Assembly (NCBI RefSeq): GCF_002140175.1
Contig: NZ_NGMO01000001.1
Coordinates: 840,520 to 882,106, forward strand
Direction: 5' to 3'
Length of the DNA: 41,587 nt
Source: Candidatus Enterococcus wittei
Lineage (GTDB): Bacteria > Bacillota > Bacilli > Lactobacillales > Enterococcaceae
Both the position numbers and the translations under genes were made by a program. The first letter of the stretch is position 1. Every line of letters begins with the position of its first letter. Positions 1-41,587 of the stretch are shown piece after piece. The notes below the pieces were generated by a model that was not told the DNA's origin, made no database searches, and saw only the letters and a list, made by a program, of their open reading frames with translations.

Positions 1-1
1 A

Positions 2-1874
2 ATCGAGTAGAGGTCCGAATGCATAGATTCGCACCCCTCTCACACCACCATACAAGCCGTTCGGCATATGGCGGTTCAACTTATATTACAGTATGCACTT
101 TTAGATAGTAATCTAAGGCAAAGGGGATCCCTCTTTGCTTTAGTCGTTCATTGGATAGGGCTCTGTGAATCACTTTCGATAATCCAATAAATCGATAACC
201 TTTTCGACAGTAGGTTAAGCCTTTGGCTTCTTCCTCTGGTATTCCCAACTGAACCAAGGAACAGATTCTTTTCCTATAGTTCTTCCACTGCTTCCAGATA
301 ATGACTCGAATTCTTGATCGAAGTTTAGCGTCTATTTCTGCGAGTTTCCTTTTCATTTTCGCTTTACGAAAATAGTTTACCCAACCATAAATGACTTGTT
401 TCAGTTTCACGATTCGCTCATCAAGAGAAATACTTTTGTTTCTTTTGGTGAGCTGACGCAATTTCCGCTGAAATTTTTGGACAGACTCCTCATGGGGTTT
501 TGGTTGATATTTCTTTGTGTGTTTGTCGTAGTAAAATCCAAAACCTAAAAATTTTGTTCCATTCGGACGGCTGATTCTACTCTTTTCCGCATTGACAATC
601 AGCCCTAATTTCTTTTCGATAAAGGCCGTTATGGACTGTAAAACTCGATGTGCTGCCTTTTCACTCTTGACAAAAATAATACTATCATCTGCATAGCGAA
701 CAAAATGTAGACCTCTTGATTCTAATTCTTTATCTAATTCATTTAACATAATGTTGCTTAACAGAGGGCTCAGATTACCACCTTGCGGGGTACCGATAGG
801 TGTGTCTTCATATTTTCCTCTTTTCATTACGCCACTTACTAGATACTTTCGAATGAGAGAAATGACATCTCCATCTTCTATTGTACGCGAAATAATTCGC
901 ATAAGTTTGTCGTGATGGACAGTATCAAAGAATCGTTCTAAGTCAATATCCACTAGCCAATCATATCCGTTATTCATATAATCCACTGTTTGAACAATTG
1001 CCATTTCACAACTGCGGTTTGGTCGAAACCCATAACTATACTCACTGAATTGTTCTTCAAATATAGGTGTAAGAATCTGACTAATTGCCTGTTGGATAAC
1101 TCTATCGACAACAGTTGGGATACCTAGTTGACGCATTTTACCATTTCCTTTTGGTATTTCAACACGTAAGGCTGGTTGCGGATTGTACTTACGTTGGCGA
1201 ATTTGAGAACGAAGTTCTTCTTTGTGTTCCCGAAGATGGGATTTTAATTCCTCCACAGTAATTCCATCCACACCGCTTACCCCTTTATTACGATAAACTC
1301 GTTTGTAGGCTTCGTTCATGTTCTGATTACTCAAAATTTGATCTAAAAGTTTCATACTCGTTTCCTCCTTCCTCTCACGTAACGAAAGACATTTCTCTTT
1401 TGATTATCTTCTGAGATACGCTCATACTTTCATCATTAACACATTCAGAAATGTATCTTTCGTGCATTTGTGGTGCAGAAACACTATAAGTAGTTCAGTC
1501 CTTCGTGGAAAAGTATTTCCACTACTATGACGTCGGCTGACTTCTCACGATAAACCTTTTTCGACCGATTTTCTTAATAGGGAACTCCTTAATCGTTCGT
1601 GAGACCTCCCAGGGTAAGACAACTAACTTTCATCTTTTACTCGCCTGATTTACTAGATAAGCTTACGCACATCTTTTGGACTTTAGTTTGTATTGGAACC
1701 TCATCCACTTATCTAGCCTTCGTATCAGATTTCTGTTCGTCGAGCCAAGAGTTTGATACACGCTTCCTTCAGCCACATCCTCATGGATGCCACCTTGCGT
1801 TTCTCTAGCGATTGGTCGATGTGTACCCTCGCAGTGGACTTTCACCACCTAGTTAGTTGCCATGCCTGGCGCAC
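2..1874 (-). mobile_element. group IIC intron, copy 1
   Basis: Retro-element read on the minus strand. Its 5' end is GTGCGCC (base 1874) and its 3' end is CTCGAT (base 2). Bases 2-80 fold as domain V (ACCGCCATA pairing with TATGGTGGT, with a CGC triad as in IIC introns) and domain VI; the reverse transcriptase ORF lies in domain IV. The 5' exon is the terminator of the cold-shock gene, ending TTTTTTTATT. Insertion after terminator hairpins and an RT without an endonuclease domain are the known hallmarks of class C. The copy is identical to those at 4917 and 7404. The window starts one base beyond its 3' end. Confidence 0.9.
81..1355 (-). CDS. ltrA: group II intron reverse transcriptase/maturase (copy 1)
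   Basis: 424-aa intron-encoded protein that splices its intron and copies it into new target sites. The reverse transcriptase core carries VDIDLERFFD near residues 135-144, GTPQGGNLSP at 188-197 and the catalytic YADD at 221-224. The maturase/X domain follows at about 300-410 (YGWVNYFRKA, LGIPEEEA), and the protein ends without an HNH endonuclease, as in class C introns. The start is ATG behind a strong AAGGAGGAA site. The protein is identical in all three copies, so it is either very recently spread or homogenised. Confidence 0.95.
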   Translation of the reverse strand: MKLLDQILSNQNMNEAYKRVYRNKGVSGVDGITVEELKSHLREHKEELRSQIRQRKYNPQPALRVEIPKGNGKMRQLGIPTVVDRVIQQAISQILTPIFEEQFSEYSYGFRPNRSCEMAIVQTVDYMNNGYDWLVDIDLERFFDTVHHDKLMRIISRTIEDGDVISLIRKYLVSGVMKRGKYEDTPIGTPQGGNLSPLLSNIMLNELDKELESRGLHFVRYADDSIIFVKSEKAAHRVLQSITAFIEKKLGLIVNAEKSRISRPNGTKFLGFGFYYDKHTKKYQPKPHEESVQKFQRKLRQLTKRNKSISLDERIVKLKQVIYGWVNYFRKAKMKRKLAEIDAKLRSRIRVIIWKQWKNYRKRICSLVQLGIPEEEAKGLTYCRKGYRFIGLSKVIHRALSNERLKQRGIPFALDYYLKVHTVI

Positions 1875-1877
1875 AAT

Positions 1878-1903
1878 AAAAAAACACCTCAAATGAGGTG
1901 TTT
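1878..1903 (-). terminator. terminator of the cold-shock gene, intron target
   Basis: AAACACCTC/GAGGTGTTT 9-bp stem with a 4-base loop and a T-run on the minus strand. The intron copy 1 begins right after the TTATT that ends the T-run, so this is also the homing target. Confidence 0.88.
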
Positions 1904-1914
1904 AAAGTTCAACA

Positions 1915-2112
1915 TTATTTTACAATATTTACTGCTTGAGGGCCACGTTGACCTTCTTCAATATCATAAGTAACTGCTTGGCCTTCATCTAAAGACTTGA
2001 AGCCTTCTCCCTGGATCGCTGAGAAATGTGCAAATACGTCATTTCCATCTTCTCCAGTGATAAATCCAAAACCTTTGTCTGAGTTAAACCATTTTACTGT
2101 ACCGTTATTCAT
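1915..2112 (-). CDS. cold-shock protein, CspA family
   Basis: 65-aa single cold-shock domain that binds single-stranded RNA/DNA as a chaperone. RNP-1-like KGFGFI (residues 13-18) and RNP-2-like VFAHF (residues 26-30) are both visible, and the length is normal for the family. ATG start behind AGGAGG. It has a long leader of about 115 nt from the promoter at 2235-2263, typical of csp genes whose leader RNA senses temperature. It may be chromosomal or carried by the prophage; its position beyond the lysis genes leaves both open. Confidence 0.93.
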
Positions 2113-2234
2113 ATATATTTCCTCCTGATACGTATATAATACGTGTTTTGTTGCAATTAATATTACTTTGTAAAAGGAGTTTTTATAGTGTGAATATATC
2201 GCTCAGATTACGTTTCAAATTAGATTACTTGTTT

Positions 2235-2263
2235 AGTATAACACGAATGTAATGGTAACACAA
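2235..2263 (-). promoter_or_regulatory. sigma-A promoter of the cold-shock gene
   Basis: Minus-strand TTGTGT, 17-base spacer, TATACT. Transcription would start near 2228 and leave a leader of about 115 nt before the ATG at 2112. Confidence 0.7.
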
Positions 2264-2352
2264 GGCTAACACGATTTAATATAAAGAACTATATTTAAGC
2301 ATTTAGAAGAGTTAATTGCAGAACGAAAATACAAATACAATACTGATTAAAA

Positions 2353-2382
2353 TTAAATAAAAAAACCACCTTTTGGAGGTGG
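2353..2382 (-). terminator. rho-independent terminator after DUF3800 gene
   Basis: CCACCT/AGGTGG stem followed on the minus strand by seven T residues. Confidence 0.75.
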
Positions 2383-2470
2383 CCCACAAGGGACGGCGTA
2401 CTTACATTACGCTTAATAATTATTATCGTATTCCTTGTGTCGGCAGTGCGAAATTAATTCGCCTGTAAGT
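2353..2470 (-). other. structured RNA segment, 3' region of the DUF3800 gene
   Basis: This stretch lies between the DUF3800 stop and the cold-shock promoter. It has a nested fold: CACAAGG (2385-2391) with CCTTGTG (2433-2439), enclosing GCGTA/TACGC (2396-2412) and the palindrome TAATAATTATTA (2414-2425); next to it is GCGAA/TTCGC (2448-2462). It ends at a terminator (CCACCT/AGGTGG, 2366-2382, T-run on the minus strand). It could be a 3' UTR structure or an independent small RNA. No family recognised. Confidence 0.45.
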
Positions 2471-2532
2471 TAATCATAAAGTAACTATCTGCTAAATGCA
2501 ATAGTTATGCTTAAAAAAATTTAGCTTATTTT

Positions 2533-3225
2533 TTAAGGCAACCTCATACAAGAATGTTCCGGTATATTTCTCATTTCTCTGTTATCAATCTTGAACGATG
2601 TCCATAATCTGTTTGCCAATATATCACTAGCTTGTATCAAATAATTATGTTTAGAATCGCAATAAGACACATTTATTTCTAACTTACCTTTCCAAATAGG
2701 TTCATAAAATACACCATAATTAAAATTATGAACACCATTTTTTAGTTCTTCATATACTGATTCTTCAAAATTATAATAGCCATTACTTGCAGTGGCTTGC
2801 TCATCCACACAGATACATAGCTTTAAGTCGTCCTCTGGATTCAATAATCCTCTATTTATCAGCAACTTAATTTTTTCTTTGACCAGTCTTTTTAATACAT
2901 AATCTTTATATCTGTGTATTGATTTTTTATGATCTAAAATATTTGACTGTACCCTTTTGATATCAACTGTTAATCCCATACTATGTTCGTTTTTTAAAAC
3001 CCTGTATAATTCGTATTTTTCACTTTTATCTAAATAACAAGCTTTTAATTCTTCTCTGTTACCTCGTTTGGTTTGGATTCGTTGAACCACTTTTTTATAT
3101 TTTCTTTTTGCAATTTCTTTATTATCCTTGCCAATGAATGCGTATCCAGCGTAGACAAAAAATCTATTAGGTGCATTCCTATGCAAGACGCCTGAATCAT
3201 CAAAAAATAAATGTAATTCTTCCAA
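2533..3225 (-). CDS. DUF3800 domain protein
   Basis: 230-aa protein with the DUF3800 signature: FFDDSG at residues 7-12, an internal conserved aspartate (ICVDEQ, about 138-143) and a C-terminal QASDILAN (about 199-206). The family is predicted to have an RNase H-like nuclease fold with acidic catalytic residues and often occurs in prophages and accessory islands; its cellular target is unknown. TTG start at 3225 behind GGAG. It has its own promoter (3264-3292) and terminator, so it is an independent cargo gene at the end of the prophage, possibly a defence or conversion gene (inference). Confidence 0.8.
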   Translation of the reverse strand: MEELHLFFDDSGVLHRNAPNRFFVYAGYAFIGKDNKEIAKRKYKKVVQRIQTKRGNREELKACYLDKSEKYELYRVLKNEHSMGLTVDIKRVQSNILDHKKSIHRYKDYVLKRLVKEKIKLLINRGLLNPEDDLKLCICVDEQATASNGYYNFEESVYEELKNGVHNFNYGVFYEPIWKGKLEINVSYCDSKHNYLIQASDILANRLWTSFKIDNREMRNIPEHSCMRLP

Positions 3226-3263
3226 CAGCCGCTTCTCCGATCATTTGTTATAAATATATGTTA

Positions 3264-3292
3264 ATTTTACATCTTAGCCGTCTTTATAACAA
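3264..3292 (-). promoter_or_regulatory. promoter of the DUF3800 gene
   Basis: Minus-strand TTGTTA, 17-base spacer, TAAAAT, about 40 bases upstream of the TTG start. Confidence 0.6.
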
Positions 3293-3329
3293 TAACTAAA
3301 ATTGCAGATGTAGCCTAATTATATGTACT

Positions 3330-3354
3330 GCCCCTCAACGAGGGGCCATTTTTT
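3330..3354 (+). terminator. hairpin with T-run on the strand opposite to the genes
   Basis: GCCCCTC/GAGGGGC with loop AAC, followed by TTTTTT on the plus strand only. All genes around it are on the minus strand, for which it offers an A-run followed by a hairpin directly after the amidase stop codon. It may stop antisense transcription or act as a weak 3' end for the lysis operon. Confidence 0.5.
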
Positions 3355-4372
3355 ATCGTTGCGGAATATTTAAATACCAGCGTTTATCATGAAAATCTTG
3401 TGCTCCGCCTTTAGTGTTCCCTTCTGGATCATTCGTTGCCCGCATCATTACATAGACTTTCTTATTAGGAAAATTACGCATATTGAAAGATACATGATAA
3501 CCAACATTTCCAGAAGTATTATAAGCTTGGTTTACATCTGGTCTATAAATTCCATCAGCTCTTACTCGAGCTAATTCTTTCCCAGTATTGTAGTCCATAA
3601 TGAAAATATACTCGTATTTATAGTTAGCAATGTGCCATCCAGCCACATGCAAGTTTGCGTTTTCGATTTCCCCAAACTGATCAATGTGGGCGTAATTTGT
3701 TCCATCTGTCAGCGTAGGATTTGCTGCACCTGCTCTAGTTGGATCAATGACTGGTTTATCATCTGAAGTTGTCGGATTTTCATCGGTAAATCCATGAGCT
3801 AAATCATATGCTAATTTTTCTTTACTTACGCCCATTTCAGAAAGATAACCATAAGGATCTGTATGATCGCCCCAGATGTTTTGTGTTACCCATAAATGCG
3901 ATTTGATTCCCGGTTGGTTATAAGGAGTGTCCAACGTTAATGGAATACCATATTTCATTGCTGAATCTCTAGCCAATTCAACGTATGCCTTGTAGTTTTT
4001 CTCAAACGTTGCTTTATCATGTGTTTGTTGTAACTCAATCTGCACAGGACTGTTGGCATTAGCATACGAACCAGCACCGTACTGTACATAACCAGGTTGT
4101 CCAACTTGGTAAACAATTCCGCCATCACCCACAATGTAAGCAGTGTAAGCACTGGTCCATGAACGTTGCATATACTGCGCTTCATTGCGTCCTGTTGCTG
4201 TTTCATTAGCCGTTTCATGCAGTAAAATGTACTGATTATTTGCTATTTGTGAGCTACCTTCATTTGCGCCCAAATTAAATTCATTATTGATCGTATAAGC
4301 AAAACCATTAATCGGCAATAAAAAAAGAGCCGTTAACAGGCTCATCGCAGTAATAGTAATTTTCTTTTTCAT
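3353..4372 (-). CDS. phage endolysin, N-acetylmuramoyl-L-alanine amidase (Amidase_2)
   Basis: 339-aa cell-wall hydrolase predicted to cut the bond between muramic acid and the stem peptide. Residues 1-25 look like a Sec signal peptide (lysines, a hydrophobic core, cleavage near GFA-YT). An Amidase_2 domain follows (about 45-190) with the zinc histidine in LLHETAN and a second histidine in WGDHTDPYGY. After a linker, residues 215-339 form a C-terminal domain probably used for wall binding. It is the last gene of the lysis cassette, 10 bases after the holin. An exported endolysin would need the holin only to depolarise the membrane. Confidence 0.9.
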   Translation of the reverse strand: MKKKITITAMSLLTALFLLPINGFAYTINNEFNLGANEGSSQIANNQYILLHETANETATGRNEAQYMQRSWTSAYTAYIVGDGGIVYQVGQPGYVQYGAGSYANANSPVQIELQQTHDKATFEKNYKAYVELARDSAMKYGIPLTLDTPYNQPGIKSHLWVTQNIWGDHTDPYGYLSEMGVSKEKLAYDLAHGFTDENPTTSDDKPVIDPTRAGAANPTLTDGTNYAHIDQFGEIENANLHVAGWHIANYKYEYIFIMDYNTGKELARVRADGIYRPDVNQAYNTSGNVGYHVSFNMRNFPNKKVYVMMRATNDPEGNTKGGAQDFHDKRWYLNIPQR

Positions 4373-4382
4373 TTGTTTCCTC

Positions 4383-4580
4383 CTATTTTTTCAAATTATA
4401 AGCCGACACACCAGTGATAACGCCTAAAAATGTTGCTACTGCATTGATAGTGAGTACTGTCATATCTGTTCCATTCCATCCATAGGCTTTCCCTAACGTT
4501 GCTACTAACACAGAAGCAGCTGGCAATACTGTTAAAACTGTCCATTTAATGACTTGATAATACTTATCGGGTAAAATCAT
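4383..4580 (-). CDS. phage holin
   Basis: 65-aa membrane protein with two hydrophobic segments (about residues 12-30 and 38-58) separated by a short turn (KAYGWNG), and a basic tail YNLKK. Size, topology and position between an XhlA-like gene and the amidase fit the small phage holins (Hol44/phage_holin_5 type) of lactobacillales phages. It would permeabilise or depolarise the cell membrane at lysis. ATG start; the cassette genes are closely spaced. Confidence 0.85.
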   Translation of the reverse strand: MILPDKYYQVIKWTVLTVLPAASVLVATLGKAYGWNGTDMTVLTINAVATFLGVITGVSAYNLKK

Positions 4581-4602
4581 TTCTTCTTAACTCCTTTCTT
4601 TT

Positions 4603-4896
4603 TTACCTAGACTTTTCTCTAAATAAAGTTTTAATTTGTTGCGTGTGTTCCACCAATTTTTCTGCATGTGTATCTAATCTTTCATCATGTTTCTTCAATT
4701 CTTCATGAATAGTAATGCGATCAGATTTGCTTGCTTCTAAATCTTTAGTCAGTAAATCTAAATTTCGGCTTACTTTTGAAAGAGTCTCAGTAATCTTCGA
4801 GAAAGATGCAGTAATTGGTTTTATTACTAATAAAATCAAAGAAACGATAGCGGTTATTGATCCTGCTATCGCTCCCCATTCCCCTAAATTAATCAT
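4603..4896 (-). CDS. XhlA-like lysis accessory membrane protein
   Basis: 97-aa protein with one N-terminal transmembrane segment (about residues 8-28) followed by a long charged coiled coil (30-95). It precedes the holin, the place of XhlA/hemolysin-like proteins in Bacillus PBSX-type lysis cassettes. ATG at 4896 with AAGGAG upstream. Intron copy 2 ends about 20 bases upstream, just outside the ribosome site, so transcripts must cross the intron and the terminator before it to reach this gene. Confidence 0.7.
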   Translation of the reverse strand: MINLGEWGAIAGSITAIVSLILLVIKPITASFSKITETLSKVSRNLDLLTKDLEASKSDRITIHEELKKHDERLDTHAEKLVEHTQQIKTLFREKSR

Positions 4897-4916
4897 GCGA
4901 CAACTCCTTGAATCAA

Positions 4917-6789
4917 ATCGAGTAGAGGTCCGAATGCATAGATTCGCACCCCTCTCACACCACCATACAAGCCGTTCGGCATATGGCGGTTCAACTTATA
5001 TTACAGTATGCACTTTTAGATAGTAATCTAAGGCAAAGGGGATCCCTCTTTGCTTTAGTCGTTCATTGGATAGGGCTCTGTGAATCACTTTCGATAATCC
5101 AATAAATCGATAACCTTTTCGACAGTAGGTTAAGCCTTTGGCTTCTTCCTCTGGTATTCCCAACTGAACCAAGGAACAGATTCTTTTCCTATAGTTCTTC
5201 CACTGCTTCCAGATAATGACTCGAATTCTTGATCGAAGTTTAGCGTCTATTTCTGCGAGTTTCCTTTTCATTTTCGCTTTACGAAAATAGTTTACCCAAC
5301 CATAAATGACTTGTTTCAGTTTCACGATTCGCTCATCAAGAGAAATACTTTTGTTTCTTTTGGTGAGCTGACGCAATTTCCGCTGAAATTTTTGGACAGA
5401 CTCCTCATGGGGTTTTGGTTGATATTTCTTTGTGTGTTTGTCGTAGTAAAATCCAAAACCTAAAAATTTTGTTCCATTCGGACGGCTGATTCTACTCTTT
5501 TCCGCATTGACAATCAGCCCTAATTTCTTTTCGATAAAGGCCGTTATGGACTGTAAAACTCGATGTGCTGCCTTTTCACTCTTGACAAAAATAATACTAT
5601 CATCTGCATAGCGAACAAAATGTAGACCTCTTGATTCTAATTCTTTATCTAATTCATTTAACATAATGTTGCTTAACAGAGGGCTCAGATTACCACCTTG
5701 CGGGGTACCGATAGGTGTGTCTTCATATTTTCCTCTTTTCATTACGCCACTTACTAGATACTTTCGAATGAGAGAAATGACATCTCCATCTTCTATTGTA
5801 CGCGAAATAATTCGCATAAGTTTGTCGTGATGGACAGTATCAAAGAATCGTTCTAAGTCAATATCCACTAGCCAATCATATCCGTTATTCATATAATCCA
5901 CTGTTTGAACAATTGCCATTTCACAACTGCGGTTTGGTCGAAACCCATAACTATACTCACTGAATTGTTCTTCAAATATAGGTGTAAGAATCTGACTAAT
6001 TGCCTGTTGGATAACTCTATCGACAACAGTTGGGATACCTAGTTGACGCATTTTACCATTTCCTTTTGGTATTTCAACACGTAAGGCTGGTTGCGGATTG
6101 TACTTACGTTGGCGAATTTGAGAACGAAGTTCTTCTTTGTGTTCCCGAAGATGGGATTTTAATTCCTCCACAGTAATTCCATCCACACCGCTTACCCCTT
6201 TATTACGATAAACTCGTTTGTAGGCTTCGTTCATGTTCTGATTACTCAAAATTTGATCTAAAAGTTTCATACTCGTTTCCTCCTTCCTCTCACGTAACGA
6301 AAGACATTTCTCTTTTGATTATCTTCTGAGATACGCTCATACTTTCATCATTAACACATTCAGAAATGTATCTTTCGTGCATTTGTGGTGCAGAAACACT
6401 ATAAGTAGTTCAGTCCTTCGTGGAAAAGTATTTCCACTACTATGACGTCGGCTGACTTCTCACGATAAACCTTTTTCGACCGATTTTCTTAATAGGGAAC
6501 TCCTTAATCGTTCGTGAGACCTCCCAGGGTAAGACAACTAACTTTCATCTTTTACTCGCCTGATTTACTAGATAAGCTTACGCACATCTTTTGGACTTTA
6601 GTTTGTATTGGAACCTCATCCACTTATCTAGCCTTCGTATCAGATTTCTGTTCGTCGAGCCAAGAGTTTGATACACGCTTCCTTCAGCCACATCCTCATG
6701 GATGCCACCTTGCGTTTCTCTAGCGATTGGTCGATGTGTACCCTCGCAGTGGACTTTCACCACCTAGTTAGTTGCCATGCCTGGCGCAC
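4917..6789 (-). mobile_element. group IIC intron, copy 2
   Basis: Same 1873 bp as copies 1 and 3. The 5' end GTGCGCC at 6789 follows the terminator of the 146-aa gene (6793-6817); the 3' end CTCGAT at 4917 lies right before the ribosome site of the XhlA-like gene. The insertion therefore stands between a terminator and the lysis cassette. Confidence 0.9.
4996..6270 (-). CDS. ltrA: group II intron reverse transcriptase/maturase (copy 2)
   Basis: Identical in all 424 residues to the protein at 81-1355: reverse transcriptase with YADD at 221-224, maturase domain, no endonuclease domain. Frame and ribosome site are intact, so the copy should be functional if transcribed. Confidence 0.95.
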   Translation of the reverse strand: MKLLDQILSNQNMNEAYKRVYRNKGVSGVDGITVEELKSHLREHKEELRSQIRQRKYNPQPALRVEIPKGNGKMRQLGIPTVVDRVIQQAISQILTPIFEEQFSEYSYGFRPNRSCEMAIVQTVDYMNNGYDWLVDIDLERFFDTVHHDKLMRIISRTIEDGDVISLIRKYLVSGVMKRGKYEDTPIGTPQGGNLSPLLSNIMLNELDKELESRGLHFVRYADDSIIFVKSEKAAHRVLQSITAFIEKKLGLIVNAEKSRISRPNGTKFLGFGFYYDKHTKKYQPKPHEESVQKFQRKLRQLTKRNKSISLDERIVKLKQVIYGWVNYFRKAKMKRKLAEIDAKLRSRIRVIIWKQWKNYRKRICSLVQLGIPEEEAKGLTYCRKGYRFIGLSKVIHRALSNERLKQRGIPFALDYYLKVHTVI

Positions 6790-6792
6790 AAT

Positions 6793-6817
6793 AAAAAGAC
6801 CACTCAACGAGTGATCT
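6793..6817 (-). terminator. terminator used as intron target (copy 2)
   Basis: Minus-strand AGATCACTC/GAGTGGTCT with loop GTT and TTTTTATT. The 28 bases from AGATCACTC to the intron boundary are the same as at 9277-9304 before intron copy 3. Confidence 0.85.
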
Positions 6818-6858
6818 AAAAAAATCTAAAAGATGTTCATCAGTGTTTTAGACTTATG

Positions 6859-7299
6859 TCATTCATTTTTTTGGTCTTTTTCAAGTAACTCAATTATTTT
6901 ATCAATAGAACTATCTAGTCCCGTGAATTTATAAACTCTTTTTGTTATTTTGCTTCCCTCGCCGCTTAATCCTAAATTACCAGATTTATTTTTTCCATCA
7001 ATAGTAACTCCTGTACCACCTTTGCCATTACCTTCGAAATACTCTTCTATTTCGACAATTTCTGAATTATTGATACGTTCAGCAATTGCAATTTCTTTCA
7101 ATAAATTTGCAATATCCATATTAACTGGTTTCGTTAAAATATCTGAAGTCATATCGCTTGCTTCTTGAGGATTCCCTTTTCCTTCATCATAATTCTCTTT
7201 AGTTTTGATTAAGCCAATTAAGTCAGAAACTAGATAGAAAGTCGGTGGCACACTTGCTTTCGCTACTGCCGCCCCAAGTTGTTTATAGTCAATAGGCAT
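6859..7299 (-). CDS. unrecognised 146-aa protein between two introns
   Basis: I do not recognise this protein. It has a moderately hydrophobic stretch near residues 18-32 (TFYLVSDLIGLI), a helical middle (60-88), a Gly/Lys-rich loop (89-115) and a charged C-terminal helix ending DQKNE. No signal peptide or metal motif is visible. ATG start behind AAAAGGAGG, with its own promoter (7333-7362) and terminator. It is an autonomous transcription unit of about 0.6 kb enclosed by intron copies 2 and 3. It could be prophage cargo or a piece of another locus joined in through the introns. Confidence 0.7.
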   Translation of the reverse strand: MPIDYKQLGAAVAKASVPPTFYLVSDLIGLIKTKENYDEGKGNPQEASDMTSDILTKPVNMDIANLLKEIAIAERINNSEIVEIEEYFEGNGKGGTGVTIDGKNKSGNLGLSGEGSKITKRVYKFTGLDSSIDKIIELLEKDQKNE

Positions 7300-7332
7300 T
7301 TCTTTTTGCCTCCTTTTAGATTTAACAGTTTA

Positions 7333-7362
7333 ATAATAACTAATAATTGTATAATAAAGCAA
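7333..7362 (-). promoter_or_regulatory. promoter of the 146-aa gene
   Basis: Minus-strand TTGCTT, 18-base spacer, TATTAT, about 35 bases before the ATG. Confidence 0.5.
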
Positions 7363-7403
7363 GTCTACTTTAAAACAGAAACTACTTGAAATATAGCCAA
7401 ATA

Positions 7404-9276
7404 ATCGAGTAGAGGTCCGAATGCATAGATTCGCACCCCTCTCACACCACCATACAAGCCGTTCGGCATATGGCGGTTCAACTTATATTACAGTATGCAC
7501 TTTTAGATAGTAATCTAAGGCAAAGGGGATCCCTCTTTGCTTTAGTCGTTCATTGGATAGGGCTCTGTGAATCACTTTCGATAATCCAATAAATCGATAA
7601 CCTTTTCGACAGTAGGTTAAGCCTTTGGCTTCTTCCTCTGGTATTCCCAACTGAACCAAGGAACAGATTCTTTTCCTATAGTTCTTCCACTGCTTCCAGA
7701 TAATGACTCGAATTCTTGATCGAAGTTTAGCGTCTATTTCTGCGAGTTTCCTTTTCATTTTCGCTTTACGAAAATAGTTTACCCAACCATAAATGACTTG
7801 TTTCAGTTTCACGATTCGCTCATCAAGAGAAATACTTTTGTTTCTTTTGGTGAGCTGACGCAATTTCCGCTGAAATTTTTGGACAGACTCCTCATGGGGT
7901 TTTGGTTGATATTTCTTTGTGTGTTTGTCGTAGTAAAATCCAAAACCTAAAAATTTTGTTCCATTCGGACGGCTGATTCTACTCTTTTCCGCATTGACAA
8001 TCAGCCCTAATTTCTTTTCGATAAAGGCCGTTATGGACTGTAAAACTCGATGTGCTGCCTTTTCACTCTTGACAAAAATAATACTATCATCTGCATAGCG
8101 AACAAAATGTAGACCTCTTGATTCTAATTCTTTATCTAATTCATTTAACATAATGTTGCTTAACAGAGGGCTCAGATTACCACCTTGCGGGGTACCGATA
8201 GGTGTGTCTTCATATTTTCCTCTTTTCATTACGCCACTTACTAGATACTTTCGAATGAGAGAAATGACATCTCCATCTTCTATTGTACGCGAAATAATTC
8301 GCATAAGTTTGTCGTGATGGACAGTATCAAAGAATCGTTCTAAGTCAATATCCACTAGCCAATCATATCCGTTATTCATATAATCCACTGTTTGAACAAT
8401 TGCCATTTCACAACTGCGGTTTGGTCGAAACCCATAACTATACTCACTGAATTGTTCTTCAAATATAGGTGTAAGAATCTGACTAATTGCCTGTTGGATA
8501 ACTCTATCGACAACAGTTGGGATACCTAGTTGACGCATTTTACCATTTCCTTTTGGTATTTCAACACGTAAGGCTGGTTGCGGATTGTACTTACGTTGGC
8601 GAATTTGAGAACGAAGTTCTTCTTTGTGTTCCCGAAGATGGGATTTTAATTCCTCCACAGTAATTCCATCCACACCGCTTACCCCTTTATTACGATAAAC
8701 TCGTTTGTAGGCTTCGTTCATGTTCTGATTACTCAAAATTTGATCTAAAAGTTTCATACTCGTTTCCTCCTTCCTCTCACGTAACGAAAGACATTTCTCT
8801 TTTGATTATCTTCTGAGATACGCTCATACTTTCATCATTAACACATTCAGAAATGTATCTTTCGTGCATTTGTGGTGCAGAAACACTATAAGTAGTTCAG
8901 TCCTTCGTGGAAAAGTATTTCCACTACTATGACGTCGGCTGACTTCTCACGATAAACCTTTTTCGACCGATTTTCTTAATAGGGAACTCCTTAATCGTTC
9001 GTGAGACCTCCCAGGGTAAGACAACTAACTTTCATCTTTTACTCGCCTGATTTACTAGATAAGCTTACGCACATCTTTTGGACTTTAGTTTGTATTGGAA
9101 CCTCATCCACTTATCTAGCCTTCGTATCAGATTTCTGTTCGTCGAGCCAAGAGTTTGATACACGCTTCCTTCAGCCACATCCTCATGGATGCCACCTTGC
9201 GTTTCTCTAGCGATTGGTCGATGTGTACCCTCGCAGTGGACTTTCACCACCTAGTTAGTTGCCATGCCTGGCGCAC
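7404..9276 (-). mobile_element. group IIC intron, copy 3
   Basis: Third identical 1873-bp copy. The 5' end GTGCGCC at 9276 follows the terminator that closes the structured RNA region (9280-9304); the 3' end CTCGAT at 7404 is followed by A/T-rich sequence leading to the promoter of the 146-aa gene. Confidence 0.9.
7483..8757 (-). CDS. ltrA: group II intron reverse transcriptase/maturase (copy 3)
   Basis: Identical in all 424 residues to the proteins of copies 1 and 2, with intact YADD and maturase domain. Confidence 0.95.
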   Translation of the reverse strand: MKLLDQILSNQNMNEAYKRVYRNKGVSGVDGITVEELKSHLREHKEELRSQIRQRKYNPQPALRVEIPKGNGKMRQLGIPTVVDRVIQQAISQILTPIFEEQFSEYSYGFRPNRSCEMAIVQTVDYMNNGYDWLVDIDLERFFDTVHHDKLMRIISRTIEDGDVISLIRKYLVSGVMKRGKYEDTPIGTPQGGNLSPLLSNIMLNELDKELESRGLHFVRYADDSIIFVKSEKAAHRVLQSITAFIEKKLGLIVNAEKSRISRPNGTKFLGFGFYYDKHTKKYQPKPHEESVQKFQRKLRQLTKRNKSISLDERIVKLKQVIYGWVNYFRKAKMKRKLAEIDAKLRSRIRVIIWKQWKNYRKRICSLVQLGIPEEEAKGLTYCRKGYRFIGLSKVIHRALSNERLKQRGIPFALDYYLKVHTVI

Positions 9277-9279
9277 AAT

Positions 9280-9304
9280 AAAAAGACCACTCAACGAGTG
9301 ATCT
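9280..9304 (-). terminator. terminator of the structured RNA, intron target (copy 3)
   Basis: Minus-strand AGATCACTC, loop GTT, GAGTGGTCT, then TTTTTATT and the intron 5' end. Its AGTGGTC arm is fully complementary to the loop of the hairpin at 9774-9790 (GACCACT on the minus strand), upstream of the RNA. Confidence 0.85.
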
Positions 9305-9619
9305 CATATGTAATAGCAACCTACACACAAACAAGTCTGATACTTCCTGCACCTCACCACTGCCACATCCCTCGGTTGCTAACGAATACTGAAACAGAAT
9401 ACCGTCTCTGTTCATGACCAACGCGACAGTACAAAGCTTTGTCGCAAGCAGGTTATCGTATTCCTAATAACCCCAACTAATGTTTCTCTCCTAACCTACA
9501 CCTGAGAGTGGCACACGTCTGCGCTAGTATTTTATGCCTTCTAACTGCTAGTAGCATCCCGACTAGTCAGCCAATTCATCGGCATCCGATAAGATGAATT
9601 GTTTCCGTAGGTTCCTTAA

Positions 9620-9726
9620 GTCACTGGCAATGAATCGAACATTGCATGGTCAAATCATAAAACGTTAAGGTTATCCCTCGACGTATTGACCTTATTTTTA
9701 AGCGTTACCCTTTCCGCCACAGTGAC
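9620..9726 (-). ncRNA. tRNA-like domain at the 5' side of the structured RNA
   Basis: A 7-bp acceptor-like stem (GTCACTG 9726-9720 with CAGTGAC 9626-9620) is followed by TGGCGGAA and a GCG/CGC D-arm with a GGG-containing loop, then a T-arm GCAATG/CATTGC with the canonical loop TTCGATT that abuts the acceptor stem. Between D- and T-arm are 56 nt instead of a normal anticodon arm; TAAAA/TTTTA closes an enlarged arm with no 7-base anticodon loop I can define. CCA is not encoded. It could be a processing signal for RNase P/Z, a decayed tRNA-Leu-like gene, or a domain of the large RNA. Confidence 0.55.
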
Positions 9727-9736
9727 AAAATTAATA

Positions 9737-9764
9737 TTGTGAAAATAAATACTAAGCGTATAAT
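9737..9764 (+). promoter_or_regulatory. promoter of the zinc-ribbon gene, divergent to the RNA
   Basis: Plus-strand TTGTGA, 16-base spacer, TATAAT. The transcript would begin near 9771 and carry the hairpin CAGCG/CGCTG (9774-9790) just before the ribosome site. Confidence 0.6.
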
Positions 9765-9816
9765 TTTAGTTATCAGCGAGTGGTCCGCTGAAATAAATTA
9801 AAAGGTGGTGAACCAT

Positions 9817-9987
9817 TTGAAAAAAGTTAAAATTAAAGTTAAAACACCTAGTAAAACTAAAATCAGACGCGAATTAACTAAAGCTGTACGAAAAAACCTT
9901 CTTTGTTTTAATTGTGGAAGAAAATTACCTAGCGGAGTTGCTAGTACAGTTACTTGCCCAAGCTGTGGTGCAAAAACAAAACTATAG
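9817..9987 (+). CDS. small basic zinc-ribbon protein
   Basis: 56-aa lysine-rich protein. Residues 1-28 are strongly basic (KKVKIKVKTPSK...), and residues 30-52 hold a CFNCG...CPSCG pair that would bind zinc as in ribbon-type nucleic-acid-binding proteins. I choose the TTG start at 9817 because AAGGTGGTG ends six bases upstream; an in-frame GTG at 9805 would lie inside that site. It is transcribed away from the structured RNA and ends exactly where the opposing 28-aa gene ends. A nucleic-acid-binding role is inferred from composition only. Confidence 0.72.
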   Translation: MKKVKIKVKTPSKTKIRRELTKAVRKNLLCFNCGRKLPSGVASTVTCPSCGAKTKL

Positions 9988-10074
9988 TCAATCTTCGTAA
10001 AATTCAATTTCTACTGCTCGCCCAATTGCTACTCCTATAGCGATTAAGGCGAGTATTTTTATTGTTTTTTTCAT
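9988..10074 (-). CDS. 28-aa membrane peptide
   Basis: ATG at 10074 behind a perfect GGGAGGGG site five bases upstream. The product has a basic start (MKKTIK), one short hydrophobic helix (ILALIAIGVAIG) and an acidic end (EIEFYED). The gene stops at the base after the stop of the plus-strand zinc-ribbon gene, so the two genes meet tail to tail with no gap. Function unknown; short single-span peptides of this type occur in phage late leaders and type I toxin loci, but no antitoxin RNA is evident. Confidence 0.6.
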   Translation of the reverse strand: MKKTIKILALIAIGVAIGRAVEIEFYED

Positions 10075-10107
10075 ATTAACCCCTCCCTATTGCAATGAAT
10101 GACATGA

Positions 10108-10521
10108 CTAAATAAGACGACTAACTTCATTTGCTAGGGAGTTCATTTCAGCTGCTTTTTCTACCAAAGCAGTTGAGATACTTTCTAGCTTTTCTGATTT
10201 AACAGAATTAAATACTGGCGTCTTGATACTAATCGATACATCTTGACGAGGATCAGGACTCGTTGCTCTATTTTTTTGCACCACTGATCTGTACTTTTCT
10301 ACTGAATGATACTCAATTACTTGTTCTAAATGTTTTTTGTACTCTTTACATACAGCTTCTTTTTGAATCAATTCTAAACGTTGTTGCTCAATAATATCAA
10401 TCAACCGTTTTCGATCCATACCTTGATACTTTATTTGTTCGACTTGGTCACTAGCCTTGTTGAGCAGTTCTTTTAGTTCAGTCAAATCTAATTTGACAGT
10501 TGCTTTGATTTCTTTATCCAT
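10108..10521 (-). CDS. helical phage protein of unknown function
   Basis: 137-aa protein, largely predicted coiled coil (residues 10-80 rich in E, K, L, Q) with a Ser/Pro break around 90-110 and a C-terminal helix. ATG at 10521 is preferred because TTGGAGGAAAAGCTG gives an ideal ribosome site; longer in-frame extensions lack one. It is the first gene downstream of ArpU and its putative late promoter, where phages usually have the small terminase or an HNH gene. I see no terminase features. Confidence 0.7.
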   Translation of the reverse strand: MDKEIKATVKLDLTELKELLNKASDQVEQIKYQGMDRKRLIDIIEQQRLELIQKEAVCKEYKKHLEQVIEYHSVEKYRSVVQKNRATSPDPRQDVSISIKTPVFNSVKSEKLESISTALVEKAAEMNSLANEVSRLI

Positions 10522-10547
10522 CAGCTTTTCCTCCAATACATAAATTA

Positions 10548-10636
10548 ATAGACAGCAGCGGATGATAGATAATAAGAACAATTTAGAAGGAGTTAAAATT
10601 CACATCCTTATTCTTAATATTTCCGCTACTGTCTAT
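10548..10636 (-). repeat. long inverted repeat in the leader of the 137-aa gene
   Basis: ATAGACAGCAGCGG (10548-10561) pairs with CCGCTACTGTCTAT (10623-10636), 14 bp with one wobble, and AATAAG/CTTATT (10571-10576, 10607-10612) extends it. It ends about 12 bases upstream of the ribosome site. A second AT-rich hairpin, AATAATAAAA/TTTTATTATT, lies at 10656-10684. Confidence 0.6.
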
Positions 10637-10720
10637 CGAAGCTTAATTGTGAAACAATAATAAAACGATGTTCCTTTTATTATTATTTTATCTCAGACCT
10701 ATCACTAATCTTTCGACACT

Positions 10721-10778
10721 ATCATAATATCACTGGTAAATAGCTAAAAACCGCCATCATTCCGCCAAAAAACCGCCA
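10721..10778 (-). promoter_or_regulatory. putative ArpU-dependent late promoter
   Basis: Three CCGCCA hexamers at 10751, 10762 and 10773, each exactly 11 bp apart (one helical turn), begin two bases past the arpU stop codon. Downstream on the minus strand is TATTAT/TATGAT (10721-10729) without a good -35, about 21 bases from the last hexamer. This is the geometry of an activator-dependent promoter. Members of the ArpU/RinA/LtrC group activate late promoters close to their own gene; that ArpU binds these hexamers is inference. Confidence 0.5.
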
Positions 10779-10780
10779 AA

Positions 10781-11197
10781 TTATTTATAAGCAATTATTC
10801 TTCCGTGTTTATATGCTTCTGCAAACTCTATTAGAGCTTCCGACTTCATCCGTTGTATACTTCTTTCTGAATAACCCACTTCACGGCTAATTCTGTAGTT
10901 TGAGAAGCTATCTGGCACACAAAAGCTATAGTAGAGTATCTGACGACTAATCAGACTAAGAGCCATCAAAGCCGCTAGAATCGCATCTCTCTCTGCTTCT
11001 ATATCCATCATCTGAATGATTGCGTCTTCTGCCTTATTGCCGTGCTTCGGCGCCTTCGGCATATCCGTAATAATCGGCGACTTAATATCTATCAAAGAGC
11101 GACCTGCCATCCGCTCCAAACGCCGAAAGTTCTTCAGCACATCTCTCGCATTACATCTTGTCTGTTTGAAATCTACCTCTCGTAACAATTGCATCAA
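10781..11197 (-). CDS. arpU: ArpU family late transcriptional regulator
   Basis: 138-aa protein of the phage ArpU/RinA type, named after a regulator of muramidase export in E. hirae and now known as the activator of late genes in many prophages. The C-terminal half (about 85-130) is a sigma-like helix-turn-helix (LSLISRQILYYSF...YRISREVGYSERSIQRMKSEAL). TTG at 11197, followed by ATG, sits nine bases after AAAGGAG. It closes the early operon, as usual; packaging genes should follow but do not in this sequence. Confidence 0.85.
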   Translation of the reverse strand: MMQLLREVDFKQTRCNARDVLKNFRRLERMAGRSLIDIKSPIITDMPKAPKHGNKAEDAIIQMMDIEAERDAILAALMALSLISRQILYYSFCVPDSFSNYRISREVGYSERSIQRMKSEALIEFAEAYKHGRIIAYK

Positions 11198-11250
11198 GTC
11201 AAACCGCTCCTTTATGTGATATAATAAACTTGTCGGATTTATTACATCAG

Positions 11251-11272
11251 TCGGAGCGATCCGGCTTTTTTT
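11251..11272 (+). other. hairpin with plus-strand T-run inside the minus-strand early region
   Basis: CGGA-GCGA-TCCG followed by CTTTTTTT on the plus strand, between the 54-aa gene and arpU. For the minus-strand operon it is an A-run plus hairpin after the stop codon, without a T-run. Confidence 0.45.
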
Positions 11273-11282
11273 ATTTGCCGAG

Positions 11283-11447
11283 TTACACTTCTCGACTTAC
11301 ATAGCTCACAACAGCTGCATAGTAATTTGCATAACCTCTCTTAGAAGTTGCTAAAGATATATGCTGAATCTCATTGTTTTTCGCAAAATCGTTTAATTCT
11401 TTTTCTAATTTATAGCGAGTGTCCTCTTCAAAGATTTTAAATTTCAT
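11283..11447 (-). CDS. small Cse60-like protein
   Basis: 54-aa protein starting MKFKIFEEDTRYKLEKELNDF and ending YYAAVVSYVSREV. The beta-alpha-beta pattern with a central YYxAVVxY strand resembles the small Cse60 family seen in Bacillus sporulation and in phages; function unknown. ATG lies inside the end of the upstream gene (11-base overlap) with GGAGG eight bases before it, so it is translationally coupled. Confidence 0.65.
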   Translation of the reverse strand: MKFKIFEEDTRYKLEKELNDFAKNNEIQHISLATSKRGYANYYAAVVSYVSREV

Positions 11448-11736
11448 TGTTTATAACCTCCATATCCACCAATCTCGCTACAGCTAAATTCTCTTTGCTT
11501 TTCGCTAACCACTTGTCACATTCCATCGTGTTTTCAATACGAATGATCGCTGAGTGATTATAGAGATGTTCTACATATCCACGAAACGGATAGATGAATC
11601 CTTCTGCTTCGCAGCGAACCATGTCACCGACTTTGACTTTTGGTTTCTTACGTGTTTTAGGATTCTTTGTCGGCATATCCAGCATTAAACCGCCGATACC
11701 ATGACTACTAGCGTAAAATCCGTCTTTTAGTTTCAT
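11437..11736 (-). CDS. hypothetical phage early protein (99 aa)
   Basis: Not recognised. The N-terminus is flexible and lysine-rich (PKTRKKPKVKVGDMVRCE); the middle (VKVGDMVRC...YVEHLYNHSAIIRI) reads like a small SH3-type beta barrel, a fold used by nucleic-acid or protein-binding adaptors. Start overlaps the stop of the upstream gene by four bases, so it is part of the early operon. Confidence 0.75.
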   Translation of the reverse strand: MKLKDGFYASSHGIGGLMLDMPTKNPKTRKKPKVKVGDMVRCEAEGFIYPFRGYVEHLYNHSAIIRIENTMECDKWLAKSKENLAVARLVDMEVINNEI

Positions 11737-11948
11737 TCTTTCTCCTCCGTCGTTACCGTGATTTTTTTCAGACTCACTTCATGATCTGTATACTCATGAA
11801 TCAATTCGATTAAATCTTTTACATAAACGTAATTACCACTCATGTTTTTAATGACATTTCCACCGCCCAAACTTAGCGACCCATCAACATTCAACCCTCT
11901 CACATAACCATGTCCAGAATCAATTGCGTAATATATTTCTTCTTTCAC
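11733..11948 (-). CDS. hypothetical phage early protein (71 aa)
   Basis: Not recognised. Short mixed beta protein (YYAIDSGHGYVRGLNVDGSLSLGG) with a charged C-terminal segment. ATG overlaps the upstream stop (ATGA), so it is coupled within the early operon. Confidence 0.72.
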   Translation of the reverse strand: MKEEIYYAIDSGHGYVRGLNVDGSLSLGGGNVIKNMSGNYVYVKDLIELIHEYTDHEVSLKKITVTTEEKE

Positions 11949-12166
11949 TCTGCTTCCTCCAATTTAATAGACAATGTTTTTGCAGTCGGTGATTCTACTT
12001 TTCTTAACTGCGCGATATCTTTATTTGCTGATCTTTCATCAAAATACTCCTGAGCTCTCCTCTTGTTTTTTGTAAAAACTGGCTTGCTATCATTCCAGTG
12101 ATGGAAATAAGCTTTCTTAAACGAACCATCTTTGTAATCGAACAGATAAAATGCTATTTTGAACAT
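11945..12166 (-). CDS. hypothetical phage early protein (73 aa)
   Basis: Not recognised. Starts MFKIAFYLFDYKDGSF and contains the pattern KPVFTKNKRRAQEYFDERSA, seen in small phage early proteins of unknown role. It starts one base after the MazG-like stop codon and overlaps the next gene by four bases. Confidence 0.72.
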   Translation of the reverse strand: MFKIAFYLFDYKDGSFKKAYFHHWNDSKPVFTKNKRRAQEYFDERSANKDIAQLRKVESPTAKTLSIKLEEAE

Positions 12167-12478
12167 TCATTCCGCTTCCTCCAAATCACTCGACTTCACG
12201 AATACACCATCTACCATTTTTCCTGTGCGCTCTTTGATTTCGTTGTATGCTTGGTTCAGACACTCGTACAAATCCATATCATTTTGCATAGCTAAAATAA
12301 TCAAGGTTACTACTACGTCTCCAATTCCGTCTCTTAAACCATGTTCATCTTTTCTAGCTAGAGAAGCGGCAACTTCCCCAATCTCTTCGATCGTTTTTAA
12401 CATTTGCTTGCTGGAATCAGCTTGATCCAATCCCTTATCTTTAGCCCACTGCTCTACTTTTGTGATTAGTTCGTCCAT
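12167..12478 (-). CDS. MazG-like nucleotide pyrophosphohydrolase
   Basis: 103-aa all-alpha NTP-PPase of the MazG-like superfamily. The metal-binding motif EEIGEVAASL (about residues 31-40) is followed by DGIGDVVVTL (about 50-59), the EExxE...ExxD pattern of the family. It would hydrolyse NTPs or dNTPs to monophosphates; phages use such enzymes to adjust nucleotide pools or lower ppGpp. Its ATG overlaps the stop of the preceding membrane-protein gene (TAATG). Confidence 0.85.
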   Translation of the reverse strand: MDELITKVEQWAKDKGLDQADSSKQMLKTIEEIGEVAASLARKDEHGLRDGIGDVVVTLIILAMQNDMDLYECLNQAYNEIKERTGKMVDGVFVKSSDLEEAE

Positions 12479-12654
12479 TATTCATTCTCCTTTATATATT
12501 TAAGTTGGATAATACAACTTGTAACAAATGAAGCTAATGTTAAAATTGTGCCGATTGGTGTTAAAAAACCGCTTTTTATCGTATTAATTAATATAGCTAC
12601 AAATATCGTTATATAGAATAAAAAGTGAATTGACGCTAACATTAAATTAAACAT
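12478..12654 (-). CDS. 58-aa two-span membrane protein
   Basis: Small gene with ATG at 12654 right after the stop of its upstream neighbour and GAGGAGG five bases before it. Product has two hydrophobic helices (about 5-24 and 31-50) and a charged end KYIKENE. Its TAA overlaps the ATG of the MazG-like gene. Unknown function; the coupling on both sides supports that it is translated. Confidence 0.7.
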   Translation of the reverse strand: MFNLMLASIHFLFYITIFVAILINTIKSGFLTPIGTILTLASFVTSCIIQLKYIKENE

Positions 12655-12969
12655 CTAGTCCTCCTCGAAATACTCATTCAGTATCTCTCTATACTTTTCT
12701 ACAAATTTGAAACGATCTTGATGAAGTTTCTTGCTCCAATTTGTTTGCCGATCCAGCTCACGCATCTGATCGAACCCTTTTTGAATTTCGTTGTAATAAA
12801 ATTCAATGTTTGCTGCTGCTTTCCAATGCCTGCTACTTCGCACTCCTGCTCCTGTTTCAGCCATTTCCAACTTAACTAATTCCGCTCGTTCTTTTGATTT
12901 TCTATCTTTCTGAATTTTCATCATGATTTTCTTGAGGATGATGTCACTGTATTGTGTAATGAGATCCAT
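12655..12969 (-). CDS. hypothetical phage early protein (104 aa)
   Basis: Not recognised. Charged, helical throughout (KIQKDRKSKERAELVKLEMAE, then WKAAANIEFYYNEIQKGFDQM). Starts on the last base of the upstream stop codon, so it is coupled in the replication operon. Confidence 0.72.
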   Translation of the reverse strand: MDLITQYSDIILKKIMMKIQKDRKSKERAELVKLEMAETGAGVRSSRHWKAAANIEFYYNEIQKGFDQMRELDRQTNWSKKLHQDRFKFVEKYREILNEYFEED

Positions 12970-13274
12970 TATTTCTCCTCCACATACTTAAATTGACGTC
13001 CTTTAGAATCAATATCCATATTCTTCGCTCTATCCCAGATGATGTTTTTGCTCAGACCAGTAATTTCAGATAACTGTTCAGCAGTACCCGTTACTAGAAT
13101 TCGATCACCATGCCAGATTGCAATTTTTCTCGGCGTTTTCCGTTTGGGTTTTTCAGTCCACATTGATTTACCGAGCTTTTGGACTTCTGCAACTATTTCT
13201 TTGTCTTCTTGCCAAGATTCTGACTTAGTTAATTCAGCAATTCGTTTCATTGCTACTTTCTTATCCACATTCAT
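12969..13274 (-). CDS. hypothetical phage DNA-binding-like protein (101 aa)
   Basis: Unassigned. The C-terminal part (GTAEQLSEITGLSKNIIWDRAKN, about 62-84) reads as a helix-turn-helix similar to the HTH of small phage homing or adaptor proteins; the middle is basic (KPKRKTPRKIAIW). ATG overlaps the previous stop. DNA binding is inference from the HTH pattern. Confidence 0.7.
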   Translation of the reverse strand: MNVDKKVAMKRIAELTKSESWQEDKEIVAEVQKLGKSMWTEKPKRKTPRKIAIWHGDRILVTGTAEQLSEITGLSKNIIWDRAKNMDIDSKGRQFKYVEEK

Positions 13275-13432
13275 TCCTCCAATCTACGAATTTCCCTTCT
13301 TAAATTCACTATGTGCAAATCGATTGCCTTTTTCGCCGTTTCATTGACCATCACTGCCTTTGTCCGTTCCAGATCGTCAATCTCACGTTGAATGCTTCGA
13401 ATACGCATTTGAATCACTTCTTCTGTTGTCAT
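13271..13432 (-). CDS. 53-aa coiled-coil protein
   Basis: ATG at 13432 behind GAGGTGG; the TGA overlaps the next ATG (ATGA). The product is one long amphipathic helix with heptads of I/L (MRIRSIQREIDDL...IVNLRREIRRLEE). Function unknown; in this position phages often carry such short helical accessory proteins. Confidence 0.65.
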   Translation of the reverse strand: MTTEEVIQMRIRSIQREIDDLERTKAVMVNETAKKAIDLHIVNLRREIRRLEE

Positions 13433-13446
13433 GATGGACCACCTCG

Positions 13447-13806
13447 TTAAAAACGCTCTTCCTTGAACGTATTCCGATATTTTTTAGCTAAAATCAACGG
13501 CACTTGATATTTATGACAGAATAACTTTGCCTTGATCTTAAATTCTTTTGTCTGCATTCCTTTAACATCTACGACTTTAACAAGTTTGCCGTTTTTATAA
13601 AATGTGAAGTCAGGAATATACTCGATCTTGCGATACTTCTTTCCGTCTAGTTCAAATTTCGGCATCAGCTCAAATTTTTCCTGAAGTTTTACTTTCCAGC
13701 CATTCGCTTCAGCTTGCCACAAGGCTAGATCGTAATACTCTGCTTCTGCGATAGAATCAAACTTGATACCTCGATGAACAGTCTTTTTATTACGGTATTT
13801 ATTCAT
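13447..13806 (-). CDS. DUF1064 protein, PD-(D/E)XK nuclease fold
   Basis: 119-aa phage protein with FDSIAEAEYYDL (about 16-27), then EYIPDFTFYKNGK (about 62-74) and VVDVKGMQT (about 77-85). The E...D...(D)xK set matches the DUF1064 branch of the PD-(D/E)XK nucleases, thought to serve as Holliday-junction or branch nucleases in phage recombination. ATG overlaps the stop of the helicase-loader gene, supporting a shared role in replication. Confidence 0.85.
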   Translation of the reverse strand: MNKYRNKKTVHRGIKFDSIAEAEYYDLALWQAEANGWKVKLQEKFELMPKFELDGKKYRKIEYIPDFTFYKNGKLVKVVDVKGMQTKEFKIKAKLFCHKYQVPLILAKKYRNTFKEERF

Positions 13807-14663
13807 GCGATACTACCTTTCACTGGTTTTATGCGCTTGTCTGCTGTTTGTTGGAATTTCAGCGCATAACCTTCTGAATTTTTAAATATCCTAGAAACAA
13901 TTCTTTCACCGTAGGCTTCTCTTAGTTCAGGACCAGATAAGTTTGTTGTGATGATCGTTGCCTTGTTCTGTCTGGCTTCTAAGAGCGTGTTTAACGTGTT
14001 GTTTGTAAACTGCCTACTATTTGATACCCCACTACCTAATTCAGCTCCAATATCGTCAAAAACCACCAAATCAGTTGTTTTGATATCGGCTATAAGCGAT
14101 CCTTCAATTTCTTTTCTCAGTTCAGCATTGTTATAAGAAAACTTTATTTGCTCTAATAACTCTTGATAGCTTATAAAAAGTATTTTCTTGTCATAATTTG
14201 AGCGCTCAAGTATTTCCCAAGCTGTCGCCATTGACAAGTGGCTTTTTCCGCTTCCTGATTTCCCTGATAGAATGAAATGTGCAGGATGGTTCAGTAAGAC
14301 ATCATTTACAAAGCTTTTAGCTCTTTCTAAAGCAATTTTCGTTTCTTGGTCCACTACGTGATAATTCTCCATTTTGCATTTAAACAAAGTTTTATCTGTT
14401 AATACCGAACCATTTTGAAAAAAACTCAAAGCTCGTGCTTTTAAGCTGTCGTTATATATCCTTTCGGTCTGTATATCCTCTTTCACACGTAACGCTTTAT
14501 AACCACAACTCATGCATGTTGGTTTACAACGTTCTGAACCATCCTTATTTTTAGCTCGCCAACTATACAAAGGTTCGCTACATTCTGGACATTTTCCGCT
14601 TTGCACTAATACTCTTCTTATTAGTTTGTCCATAGCATTTGCTAGGCTTTCCATGTGATGCAT
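13803..14663 (-). CDS. DnaC/DnaI-like helicase loader ATPase
   Basis: 286-aa AAA+ protein. A zinc finger (CPECSEPLY...CMSC, about 24-53) precedes the ATPase core: Walker A SGKSGSGKSH (about 132-141), Walker B LVVFDDIGAE (about 198-207), sensor-1 IITTNLS (about 236-242) and an arginine-rich C-terminus (YGERIVSRIF). It would load the host DnaB helicase on the phage origin together with the replisome organiser encoded just upstream. Normal length for the family. Confidence 0.9.
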   Translation of the reverse strand: MHHMESLANAMDKLIRRVLVQSGKCPECSEPLYSWRAKNKDGSERCKPTCMSCGYKALRVKEDIQTERIYNDSLKARALSFFQNGSVLTDKTLFKCKMENYHVVDQETKIALERAKSFVNDVLLNHPAHFILSGKSGSGKSHLSMATAWEILERSNYDKKILFISYQELLEQIKFSYNNAELRKEIEGSLIADIKTTDLVVFDDIGAELGSGVSNSRQFTNNTLNTLLEARQNKATIITTNLSGPELREAYGERIVSRIFKNSEGYALKFQQTADKRIKPVKGSIA

Positions 14664-14671
14664 CTCCTTTT

Positions 14672-15505
14672 TTAAATTGGCAAGTCGTCATATTCACTAG
14701 GATTGCTGTACTGTAGTTTTTGACTTTGCTTTTTATGATTATTCTTATCTGCTTTGATTTCGAATTTGAGCTTCTCAAATTTTTCTCTCAATTTCTTAGC
14801 ACTTCTAATATTTCCAAACCAAAATTCATTTGTAGGTAGCCAATTGATCACATACTCAATCGCTTCTATAGATGCTTTATCTCTTTCTTCCATCAACCTG
14901 ATTGTGTCTGCCCATTTTTCGATATCTACTTTATTCATTTCTTTTGGAAAATCTTCAGTTAAATTACTTTGCAACTTTTTAGCAAGGCGTAAGTGTTCGT
15001 CAGAATACTTACCTTTCTTTTCTTCTTTATCTATATCTATATCTTTCTCTATCTTTATCTCTAACTCTGGTGTAGTTTTGTCTGGACATTTGTCCGACAC
15101 TTGTCCTCCAGTTATTAAATTCCGTTTTGCCTCTTCTATTTTCTTTCTGTATTCTCTTTTTCTATCTGCTTCAGTTGAGGATTTTCCAATGAAACTTTGT
15201 ATATCAGACATATAAATTGCTCCGTTATCTAATACGTCAATAAGTTGCAAATCACGGAAAATTTGTACCGCTTTTTCTACGACTCCTACAGAATGTCTTG
15301 TAATAGTTGCGAGCATTGTAGAGTTAAATGGAATCCTGTCATTAAACATCAACTTACCTTCGTGTTTTAGACTTCTTAAATAAAGTTTGAGAAGAATATT
15401 AGAATAAATATAGCCATCTGGCATACTTTCTAAGAGAACCATCTCGTCACTATCGAAAAAATTCTCTTTTAGTTTTAAATAGTAGTAGCGTTTGTTGTCA
15501 GACAA
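14672..15505 (-). CDS. phage replisome organiser (replication initiator)
   Basis: 277-aa protein. The N-terminal winged-helix domain (RYYYLKLKENFFDSDEMVLL..., residues 5-110) belongs to the phage_rep_org type that binds the phage origin. A charged linker (about 120-170) encoded by an AT-rich repetitive stretch (15020-15066) follows, then a C-terminal helical domain (175-265) that contacts the helicase or its loader. Next gene downstream is the loader. ATG start; early operon. Confidence 0.85.
   Translation of the reverse strand: MSDNKRYYYLKLKENFFDSDEMVLLESMPDGYIYSNILLKLYLRSLKHEGKLMFNDRIPFNSTMLATITRHSVGVVEKAVQIFRDLQLIDVLDNGAIYMSDIQSFIGKSSTEADRKREYRKKIEEAKRNLITGGQVSDKCPDKTTPELEIKIEKDIDIDKEEKKGKYSDEHLRLAKKLQSNLTEDFPKEMNKVDIEKWADTIRLMEERDKASIEAIEYVINWLPTNEFWFGNIRSAKKLREKFEKLKFEIKADKNNHKKQSQKLQYSNPSEYDDLPI
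15020..15066. other. candidate replication origin iterons inside the initiator gene
   Basis: A run of near-repeats of TATC(T) with the unit ATAGATATAGATAAAGA on the minus strand, coding for LEIKIEKDIDIDKEE. In several Gram-positive temperate phages the origin lies inside the initiator gene as AT-rich direct repeats, so this is a plausible site. It could equally be a low-complexity linker only. Confidence 0.35.
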
Positions 15506-15511
15506 TATTTT

Positions 15512-16198
15512 TTACCCTCCTATTCTAAGTTTCTTAATTGTTTCCTGGTTTAACTTGATCCCTTTGATTTGATATTTATTTTTGAAATTGATCACACCTA
15601 TCTTGTGTTTCTCCGTGTGATGGATTCTGCAGAGTGCTGCAAATGTGTACTCTGAATGATCAACTTCTTTGCGCTTTCGTCTTCCTAGCGCTTTGTCAAA
15701 GTGATCAATATCAGCTCCTGTTTTGCCACAGATGCAACAAACTCTTTTTGTAATGCATTTGTAGAAGTAGTACTCTTGGTTCGCAGGTAAAATCTCATAG
15801 CCTTCTTTGAAAGGAATATGATGTTCAAAGATGAAATCTAAAATGATATTTGCTAAGACGTTAGCATCACTCACAGTCGTATTCGATTCGTCTTTCAAGC
15901 TTATTTTGCGACCTGTGACGCCTTCAAAACGGAAGTAGAAGAATTCCTTCCAGAAGTCCGTTGGCATCCCTGTATCGATGAAAATATCGCCTATGAGTGC
16001 ATAGATGAAGTTTCGTTGCTGTGCGGTGAACCGACGTGGATCAATAAAACGAATTTCAATGACTCGATCGCCATCGTAGCCGTCATACATCGTCTTTAGT
16101 CGATCAATGTTCACTTCTTCATTGATCGTTGCACCTATGTCTTTTCCTTTGAACTTTTTCAGAACCGCTGAATATGAATCGATTAATGGTTTAAACAC
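15512..16198 (-). CDS. putative HNHc-type nuclease
   Basis: 228-aa phage protein. Residues 152-205 carry CCICGKTGADIDHF...VDHSEYTFAALCRIHHTEKHKIG, with paired cysteines and histidines of a zinc-stabilised HNH fold. The N-terminal 140 residues (RTFDP/RRFTAQQRNFIYALIGDIF...) match the extended 'putative HNHc nuclease' of lactobacillales phages, which sits in the replication and recombination operon next to the annealing protein. Probably a nuclease or structure-specific endonuclease; substrate unknown. Confidence 0.8.
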   Translation of the reverse strand: MFKPLIDSYSAVLKKFKGKDIGATINEEVNIDRLKTMYDGYDGDRVIEIRFIDPRRFTAQQRNFIYALIGDIFIDTGMPTDFWKEFFYFRFEGVTGRKISLKDESNTTVSDANVLANIILDFIFEHHIPFKEGYEILPANQEYYFYKCITKRVCCICGKTGADIDHFDKALGRRKRKEVDHSEYTFAALCRIHHTEKHKIGVINFKNKYQIKGIKLNQETIKKLRIGG

Positions 16199-16203
16199 TC
16201 ATA

Positions 16204-16875
16204 TCACTTCTTATCTAATTCTTTTTTCTTAGCTGCTATTGCTCGCTCCATCAAGGCACATTGCTCATAGCTTAACTGTTCAATAGTTTCAACGTTATCA
16301 GCTAAGAGCCCTAATTTATCTGTCTGCTCATTAACATATTCGATTAAGGTTTTGGTCATATCTTTGCCCATCTGCTCATTGAAAGCTTCTAGAATCGTCT
16401 CTAGCATGCTTAATTTCTTTGTATCGATTCTAGGTGGTGTTGGAATATCTTCCCCTTGAAATACATATAATCCCAGTCCGTGTAGAGCCAATGCTTTCAC
16501 AAAGCATCGCTTCAATGAGTTATTGATTTGCATAGCATTTGGCTTAACAACTGGTTGGTTTCGATAATCTAAAACAGGAAATAATTCGGTTTCCGTATGT
16601 CCTTTAACCGTTACTGAGACAGATACATAAGTCCCAGTTTCATCCATAAGAAAAGGTTTATATTCCTCAACAAGAAAGTCTTGATGAGTTCCAGAAACAA
16701 CCCTGTAGTGTTTATACTCATTAATAGTTACCGTTGCCTGTGGATCATTCTTTTTCATAATCTCCCACGCGTGAGCCCAAGATAAATAATCAAAATTTCC
16801 TTTTTTCTTGAGTATTTTATTTAACTTGCGACTAAAAAGTTTTTCAAAATTCGTTGTCCCTTTGTTTTCACTCAT
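16204..16875 (-). CDS. single-strand annealing protein, Sak/DUF1071 type
   Basis: About 223-aa protein. The motif FDYLSWAHAWEIMKKNDPQATV (about 28-50) and the core NAMQINNSLKRCFVKALALHGLGLYVF (about 117-143) are typical of the DUF1071/Sak group within the Rad52-like annealing proteins, used by phages for recombination. ATG at 16875 has GGAGG nine bases upstream; a TTG at 16878 is possible. The gene overlaps its upstream neighbour by eight bases and is followed closely by the HNH nuclease, as a recombination pair. Confidence 0.8.
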   Translation of the reverse strand: MSENKGTTNFEKLFSRKLNKILKKKGNFDYLSWAHAWEIMKKNDPQATVTINEYKHYRVVSGTHQDFLVEEYKPFLMDETGTYVSVSVTVKGHTETELFPVLDYRNQPVVKPNAMQINNSLKRCFVKALALHGLGLYVFQGEDIPTPPRIDTKKLSMLETILEAFNEQMGKDMTKTLIEYVNEQTDKLGLLADNVETIEQLSYEQCALMERAIAAKKKELDKK

Positions 16876-17209
16876 CAAATTCTACCTCCATTTCAGCAAT
16901 GTATTTCTTACCTGATCCGTAATAAGAGATATCAATCAAGTTATCTCTGTCGTACTCTTCTAGTGCATCAATCAAGCCATCTTCGATGACATAGATGTAT
17001 TCAGGTTTTCTTGGCTGCTTCCATAGATGGATAAGGTAGACATGTCCCCAAATACTCACAAAATTTCCCAAATCGTCTTGATCACATGCTAGTTCTTCAT
17101 CCGTCAAAAGATTACGTCTGATTTTTCGATTGCTTGTTTCCTTGATATTCGATTTGCCCCAACTAGGATCAGTCAAATATTGATCTAGAGTGGAAAGTTC
17201 TTTTTTCAT
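16868..17209 (-). CDS. hypothetical phage early protein (113 aa)
   Basis: Not recognised. Acidic C-terminal half with aromatic residues (VYLIHLWKQPRKPEYIYVIEDGLIDALEEYDRDN). ATG behind AAGGAG. It overlaps the annealing-protein gene, so a supporting role in recombination is possible but unsupported by any motif. Confidence 0.72.
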   Translation of the reverse strand: MKKELSTLDQYLTDPSWGKSNIKETSNRKIRRNLLTDEELACDQDDLGNFVSIWGHVYLIHLWKQPRKPEYIYVIEDGLIDALEEYDRDNLIDISYYGSGKKYIAEMEVEFDE

Positions 17210-17266
17210 GTGGTAACATCTCCTTAGATGTATTTTCTTTGTGACTCATTGCTTTGGTCGGCTGAG

Positions 17267-17395
17267 TCACTTTTTTATTTGTTGCCATGCTTTTTGCTTA
17301 TCAATATGTTGCTTGCTTAAAATAATAGGACGGCTATTTGCCCACCAATTATCAGCCATCACTTTACCGATTTTTAGCGCTTCAGCTCTATTCAT
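17267..17395 (-). CDS. 42-aa hypothetical early protein
   Basis: Short gene coupled to the end of the Rha-type gene: the ATG (17395, or 17401 two codons earlier) lies within its last codons. Product MNRAEALKIGKVMADNWWANSRPIILSK... is a basic helix with a tryptophan pair. No clear ribosome site of its own; translation would rely on coupling. An out-of-frame 39-codon ORF overlaps the end and is less convincing. Confidence 0.5.
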   Translation of the reverse strand: MNRAEALKIGKVMADNWWANSRPIILSKQHIDKQKAWQQIKK

Positions 17396-18086
17396 TTTCA
17401 TCACCGAAAAGTCTTTGTTGTCTGTTCAGTTGATCGATTTCCATGCGGATCGCAGTTTCTGGTAACCACATTTCAATAAATGAAACAGCATCATCGAATC
17501 TCTTACGAGGTAACTCGCCATATCTTGGGATTGAAAAGGTACGTTTAAATTCAGACCAAAATTTTGAGAATACTTTTTTGCTGATTTCTTCATAAGCTCG
17601 GCTTTCTTTACCTCCTAAAACTTCCATAACTTTCATATTTCCTTTTTGCTTAATTTCAAACTCTTGTTGTCCGCTAATTCGCATAGTATCTTTAAGCATG
17701 GAGACATCTTTTTTAACATCTTTCATTTCTTCTAGTTGGTAGATCATCATATCTTCAATTGTTTGAGGAACAGTATTCTTCCGAATAACATCTTCCATTT
17801 CGTTGAATGCTTCAATGTACTTCTGTTTGAAGTAAATAGCTTTCTTTCCTGTAAATCCCATAGCCAACAAGAAAAATCCATCTCTGCTAATGAAGAAAAC
17901 TCGCCGATTTCTACCGTATGAATCTGGTTCATTACCTTCCACAAACATCTGCTCAAAATTGAGCACATCTTCTTTTAACTTTTCAATATCTCTCAAAACA
18001 TTTTTGTGTTCTTTTTCAAAACTATCTGCAACTTGCAAACTCGTAGTCACAGCTTCTTTATTTTTCAAAATTACTAATTCTTGCAT
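17388..18086 (-). CDS. Rha-family regulator with ORF6C domain
   Basis: 232-aa phage regulator. The N-terminal Rha domain (about 1-105; SLQVADSFEKEHKNVLRDIEKL and GRNRRVFFISRDGFFLLAMGFTGKKA) is followed by a helical linker and a C-terminal ORF6C domain (about 150-225; KVFSKFWSEFKRTFSIPRYGELPRKRFDDAV). Such fusions act as antirepressor-like regulators in temperate phages. ATG at 18086 is chosen because AAAAAGGAG lies just upstream; a longer in-frame extension would overlap the divergent gene's promoter. Confidence 0.85.
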   Translation of the reverse strand: MQELVILKNKEAVTTSLQVADSFEKEHKNVLRDIEKLKEDVLNFEQMFVEGNEPDSYGRNRRVFFISRDGFFLLAMGFTGKKAIYFKQKYIEAFNEMEDVIRKNTVPQTIEDMMIYQLEEMKDVKKDVSMLKDTMRISGQQEFEIKQKGNMKVMEVLGGKESRAYEEISKKVFSKFWSEFKRTFSIPRYGELPRKRFDDAVSFIEMWLPETAIRMEIDQLNRQQRLFGDENE

Positions 18087-18104
18087 TATTTCTTCTCTCC
18101 TTTT

Positions 18105-18113
18105 TGATATAAT
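18105..18113 (+). promoter_or_regulatory. extended -10 promoter of the plus-strand membrane-protein gene
   Basis: TGATATAAT (TGn extended -10) about 25 bases before the start; no good -35. It lies in the short gap to the divergent Rha-type gene. Confidence 0.5.
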
Positions 18114-18137
18114 TTGAGTAAAAAGGTGGTGAATTAT

Positions 18138-18596
18138 TTGATAAAAATTTTGAGCGATTACCAAGTCGCTATTACTTTAATCATTTCTATTTCAGGATTT
18201 TTTTTATCCCTCTATAACTTATTTAAAGATAAAAGAAAAATTACGCTCTCCTATTTTTTAGTTAAGCATGATAAAAGTAATCGAATGATTCTTACTGGCG
18301 TAATTGCAAACCCATCAAAAATGCCAAACTCAATTATCGAATGTACGTATCTTTACAACGGTAATAAAATTGATTGTTCACATTATCACGATAATGGTTT
18401 TGATATGGGAAGCTTTCATAAAAGTAGCCTTTTATCTCCTATACCGTTGGCACAAGAAATCTCTCCTGGCTGCTCAGTCGCTTTTTCAGAAGTTTTAAAG
18501 ATGAAAGATATATTACCTGGCGAAAAACTTGTAATGGTCATAAGAACAGCTAATTATCAAAAAAAATTCAAGTTAAAGCTAAAAGACTCATTTTAA
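18138..18596 (+). CDS. membrane-anchored protein of unknown function
   Basis: 152 aa from the TTG at 18138, preceded by AAAAGGTGGTG with six-base spacing (an in-frame TTG at 18114 would overlap the promoter). One N-terminal transmembrane helix (about 8-30, VAITLIISISGFFLSLYNLF) is followed by a soluble beta-rich domain (LTGVIANPSKMPNSIIECTYLYNGNKI...) resembling small immunoglobulin-like domains. It is the only plus-strand gene within the early region and has its own promoter, so it may be expressed in the lysogen as cargo. Bases 18210-18544 recur inside the integrase artefact. Confidence 0.72.
   Translation: MIKILSDYQVAITLIISISGFFLSLYNLFKDKRKITLSYFLVKHDKSNRMILTGVIANPSKMPNSIIECTYLYNGNKIDCSHYHDNGFDMGSFHKSSLLSPIPLAQEISPGCSVAFSEVLKMKDILPGEKLVMVIRTANYQKKFKLKLKDSF
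18210..18544 (+). repeat. source segment of the 335-bp copy at 22192-22526
   Basis: Exact direct copy of 335 bp found again inside the disrupted integrase between two Tn5 mosaic-end junctions. The distance between the copies is about 4 kb. Confidence 0.95.
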
Positions 18597-18694
18597 TTGA
18601 AAAATTTTTCTTTAATAATCAAATACAAATTAATTATTATCGATCCAATCCCACAAAACATAATTAACAGAAATACAATATCGTCCTTACTCAT
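18593..18694 (-). CDS. 33-aa single-span membrane peptide
   Basis: ATG at 18694 behind GGGAGGG. The product is one hydrophobic helix (about 6-27) and a basic end KEKFFN. Its stop overlaps the stop of the opposing plus-strand gene (tail to tail). Follows the 56-aa membrane-protein gene by three bases. Function unknown. Confidence 0.55.
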   Translation of the reverse strand: MSKDDIVFLLIMFCGIGSIIINLYLIIKEKFFN

Positions 18695-18697
18695 TAG

Positions 18698-18868
18698 TCA
18701 GTCCCTCCCGACTGGCTTTTTTGTTTTGTACTCAGCTTCATCAAGCCCCATAAAAATCCAGACCATGTAAACAATCGTTCCTATCAACGCTTGTCTGCTT
18801 CCCCAAAGACCTAAAGCGTAGATAATTAGTGGTGCACTGAATACTAGTGCTCTGTTGAATTTACCCAT
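18698..18868 (-). CDS. 56-aa two-span membrane protein
   Basis: ATG at 18868 behind AGGTGAAGG. Two hydrophobic segments (about 8-24 and 28-42) and a charged C-terminus KTKKPVGRD. Small early phage membrane proteins of this kind are common and uncharacterised. It is the first of two short coupled membrane-protein genes between the Cro side and the Rha-type gene. Confidence 0.6.
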   Translation of the reverse strand: MGKFNRALVFSAPLIIYALGLWGSRQALIGTIVYMVWIFMGLDEAEYKTKKPVGRD

Positions 18869-18898
18869 TAACCTTCACCTCTCAAAATGTTCTGTTTT

Positions 18899-19147
18899 TT
18901 ATAAATCAACTAAATGCTTCTCGATAAATTCTTTAGGTGTTACCTTTCTTGTGCGTAACCTGTTATAGGATTTGAAAGACAAAAATTTATCGTATAATTC
19001 TGTATTGATCCAAACTTCTTGTCCTGTGACCCGTTCATATGCCGCTGAGAAAATTTCTGTATTTTTTAGTTCCGACATTCGACGTTGATAAGTAGATGGA
19101 GAATAATTGTATTTTTTTACAAAATCTTGTTTTTTTAGTTTTGTCAT
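18899..19147 (-). CDS. small phage DNA-binding-like protein (82 aa)
   Basis: Starts MTKLKKQDFVKKYNYSPSTYQRRMSEL, a helix-turn-helix-like stretch with the KYNYSPSTYQRRM pattern seen in short excisionase or antirepressor-type proteins of Firmicutes phages; the second half (WINTELYDKFLSFKSYNRLR) is basic. It is the second gene of the Cro operon. The excisionase assignment is only a possibility. Confidence 0.65.
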   Translation of the reverse strand: MTKLKKQDFVKKYNYSPSTYQRRMSELKNTEIFSAAYERVTGQEVWINTELYDKFLSFKSYNRLRTRKVTPKEFIEKHLVDL

Positions 19148-19158
19148 CGCCTATCCCC

Positions 19159-19344
19159 CTATCGGATGTCCAATATTTTTTTCACTGTTTCAATATGCTG
19201 TTGTGCTTTCTTTCCATCACGATTACCGTTTAGAATATCTGATAAATAAGCTCCTGAAATACCAACAAGCGCAGCTAGTTCTTTGAAAGTCATTCTTCTT
19301 TTTCTCATCTCCGCTCGAATTTTTAAGTCTAAATTCTCAGACAT
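19159..19344 (-). CDS. Cro-like XRE helix-turn-helix protein
   Basis: 61-aa single XRE domain: MRKRRMTFKELAALVGISGAYLSDILNGNRDGKK with the recognition helix around SGAYLSDILNG. First gene of the leftward early operon, opposite to the repressor gene, so it is the natural Cro. It would bind the TAGCT-N4-AGCTA operators in the switch. ATG behind AAAGGAG. Confidence 0.85.
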   Translation of the reverse strand: MSENLDLKIRAEMRKRRMTFKELAALVGISGAYLSDILNGNRDGKKAQQHIETVKKILDIR

Positions 19345-19399
19345 AAAAATAGCTCCTTTCTAAACAAATAATTTGTAAGCTAAAAAATTAGCTAAATCG

Positions 19400-19428
19400 T
19401 TGACATCTATTAGCTTTTAAGCTATTAT
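19400..19428 (+). promoter_or_regulatory. rightward promoter (repressor side)
   Basis: TTGACA, 17-base spacer, TATTAT. The operator TAGCTTTTAAGCTA occupies the spacer and touches the -10. A transcript starting near 19435 would run about 210 nt before the repressor ATG at 19648. Confidence 0.72.
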
Positions 19429-19560
19429 GAATACATAGTTAAATAAGACTTATAAAAAGCCTCTAAAATAACATTTCTAAGTTTGGCGACCGAGAGAATG
19501 TTTTAAATTAGTAGAGTTTTTTGTTACTCTTATTTAGCTAACAATTTAGCTTACGAATTA

Positions 19561-19589
19561 AATATACTAGCTTAAAAGCTAATTGTCAA
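19561..19589 (-). promoter_or_regulatory. leftward promoter (Cro side)
   Basis: Minus-strand TTGACA, 17-base spacer, TATATT; the operator TAGCTTTTAAGCTA is again centred in the spacer. A transcript starting near 19554 would run about 210 nt before the Cro ATG at 19344, overlapping the rightward leader by about 120 nt. Confidence 0.72.
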
Positions 19590-19647
19590 CCAAAAATATA
19601 ACTTTTAAGCTATTTATTTTCTTTTCAGCTTTGAAAGGTTGATAATA

Positions 19648-20022
19648 ATGAGTTTAGTTACTAAGATTAAAGAATTAGCAGACGAAAAGCATGTGACTAT
19701 AGCAGAAGTAGAAAGACAGGTGGGCATCTCTAATGGACAAATAAGAAGATGGGATAAAGCCTCGCCAAAATCTGAGAACTTAAAGAAAGTTGCTGATTAT
19801 TTTGGTGTCACAACTGATTATTTATTGGGAAATAATAATGTACCCAAATGGGCTACAAAAGAGGAAGTGGTTGAACTTGATAAACTACTAGACTCAAATG
19901 TTAATATGTCTTATGGTGGGGAAACATTGACACCCGAACAAATACAGCGCGTAAAAGATATCCTGATAGCGACTTTCTGGGATATTGTGAAAGAAGACAA
20001 AGAAAAAGGCAAAAAGATGTGA
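19648..20022 (+). CDS. CI-like phage repressor
   Basis: 124-aa protein with an N-terminal XRE helix-turn-helix (residues 3-60: VTIAEVERQVGISNGQIRRWDKASPKSENLKKVADYFGVTTDYLLG) and a short C-terminal segment for oligomerisation. It lacks a LexA-type autocleavage domain, so induction probably works through the ImmA-like peptidase encoded next to it. ATG at 19648 is preferred (GAAAGG nine bases upstream) over a TTG at 19639. Confidence 0.88.
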   Translation: MSLVTKIKELADEKHVTIAEVERQVGISNGQIRRWDKASPKSENLKKVADYFGVTTDYLLGNNNVPKWATKEEVVELDKLLDSNVNMSYGGETLTPEQIQRVKDILIATFWDIVKEDKEKGKKM

Positions 20023-20026
20023 GCTT

Positions 20027-20455
20027 ATGGAGATGGATACGATTAATTTAGTCGAGGAGTTGAAGCGGAAATACCAGTCCGCTAATCCTTTTTATATTTG
20101 TGAAAAGATGGGCATTAAAATTCAATACGTTCCTTTTATCGAGAATCCCAAGGGGCAGTTTCAAGAAATTAGAGATCGTGCGATAATCTTTTTAAATAAT
20201 GAACTGCGAGACTCTGAGGAAAGATTCTACATTTGCGCTCACGAATTAGGTCACGCTATTTTTCATCGTGGCTTATCCAGCTATTATGTATCAACAAGAA
20301 CATCTAGAAGCAAATCTGAAAGCGAAGCTAATTGCTTTGCTGCTAATCTCATTGTTTCTCTTTATAAAGAAGATAATGATCAATATCCTAAAAAAATCGA
20401 GGAATTAAAGAATCTTTACGGGCTTCCAGAAAGCGCTTATCGTTTTCTTATATAA
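20027..20455 (+). CDS. ImmA/IrrE family metallopeptidase
   Basis: 142-aa zinc peptidase with HELGH at about residues 71-75 and the downstream glutamate in SESEANCFAANLI (about 97-109). In ICEBs1 and many Firmicutes phages such ImmA proteins cleave the adjacent repressor after DNA damage. The gene starts four bases after the repressor stop, which supports this pairing. Function is inferred from family and position. Confidence 0.88.
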   Translation: MEMDTINLVEELKRKYQSANPFYICEKMGIKIQYVPFIENPKGQFQEIRDRAIIFLNNELRDSEERFYICAHELGHAIFHRGLSSYYVSTRTSRSKSESEANCFAANLIVSLYKEDNDQYPKKIEELKNLYGLPESAYRFLI

Positions 20456-20476
20456 AAAAGCCCGTGTTAGCACACA
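20456..20476 (-). other. hairpin with minus-strand T-run after the peptidase gene
   Basis: An A-run followed by GCCCGTGTTAGCACAC on the plus strand; on the minus strand it reads hairpin plus GGGCTTTTTT. The plus-strand genes pass through it. The same design recurs at 21212-21234. Confidence 0.4.
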
Positions 20477-20504
20477 TATTACAAAGAGAAAGAGGAATTA
20501 TAAA

Positions 20505-21158
20505 ATGAAAAAAGTTAGCGTTATGTTGTTGTTAAGTACTGCTCTGCTACTTTCAGCTTGTTCAAATAATAAAAAAGCTGAATCAACAGATGCCACTTCT
20601 AACCAAGAAACAAAAGTAAGTAAAACAAAAGAAGCAACTGAAACCAGTTCCTCTACTAGCAAATCTACATCTAAGACAGATTCTAGTTCAACTGTTACAA
20701 GCTCCAACCAAGCTACGGCGGAACCTAGCCCAACAGTTATAAGCTCCAGTCAGGATACAATCCAAACCGCACCTCAAGAAGAAACATATGAACAGATGAA
20801 ACAACGCACTTTACAGTCAACTCCAGCTGATCGTGCAAATTGGTCCAACAAAGAGTGGGAAGCTTTTGGCGTGGCCCTTTATGAAAATGGATTGACTACA
20901 GATGATGCTGGCAATATTATCAGTCAAGATCAGAAAGAACAACAAGCTGCATCTCAACAAAATCCAGAAGCCCAACAAACAAGCGCTCAACAAGACGCTG
21001 ACACTTTATCACTTACTGATTTTGTTAACAAATACGGGATGTCGCCTGTTGCATGGAAAGTACAGAATGGAATGTCTGAAGAAGAAGCATTGCGTACAAC
21101 ACAGCAAAAGACTTCCGGTGAAGTTCAATTAGGATTTTCTAAATACGGAATTCAATAA
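20505..21158 (+). CDS. lysogeny-module lipoprotein (217 aa)
   Basis: Lipoprotein signal peptide with lipobox LLSAC (cysteine at residue 19), a Ser/Thr-rich linker (25-90) and two short helical modules: EQMKQRTLQSTPADRANWSNKEWEAFGVALY (about 96-126) and LSLTDFVNKYGMSPVAWKVQNGMSEEEAL (about 167-195). Surface lipoproteins encoded between repressor and integrase are known superinfection-exclusion factors (for example Ltp of phage TP-J34), so that role is likely but inferred. ATG behind AGAGG. Confidence 0.8.
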   Translation: MKKVSVMLLLSTALLLSACSNNKKAESTDATSNQETKVSKTKEATETSSSTSKSTSKTDSSSTVTSSNQATAEPSPTVISSSQDTIQTAPQEETYEQMKQRTLQSTPADRANWSNKEWEAFGVALYENGLTTDDAGNIISQDQKEQQAASQQNPEAQQTSAQQDADTLSLTDFVNKYGMSPVAWKVQNGMSEEEALRTTQQKTSGEVQLGFSKYGIQ

Positions 21159-21211
21159 TATATTTTTATGCCCTACTATTTTGCCTATAATCTCTAAAAA
21201 AGTTATAAAGA

Positions 21212-21234
21212 AAAAAGCCCGTGCTGCAACACGG
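21212..21234 (-). other. hairpin with minus-strand T-run between the lipoprotein genes
   Basis: CCGTG/CACGG with loop CTGCAA; the T-run (GGGCTTTTTT) is on the minus strand, against the direction of the genes on both sides. Confidence 0.45.
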
Positions 21235-21295
21235 ACTAAAATCTCGTTTCTAAGATCCTACATAAAAATAATATCATAGAAACGGAGAATAAAAA

Positions 21296-21886
21296 ATGAA
21301 AAAAGTGATTTTAGGTTTGGTATTTACTAGCGTACTTTTGGGGGCCTGTTCAACAAATAAAGAGGCCACATCTGCTAAAGCTAACAGCACTACAGAATCT
21401 AGTTTAAGAAAAGAAGTTTCGGATCTTAAGTCCGAAAATGAAGAATTAAACAAAAGAGTAACAGAGTTAAAAAATTTAATTGAAAATTCTTCAACACAGG
21501 ATAGTTCCGAGAATAATTCTGATTCAGCAAGTGGAAATGTAAAAATGGGACAGGCAGTTGAGTTTACCTCAGGAGAATCAATAACAGTTACAGAAGTAAA
21601 ACCAGATGACAGTATTAGTTTGATGGATCCAGTAGACGGTGAACACCCTGTTGTTGTAACAGCTATTGTTGAAAATAAGACTAACTCACCTATTTCTTTT
21701 AACGCACATACATTTGACATATATGATGGAAACGATGAATTAGGAAGACTAGATGCAAATACTTATTCTAACAACATCCCTAATGAAATAGCGGGTGGAA
21801 AAAAAGCTACAGTAGTTATGTATTTTGGAGCAAAAGGAAATGCACCTTATACAATCGCATACGGTCCAGCAACTTGGAGCGAATAA
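21296..21886 (+). CDS. DUF4352-like lipoprotein with coiled coil (196 aa)
   Basis: Lipoprotein signal with lipobox LLGAC (cysteine at 18), a coiled coil (about 35-65: LRKEVSDLKSENEELNKRVTELKNLI) and a C-terminal immunoglobulin-like domain (80-196; VVVTAIVENKTNSPISFNAHTFDIYDGN) of the DUF4352 type, usually extracellular. Together with the preceding lipoprotein it makes up the cargo between the switch and integrase; a role in blocking superinfecting phage DNA at the surface is possible. ATG behind a GGAG site. Confidence 0.82.
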   Translation: MKKVILGLVFTSVLLGACSTNKEATSAKANSTTESSLRKEVSDLKSENEELNKRVTELKNLIENSSTQDSSENNSDSASGNVKMGQAVEFTSGESITVTEVKPDDSISLMDPVDGEHPVVVTAIVENKTNSPISFNAHTFDIYDGNDELGRLDANTYSNNIPNEIAGGKKATVVMYFGAKGNAPYTIAYGPATWSE

Positions 21887-21951
21887 TAATTCATAAATAA
21901 AAACACGCCCCCTCCCTCGCCAAAGTTTGTGGACGTGATGAAAAATAAACC

Positions 21952-21960
21952 TGCTATAAT
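21952..21960 (+). promoter_or_regulatory. extended -10 promoter of the integrase
   Basis: TGCTATAAT about 50 bases before the integrase ATG; weak -35. It follows a hairpin region (CACG/CGTG, about 21904-21938) after the lipoprotein gene. Confidence 0.5.
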
Positions 21961-22009
21961 CAGCTTACTTATCTATTCCTATTATAGCAACAAATAGGAG
22001 ATGAAAACA

Positions 22010-23289
22010 ATGTGGATCGAAACTAAAACTGATAAAAACGGAAAAAAAGTATATAAATATAATGAGCGATATATTGATCCAAAAACTAGAAAAAGAAAAA
22101 AAGTGAGCATTACTTATAAAAATAAATCTCGAGAAACTCAGAAAGCTGTCTCTTATACACATCTAGATGTGTATAAGAGACAGATTTAAAGCTCTATAAC
22201 TTATTTAAAGATAAAAGAAAAATTACGCTCTCCTATTTTTTAGTTAAGCATGATAAAAGTAATCGAATGATTCTTACTGGCGTAATTGCAAACCCATCAA
22301 AAATGCCAAACTCAATTATCGAATGTACGTATCTTTACAACGGTAATAAAATTGATTGTTCACATTATCACGATAATGGTTTTGATATGGGAAGCTTTCA
22401 TAAAAGTAGCCTTTTATCTCCTATACCGTTGGCACAAGAAATCTCTCCTGGCTGCTCAGTCGCTTTTTCAGAAGTTTTAAAGATGAAAGATATATTACCT
22501 GGCGAAAAACTTGTAATGGTCATAAGCTGTCTCTTATACACATCTAGATGTGTATAAGAGACAGGTGTAATTAAATCCAAATTGAATCTTCTTTTTTCAT
22601 ACGCTATGAAAAAAGGCTATATAGAAAAAAATCCTATCAACGAAGTAGTTATTGATTATAAACGAGAGTCAAAAACGATAAAAATTAAAGATAAGTTTTT
22701 AGAAGATGATGAATATAAAAGACTAGTAGCTTTCACAACTTCACACAATAAAAGATATTCTCTCCTTTTCCAGTGGCTATATTTGACTGGAATGAGACCT
22801 GGAGAAGCAATAGCATTAAGTAAAGATGATGTACACATTACCAATAATAATGCATCAGTAGTTATAAATGGGACGATGATGTATAGAGAACGTTCAATAG
22901 CTGATATGAAAAAATCTGATTCTACAAAAACTGCTGCTGGAATGCGAGAAATTGATTTACCAAAAAAAGCGATAGCTATTTACAATGAACTTCTAGAATT
23001 AAATCCGAATGGTCAATTTCTATTTCAAACAACGAAAGGAACTCCTTTCCAACTAACAGCAATTAACACCTATTTGAGAAATCATAAAGCTGACATGAAG
23101 ATTGATAAAAAACTTAGTTCACATATTTTTAGACATACCCATATTTCAAAATTAGCGGAACTAGGAACTCCTCTGTATGCCATCCAGGATCGCGTTGGTC
23201 ACGAAAATAGTGATATCACTGAAAAAATTTATTTGCATGTGACAAAAGGAGTAAAAGAAAAATTGAAAGAAGATATAGAAAAACTGTAA
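22010..23289 (+). pseudogene. prophage tyrosine integrase, interrupted by an assembly artefact
   Basis: Site-specific recombinase for prophage integration and excision. The N-terminal arm-binding part is read from ATG 22010 (AGGAG nine bases upstream) to 22145: WIETKTDKNGKKVYKYNERY and so on. Coding resumes at 22565 (VIKSKLNLLFSYAMKKGYIEK) and runs through the catalytic domain: arginine in LTGMRPGEA, HIFRHTH, GHENSDITEKIYLHV with the tyrosine. About 100 codons of the core-binding domain are replaced by 22146-22564. In the real genome the gene is probably intact at roughly 380-390 aa. It points at the rplS end of the prophage, so an att site should lie just beyond 23289. Confidence 0.9.
22146..22564. 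other. library artefact: two Tn5 mosaic-end junctions around a copy of 18210-18544
   Basis: Bases 22146-22183 and 22527-22564 are each CTGTCTCTTATACACATCT joined to its reverse complement, the 38-bp junction made by Nextera mate-pair circularisation. Between them are eight odd bases (ATTTAAAG, 22184-22191) and 335 bp identical to 18210-18544. The ORFs here give the well-known contaminant peptides VSYTHLDVYKRQ and CLLYTSRCV. Not a biological insertion. Confidence 0.97.
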
Positions 23290-23367
23290 CTTGTTGCCCC
23301 TTTTTTGCCCCTTTTTATTAATCAAAAATGTACCAAATAGAAATCGTTAATATAAAAAAACAGATAA

Positions 23368-23400
23368 TAAAAAAAGAACCCTTGAATACCAAGGGTTCTT
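23368..23400 (-). terminator. terminator of the rplS operon
   Basis: AAGAACCCTT/AAGGGTTCTT 10-bp stem, 7-base loop, T-run on the minus strand. It marks the chromosomal side of the prophage junction. The 80 bases between the integrase stop and this hairpin should hold the attachment site; I found no matching direct repeat at the left side of the window. Confidence 0.88.
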
Positions 23401-23420
23401 TCTCTGTCTGATAACAATGA

Positions 23421-23768
23421 TTAACGACGGATTTCTTTGATACGAGCAGCTTTTCCGTGTAATGCACGTAAGTAGTACAATTTTGCACGACGTACTTTAC
23501 CGTAACGAACAACTTCGATTTTTGCAACACGTGGTGTGTGTAATGGGAATGTACGTTCAACGCCCACTCCATTAGATACTTTACGTACAGTGTATGTTTC
23601 ACTGATTCCAGCACCGCGGCGTTTGATAACAACACCTTCAAATAACTGGATACGTTCACGAGTACCTTCGACAACTTTTGCGTGAACACGTACAGTGTCA
23701 CCAGGACGGAAAGCTGGAATGTCAGAACGTAGTTGTTCTTTTGTTAATTCTTCGATTAATGGATTCAT
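23421..23768 (-). CDS. rplS: 50S ribosomal protein L19
   Basis: 115-aa L19, located at the 30S-50S interface. Full-length match to the family: [35 protein letters not shown] near the N-terminus and [21 protein letters not shown] at the end. It is the last gene of the conserved rpsP-khpA-rimM-trmD-rplS cluster and is followed by a strong terminator. ATG start behind AAGGAG. Confidence 0.98.
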
Positions 23769-23905
23769 TTTTTTCTTCTCCTTATTCCAAACATTCTTAT
23801 GAGTTTCTTCTCACAGCGGAACATCGTAATAGTTAAGTGTGTTTACACTCACCATAAAATACTATCATACTATTATTTTGATGTAAAGAGTATTTTTTAT
23901 TTCTT

Positions 23906-24649
23906 TTATATTGATGCTTCTTCTTGTTTGATTTCCGCGAGCATCTTTTCCATCTGTGGAGTCATTTCAATTTTCTCTAATAAGTCTGGACGACGTAGAT
24001 ACGTACGCCGTAAGGATTCTTTCAATTGCCACTCTTCAATTAAACGGTGGTTTCCATTGGTCAACACTTCTGGAACTTTCATACCTTTGAATTCCGCAGG
24101 TCGCGTGTATTGTGGATGCTCAAGCAGTCCTGTCGAATAAGAATCCGTTTGTGCAGAGATTTGATTCCCCAATACTTCAGGCAACAAACGTACGGTCGCA
24201 TCGATCATGACCATTGCGCCTAACTCTCCACCAGTCAGCACATAATCTCCTAAAGACACCTCATCGGTCACTAAAGTACGGATACGTTCGTCATATCCTT
24301 CATAGTGTCCGCAAATAAAGACGAGATGCTCTTCTTTCGAGAATTCTTCTGCCATTTTCTGATCGAATTGTTTCCCAGCTGGATCAAGCAATATCACACG
24401 TTTTTTCGTTTCTGGATGTTTTTCTTCAATTGCTTTGATATTGTCATAGATCGGCTGAACCTTCAAAAGCATTCCTGCACCACCACCATAAGGATAATCA
24501 TCTACGGTTTGATGCTTATTATCCGAATAATCACGGAAATTCGAGACATTGATTTCTAACAGTTCTTTTCCCACGGCTTTACCGATGATCGATTCTCCCA
24601 TTGGGCCTTCGAACATACGAGGAAATAAAGTTAAAACATCAATCTTCAT
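23906..24649 (-). CDS. trmD: tRNA (guanine-N1)-methyltransferase
   Basis: 247-aa SPOUT methyltransferase that makes m1G37 in tRNAs with a purine-rich anticodon neighbour, using S-adenosylmethionine. The trefoil-knot motifs are visible: [12 protein letters not shown] and [21 protein letters not shown], plus the N-terminal [12 protein letters not shown]. Several start codons (ATG 24649, ATG 24652, TTG 24655) overlap the rimM stop; 24649 gives the usual N-terminus. Translationally coupled to rimM. Confidence 0.97.
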
Positions 24650-25163
24650 CATCAATCAATCCTTCTGGGATACTCACTCGAACAAGTCCATTTTCGATAT
24701 CTACCTTTTCAACCACAGATTCTATATAAGGCAGTAAGACATCGGATTTCTTCGGTCGCTGTACGACCCAAACATCGTTTGCTCCTGGTGATAAGATTTC
24801 TTTTACTTTACCTATTTCCACTTCATTCTCATCGATCACTTTCAGTCCTATGATTTCATGATAGTAAAATTCGTTTTCAGTCAATTCAACTAAATTCTCT
24901 TTTGGCACTTTCAATAATCCATCTCGGTATTTTTCCACATCGTTAATGGAGGGATGGCCTTCAAAACTTAAGAGATCAAAATTTTTATGTTTCCGATGAG
25001 TTTTGACCACTAGTTCAACTGGAGCTTTTCCTTCTTGGAACAAGGTAAGTACTGCTCCTTTTTTGTAGCGTTCTTCAGGGAAATCTGTCGTAGAGATCAC
25101 ACGAACTTCCCCTTTGATCCCTTGGGTATTGACAATTTTTCCAACGTTTAAATATTCAGTCAC
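24639..25163 (-). CDS. rimM: 16S rRNA processing protein RimM
   Basis: 174-aa ribosome-maturation factor that binds S19 and helps assemble the 30S head. The N-terminal RimM barrel ([20 protein letters not shown]) and C-terminal PRC barrel ([15 protein letters not shown]...[27 protein letters not shown]) are complete. Overlaps trmD by a few bases. Confidence 0.96.
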
Positions 25164-25326
25164 CTTTTGTCCTCATTTCTTTTTTAGTTACACATTACTT
25201 TATAATCATAAGAAAAGCGTTGATCGTTCAGAATAGAATGATCTTTTTTGATAAATCCTTCTAAAATGAGTCATTTGCTCTCGTTTATTTTAGCATGTGC
25301 CTATGGGTAATTCTAGTCTTCTTTTA

Positions 25327-26118
25327 CTATTGAGTCATTGATACAGCCATTTTCAGTGCATTCAGCGGTTCTTGATTTGTAATCGTATAAACTGTCGTAG
25401 GGTCTTGCCAGCTCACTTGTGTATGCTGATTTGAAGCATCAGTGCTGTCGATCATCACCACTCCTACTTGTTCAGGGGCAGGCAAGAGAGCAGATTCCAA
25501 ATAGTTGACGATTTCTTTAGCTTGAGGTACTGGATCTTGCCCTTCGATATTACTTACACGTAAACGAAACCGCCAATTTCCTTCTTGCCACTCTAAATAA
25601 GAAGAACCAGCTGCACCTTGTTGAAAGCCAACAATTGAATGACCTAGATCTATTTTCCGTCCACCAGTGTCGATCGTAAATGGTTGGATCGTATTGATAG
25701 TTTCTTGGGAGGAAGCAAACCCATCACGGTAAAGATAAGAAGCTATCGGTGTTTCTTGATTTAGTGATGGATCATTTAAGGGTAGAGCTTTTTCCCCTTG
25801 ATAATATTGGACAGAAAACCCTTGTTTTATTTGAGTTGCAGCAATGTTCAAGCTCCCTGTAGTAACTGGAATATCATTTGGCATTGGGATATTTGGATAA
25901 TCCTGTTGCAATTGCTGTAATGCTGTCAGATTTTTCGTTGCTGGCGTATTAGAATATGAAGAACTCTCTTGATTCGTTGTTTCTTGATCCGACTTCGTAG
26001 CATCTGCGCTACTCACAGAAGAACTGCTTGTCGTGGATTCTTCGATTAGTTTATCCTGTTTTTGACAAGCCCCAAACAAAGCAATCGTACCTAGCAATAA
26101 AATGAGTTGTTTTTTCAT
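25327..26118 (-). CDS. lipoprotein of unknown function (263 aa)
   Basis: Signal peptide with lipobox LFGAC (cysteine at residue 18), a Ser/Thr-rich linker (25-60) and a C-terminal beta-rich domain (about 70-263; WQEGNWRFRLRVSN, SWQDPTTVYTITNQ). ATG at 26118 is preferred over upstream codons because AAGGGTGG lies before it. It is inserted between khpA and rimM, separated from khpA by a bidirectional terminator, so it is its own unit. Enterococcal housekeeping-type lipoprotein; role unknown. Confidence 0.82.
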   Translation of the reverse strand: MKKQLILLLGTIALFGACQKQDKLIEESTTSSSSVSSADATKSDQETTNQESSSYSNTPATKNLTALQQLQQDYPNIPMPNDIPVTTGSLNIAATQIKQGFSVQYYQGEKALPLNDPSLNQETPIASYLYRDGFASSQETINTIQPFTIDTGGRKIDLGHSIVGFQQGAAGSSYLEWQEGNWRFRLRVSNIEGQDPVPQAKEIVNYLESALLPAPEQVGVVMIDSTDASNQHTQVSWQDPTTVYTITNQEPLNALKMAVSMTQ

Positions 26119-26186
26119 ACATCCCACCCTTTCTTATAAGTTAAGAATACGCTTTCTGATAATTTTTTGCCAACAGGCGAAGCAAC

Positions 26187-26223
26187 AAAAAAAGCTGCTT
26201 CGAAAAACGAAACAGCTTTTTTT
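26187..26223. terminator. bidirectional terminator after khpA
   Basis: A6, AGCTGCTTCG, five As, CGAAACAGCT, T7: functional in both directions and separates the rpsP-khpA unit from the lipoprotein gene. Confidence 0.85.
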
Positions 26224-26471
26224 CAATCCTTTTTATCAACGATATTCAAACGCACTTTTTTTGGTGCATCTAGTCTGACACCATAAACGATAGTCCGAAT
26301 GGCCTTCGCCACTCTGCCTTGTTTACCGATGATCCGACCGATATCTTCAGGAGCCACAGTCAGGTTATACTCGTAAAAATCATCTGACTCCACGATTTCT
26401 AACTGGACTTGTTCAGGATAAGTGACTAACGGACGAACGATTGTTAAGACTAGTTCGCTTAAATCTTTCAT
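26223..26471 (-). CDS. khpA: KH-domain RNA-binding protein KhpA
   Basis: 82-aa single KH domain with the GxxG loop in IGRIIGKQGRVAKAIRTIV (about residues 44-62). KhpA pairs with KhpB/EloR and influences cell division and elongation in streptococci and enterococci. It follows rpsP by 11 bases in one operon, the conserved order. Confidence 0.95.
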   Translation of the reverse strand: MKDLSELVLTIVRPLVTYPEQVQLEIVESDDFYEYNLTVAPEDIGRIIGKQGRVAKAIRTIVYGVRLDAPKKVRLNIVDKKD

Positions 26472-26482
26472 ATCCGATCACC

Positions 26483-26758
26483 TTATTTCTTTGAGAATTT
26501 AGCTTCGTGGTGTTTTTGCATAACGCCTTCTTTTGAAAGGATGTTACGAACAGTATCAGAAGGTTGTGCACCTTTAGATAACCAGTTAAGTACTAAATCT
26601 TCTTTTAAAACTACTTCTGCAGGGTCTTTCAAAGGATTGTAAGTTCCTACAGTTTCGATGAAACGTCCATCACGAGGAGAACGTGAATCAGCTACGACGA
26701 TACGGTAAAAAGGACTCTTTTTAGAACCCATACGTTTTAAACGGATTTTAACTGCCAT
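26483..26758 (-). CDS. rpsP: 30S ribosomal protein S16
   Basis: 91-aa S16, needed for 30S assembly. Full-length match: [34 protein letters not shown] and [18 protein letters not shown]. First gene of the operon, with a clear promoter at 26797-26825 and GGAGG at the start. Confidence 0.98.
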
Positions 26759-26796
26759 TATATATTTCCACCTCCATTGTTTTATTCACAAGATGT

Positions 26797-26825
26797 AGTG
26801 TACCAGTTTTTTTTTACCCTGTAAA
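26797..26825 (-). promoter_or_regulatory. promoter of the rpsP-khpA operon
   Basis: Minus-strand TTTACA, 17-base spacer, TACACT, about 30 bases before the ribosome site. The rest of the 460-base gap 26759-27218 is AT-rich; besides this and the promoter at 27156-27184 I see nothing in it. Confidence 0.7.
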
Positions 26826-27155
26826 GCTTTTTTTCTTTACAGCTTTAAAAATTTCGATTTGTTTACGAAATTAAAGGATTTATTTAACTAAAGATGTTTC
26901 CATCTTCTATAATTTCACGAATTATAATAATTAGAGATGTCCTCATTTTCTCCCTTTTGATTTTTTCTAAACTTGGATAGCAAAAGTCTCTCTTCTATTT
27001 TTCAGATCGTTTCTGTTCCGAATTGTTTATCTTTGTCATTGCAAAAGTTACGAATTTGATAAAGAATATTCTATAAAAAGTGAGCATTTCTCATCCTTTT
27101 TCTTCCATTCTAGCACGAACTGATAGATTCGTTTAAGATTGCGAAGTGTTTTTAT

Positions 27156-27184
27156 TTGCTCTGTTTACTTATTTTTAGTAAGAT
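27156..27184 (+). promoter_or_regulatory. promoter of the FMN reductase gene
   Basis: TTGCTC, 17-base spacer, TAAGAT, followed by AAAGGAGG before the ATG at 27219. Confidence 0.55.
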
Positions 27185-27218
27185 AAACGAGTAGAAAAAA
27201 TAAAGGAGGAATTGAACG

Positions 27219-27773
27219 ATGACAAAAAAGATTGGATTTTTTATCGGTAGTTTAAGAAAAGATTCATATAACAAAAAGGTAGCTGAAACTTTTGCAGATT
27301 TACTGCCAGAAGGTTATGAAAGTGTCTTTGTAAAGATTGATGATTTACCTTTTTATAATGAAGATTTAGAAACACCTGAAGATGCACCAAAAGAATGGAC
27401 AAGATTCCGTTCTGATGTCAAAGACTTAGACGGAGTGATTTTTGTCTCACCTGAATATAATCGTTCTGTTCCTGCAGTTTTAAAAAATGCTTTAGATGTT
27501 GGTTCTCGCCCTTATGGTCAAAGCGTTTGGGATCAAAAACCAGGACTAGTGGTCACTGCCTCTCCCGGTGGGATCGGAGGTTTTGGTGCAAATCATCATT
27601 TACGTCAATCACTTGTTTTCCTAAATGTTCCGACCTTGCAACAACCGGAAGCATATATTGGTAATATTGCGAATTTAATTGATGAAAATGGCAAAATTAA
27701 TGAAGGAACGGTCAACTTCTTCCAAACTATTTTAACAGCTTACTTAGATTTTGCCGGTAAATTAGAAAACTAA
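27219..27773 (+). CDS. NAD(P)H-dependent FMN reductase
   Basis: 184-aa flavodoxin-fold oxidoreductase. The N-terminal phosphate-binding loop IGSLRKDSYNKKVA (about 9-22), SPEYNRSVPAVLKNALD (about 76-92) and ASPGGIGGFGANHHLRQSL are the signature of the ChrR/azobenzene-reductase type FMN_red family. It would reduce quinones, azo compounds or metals with NAD(P)H via FMN in the cytosol. Single gene with its own promoter and a large terminator. Confidence 0.9.
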   Translation: MTKKIGFFIGSLRKDSYNKKVAETFADLLPEGYESVFVKIDDLPFYNEDLETPEDAPKEWTRFRSDVKDLDGVIFVSPEYNRSVPAVLKNALDVGSRPYGQSVWDQKPGLVVTASPGGIGGFGANHHLRQSLVFLNVPTLQQPEAYIGNIANLIDENGKINEGTVNFFQTILTAYLDFAGKLEN

Positions 27774-27830
27774 GAAGAAATTACATCAAGTAATGTCAAC
27801 TATAACAAAAAAATAAGCGAAATAAAAAGC

Positions 27831-27893
27831 GATCGACCGATAAGTGCTGTTCTATCTTTTTAGGACAGTAGCTTGTCGATCGATTCTTTTTTT
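27831..27893 (+). terminator. terminator of the FMN reductase gene
   Basis: GATCGAC/GTCGATC outer stem with an inner CTGTTCTA/TAGGACAG hairpin, then TTTTTTT. The remaining 170 bases to 28065 are AT-rich and hold nothing I recognise. Confidence 0.8.
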
Positions 27894-28064
27894 AGATTAT
27901 TAGTCGAAAAAAATCAAACGGCAATTCATACATTTATGGGATCTCTAGGCTTTCCGAAAGCTTTTCCTGTTGGTATCTTTAATCTTAAGATTGTATGTCT
28001 ATCCGTCTGTTTACAACATTGAATAATCCACTTTTTCCTTATCATTTTTGATCTAGTATAATTT

Positions 28065-28592
28065 TTATTTCTCTTGTTTTTTATAGTGTAATTCAATAAA
28101 TTCGCCAAATTTTTGAGAACCAATGAATTCATAACGTTCATGATAGGATCCTTCTTGAAACAGACGGATTCCCCTACCAAGTAGTACAGGAGCGATTTGT
28201 ATGAACCACTCATCAATCAAATGTTCTTCGATCAACGGTTTTAATAATGTCCCTCCGCCAACTACCCAGATTGTCCCTCCAGTAGTTTCTTTTAATTTCT
28301 TCAAAAAATCTACTGGCTCCTCATTGATAACGACCGCATCTTCTAGTTTTAGATACTCATTGGCCGAAAAAACATAATTTGTTTTTTCGGGGTAGATTTC
28401 GTTTGCTTTTAAATGTTTTTTAGCTTCTTCATAGGTTTTTCTTCCCATAATAGTGGTGTCAATCGATTGATAAAACTCTTCATAGGTAGTCTTTTTACCT
28501 GTTGGTGTATCGAAAAGCCACTGTAGATTGTCTGTATCGGTTGCTAAATAACCATCTAAGCTGATGGCACCATAGAAAACGGTCTTTCTCAT
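28065..28592 (-). CDS. dihydrofolate reductase-like (RibD C-terminal) protein
   Basis: 175-aa single-domain protein of the RibD_C/YwjB-like group: MRKTVFYGAISLDGYLAT at the start, TTIMGRKTYEEA in the middle and TIWVVGGGTLLKPLI near the end (NADPH-binding GGG). Probably an NADPH-dependent reductase; substrate unknown. ATG at 28592 overlaps the stop of the upstream glycosylase gene (ATGA), so the two form an operon. Confidence 0.85.
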   Translation of the reverse strand: MRKTVFYGAISLDGYLATDTDNLQWLFDTPTGKKTTYEEFYQSIDTTIMGRKTYEEAKKHLKANEIYPEKTNYVFSANEYLKLEDAVVINEEPVDFLKKLKETTGGTIWVVGGGTLLKPLIEEHLIDEWFIQIAPVLLGRGIRLFQEGSYHERYEFIGSQKFGEFIELHYKKQEK

Positions 28593-29182
28593 GTAGAACT
28601 CTCCTCTCCACCTTTTACTAGTTGTTTTACTTCTTGTTTGCGAAAACACCCCTCTAAATGATCATTGATGATTCCTACAGCTTCTAAGAAAGCATAGACG
28701 GTTGTACTTCCGATAAACTTGAAGCCTTTTTTCTTCAAGTCTTTGGCTAATCGATCGGATAGATCACTGGTTGTCGGGACTTCTTCTTGCCTTTGATAGC
28801 ATCCTTCCACCATTTGATTTTCCGTAAAAGACCATAAATAATCTGAAAAACTCATTCCTGTTTCTTGGATTTTTTGAACTGCTTGAGCATTCGTGATTGC
28901 CGCTTCAATTTTTCGCTGATTGCGGATGATTCCGTGGTTTTCCATCAGTTCATTGATTTTCTCTTCCGTATAACAGGCGACCTTCTCAATCGCAAAATGG
29001 TCATATGCCTCGTCAAATGCTTCAACCTTATTTAGAATCGTCTGCCAACTCAATCCTGCTTGATTGATATCTAACATCAGTTTTCGATACAAACGTTGGT
29101 CATCGTACTCTGGAACCCCCCAAACCGTATCATGATACTGCTTCATATTTACTGTTTTTTCACTCCATGGACACCGGCTCAT
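28589..29182 (-). CDS. tag: DNA-3-methyladenine glycosylase I
   Basis: 197-aa base-excision repair enzyme that removes 3-methyladenine. The family motifs are present: RCPWSEKTVNMKQYHDTVWGVP with the N-terminal zinc cysteine, LSWQTILNKVEAFDEAYDHF, and the C-terminal HLEGCFRK. ATG at 29182 has AAAGGAGG upstream; a longer in-frame extension adds only seven codons without support. Confidence 0.94.
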   Translation of the reverse strand: MSRCPWSEKTVNMKQYHDTVWGVPEYDDQRLYRKLMLDINQAGLSWQTILNKVEAFDEAYDHFAIEKVACYTEEKINELMENHGIIRNQRKIEAAITNAQAVQKIQETGMSFSDYLWSFTENQMVEGCYQRQEEVPTTSDLSDRLAKDLKKKGFKFIGSTTVYAFLEAVGIINDHLEGCFRKQEVKQLVKGGEESST

Positions 29183-29236
29183 ACAAATTCCTCCTTTGTT
29201 TATCAAATCTGTTCCAATAGAAAACTATTTTTTTAG

Positions 29237-29295
29237 AAAAAGCCAAAGAATCCGAAAATAGCTATTCCTATTTTCAAGATCCTTTGGCTTTTTTC
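29237..29295. repeat. palindromic repeat acting as ffh terminator (copy A)
   Basis: AGCCAAAG...CTTTGGCT outer arms around AAAATAGC...CCTATTTT inner arms, with A- and T-runs outside. It is about 80% alike to the element at 38382-38440. Confidence 0.7.
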
Positions 29296-29333
29296 AATAG
29301 AAACAGACGTCTCTATTTTATCTTTGTTTCCTT

Positions 29334-30752
29334 TTATTTCTTTTTCTTTTTTTTCTTCTTCGCTTTTTTCACCATGCGGTTCATCGCCATTTTACCTAAT
29401 TTGCCTTTTACACCTGTTCCAAACATTTGATCCATTCCTGGAATATTCATATCCCCTTTGGACATTTGTTGCATCATCTTGCGTGATTCTTTGAATTGCT
29501 TGATCATACGGTTGACTTCAACCACGCTATTTCCAGAACCAGCAGCGATTCTTCGACGGCGGCTCGGATTTAAAAGATCTGGATTTTCTCTTTCAGCAGG
29601 AGTCATTGAATAAACCATTGCTTTTTTACGTTCAACATCTTTAGGGTCGACTTTCACATTTTCGATTCCTGGCATTTGATTCATTCCTGGAATCATTTTC
29701 AGTAAGTCTTCAATTGGGCCCATCCCCATCACTTGATCTAGCTGTTCGATGAAGTCATTGAAGTCAAATGAATTTTCCCGCATTTTCTTGGCAAGTTCTT
29801 CTGCTTTTTTCTCATCATAATCTTGTTGCGCTTTTTCAATCAGCGTCAACATATCACCCATACCAAGAATACGACTAGCCATACGGTCAGGATGGAAGAC
29901 TTCAAGGTCCGTCAATTTTTCGCCTGAACCGATAAATTTAATGGGAGCGCCTGTCACATAGCGAATCGAAAGCGCCGCCCCACCACGAGTATCGCCATCT
30001 AATTTAGTGATCACTACCCCAGTGATGCCTAACTGTTGATTGAAACTATCTGCTACATTGACTGCATCTTGACCAGTCATTGCGTCTACCACAAGTAGAA
30101 TTTCATTAGGCTGTGTCAAGTCTTTGATTTGTTTCAATTCATCCATCAGTGTTTCATCGATATGCAAACGTCCAGCTGTATCGATCAGTACGTAATCATT
30201 TTTCTTTTCTTTTGCTAGTTCCATCCCTTGACGGACGATTTCCACAGGACTAACATCGGTGCCCATATCAAATACAGGTACATCTAGCTGTTGACCTAAT
30301 ACTTTTAATTGATCGATGGCCGCTGGACGATAAACGTCTCCGGCAATCAATAGTGGACGAGCATTTTCATTTTTCTTTAAATAATTAGCTAACTTCCCAG
30401 TAAATGTCGTTTTACCGGCACCTTGTAAACCAGCCATCATGATAACTGTTGGAATCTTTGGTGATTTACTTAATTCTGCTGTTTCTGATCCCAAAGTAAT
30501 CGTTAACTCTTCATCAACGATTTTTACGATTTGTTGTGCAGGAGAAAGACTATCCATTACCTCTGCGCCAACAGCCCGTTCTCGGACACGTTTAGTAAAG
30601 TCCTTAACAACTTGCAGATTGACATCGGCTTCCAATAAAGCAAGGCGGATTTCCCGCATCATTTCTTTGACGTCCGCTTCTGAAACCTTTCCTTTTTTTC
30701 TTAATTTACCCATTGCCTGTTGAAGGCGCTCTGTCAAACTTTCAAATGCCAT
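29334..30752 (-). CDS. ffh: signal recognition particle GTPase Ffh
   Basis: 472-aa SRP54 that targets membrane and secreted proteins co-translationally with the 4.5S/6S RNA. NG domain: GLQGAGKTTFTGKLA (about 107-121), DTAGRLHID (about 188-196), TKLDGDTRGGAALS (about 246-259). The methionine-rich M domain (about 300-440) binds SRP RNA and signal peptides. The protein ends in an unusual run of eight or more lysines. Second gene of the ylxM-ffh operon. Confidence 0.98.
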   Translation of the reverse strand: MAFESLTERLQQAMGKLRKKGKVSEADVKEMMREIRLALLEADVNLQVVKDFTKRVRERAVGAEVMDSLSPAQQIVKIVDEELTITLGSETAELSKSPKIPTVIMMAGLQGAGKTTFTGKLANYLKKNENARPLLIAGDVYRPAAIDQLKVLGQQLDVPVFDMGTDVSPVEIVRQGMELAKEKKNDYVLIDTAGRLHIDETLMDELKQIKDLTQPNEILLVVDAMTGQDAVNVADSFNQQLGITGVVITKLDGDTRGGAALSIRYVTGAPIKFIGSGEKLTDLEVFHPDRMASRILGMGDMLTLIEKAQQDYDEKKAEELAKKMRENSFDFNDFIEQLDQVMGMGPIEDLLKMIPGMNQMPGIENVKVDPKDVERKKAMVYSMTPAERENPDLLNPSRRRRIAAGSGNSVVEVNRMIKQFKESRKMMQQMSKGDMNIPGMDQMFGTGVKGKLGKMAMNRMVKKAKKKKKKKK

Positions 30753-30766
30753 ATTTTTTCATTCCT

Positions 30767-31105
30767 TTATTCTTCGATTTCTTGGATTTGTTTGACATAT
30801 CCTTGAAGAACTTGATCTTCTGGATAATGTTCATGAATATACTCCGTCATTTTTTCTAATAATTGTTCACGAACGATATAATCAGAAAAAAGATGGAGTT
30901 TTTTTTCATAGTCCTCTAAAATTTTACTTGTACGTTTAATATTATCATAAACAGCTTGTCGGCTAACTTCGTACTCTTCAGCAATCTCCCCTAATGAAAA
31001 ATCATCTGCGTAATATAATTCCATATAATTCATCTGTTTTTCAGTCAATAACGTAGAATAAAATTCAAAAAGGGCATTCATACGATTGGTTTTCTCGATT
31101 TCCAT
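30767..31105 (-). CDS. ylxM: YlxM, SRP-associated HTH protein
   Basis: 112-aa UPF0122 protein. The sigma-like helix-turn-helix ([48 protein letters not shown]) covers most of it. YlxM stimulates the SRP GTPase cycle in streptococci. It precedes ffh by 14 bases. ATG at 31105 fits GAGGTG; a GTG at 31114 is an alternative. Confidence 0.94.
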
Positions 31106-31106
31106 T

Positions 31107-31568
31107 CTACTCACCTCGTGTATTCAGCCACTCTTCTTCAGAGTAGACAGCGATCTTTTGTTGGAGAAAATAAGCGGTCGCTACTCCGACCCCTTCGATC
31201 AGTATACCTGAAAAACTGCCATCGTAGATCAAGTCCGAACCACATGAAGGGCTCTTAGACTTTAGGATCAAAGAATCAATGTGTTTTTCACGTAATTTTT
31301 GATAGGCTTTGATTGCACCATTTTTATAGGCTTCAGTGACGTCTTTTCCAAATGTAGTCCTCACTTTTGCTTTGTTATTCCACACATCAAATCCATCACC
31401 ACCCACAATTTCGGCTGGTTCTCTAGGTACCGGAAGACCGCCTAGCACTTCAGGGCAAATCATGATTGCTTTTCCTTCAATCACAAGTTTTCTTAATTCA
31501 GGAACGGTTTTTCCCTGTCCATCATAACGGCATAAGACACCGCCTAGACAAGCACTGATACCTAGCAT
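31107..31568 (-). CDS. DUF523 family protein
   Basis: 153-aa DUF523 protein: [17 protein letters not shown] at the start with a conserved cysteine, [17 protein letters not shown] (about 44-60) and [14 protein letters not shown] (about 106-119). Members probably bind a metal or iron-sulfur cluster through these cysteines; function not settled. The stop codon abuts ylxM, so it is the first gene of the ylxM-ffh operon here. ATG at 31568 behind AAAAGGAGAGG. Confidence 0.88.
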
Positions 31569-31606
31569 AGATCGTCCTCTCCTTTTGCTGAGCAAATTGC
31601 TATTCT

Positions 31607-31615
31607 ATTATACCA
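31607..31615 (-). promoter_or_regulatory. extended -10 promoter of the DUF523-ylxM-ffh operon
   Basis: Minus-strand TGGTATAAT about 40 bases before the DUF523 start, divergent from the response-regulator gene. Confidence 0.5.
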
Positions 31616-31695
31616 TTTATTTAGTCGGTAAAATAGTCCTTCTCTTTGATTCTATGCTAAAATAAGGAAGATGAAAAAGAACAAAAGGAGAAATT

Positions 31696-32400
31696 ATGAA
31701 AAAAGTATTAGTTGTGGATGACGAACCTTCAATTGTGACATTGCTAACATTTAACCTAGAAAAAGAAGGTTATCAAGTGGTCAGTACCACTGATGGACAA
31801 AAAGGCCTTGATCTTGCGTTGGCTCATTCATTTGATTTTATTATTCTTGATGTCATGCTTCCGTCAATGGATGGCATGGCCATTACACAAAAATTAAGAC
31901 AAGAAAAAAACGATACGCCAATTTTAATCTTAACTGCCAAAGATGATCAAGTCGATCGAATCATCGGTCTAGAAATTGGCGCAGACGACTATTTAACTAA
32001 ACCTTTCAGCCCTCGTGAAGTCTTGGCGCGTATGAAAGCTATTTTTCGAAGAATCGAACCTCGACAAGCACAATCAGAAGAAGTTGAACCTGCATACTTA
32101 ACAGTTGGGCAAATCAAAGCAGATTTAACCAATTATCAAGTAACGGTTGATGGCCAGGCAATCGAACTGACTCCTAAAGAATTCGAACTGCTTGTTTACT
32201 TTATGAAGTGCAAAGATCGTGTGATCGATCGAGATACACTATTAGATCGTATTTGGAATTTTGATTTTTCAGGTCAAAGTAGGATTGTGGACGTCCATGT
32301 CAGTCATTTAAGAGAGAAAATCGAACGTGATCCCAAACATCCTAAATATCTATTAACAGTGAGAGGGTTTGGGTATAAATTTCAGGAGCCAAAACGATGA
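31696..32400 (+). CDS. phoP: PhoP-type response regulator
   Basis: 234-aa OmpR/PhoB-type regulator. Receiver domain 1-120 with DDEPS near residues 8-12, the phospho-acceptor aspartate in LDVMLPS (about 52-58) and TAKDD/ KPF motifs; C-terminal winged helix (about 135-230; LTPKEFELLVYFMK...VDVHVSHLREKI...RGFGYKF). Overlaps the kinase gene by four bases (ATGA). The nearby pstS with PhoP-box repeats supports a role in phosphate starvation (PnpR/PhoP). Confidence 0.9.
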   Translation: MKKVLVVDDEPSIVTLLTFNLEKEGYQVVSTTDGQKGLDLALAHSFDFIILDVMLPSMDGMAITQKLRQEKNDTPILILTAKDDQVDRIIGLEIGADDYLTKPFSPREVLARMKAIFRRIEPRQAQSEEVEPAYLTVGQIKADLTNYQVTVDGQAIELTPKEFELLVYFMKCKDRVIDRDTLLDRIWNFDFSGQSRIVDVHVSHLREKIERDPKHPKYLLTVRGFGYKFQEPKR

Positions 32401-34136
32401 GTATACGCAAAAAAAGTATATATGAAAGAGCATTTCTTCTCTTTGTCCTATTGTGTTTATTTCTTGGAGGATGGCAAACCATCTCTCATTACTTTCAGCA
32501 ACAGATCATCGAGCAACAAGAAAGCTATCTCAAAAAAAAGGGACAGCTTCTGATTAACCAGTTGGATATGACAGAACTTGATTCGCAAAGAAATCAAGCA
32601 ATATTAAAAAATTTTGTCGACCAGTCAACTGAACGAATCACCTTAATAGATAAAACGGGTGAAATTCTTTTTGACACCACTGATCCCATGTTGGCAGGCA
32701 AACGAAACTCACGTCCTGAAATTAAAGCAGTTCTAGAAGGTGGAACTCTTGGCACTGCTCTCAGAAAAAGTACCACTTTACATGAAGACTTCCTCTATGT
32801 GGCTTTACCTATCAAAGTTGACGGGCAACTTTCAGCGATCCTACGAATTGCTGAACCAACAAGTGGTTTTCTCCCTCGAACTGAAAGTTTTCGACGCTGG
32901 GTCTTTTTCTTCTTCTTGATTTTCTTTTTAGTATTGACCTTTACGATCTACTATTTGATTTATCAACGAAATCAGCCGTTAAAAACCGTGATTCCTGTGT
33001 TGAAAAAAATGGTGAAAAATCCCGAGCAAACAGAAATCATTATGCAAACATCTGATCAGTGGGAAGAACTCTATCAGACTATCAATGGCCTAAGTGAACA
33101 AATGAGTAAGATGTATCGTGCCTATACAACAACAGAAGAACAATTGTATAGTTTGCTGAATGAATTGATGATTGGCGTTTTTTTAATTGATTCGACTGCG
33201 ACCCTTCGCTTGCTTAATCCAAAAATGCAAGTTCATCTTGGCGTGAAAGATTTCGACCCTAACCAGCATTATACAGAGGTCATCCGTGAGCCTAAATTGA
33301 TTCAGCTGATCCATCAAGTCTCCCCCACTGAACCAATCGTGCATCAAGAGGTAACTTTAGCTGAAGGAAATCAAACCTTAGATATCAGTTTGCGTTACTT
33401 CAACAGTTCAGAGGATACAGGTCAAATACTGGGAGTCGCTTATGATTTAACAAAAATACGTCATCTTGAAAAAATACAAAAAGACTTCGTAGGCAATGTT
33501 TCTCATGAATTAAAAACACCTGTCACCTCTTTGATTGGTTTTACAGAAACATTACTTGATGGTGCAAAAGATGACCCAGCTACATTGACCGAATTTCTGT
33601 TGATCATGCAAAAGGATGCCTTGCGTCTAGATAAATTGATTCGTGAGATTATTCAATTGTCAAAAGATGAAGAAAGCTTGTATGAAACACAAACGATCTA
33701 CATGGAGCCCTACTTCCAACAAGTGATACAAAGTTATCAGCCTATGATTACTAAAAAACATTTAGCTGTACAATTGATCGGTGAGAACACTGCATTTACG
33801 ACCCATCCTGATTTATTGTATCCAATTATCAAAAATCTTTTTGAAAATGCTGTTCAGTATTCAAAGCCCGAAAGTGATATCATTATCCGTTATCAAGTGA
33901 ATGGCCAGTTGACATTTTCTGTTCAAGATTTTGGTATTGGGATTGATCGTGAAGATCAAGAACGGATTTTTGAACGCTTCTATCGGGTGGACAGAGCCCG
34001 TAGTCGCCATTCAGGTGGGACCGGTCTTGGATTGTCCATCGTCAAAGAATATGTACACTTGCTACATGGAACAATTGAAATTGAGAGCCATCCTGGCATA
34101 GGTTCGACTTTTACAGTGACTCTCCCTGCTAGTTAG
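32397..34136 (+). CDS. phoR: PhoR-type sensor histidine kinase
   Basis: 579-aa membrane kinase. Two transmembrane helices (about 12-30 and 166-186) flank an extracytoplasmic domain; then a HAMP-like region (190-245), a PAS domain (250-355), the H-box FVGNVSHELKTPVTSLIGF (about 364-382, histidine in SHELK) and the ATPase core with N-box LFENAVQYS, DFGIGI and GGTGLGLSIV. Partner of the adjacent response regulator; the PAS-containing layout matches PhoR/PnpS. Confidence 0.92.
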   Translation: MSIRKKSIYERAFLLFVLLCLFLGGWQTISHYFQQQIIEQQESYLKKKGQLLINQLDMTELDSQRNQAILKNFVDQSTERITLIDKTGEILFDTTDPMLAGKRNSRPEIKAVLEGGTLGTALRKSTTLHEDFLYVALPIKVDGQLSAILRIAEPTSGFLPRTESFRRWVFFFFLIFFLVLTFTIYYLIYQRNQPLKTVIPVLKKMVKNPEQTEIIMQTSDQWEELYQTINGLSEQMSKMYRAYTTTEEQLYSLLNELMIGVFLIDSTATLRLLNPKMQVHLGVKDFDPNQHYTEVIREPKLIQLIHQVSPTEPIVHQEVTLAEGNQTLDISLRYFNSSEDTGQILGVAYDLTKIRHLEKIQKDFVGNVSHELKTPVTSLIGFTETLLDGAKDDPATLTEFLLIMQKDALRLDKLIREIIQLSKDEESLYETQTIYMEPYFQQVIQSYQPMITKKHLAVQLIGENTAFTTHPDLLYPIIKNLFENAVQYSKPESDIIIRYQVNGQLTFSVQDFGIGIDREDQERIFERFYRVDRARSRHSGGTGLGLSIVKEYVHLLHGTIEIESHPGIGSTFTVTLPAS

Positions 34137-34150
34137 ATTATAAAAATGAA

Positions 34151-34227
34151 AAAATACAAGAGCATGTAAAAAAGTTATCAAGTTCTAAAGATCTTTAAAT
34201 AACTTTATTCATAAGCTCTTGTATTTT
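34151..34227. terminator. large palindromic terminator after the kinase gene
   Basis: AAAATACAAGAGC (34151-34163) pairs with GCTCTTGTATTTT (34215-34227); inside, AAAGTTAT/ATAACTTT (34171-34206) extends it. A 77-bp near-perfect palindrome, with a T-run on the plus strand. Confidence 0.75.
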
Positions 34228-34312
34228 TCAATATGGTGATACTTTGCACCTGATTTTGCTTTCTTTGAAAGCGTATGTAATTTTTAATCCGTTTTCCTTA
34301 TTTATTCATATA

Positions 34313-34340
34313 AAAAAAGAGTGACATCTGCCACTCTCTT
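34313..34340 (-). terminator. terminator of pstS
   Basis: Minus-strand GAGTGGCAGATGTCACTC and TTTTTTT. pstS is therefore transcribed alone at this locus, not together with pstCAB. Confidence 0.8.
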
Positions 34341-34394
34341 CTAGAACCAATTAGATCAATTATCATTATTGATATTTATCATTCTAAAAATTAT

Positions 34395-35279
34395 TTAACT
34401 TAAGTTCCCTTCTGCATCACGTTCAATTTTCATTGATGTGATGGGTAAGTAGCCCAAATCTTTTACTGGTCCTTCTTGAACTGCATCGGTCATCATGTAG
34501 TCTAAGAATTTCTTCACTTCTTTTGAAGGTTCACCCTTTGTATACATATGTTCATAAGACCAAATTTTCCAGCTGTTATCTGTTACATTTTCTGGTTTTG
34601 GTTCCACACCATCAATTTTCAATGCTGTGATTGAATCATCAAGATACGAAAAAGCAAGATAACTAATCGCACCCGGCGTTTGAGTAACGATTTGCCGAAC
34701 AGTCCCTGATGAATCCTGCTCTTGCGATTGAATAGGTGTCGCCCCATCTAATCCCCAATGTTCGAATGTCGCACGTGTACCACTTCCGTTTGCACGATTG
34801 ATCACAGTGATTGCTTGATCAGCTCCGCCTAATTCTTTCCAATTCTTGATTTTACCAGTAAAAATATCAATTAATTGTTCTTTTGTAATGTCTTCAACTT
34901 TTGTATCTTTGTTGACAATCGGTGCCATTCCAACAACAGCTACTTTATGATCGACTAATTTACTTGCATCAATTCCATCTCTTTGTTCTGCAAACACATC
35001 AGAGTTTCCAATTGTTACAGCACCAGTTTCCACTTGGCTGAGTCCAGTCCCACTTCCTCCGCCTTGGACAGAAATCTGATAATTGGGATTTTCTTGTGTA
35101 AAGCTTTCTTGTGCGGCATCAACTAGAGGTTGTAAAGCAGTCGAACCGACCGCAACGATTTTTACTTGATCATTTGAACTAGTAGAATTGTCTGCTGATC
35201 CATCCGCACTTCCAGAACTAGACCCGCATCCAGCTAAAATAATACCCAAGATTCCTAAAGAAAATAAAACTTTTTTCAT
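34395..35279 (-). CDS. pstS: phosphate ABC transporter substrate-binding lipoprotein PstS
   Basis: 294-aa extracellular phosphate-binding protein. Lipobox ILAGC (cysteine near residue 19) and Ser-rich linker, then the periplasmic-binding-protein fold with phosphate-contact motifs VGSTALQPLVDAA (about 42-54), GGGSGTGLSQVETGAV (about 73-88) and NRANGSGTRATFE (about 161-173). ATG at 35279 is preferred because GAAAGGGG precedes it. Four PhoP-box repeats lie upstream. Confidence 0.94.
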   Translation of the reverse strand: MKKVLFSLGILGIILAGCGSSSGSADGSADNSTSSNDQVKIVAVGSTALQPLVDAAQESFTQENPNYQISVQGGGSGTGLSQVETGAVTIGNSDVFAEQRDGIDASKLVDHKVAVVGMAPIVNKDTKVEDITKEQLIDIFTGKIKNWKELGGADQAITVINRANGSGTRATFEHWGLDGATPIQSQEQDSSGTVRQIVTQTPGAISYLAFSYLDDSITALKIDGVEPKPENVTDNSWKIWSYEHMYTKGEPSKEVKKFLDYMMTDAVQEGPVKDLGYLPITSMKIERDAEGNLS

Positions 35280-35345
35280 GTGTTTACCCCTTTCTTGATT
35301 ACAAACAAATTGTATCAATATACTGTAAATCCTACGTATGGAAGA

Positions 35346-35383
35346 GGTAAAGTTATTGTTAAGTTATGTAAAAATAAGGTAAA
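35346..35383 (-). promoter_or_regulatory. PhoP box upstream of pstS
   Basis: Four direct repeats on the minus strand, TTTACC (35383-35378), TTTACA (35372-35367), TTAACA (35362-35357) and TTTACC (35351-35346), spaced 11, 10 and 11 bp. This is the known TT(A/T/C)ACA arrangement of Firmicute PhoP sites. A TATATT -10 (35317-35322) without a consensus -35 lies 23 bases downstream, as in activated promoters. Confidence 0.8.
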
Positions 35384-35477
35384 GTAAAAAAATCAATCCA
35401 AGTAAATCGTTACCTAGACTGATTTTTCGAAAATACATATTTAATTGAGTCTTCATGTGTATGTTGGAAATAAGTTG

Positions 35478-35948
35478 CTAATTCTTTTCAAAAAAAACTG
35501 ATTTCAAACGCAATTCACTATAAAAGAAAAGACACACAGAACAGACGAAAGAGATAATTGCAATATAAAAACATGGCTTTATCGTCAAAAAATACATCGA
35601 AGAATAAGCTGTATCTTTCAGACCACTTTCGCTTAGTCCATTAGGGCCGATAATTATTCTTGGCAAAATAGAAAATATAGAAGTAAAAATCAGCATACAA
35701 GAAAATTGAATTAAATGCCAATTGAAATTATGAATAAATATTTTTGAAAACAAGAGACTAACACTGATTAAAAAATAAAAAATCGTTAGCACAGGAAAAT
35801 TTCTGGAAATGATTAAGCCACTGCCGTTGATCAAACCTAAGATTTCTGCCCCTTGGACCACTGCATTGACCCACGTAAAAGGCAATAAAAAAATTGGGAA
35901 AAACCAAAAAAATAAATAAACTTGTTCGATCTTTATTCTCTCTTTCAT
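35478..35948 (-). CDS. multi-span membrane protein of unknown function
   Basis: 156-aa protein with about four transmembrane helices (about 10-30, 50-70, 78-98, 124-146), few charged loops. ATG at 35948 behind GGGGGAG. Not recognised; might be an immunity-type or permease-like membrane protein. Stands alone upstream of pstS. Confidence 0.65.
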   Translation of the reverse strand: MKERIKIEQVYLFFWFFPIFLLPFTWVNAVVQGAEILGLINGSGLIISRNFPVLTIFYFLISVSLLFSKIFIHNFNWHLIQFSCMLIFTSIFSILPRIIIGPNGLSESGLKDTAYSSMYFLTIKPCFYIAIISFVCSVCLFFYSELRLKSVFFEKN

Positions 35949-36146
35949 TGAACTCCCCCTAACAGACACTTTCTCAATAATACTATAAATGTTTTGTCTA
36001 AAAAATTTAGGGGGAAAACCTATTTTTTTACATATAAAGCTATGAGATTTTATTCATTTTATCAAAAAAGCAGCTCTAGTAAATGAATGATTTGTTTACT
36101 TTTTTATAAAGACACATCTAAGTAGATCATTTATTAAAAACTAAAA

Positions 36147-36181
36147 GCAGCATGAACGATCTGCATAATCATTCATACTGC
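36147..36181 (-). terminator. terminator of the Phd-like gene
   Basis: GCAGTATGAATGAT/ATCGTTCATGCTGC stem (12 of 14 pairs plus wobbles) followed by CTTTTAGTTTTT on the minus strand. Confidence 0.7.
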
Positions 36182-36194
36182 CGTATCTTTTTAT

Positions 36195-36761
36195 TTATAT
36201 TTCATGGACATAAATTTTCTTAATGATTACTTTATCAAATAATTGAGATTGACTGTCTTGTTCACCAATGATTTCAGCAACAACTATTTTTCCATTTGGT
36301 TTTCTTCGTAGTTGATAGTTGATCTTCCCAGTTTCTGTCAATTCAGTCAACATATCCACAACTCCACCAAAGCCAGTTTTTTTAGTGATGAAACCAAGTG
36401 CTACCATTCGTTCGTCAATGTGTTTAGCAGAAATCGTCACACCGGTAACCAAATATTGTTTTAGCTGCTGGACAATTTCTGTTAACTCATCAGAAGTTGC
36501 CTCGATTGCTGAAGGATCTTGAGCGAAAGAATCAGTTCCTTCTTGTTCTACTTCTTGTTCTTTAACAATATGACGAAGTGTCTCTAATTCTTGAAGTAAG
36601 GTTTCATATTGCGTCTGTGTCAACATCACACCTGCAATTTTTTCTCGATTAAAAATATAGACACCGGTTTCTGCTTTTCTAGCTTGATCAAACACATCCA
36701 TCGGAGATCTTTTTACCTCTGTAATAGAAGATGTGGGAACCTCTAATTTCTTTAAAACCAA
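36195..36761 (-). CDS. orphan Phd/YefM-type antitoxin-domain protein
   Basis: 188 aa. The N-terminus (residues 10-65: SSITEVKRSPMDVFDQARKAETGVYIFNREKIAGVMLTQTQYETLLQELE) is a Phd/YefM-like DNA-binding fold. A charged linker (66-95) and a second helix-rich domain (100-160; LGFITKKTGFGGVVDMLTELTETGKINYQL) follow, which is unlike a plain antitoxin. No toxin gene lies next to it, so it is more likely a transcriptional regulator than half of a toxin-antitoxin pair. Confidence 0.75.
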   Translation of the reverse strand: MVLKKLEVPTSSITEVKRSPMDVFDQARKAETGVYIFNREKIAGVMLTQTQYETLLQELETLRHIVKEQEVEQEGTDSFAQDPSAIEATSDELTEIVQQLKQYLVTGVTISAKHIDERMVALGFITKKTGFGGVVDMLTELTETGKINYQLRRKPNGKIVVAEIIGEQDSQSQLFDKVIIKKIYVHEI

Positions 36762-36803
36762 TGCACTGCCTCCTTTACTAAATCCACCTTATTATAGCAT
36801 ATT

Positions 36804-38126
36804 CTATCGTTCATTGATCTTCCTGCTAAAAAAATCAGCTTTAGTAGTGATCCAATAGTCAATGTCTGTTAATAAACGTTCGATTCCTAATGAATTTTGG
36901 TAAAAATAGGTTTTTTGGTCTTTATTATGATCCAGTGGAAAAAAGTGATCAGTAATGATTAGCTGCGCATAGCTCGGTGGTTTATTCCTCGCACATACAT
37001 GGATTGAAGTTCGTTTTCGATGCCGTAAAGTTTTGTCTAAAATAGCAGCCAATCTTCTTGCTTCTTCGTGATCATAACGAAAAAAAAAGACGATTTTGAC
37101 TTCTGGCGGATACATTTCCAAATAACCTCGTTCTTGCAATAACTTCAATAACATTGCCCCCCACTCCATGGTAGGATGAAGAATCGCTTGTTGTAATGCT
37201 AATCGAAATTGATTCAATTTATCATCGAAATATGGTACCTTACTCACTATGTATTGATACGCTTGAAATTCATCTCGTACGAGCCGATCATGGATACCAA
37301 TGGAGTATTTCATCCATTCTTGAAAAAGAATTCTAGTAATTTTGGTTTTATTTGAACTTTCAAATTCACTGGTCAGCCAAAAGAGAGAGTCAAGTTTTTC
37401 TGTAACGATAGTTAATTTGCGGTAAATTTGTGTTTTTTCAATACGTTTCCATCGTTTTTCTGTCACCAAATTACAACTTAAACGAATGATAGCCCGATAA
37501 TTCTTTTCTTTTTGTGGTAAGGATTGTTCACTTCTAAATAGTAGTTCAGGAAATATTTCATGAAACAGTAATTGAGGATTACCTAAAAGCTCAATGGTTG
37601 TACTTTGCCTGCGTTGTTCTAAAAGTTGGATAAACAGCTCAGAAAAAGGTTGTTCTGAACCCTCGGCAAAGAAATGGGGAAATTCCTTCAAAAAACGAAA
37701 TAACAAATAGCGAATTTTTCGTTCAGATCCATAAATCTGTCTTTTTTTATAGGAAAAAGACAGATGGTATTCACCTAACCATCTTCTCAGACGTTCCTGT
37801 GCAGAACGATCATAATCATATCGATCACTAATTTGTAAAATCAAGTCTCTCAATAAACAAAAAGAATCCGATTGAATCAAGAAATCAAAAAGTAAATAAG
37901 GTTCACTATATCCTTGATGATACACTAGTCGTATCTCTTTTTTATGAGAAACTAAGTGCAGCGGATAATCACCACTTTCTAATCGTTTTAAATATCGATC
38001 GATTGTTTTTATATCTACTTGCATTTTTGCTGCCAATTCCGCTTTTTTCCACGATAAATCTTTCATGTAATTAATCAATAAAAATAAATTTTGCGTATTC
38101 TTTGTCAATAATTTTTGCCAGTTCAT
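36804..38126 (-). CDS. Mga-like transcriptional regulator
   Basis: 440-aa protein. The N-terminal helix-turn-helix (LINYMKDLSWKKAELAAKMQVDIKTIDRYLKRL, about 17-49) is followed by a large helical region (70-330) similar to the Mga/M-protein regulator family and an EIIB-like end (VKIVFFFRYDHEEARRLAAILDK...). Mga-type regulators control surface and sugar-uptake genes in streptococci and enterococci. Targets unknown; no phosphotransfer histidines are obvious. Confidence 0.8.
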   Translation of the reverse strand: MNWQKLLTKNTQNLFLLINYMKDLSWKKAELAAKMQVDIKTIDRYLKRLESGDYPLHLVSHKKEIRLVYHQGYSEPYLLFDFLIQSDSFCLLRDLILQISDRYDYDRSAQERLRRWLGEYHLSFSYKKRQIYGSERKIRYLLFRFLKEFPHFFAEGSEQPFSELFIQLLEQRRQSTTIELLGNPQLLFHEIFPELLFRSEQSLPQKEKNYRAIIRLSCNLVTEKRWKRIEKTQIYRKLTIVTEKLDSLFWLTSEFESSNKTKITRILFQEWMKYSIGIHDRLVRDEFQAYQYIVSKVPYFDDKLNQFRLALQQAILHPTMEWGAMLLKLLQERGYLEMYPPEVKIVFFFRYDHEEARRLAAILDKTLRHRKRTSIHVCARNKPPSYAQLIITDHFFPLDHNKDQKTYFYQNSLGIERLLTDIDYWITTKADFFSRKINER

Positions 38127-38381
38127 GATTAGACCTCACTATGTATCATTATTTAGCTACTATTCGTTACAAGTTCTTTCTATATTAATTACGAAAAAGA
38201 ATCTATTTTTATTTTTTATTTACATTGATTTAATCTAATCATAACTTAAATTAAAAAAAGTTTTAAGAAATAACAAAGCAATATAATTTCATGTTTTATT
38301 CGTATACGGAAAAATGTAGAGAAGAGTGGTAAATGGCATTTTTTAGAACAAGTCTTTACAAAAAAAGGTGCAACATATAGA

Positions 38382-38440
38382 AATAAGCCAAAGAAAGCAA
38401 AAATAGCTTCACCTATTTTCAACATTCCTTAGCTTATTTT
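38382..38440. repeat. palindromic repeat, copB terminator (copy B)
   Basis: AAGCCAAAGAA...AAAATAGC...CCTATTTTCAA...CCTTAGCTT, about 80% alike to 29237-29295. It lies in the 436-base gap 38127-38562, which otherwise is AT-rich and without a gene I recognise. Confidence 0.65.
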
Positions 38441-38562
38441 CAGAAGAACAACTTTTTTTAGAAAAAATATATTTCGTTTTAGAAGATGGAGAATGAGAGA
38501 ACGTTTATCGTCAGTTGGGTTCTGACAATACGTTCCCAATCATCTCTTTTAGAAAATGATCC

Positions 38563-40899
38563 TTAATCAATCTTCAAAGTTAACGCATTAATTGCAACCA
38601 CCACCGTACTTAAAGACATCAAAATCGCACCGACTGCCGGGCTAAGTAAAATACCAACTGGTGCTAATATACCGGCAGCTAATGGAATGGCAAGAATATT
38701 ATAGCCTGCTCCCCACCAAAGATTTTGAATCATTTTCTTTCTTGTTTTTTTCGATAAATCTAAGAAGTGTAGAATATCTTGGGGATCACTATTAATCAAT
38801 ACAACATCGGCTGAATCAATCGCAATATCTGTCCCAGCACCAATTGCCATACCAATCGTAGCACGTGCTAGACTAGGTGCATCATTGATACCATCGCCAA
38901 CCATGATCACTTTTTTTCCCTCGTTTTGATAACGTTGAACGATCGCCTCTTTATCATCTGGGAGCAATCCCCCATAATATTCTTTGATACCAAGATATTC
39001 TGCAACCGCCTGTGCTGCATGGGAGTTATCCCCTGTCAACATCACCGGTGTGATATTTCGTTTTTTCAATGTTTGGATAAAGGCTTTGGCATCTTTTTTG
39101 ATTTTATCTCCCAGCGCAACTAGACCAATCAATTGTCCATCGATCAGTAAGAAGCTAATCGTGTTTCCTTGTTCTTCATATGGTTTCAGTTGTTGTTCTT
39201 CAAGTTCCAATCCCAAATGGTTGATTTCTTTTTCATTGACAACTTTTACATTTTTCCCACTCACAACTCCCGCTATACCAATACCTGACAAATTTTGTTG
39301 TTGCTCTGCTTGATACGGTTTCACCCCTTGCTCAGTTAAATAATTCATGATTCCAATAGCTAAAGGATGATTCGCATTTGCTTCTAAGGCACCTAAATAT
39401 TTTAAGAACTCTTCTTTTGTATAAGACGGGGCCAATACTTCGATACCTCTCACTGTGAATTTTCCTTCAGTCAAGGTACCAGTTTTATCCAACATGATAG
39501 CATCTAGATCATTGGCTTGTTCTAAAGCATTACGACTTTTTAAGAGTAAACCATTTTTAGCCGCTAGCGAAGTCGAACGAGCCACAACTAAAGGAATCGC
39601 TAATCCTAAGGCATGAGGACAAGCAATAATAAAAACAGTCACCATACGTTCTAAAGCATTTGGCAAATCTGTCAAGAAAAGCCAGACAAAGAATGCCAAG
39701 ATTCCGGCTACCAACGCTACATAAAACAGCCATTTAGCCACTTTATCTGAAAGAGATTCCAATTTGGATTTTTCACTTTGTGCTTGTCGCACCATGTGCA
39801 TGACTTTAGCCAAATAACCATTTTCTCCTGTACCAGTGACGATGATTTCAATTGTTCCATCTCCATTGATCGATCCGCCGATTACTTGATCAGACACTTG
39901 CTTTTTAACTCCTCGTGATTCGCCTGTTACCGCAGATTCATCGACAATGGTCTCTCCTTTTAGAATCGTTCCATCCGTAGGCATTTTGTCTCCTGCACGG
40001 ACAACTAAATGATCTCCTTCTTTTACTTCTTTCAATGAAACAGTCTCTTCCGTGCCATCTTCTTTCAAACGTTTAACTGACTCTGGCAAGAGTTCTGCTA
40101 GTTTTTGTAAGGCATTACTAGCATTCGAGACCGCACTCATCTCAATCCAATGTCCTAAAAGCATGATGACGATCAATGTGGCCAGTTCCCAGAAAAAATC
40201 CATAACATGTGTATGAGGATTCAATTGATTAGCAATAAATGAGTATACACTATACACATACGCCACTGTAATTCCCATGGCAATCAAGGTCATCATTGCT
40301 GGGCTCTTTTGCTTCAACTCCATTTTTGCTCCACTTAAAAATGGTTGTCCACCATAGATGAACAAAATTGTGGCAAGAATCAATACTAGCCAATCTGAAC
40401 CAGGAAACGTGATTTGGAAAGGAATCTCCATTCCCATCATGGGAGAAAAAAGAATAATCGGAATTGCTAAAATCAGCGAAATCCAAAACTTCTGCTTAAA
40501 ATTCCCCATATGCATCGAATGGTCCATTCCCTCATGCATATGTCCATGATCCATCGAATGTCCTGCCATTTTCATGTGCCCGTGATCCATTGGATGGTCT
40601 TCCATATTCATGTGCCCGTGATCCATTGGATGGTCTTCCATATTCTTGTGGTCGTGATCCATTGGATGGTCTTCCGTTTTCTTGGGGTCATGGTTCATCG
40701 GATGATCTTCCATTTTCTTTTGGTCATGGTTCATTGGATGATCGTCCATCTTCTTGTGGTCATGATCGATTGGATAATCAGTCGTTTGTGGAATATGATG
40801 ATTTTCTTGAGTTTTCCCCTTTATTTCATCATTTGATGGTTGCAGATCCATTGATAATGGATGTTTCGTTGTTTCATCATTTATTTCTTGTTTTTTCAT
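38563..40899 (-). CDS. copB: CopB-type copper-exporting P1B ATPase
   Basis: 778-aa membrane ATPase. The N-terminus (about 30-140) is a cytosolic His/Met-rich metal-binding tail made of repeated 14-residue units such as MEDHPMDHGHMK. Eight transmembrane helices follow, with the ion motif CPHALGL (CPH, characteristic of CopB), TGES, the phosphorylation site DKTGT and the HP motif ANHPLA. It exports copper (or silver) as in E. hirae CopB (745 aa), here longer because of the repeats. ATG at 40899. No copY/copZ next to it, so regulation must come from elsewhere or from the operators upstream. Confidence 0.93.
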   Translation of the reverse strand: MKKQEINDETTKHPLSMDLQPSNDEIKGKTQENHHIPQTTDYPIDHDHKKMDDHPMNHDQKKMEDHPMNHDPKKTEDHPMDHDHKNMEDHPMDHGHMNMEDHPMDHGHMKMAGHSMDHGHMHEGMDHSMHMGNFKQKFWISLILAIPIILFSPMMGMEIPFQITFPGSDWLVLILATILFIYGGQPFLSGAKMELKQKSPAMMTLIAMGITVAYVYSVYSFIANQLNPHTHVMDFFWELATLIVIMLLGHWIEMSAVSNASNALQKLAELLPESVKRLKEDGTEETVSLKEVKEGDHLVVRAGDKMPTDGTILKGETIVDESAVTGESRGVKKQVSDQVIGGSINGDGTIEIIVTGTGENGYLAKVMHMVRQAQSEKSKLESLSDKVAKWLFYVALVAGILAFFVWLFLTDLPNALERMVTVFIIACPHALGLAIPLVVARSTSLAAKNGLLLKSRNALEQANDLDAIMLDKTGTLTEGKFTVRGIEVLAPSYTKEEFLKYLGALEANANHPLAIGIMNYLTEQGVKPYQAEQQQNLSGIGIAGVVSGKNVKVVNEKEINHLGLELEEQQLKPYEEQGNTISFLLIDGQLIGLVALGDKIKKDAKAFIQTLKKRNITPVMLTGDNSHAAQAVAEYLGIKEYYGGLLPDDKEAIVQRYQNEGKKVIMVGDGINDAPSLARATIGMAIGAGTDIAIDSADVVLINSDPQDILHFLDLSKKTRKKMIQNLWWGAGYNILAIPLAAGILAPVGILLSPAVGAILMSLSTVVVAINALTLKID
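40560..40790 (-). repeat. 42-bp tandem repeats in the copB metal-binding tail
   Basis: About six near-identical 42-base units coding for (M/K)(E/D)DHPM(D/N)HDxKK-type motifs. Unit number is likely to vary between strains by slippage. Confidence 0.8.
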
Positions 40900-40996
40900 T
40901 TTTATCCTATCCTTTCCGATTGTCCCTATCATCACTTCATTTTATTTAAATTTAAAGAATGAAGGACAATACTAGTTAAAAGAAATCTCAGTGCTT

Positions 40997-41036
40997 GCCA
41001 GTAGAGTGCCAGTAGAGTATTTGACAGGTCAAATAC
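40997..41036. promoter_or_regulatory. tandem repeat and perfect palindrome upstream of copB
   Basis: GCCAGTAGAGT occurs twice in direct tandem (40997-41007, 41008-41018), followed by the perfect 20-bp palindrome GTATTTGACAGGTCAAATAC (41017-41036). It lies about 100 bases before copB. It does not match the CopY box TACANNTGTA. Rest of 40900-41587 is AT-rich with a few weak ORFs. Confidence 0.5.
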
Positions 41037-41217
41037 AGCAAAGGATGTTTTTAAGTGAATATCAATTAAATATTCCTGATTGATCTTATTCAATTTAGGC
41101 TTTTTACTAATAAGTAGTAAATGATTATTTATTACCGTGTGAACAAGTTTCTCTCTTACGTTTGCTAGTCCACTTTTTTGCAATACCAATAATAACAAAT
41201 GCTTATTCTGAATCGTT

Positions 41218-41398
41218 ATGAATACCTCATATTTTCACCATTTAAAAGTGGAAGTTTCTCAACTTGATAAACTTATTCTTCTGGTAACAAATTTACTTTA
41301 TTATGCCTTTTGTCGGTGCTTTTACCTATCGCACGAATAACATCCTTAACTATATACCACTATTACTTGCTGGTGTCTTTTTTACATTAATCTACTAA
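41218..41398 (+). pseudogene. possible decayed membrane-protein fragment
   Basis: Two short plus-strand frames, one from ATG 41218 (SQLDKLILLVTNLLYY...) and a second from ATG 41303 (MPFVGAFTYRTNNILNYIPL, ending ...GVFFTLIY), look like membrane-protein segments split by a frameshift near 41303. No parent family recognised; low confidence. Confidence 0.25.
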
Positions 41399-41587
41399 CA
41401 GAGTCAAATTGCCCAACCACTTTTACATAAAATAGTATTGTATAAAGTGTAACGCTTGTTATCTAAAAGATTCAAATGAAACGTTTATTTTGAATCTACT
41501 TTTTCTGAAAAAAACGATATTCTTTGAACAACACACAGAAATTAAATAACATCAATTATCGATAAAAAATACTGTCACTCTTTCTAC

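Follow-up and report, generated by a model that had tools for sequence, protein, structure and literature searches.

A tRNA-like domain lacking an anticodon arm begins a modular noncoding RNA of enterococcal phages

A structured noncoding RNA lies on the minus strand at positions 9277-9726 of the 41,587-nucleotide stretch of Candidatus Enterococcus wittei DNA analysed here (the window). Read from its 5' end, it consists of a 107-nt tRNA-like domain (TLS), modules A, D and C, and a terminator; modules A and D show covariation. The TLS represents a family in which a 7-bp acceptor stem and a 6-bp T-stem add up to 13 bp, the residues of the tRNA elbow are kept, and the anticodon arm has given way to unrelated inserts. 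The evidence for the family is good; its function we infer. The initial annotation of this DNA described a structured phage RNA and offered three options for it: a member of a known family of large phage RNAs (GOLLD or ROOL), a short variant, or a new family. Below we describe the RNA and its relatives, explain why the last of these options proves right, and weigh what such an RNA might do.

Results

The RNA of the window

The stretch had been described as about 450 nt without a usable reading frame. This description holds: the longest open reading frames (ORFs) that overlap the element encode 56 aa (9251-9421, minus strand) and 52 aa (9259-9417, plus strand), and relatives exchange whole modules. 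The minimum free energy of the window RNA has a z-score of -3.5, reached by none of 100 shuffles. Where at least eight perfect inverted repeats had been reported, we count 13 of at least 6 bp, in excess of the 5.4 +/- 2.2 found in dinucleotide shuffles, none of 200 of which reach 13. Two repeats are at least 7 bp long, a count that is not unusual (65 of 200 shuffles), and two are at least 8 bp long (14 of 200).

The TLS occupies 9620-9726 (minus strand, like all parts of the RNA). It shows covariation and scores 73.3 bits (E 9.9e-18) against our model R1, the window being one of the 28 sequences on which R1 was trained. Its acceptor stem pairs GTCACTG with CAGTGAC (9726-9720/9626-9620). Next come the D-arm (9717-9702), the insert that replaces the anticodon arm (9701-9647), the equivalent of U48 (9646), and a 6-bp T-stem (9645-9640/9632-9627) enclosing the T-loop UUCGAUU (9639-9633). 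The earlier observation of a tRNA-like 5' domain with a TTCGATT T-loop is thereby confirmed at these positions. So is the enlargement of the region where an anticodon arm would be, except that alignment and fold give it a length of 55 nt and not 56.

Module A (142 nt, 9478-9619) also occurs in the lytic Schiekvirus phages Porthos and EFP01. Four of its 28 predicted pairs are changed on both sides among 15 distinct full-length versions aligned, and an 18-nt hairpin within it (9525-9508) resembles the 5' hairpin of mcrA RNA. Module D (96 nt, 9382-9477) contains covarying hairpins; 8 of 20 predicted pairs are changed on both sides in an alignment of six of its seven distinct versions, one having been left out. 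Module C (67 nt, 9315-9381) is closed by the stem TAGCAACC/GGTTGCTA. A spacer and intrinsic terminator follow (9277-9314; GATCACTC-GTT-GAGTGGTC-TTTTT) and are common to relatives. The terminator that the initial annotation saw at the 3' end lies at 9305-9283 (terminator-like sites: two found, 0.7 expected).

Upstream of the RNA is a gene of the phrog_248 transcriptional activator family (10781-11197, minus strand). On the other side, a group II intron with a reverse transcriptase ORF (7403-9276, minus strand; Rfam RF02001/RF01998) begins right after the T-run of the terminator. Three minus-strand copies of this intron, identical over 1874 nt, are present (1-1874, 4916-6789 and 7403-9276); each starts directly 3' of the T-run of a terminator-like hairpin, and the first reaches the window edge. 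Inspection of ORF lists by eye for 3353-9276 shows lysis-type genes after the RNA, separated from it by intron copies and by no obvious head or tail genes; the prophage may be deleted within this region. Elsewhere in the window, a DUF3800-I RNA (2354-2473, minus strand, 78.4 bits in Rfam) lies just downstream of an ORF (2533-3225) that may be its DUF3800 gene.

A hairpin at 9774-9790, upstream of the RNA, had been noted for a loop fully complementary to an arm of the terminator at the far end. Both the hairpin and this complementarity of its minus-strand loop are confirmed. Pairing of the two is nevertheless unsupported as a family trait, because the hairpin is found upstream of just 32 of 80 distinct relatives and probably belongs to the 5' leader of a divergent plus-strand gene at 9805. 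A promoter-like TTGTGA-16-TATAAT on the plus strand (9737-9764; 1.4 expected by chance) would place it there. On that strand the hairpin is weakly like the Rfam family Ref1C (19.7 bits, cut-off 90). A Ref1C RNA above the cut-off (93.7 bits) occurs at L051:2459-2577 (plus strand), on a contig that also carries the element, and its AGUGGUC loop resembles the window's hairpin.

Covariation in the tRNA-like domain

Eighty distinct phage TLS sequences comprise 59 acceptor sequences and 70 insert clusters. Alignment A2 contains 28 domains from 27 insert clusters; only the window, which replaces L001, and L008 share one. L210 (coding) was left out, as were two clusters with a 12-bp stack from L143, L195 and L216. 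Residue positions in the TLS follow the tRNA numbering used for elbow residues. Invariant in all 28 rows are U8, G9-A15, G19, U48, the first G of the T-stem, G53, C56 and C61. As aligned, U8, A14, A15, G19, U48, G53, C56 and C61 are the positions that tRNAs need for the elbow.

Covariation among homologues, which the initial annotation had named as a check, is evident in these alignments. The acceptor, D-stem and T-stem of A2 are 99.1% paired, with 50 double-change cells, and all five measures of covariation are reached in none of 500 shuffles. A wider alignment, A5 (30 sequences), is 99.7% paired, with 120 double-change cells over 13 pairs and a score of 0.872 against 0.210 in shuffles; the five measures are reached in 0, 1, 0, 3 and 0 of 500. 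Here G10, G19, U48 and C56 are present in at least 90% of rows and are not invariant. The extraction missed seven loci (L260, L269, L278, L284, L303, L304 and L305), of which L303 and L305 were added to A5 by eye. Alignment A6, of 70 sequences from other phages, was drawn from 69 of at least 120 loci, selected among carriers of the 13-bp domain and fitted to the model; it is 98.7% paired over 16 pairs, with 287 double-change cells and all five measures at 0 of 500. The outer (sixth) pair of the T-stem is G-C or G-U throughout A5. In A6 it shows six double-change cells, and the 13-bp stack is therefore supported.

The percentages paired are inflated, since retrieval by pattern, pairing filter and model favoured paired candidates and A6 was fitted to a model. 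Compensatory changes across 59 acceptor sequences would nonetheless be hard to explain by such a bias.

What of the inserts? They are barely more stable than chance (mean z -0.78 for 72 inserts, against -0.33 for control stretches), so they need not be folded cargo; that they fold is weakly supported. When an early set of 68 inserts was compared with all loci collected by then for antisense targets, 1266 of 1335 matches fell in a TLS context and 69 elsewhere. Among 40 of these 69, in unannotated sequence, no coding target was recognised; most of the 40 look like variant-D-arm domains or cut contigs.

Distribution of relatives

BLAST finds the RNA or parts of it in eight phage and six plasmid records, all of Enterococcus. 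Of 15 genomes of the genus, 10 match, the window's own genome among them; in some of these the match is to the terminator only. A 16-base D-arm pattern matched 115 viral stretches, a number that includes chance matches (at least L030, L046, L065, L107 and L109). With duplicates removed across all loci, 83 distinct candidates of the window's subtype remain, 75 of them with a T-loop motif downstream; ARAGORN calls one of 95 relatives. Fifty-eight distinct elements are complete to a recognised terminator; 51 come from IMG/VR contigs and seven from genomes or a named phage. They are 193 to 1010 nt long, and simple pattern matching resolves them into 22 module strings. Twelve consist of the domain, module C and terminator only, and in four no known module is matched between the domain and the terminator. 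Some loci depart from the plan: L042 and L070 lack a T-arm after the D-arm, with an ORF occupying the space ahead of the terminator, and in L091 an ORF follows the domain. L040 and L271 have a second tRNA-like module; its acceptor, TGACGTG/CACGTCA, resembles that of the phage tRNA-Lys, but its interior is altered.

A second D-arm pattern by itself gave at least 121 matches in at least 120 viral stretches. Among the 121 listed, 83 are 13-bp domains, 16 are 12-bp domains and 22 are neither; random positions pass the same domain test in 10 of 2400 cases. ARAGORN calls a tRNA in 13 of the 16 listed 12-bp domains and in one of the 83 listed 13-bp domains, this single call being a tRNA-Lys within the insert of L401. 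The T-loop is UGCAAAU in 76 of those 83, against UUCGAUU in the window. Named phages in whose sequence the domain was read include PSA and LP-101 of Listeria and Sha1, phiJL-1 and LP65 of Lactobacillus, along with EH-TP1, Porthos and EFP01. L143 also has tRNA-model matches of 96 and 156 nt (7943-8038 and 8166-8321, minus strand), perhaps further tRNAs with large inserts.

Among 398 genomes of the phylum, R1 at E<=1e-11 matches the window's own genome only. A second model, R2, matched 8 of 348 at E<=1e-9, a threshold beyond the reach of the window's own genome. Two of the eight (L436 and L437) are ordinary tRNA-Leu; L431, L432, L434 and L435 have inserts, L435 with a 12-bp stack; and L430 and L433 were not recovered by the domain pattern. 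The wider tallies of model matches give no family count, because many of them are tRNA-Leu of the ordinary kind, 83-85 nt long and scoring about 41-51 bits. In 51 genome contig stretches with the D-arm pattern, the 13-bp domain is present in the nine from Enterococcus and absent from the other 42. The evidence for spread beyond the order is thin.

The TLS also occurs by itself. Eight genomes of a single genus (f7 g44; L295-L302) carry it, with one fixed insert, downstream of an azlC-like gene (assigned by Pfam on a fragment of one genome). Inspection by eye finds a TTGCAT box and a box resembling TATTAT upstream of it, and terminators of varying sequence follow. The domain is nearly unchanged among the eight while the flanks drift, which points to an RNA with an action of its own. 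We infer that the genus belongs to Listeriaceae, because a locus of its sister genus g23 matches Listeria phages.

Comparison with known RNA families

Does the RNA belong to a described family? A gathering-level Rfam search finds no family covering the window TLS, and at E<=10 the region 9200-9900 gives six weak matches, none of them ROOL, GOLLD, tRNA or tmRNA. With no match to RF03087 (membership at 99.1 bits or more) or to GOLLD, whose model we take to be in the Rfam library, the proposed membership in ROOL or GOLLD is not supported. The same search gave no match to T-box leaders, which presumably also have Rfam models, or to rli62 (RF01486). The score for mcrA (RF03010) is 10.2 bits at 9508-9525, where 57.6 bits is the threshold. 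No tmRNA was called.

A check for tRNAs had likewise been suggested. ARAGORN reports none in the window, and RF00005 has no match at E<=10. The TLS has the elbow residues and the D- and T-arms of a tRNA. In place of a 5-bp anticodon stem with a 7-nt loop, however, it has the 55-nt insert, and its acceptor/T stack is 13 bp where that of tRNA is 12 bp. The R1 match, 13-bp stack and insert place it in the anticodon-less family described above. An open-licence literature search turned up no recognisable description of the domain, and none of the prophage noncoding RNAs in the accessible part of PMC8554106 could be placed here.

Genomic setting

In EH-TP1, PSA, LP-101 and Sha1 a late transcriptional regulator comes first, followed by the RNA and, after it, HNH or small genes; terminase, where visible, lies beyond these. 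EH-TP1 has an additional ImmA/IrrE gene between the regulator and the RNA. The TLS of phiJL-1 is at the right end of the genome, and those of LP65 and the Schiekvirus phages lie within tRNA clusters. The next start codon is 21-40 nt from the terminator in 56 of the 58 complete elements by a loose pattern. A stricter search puts the next ORF at 4-52 nt in 41 of 48 and at 86-242 nt in seven, and finds no ORF in the remaining 10 of 58. RNAs of about 60 nt that are tRNA-like and have almost no anticodon arm (L439:1406-1465 and L441 near 1721) lie upstream of the TLS in phiJL-1 and Sha1.

Other noncoding RNAs adjoin the TLS. In L382 (260.7 bits) and in two closely related phages, Porthos (267.1 bits) and EFP01 (264.8 bits), a gap of 13 nt separates the end of ROOL from the TLS downstream; in L335 (122.8 bits) the gap is 175 nt. 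In L357 nhmmer finds an interrupted ROOL homologue, unreported by Rfam, at 175 nt, and in LP65 ROOL is in the same tRNA cluster without adjoining the TLS. Five of 64 locus scans (12, 18, 20 and 16 sources; L143, L051 and others were rescanned separately) contain ROOL at the RF03087 threshold: L382, L335, L440 and the Porthos and EFP01 loci (L004 and L005). The link to ROOL that had been guessed thus survives at other loci of the family and fails for the window RNA itself: the TLS element shares loci with ROOL and is not ROOL. A 51-nt mcrA module lies downstream of the TLS, before HNH or the first late gene, in L303, L305, L306, PSA and LP-101; in the last two, Rfam places rli62 immediately upstream.

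Discussion

The initial annotation's picture of a structured phage RNA, possibly of a new family, stands, while its known-family membership and long-range pairing do not. Comparison shows that the 7-bp acceptor, 6-bp T-stem, D-stem and elbow residues are kept and unrelated inserts stand in for the anticodon arm; that modules A, D and C, real tRNAs, mcrA and ROOL lie beside the TLS in mosaic order; that elements of the window's subtype finish with a terminator, in most cases a short way ahead of the following gene; and that the TLS is also found alone in the chromosome, as a gene with its own promoter-like and terminator-like sequences.

The best reading, which we hold tentatively and with less than even confidence, is a trans-acting tRNA mimic that serves as a scaffold for interchangeable RNA modules. 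The late regulator would activate a promoter upstream of the RNA, and most transcripts would end at the terminator, giving a discrete RNA of about 200-1000 nt. Through its elbow it would be bound or trimmed by tRNA-handling proteins of the host (RNase P, RNase Z or others), or would occupy them. The inserts and modules would be exchangeable cargo or bait that the scaffold displays and that acts in trans on a target in the host. Our leading guess is a decoy or anti-defence role, which would explain the rapid replacement of inserts.

Because the terminator is usually close before the next gene, the main rival to the trans-acting mimic is a cis-acting leader: the RNA would be the regulated 5' end of a late transcript, the terminator an attenuator, and the fold and modules would control read-through. 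This fits the place of the RNA, which follows a late regulator and precedes HNH or small late genes, and the short distance to the next start codon in most elements. The stand-alone copies with their own terminator, the copies inside tRNA clusters of Schiekvirus phages and LP65, and the interchange of modules, real tRNAs included, speak against it, and we consider a leader unlikely, if well worth keeping in mind. The seven elements in 48 whose next ORF is 86-242 nt away weaken it slightly; the trans-acting reading gains no support from that count. We think it improbable that the composite RNA forms or supports an RNA-only oligomer, as ROOL- and GOLLD-like RNAs might, with the TLS as an end cap or processing site. 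GOLLD and ROOL do occur near tRNA islands, according to the part of PMC12286853 available, and ROOL ends 13 nt short of the TLS in L382, Porthos and EFP01 and 175 nt short of it in L335; the window RNA, however, has no ROOL, and 16 of the 58 complete elements have module C alone or no known module.

Were the TLS a processing signal only, RNase P and RNase Z would cut at it to free the flanking RNAs, and the inserts would be neutral. Conserved acceptor and T-arm with freely varying inserts are what one would expect; a single insert nearly invariant in eight genomes is not, and a 13-bp stack would be unusual for such a signal, so that we give this reading little credence. Decay of functionless tRNA pseudogenes in phage tRNA clusters is very improbable. 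ARAGORN rejects nearly all TLS sequences and the D-arm, we presume, resembles that of tRNA-Leu, yet 59 acceptor sequences kept paired, conserved elbow residues and a consistent 13-bp stack are not the marks of decay; the covariation already contradicts it.

More broadly, it is quite possible, though we would not yet rely on it, that tRNA mimics without an anticodon arm and with a 13-bp acceptor/T stack form a large class, so far undescribed, in Bacillota phages. Each would be a scaffold that exchanges inserts and modules (ROOL, mcrA and whole tRNAs among them), often at the head of a late operon, and that engages or diverts a host tRNA-binding factor; one bacterial genus would have adopted it as a chromosomal small RNA. 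If so, orphan phage RNAs (ROOL, mcrA and possibly rli62) would unite as one kind of modular locus with a tRNA-like landmark, and a host factor that binds the elbow would be a lead to their role. Engineered tRNA scaffolds serve to express RNAs, and natural tRNA scaffolds with exchangeable inserts would parallel them. Phage and bacterial genomes are probably under-annotated in this respect, since ARAGORN and the Rfam tRNA model mostly miss the TLS. The copy that stands alone in the chromosome would lend itself to a simple genetic test.

Among known systems, tmRNA has a tRNA-like end in which the anticodon arm is replaced; the TLS differs in being a continuous 107-nt domain, and we noticed no tag frame. 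Class II tRNA-Leu shares the elbow residues and the D-arm sequence; the TLS lacks its anticodon arm and has a 13-bp stack instead of 12 bp. ROOL (RF03087), like the TLS element, is a phage noncoding RNA near tRNA genes whose function is unknown, whereas the window RNA is modular, starts with a tRNA-like fold and has no ROOL match. GOLLD, a large phage RNA that at times has tRNAs in its linker (as described in the available part of PMC12286853), differs in that the window RNA has no match to it at E<=10. With mcrA RNA (RF03010) module A shares only the 18-nt hairpin. The Listeria RNA rli62 (RF01486), which appears in a table of PMC2996996, is a separate element that adjoins the TLS in PSA and LP-101. 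By analogy, the window RNA would work most like the Bacillus cereus pseudo-tRNA tRNAOther, proposed in the accessible part of PMC3399842 as a tRNA-like element inside a larger RNA; tRNAOther, unlike the TLS, carries a Trp anticodon and, in that account, is not modular. We rate the TLS RNA as a tRNA-like phage RNA with a distinct architecture.
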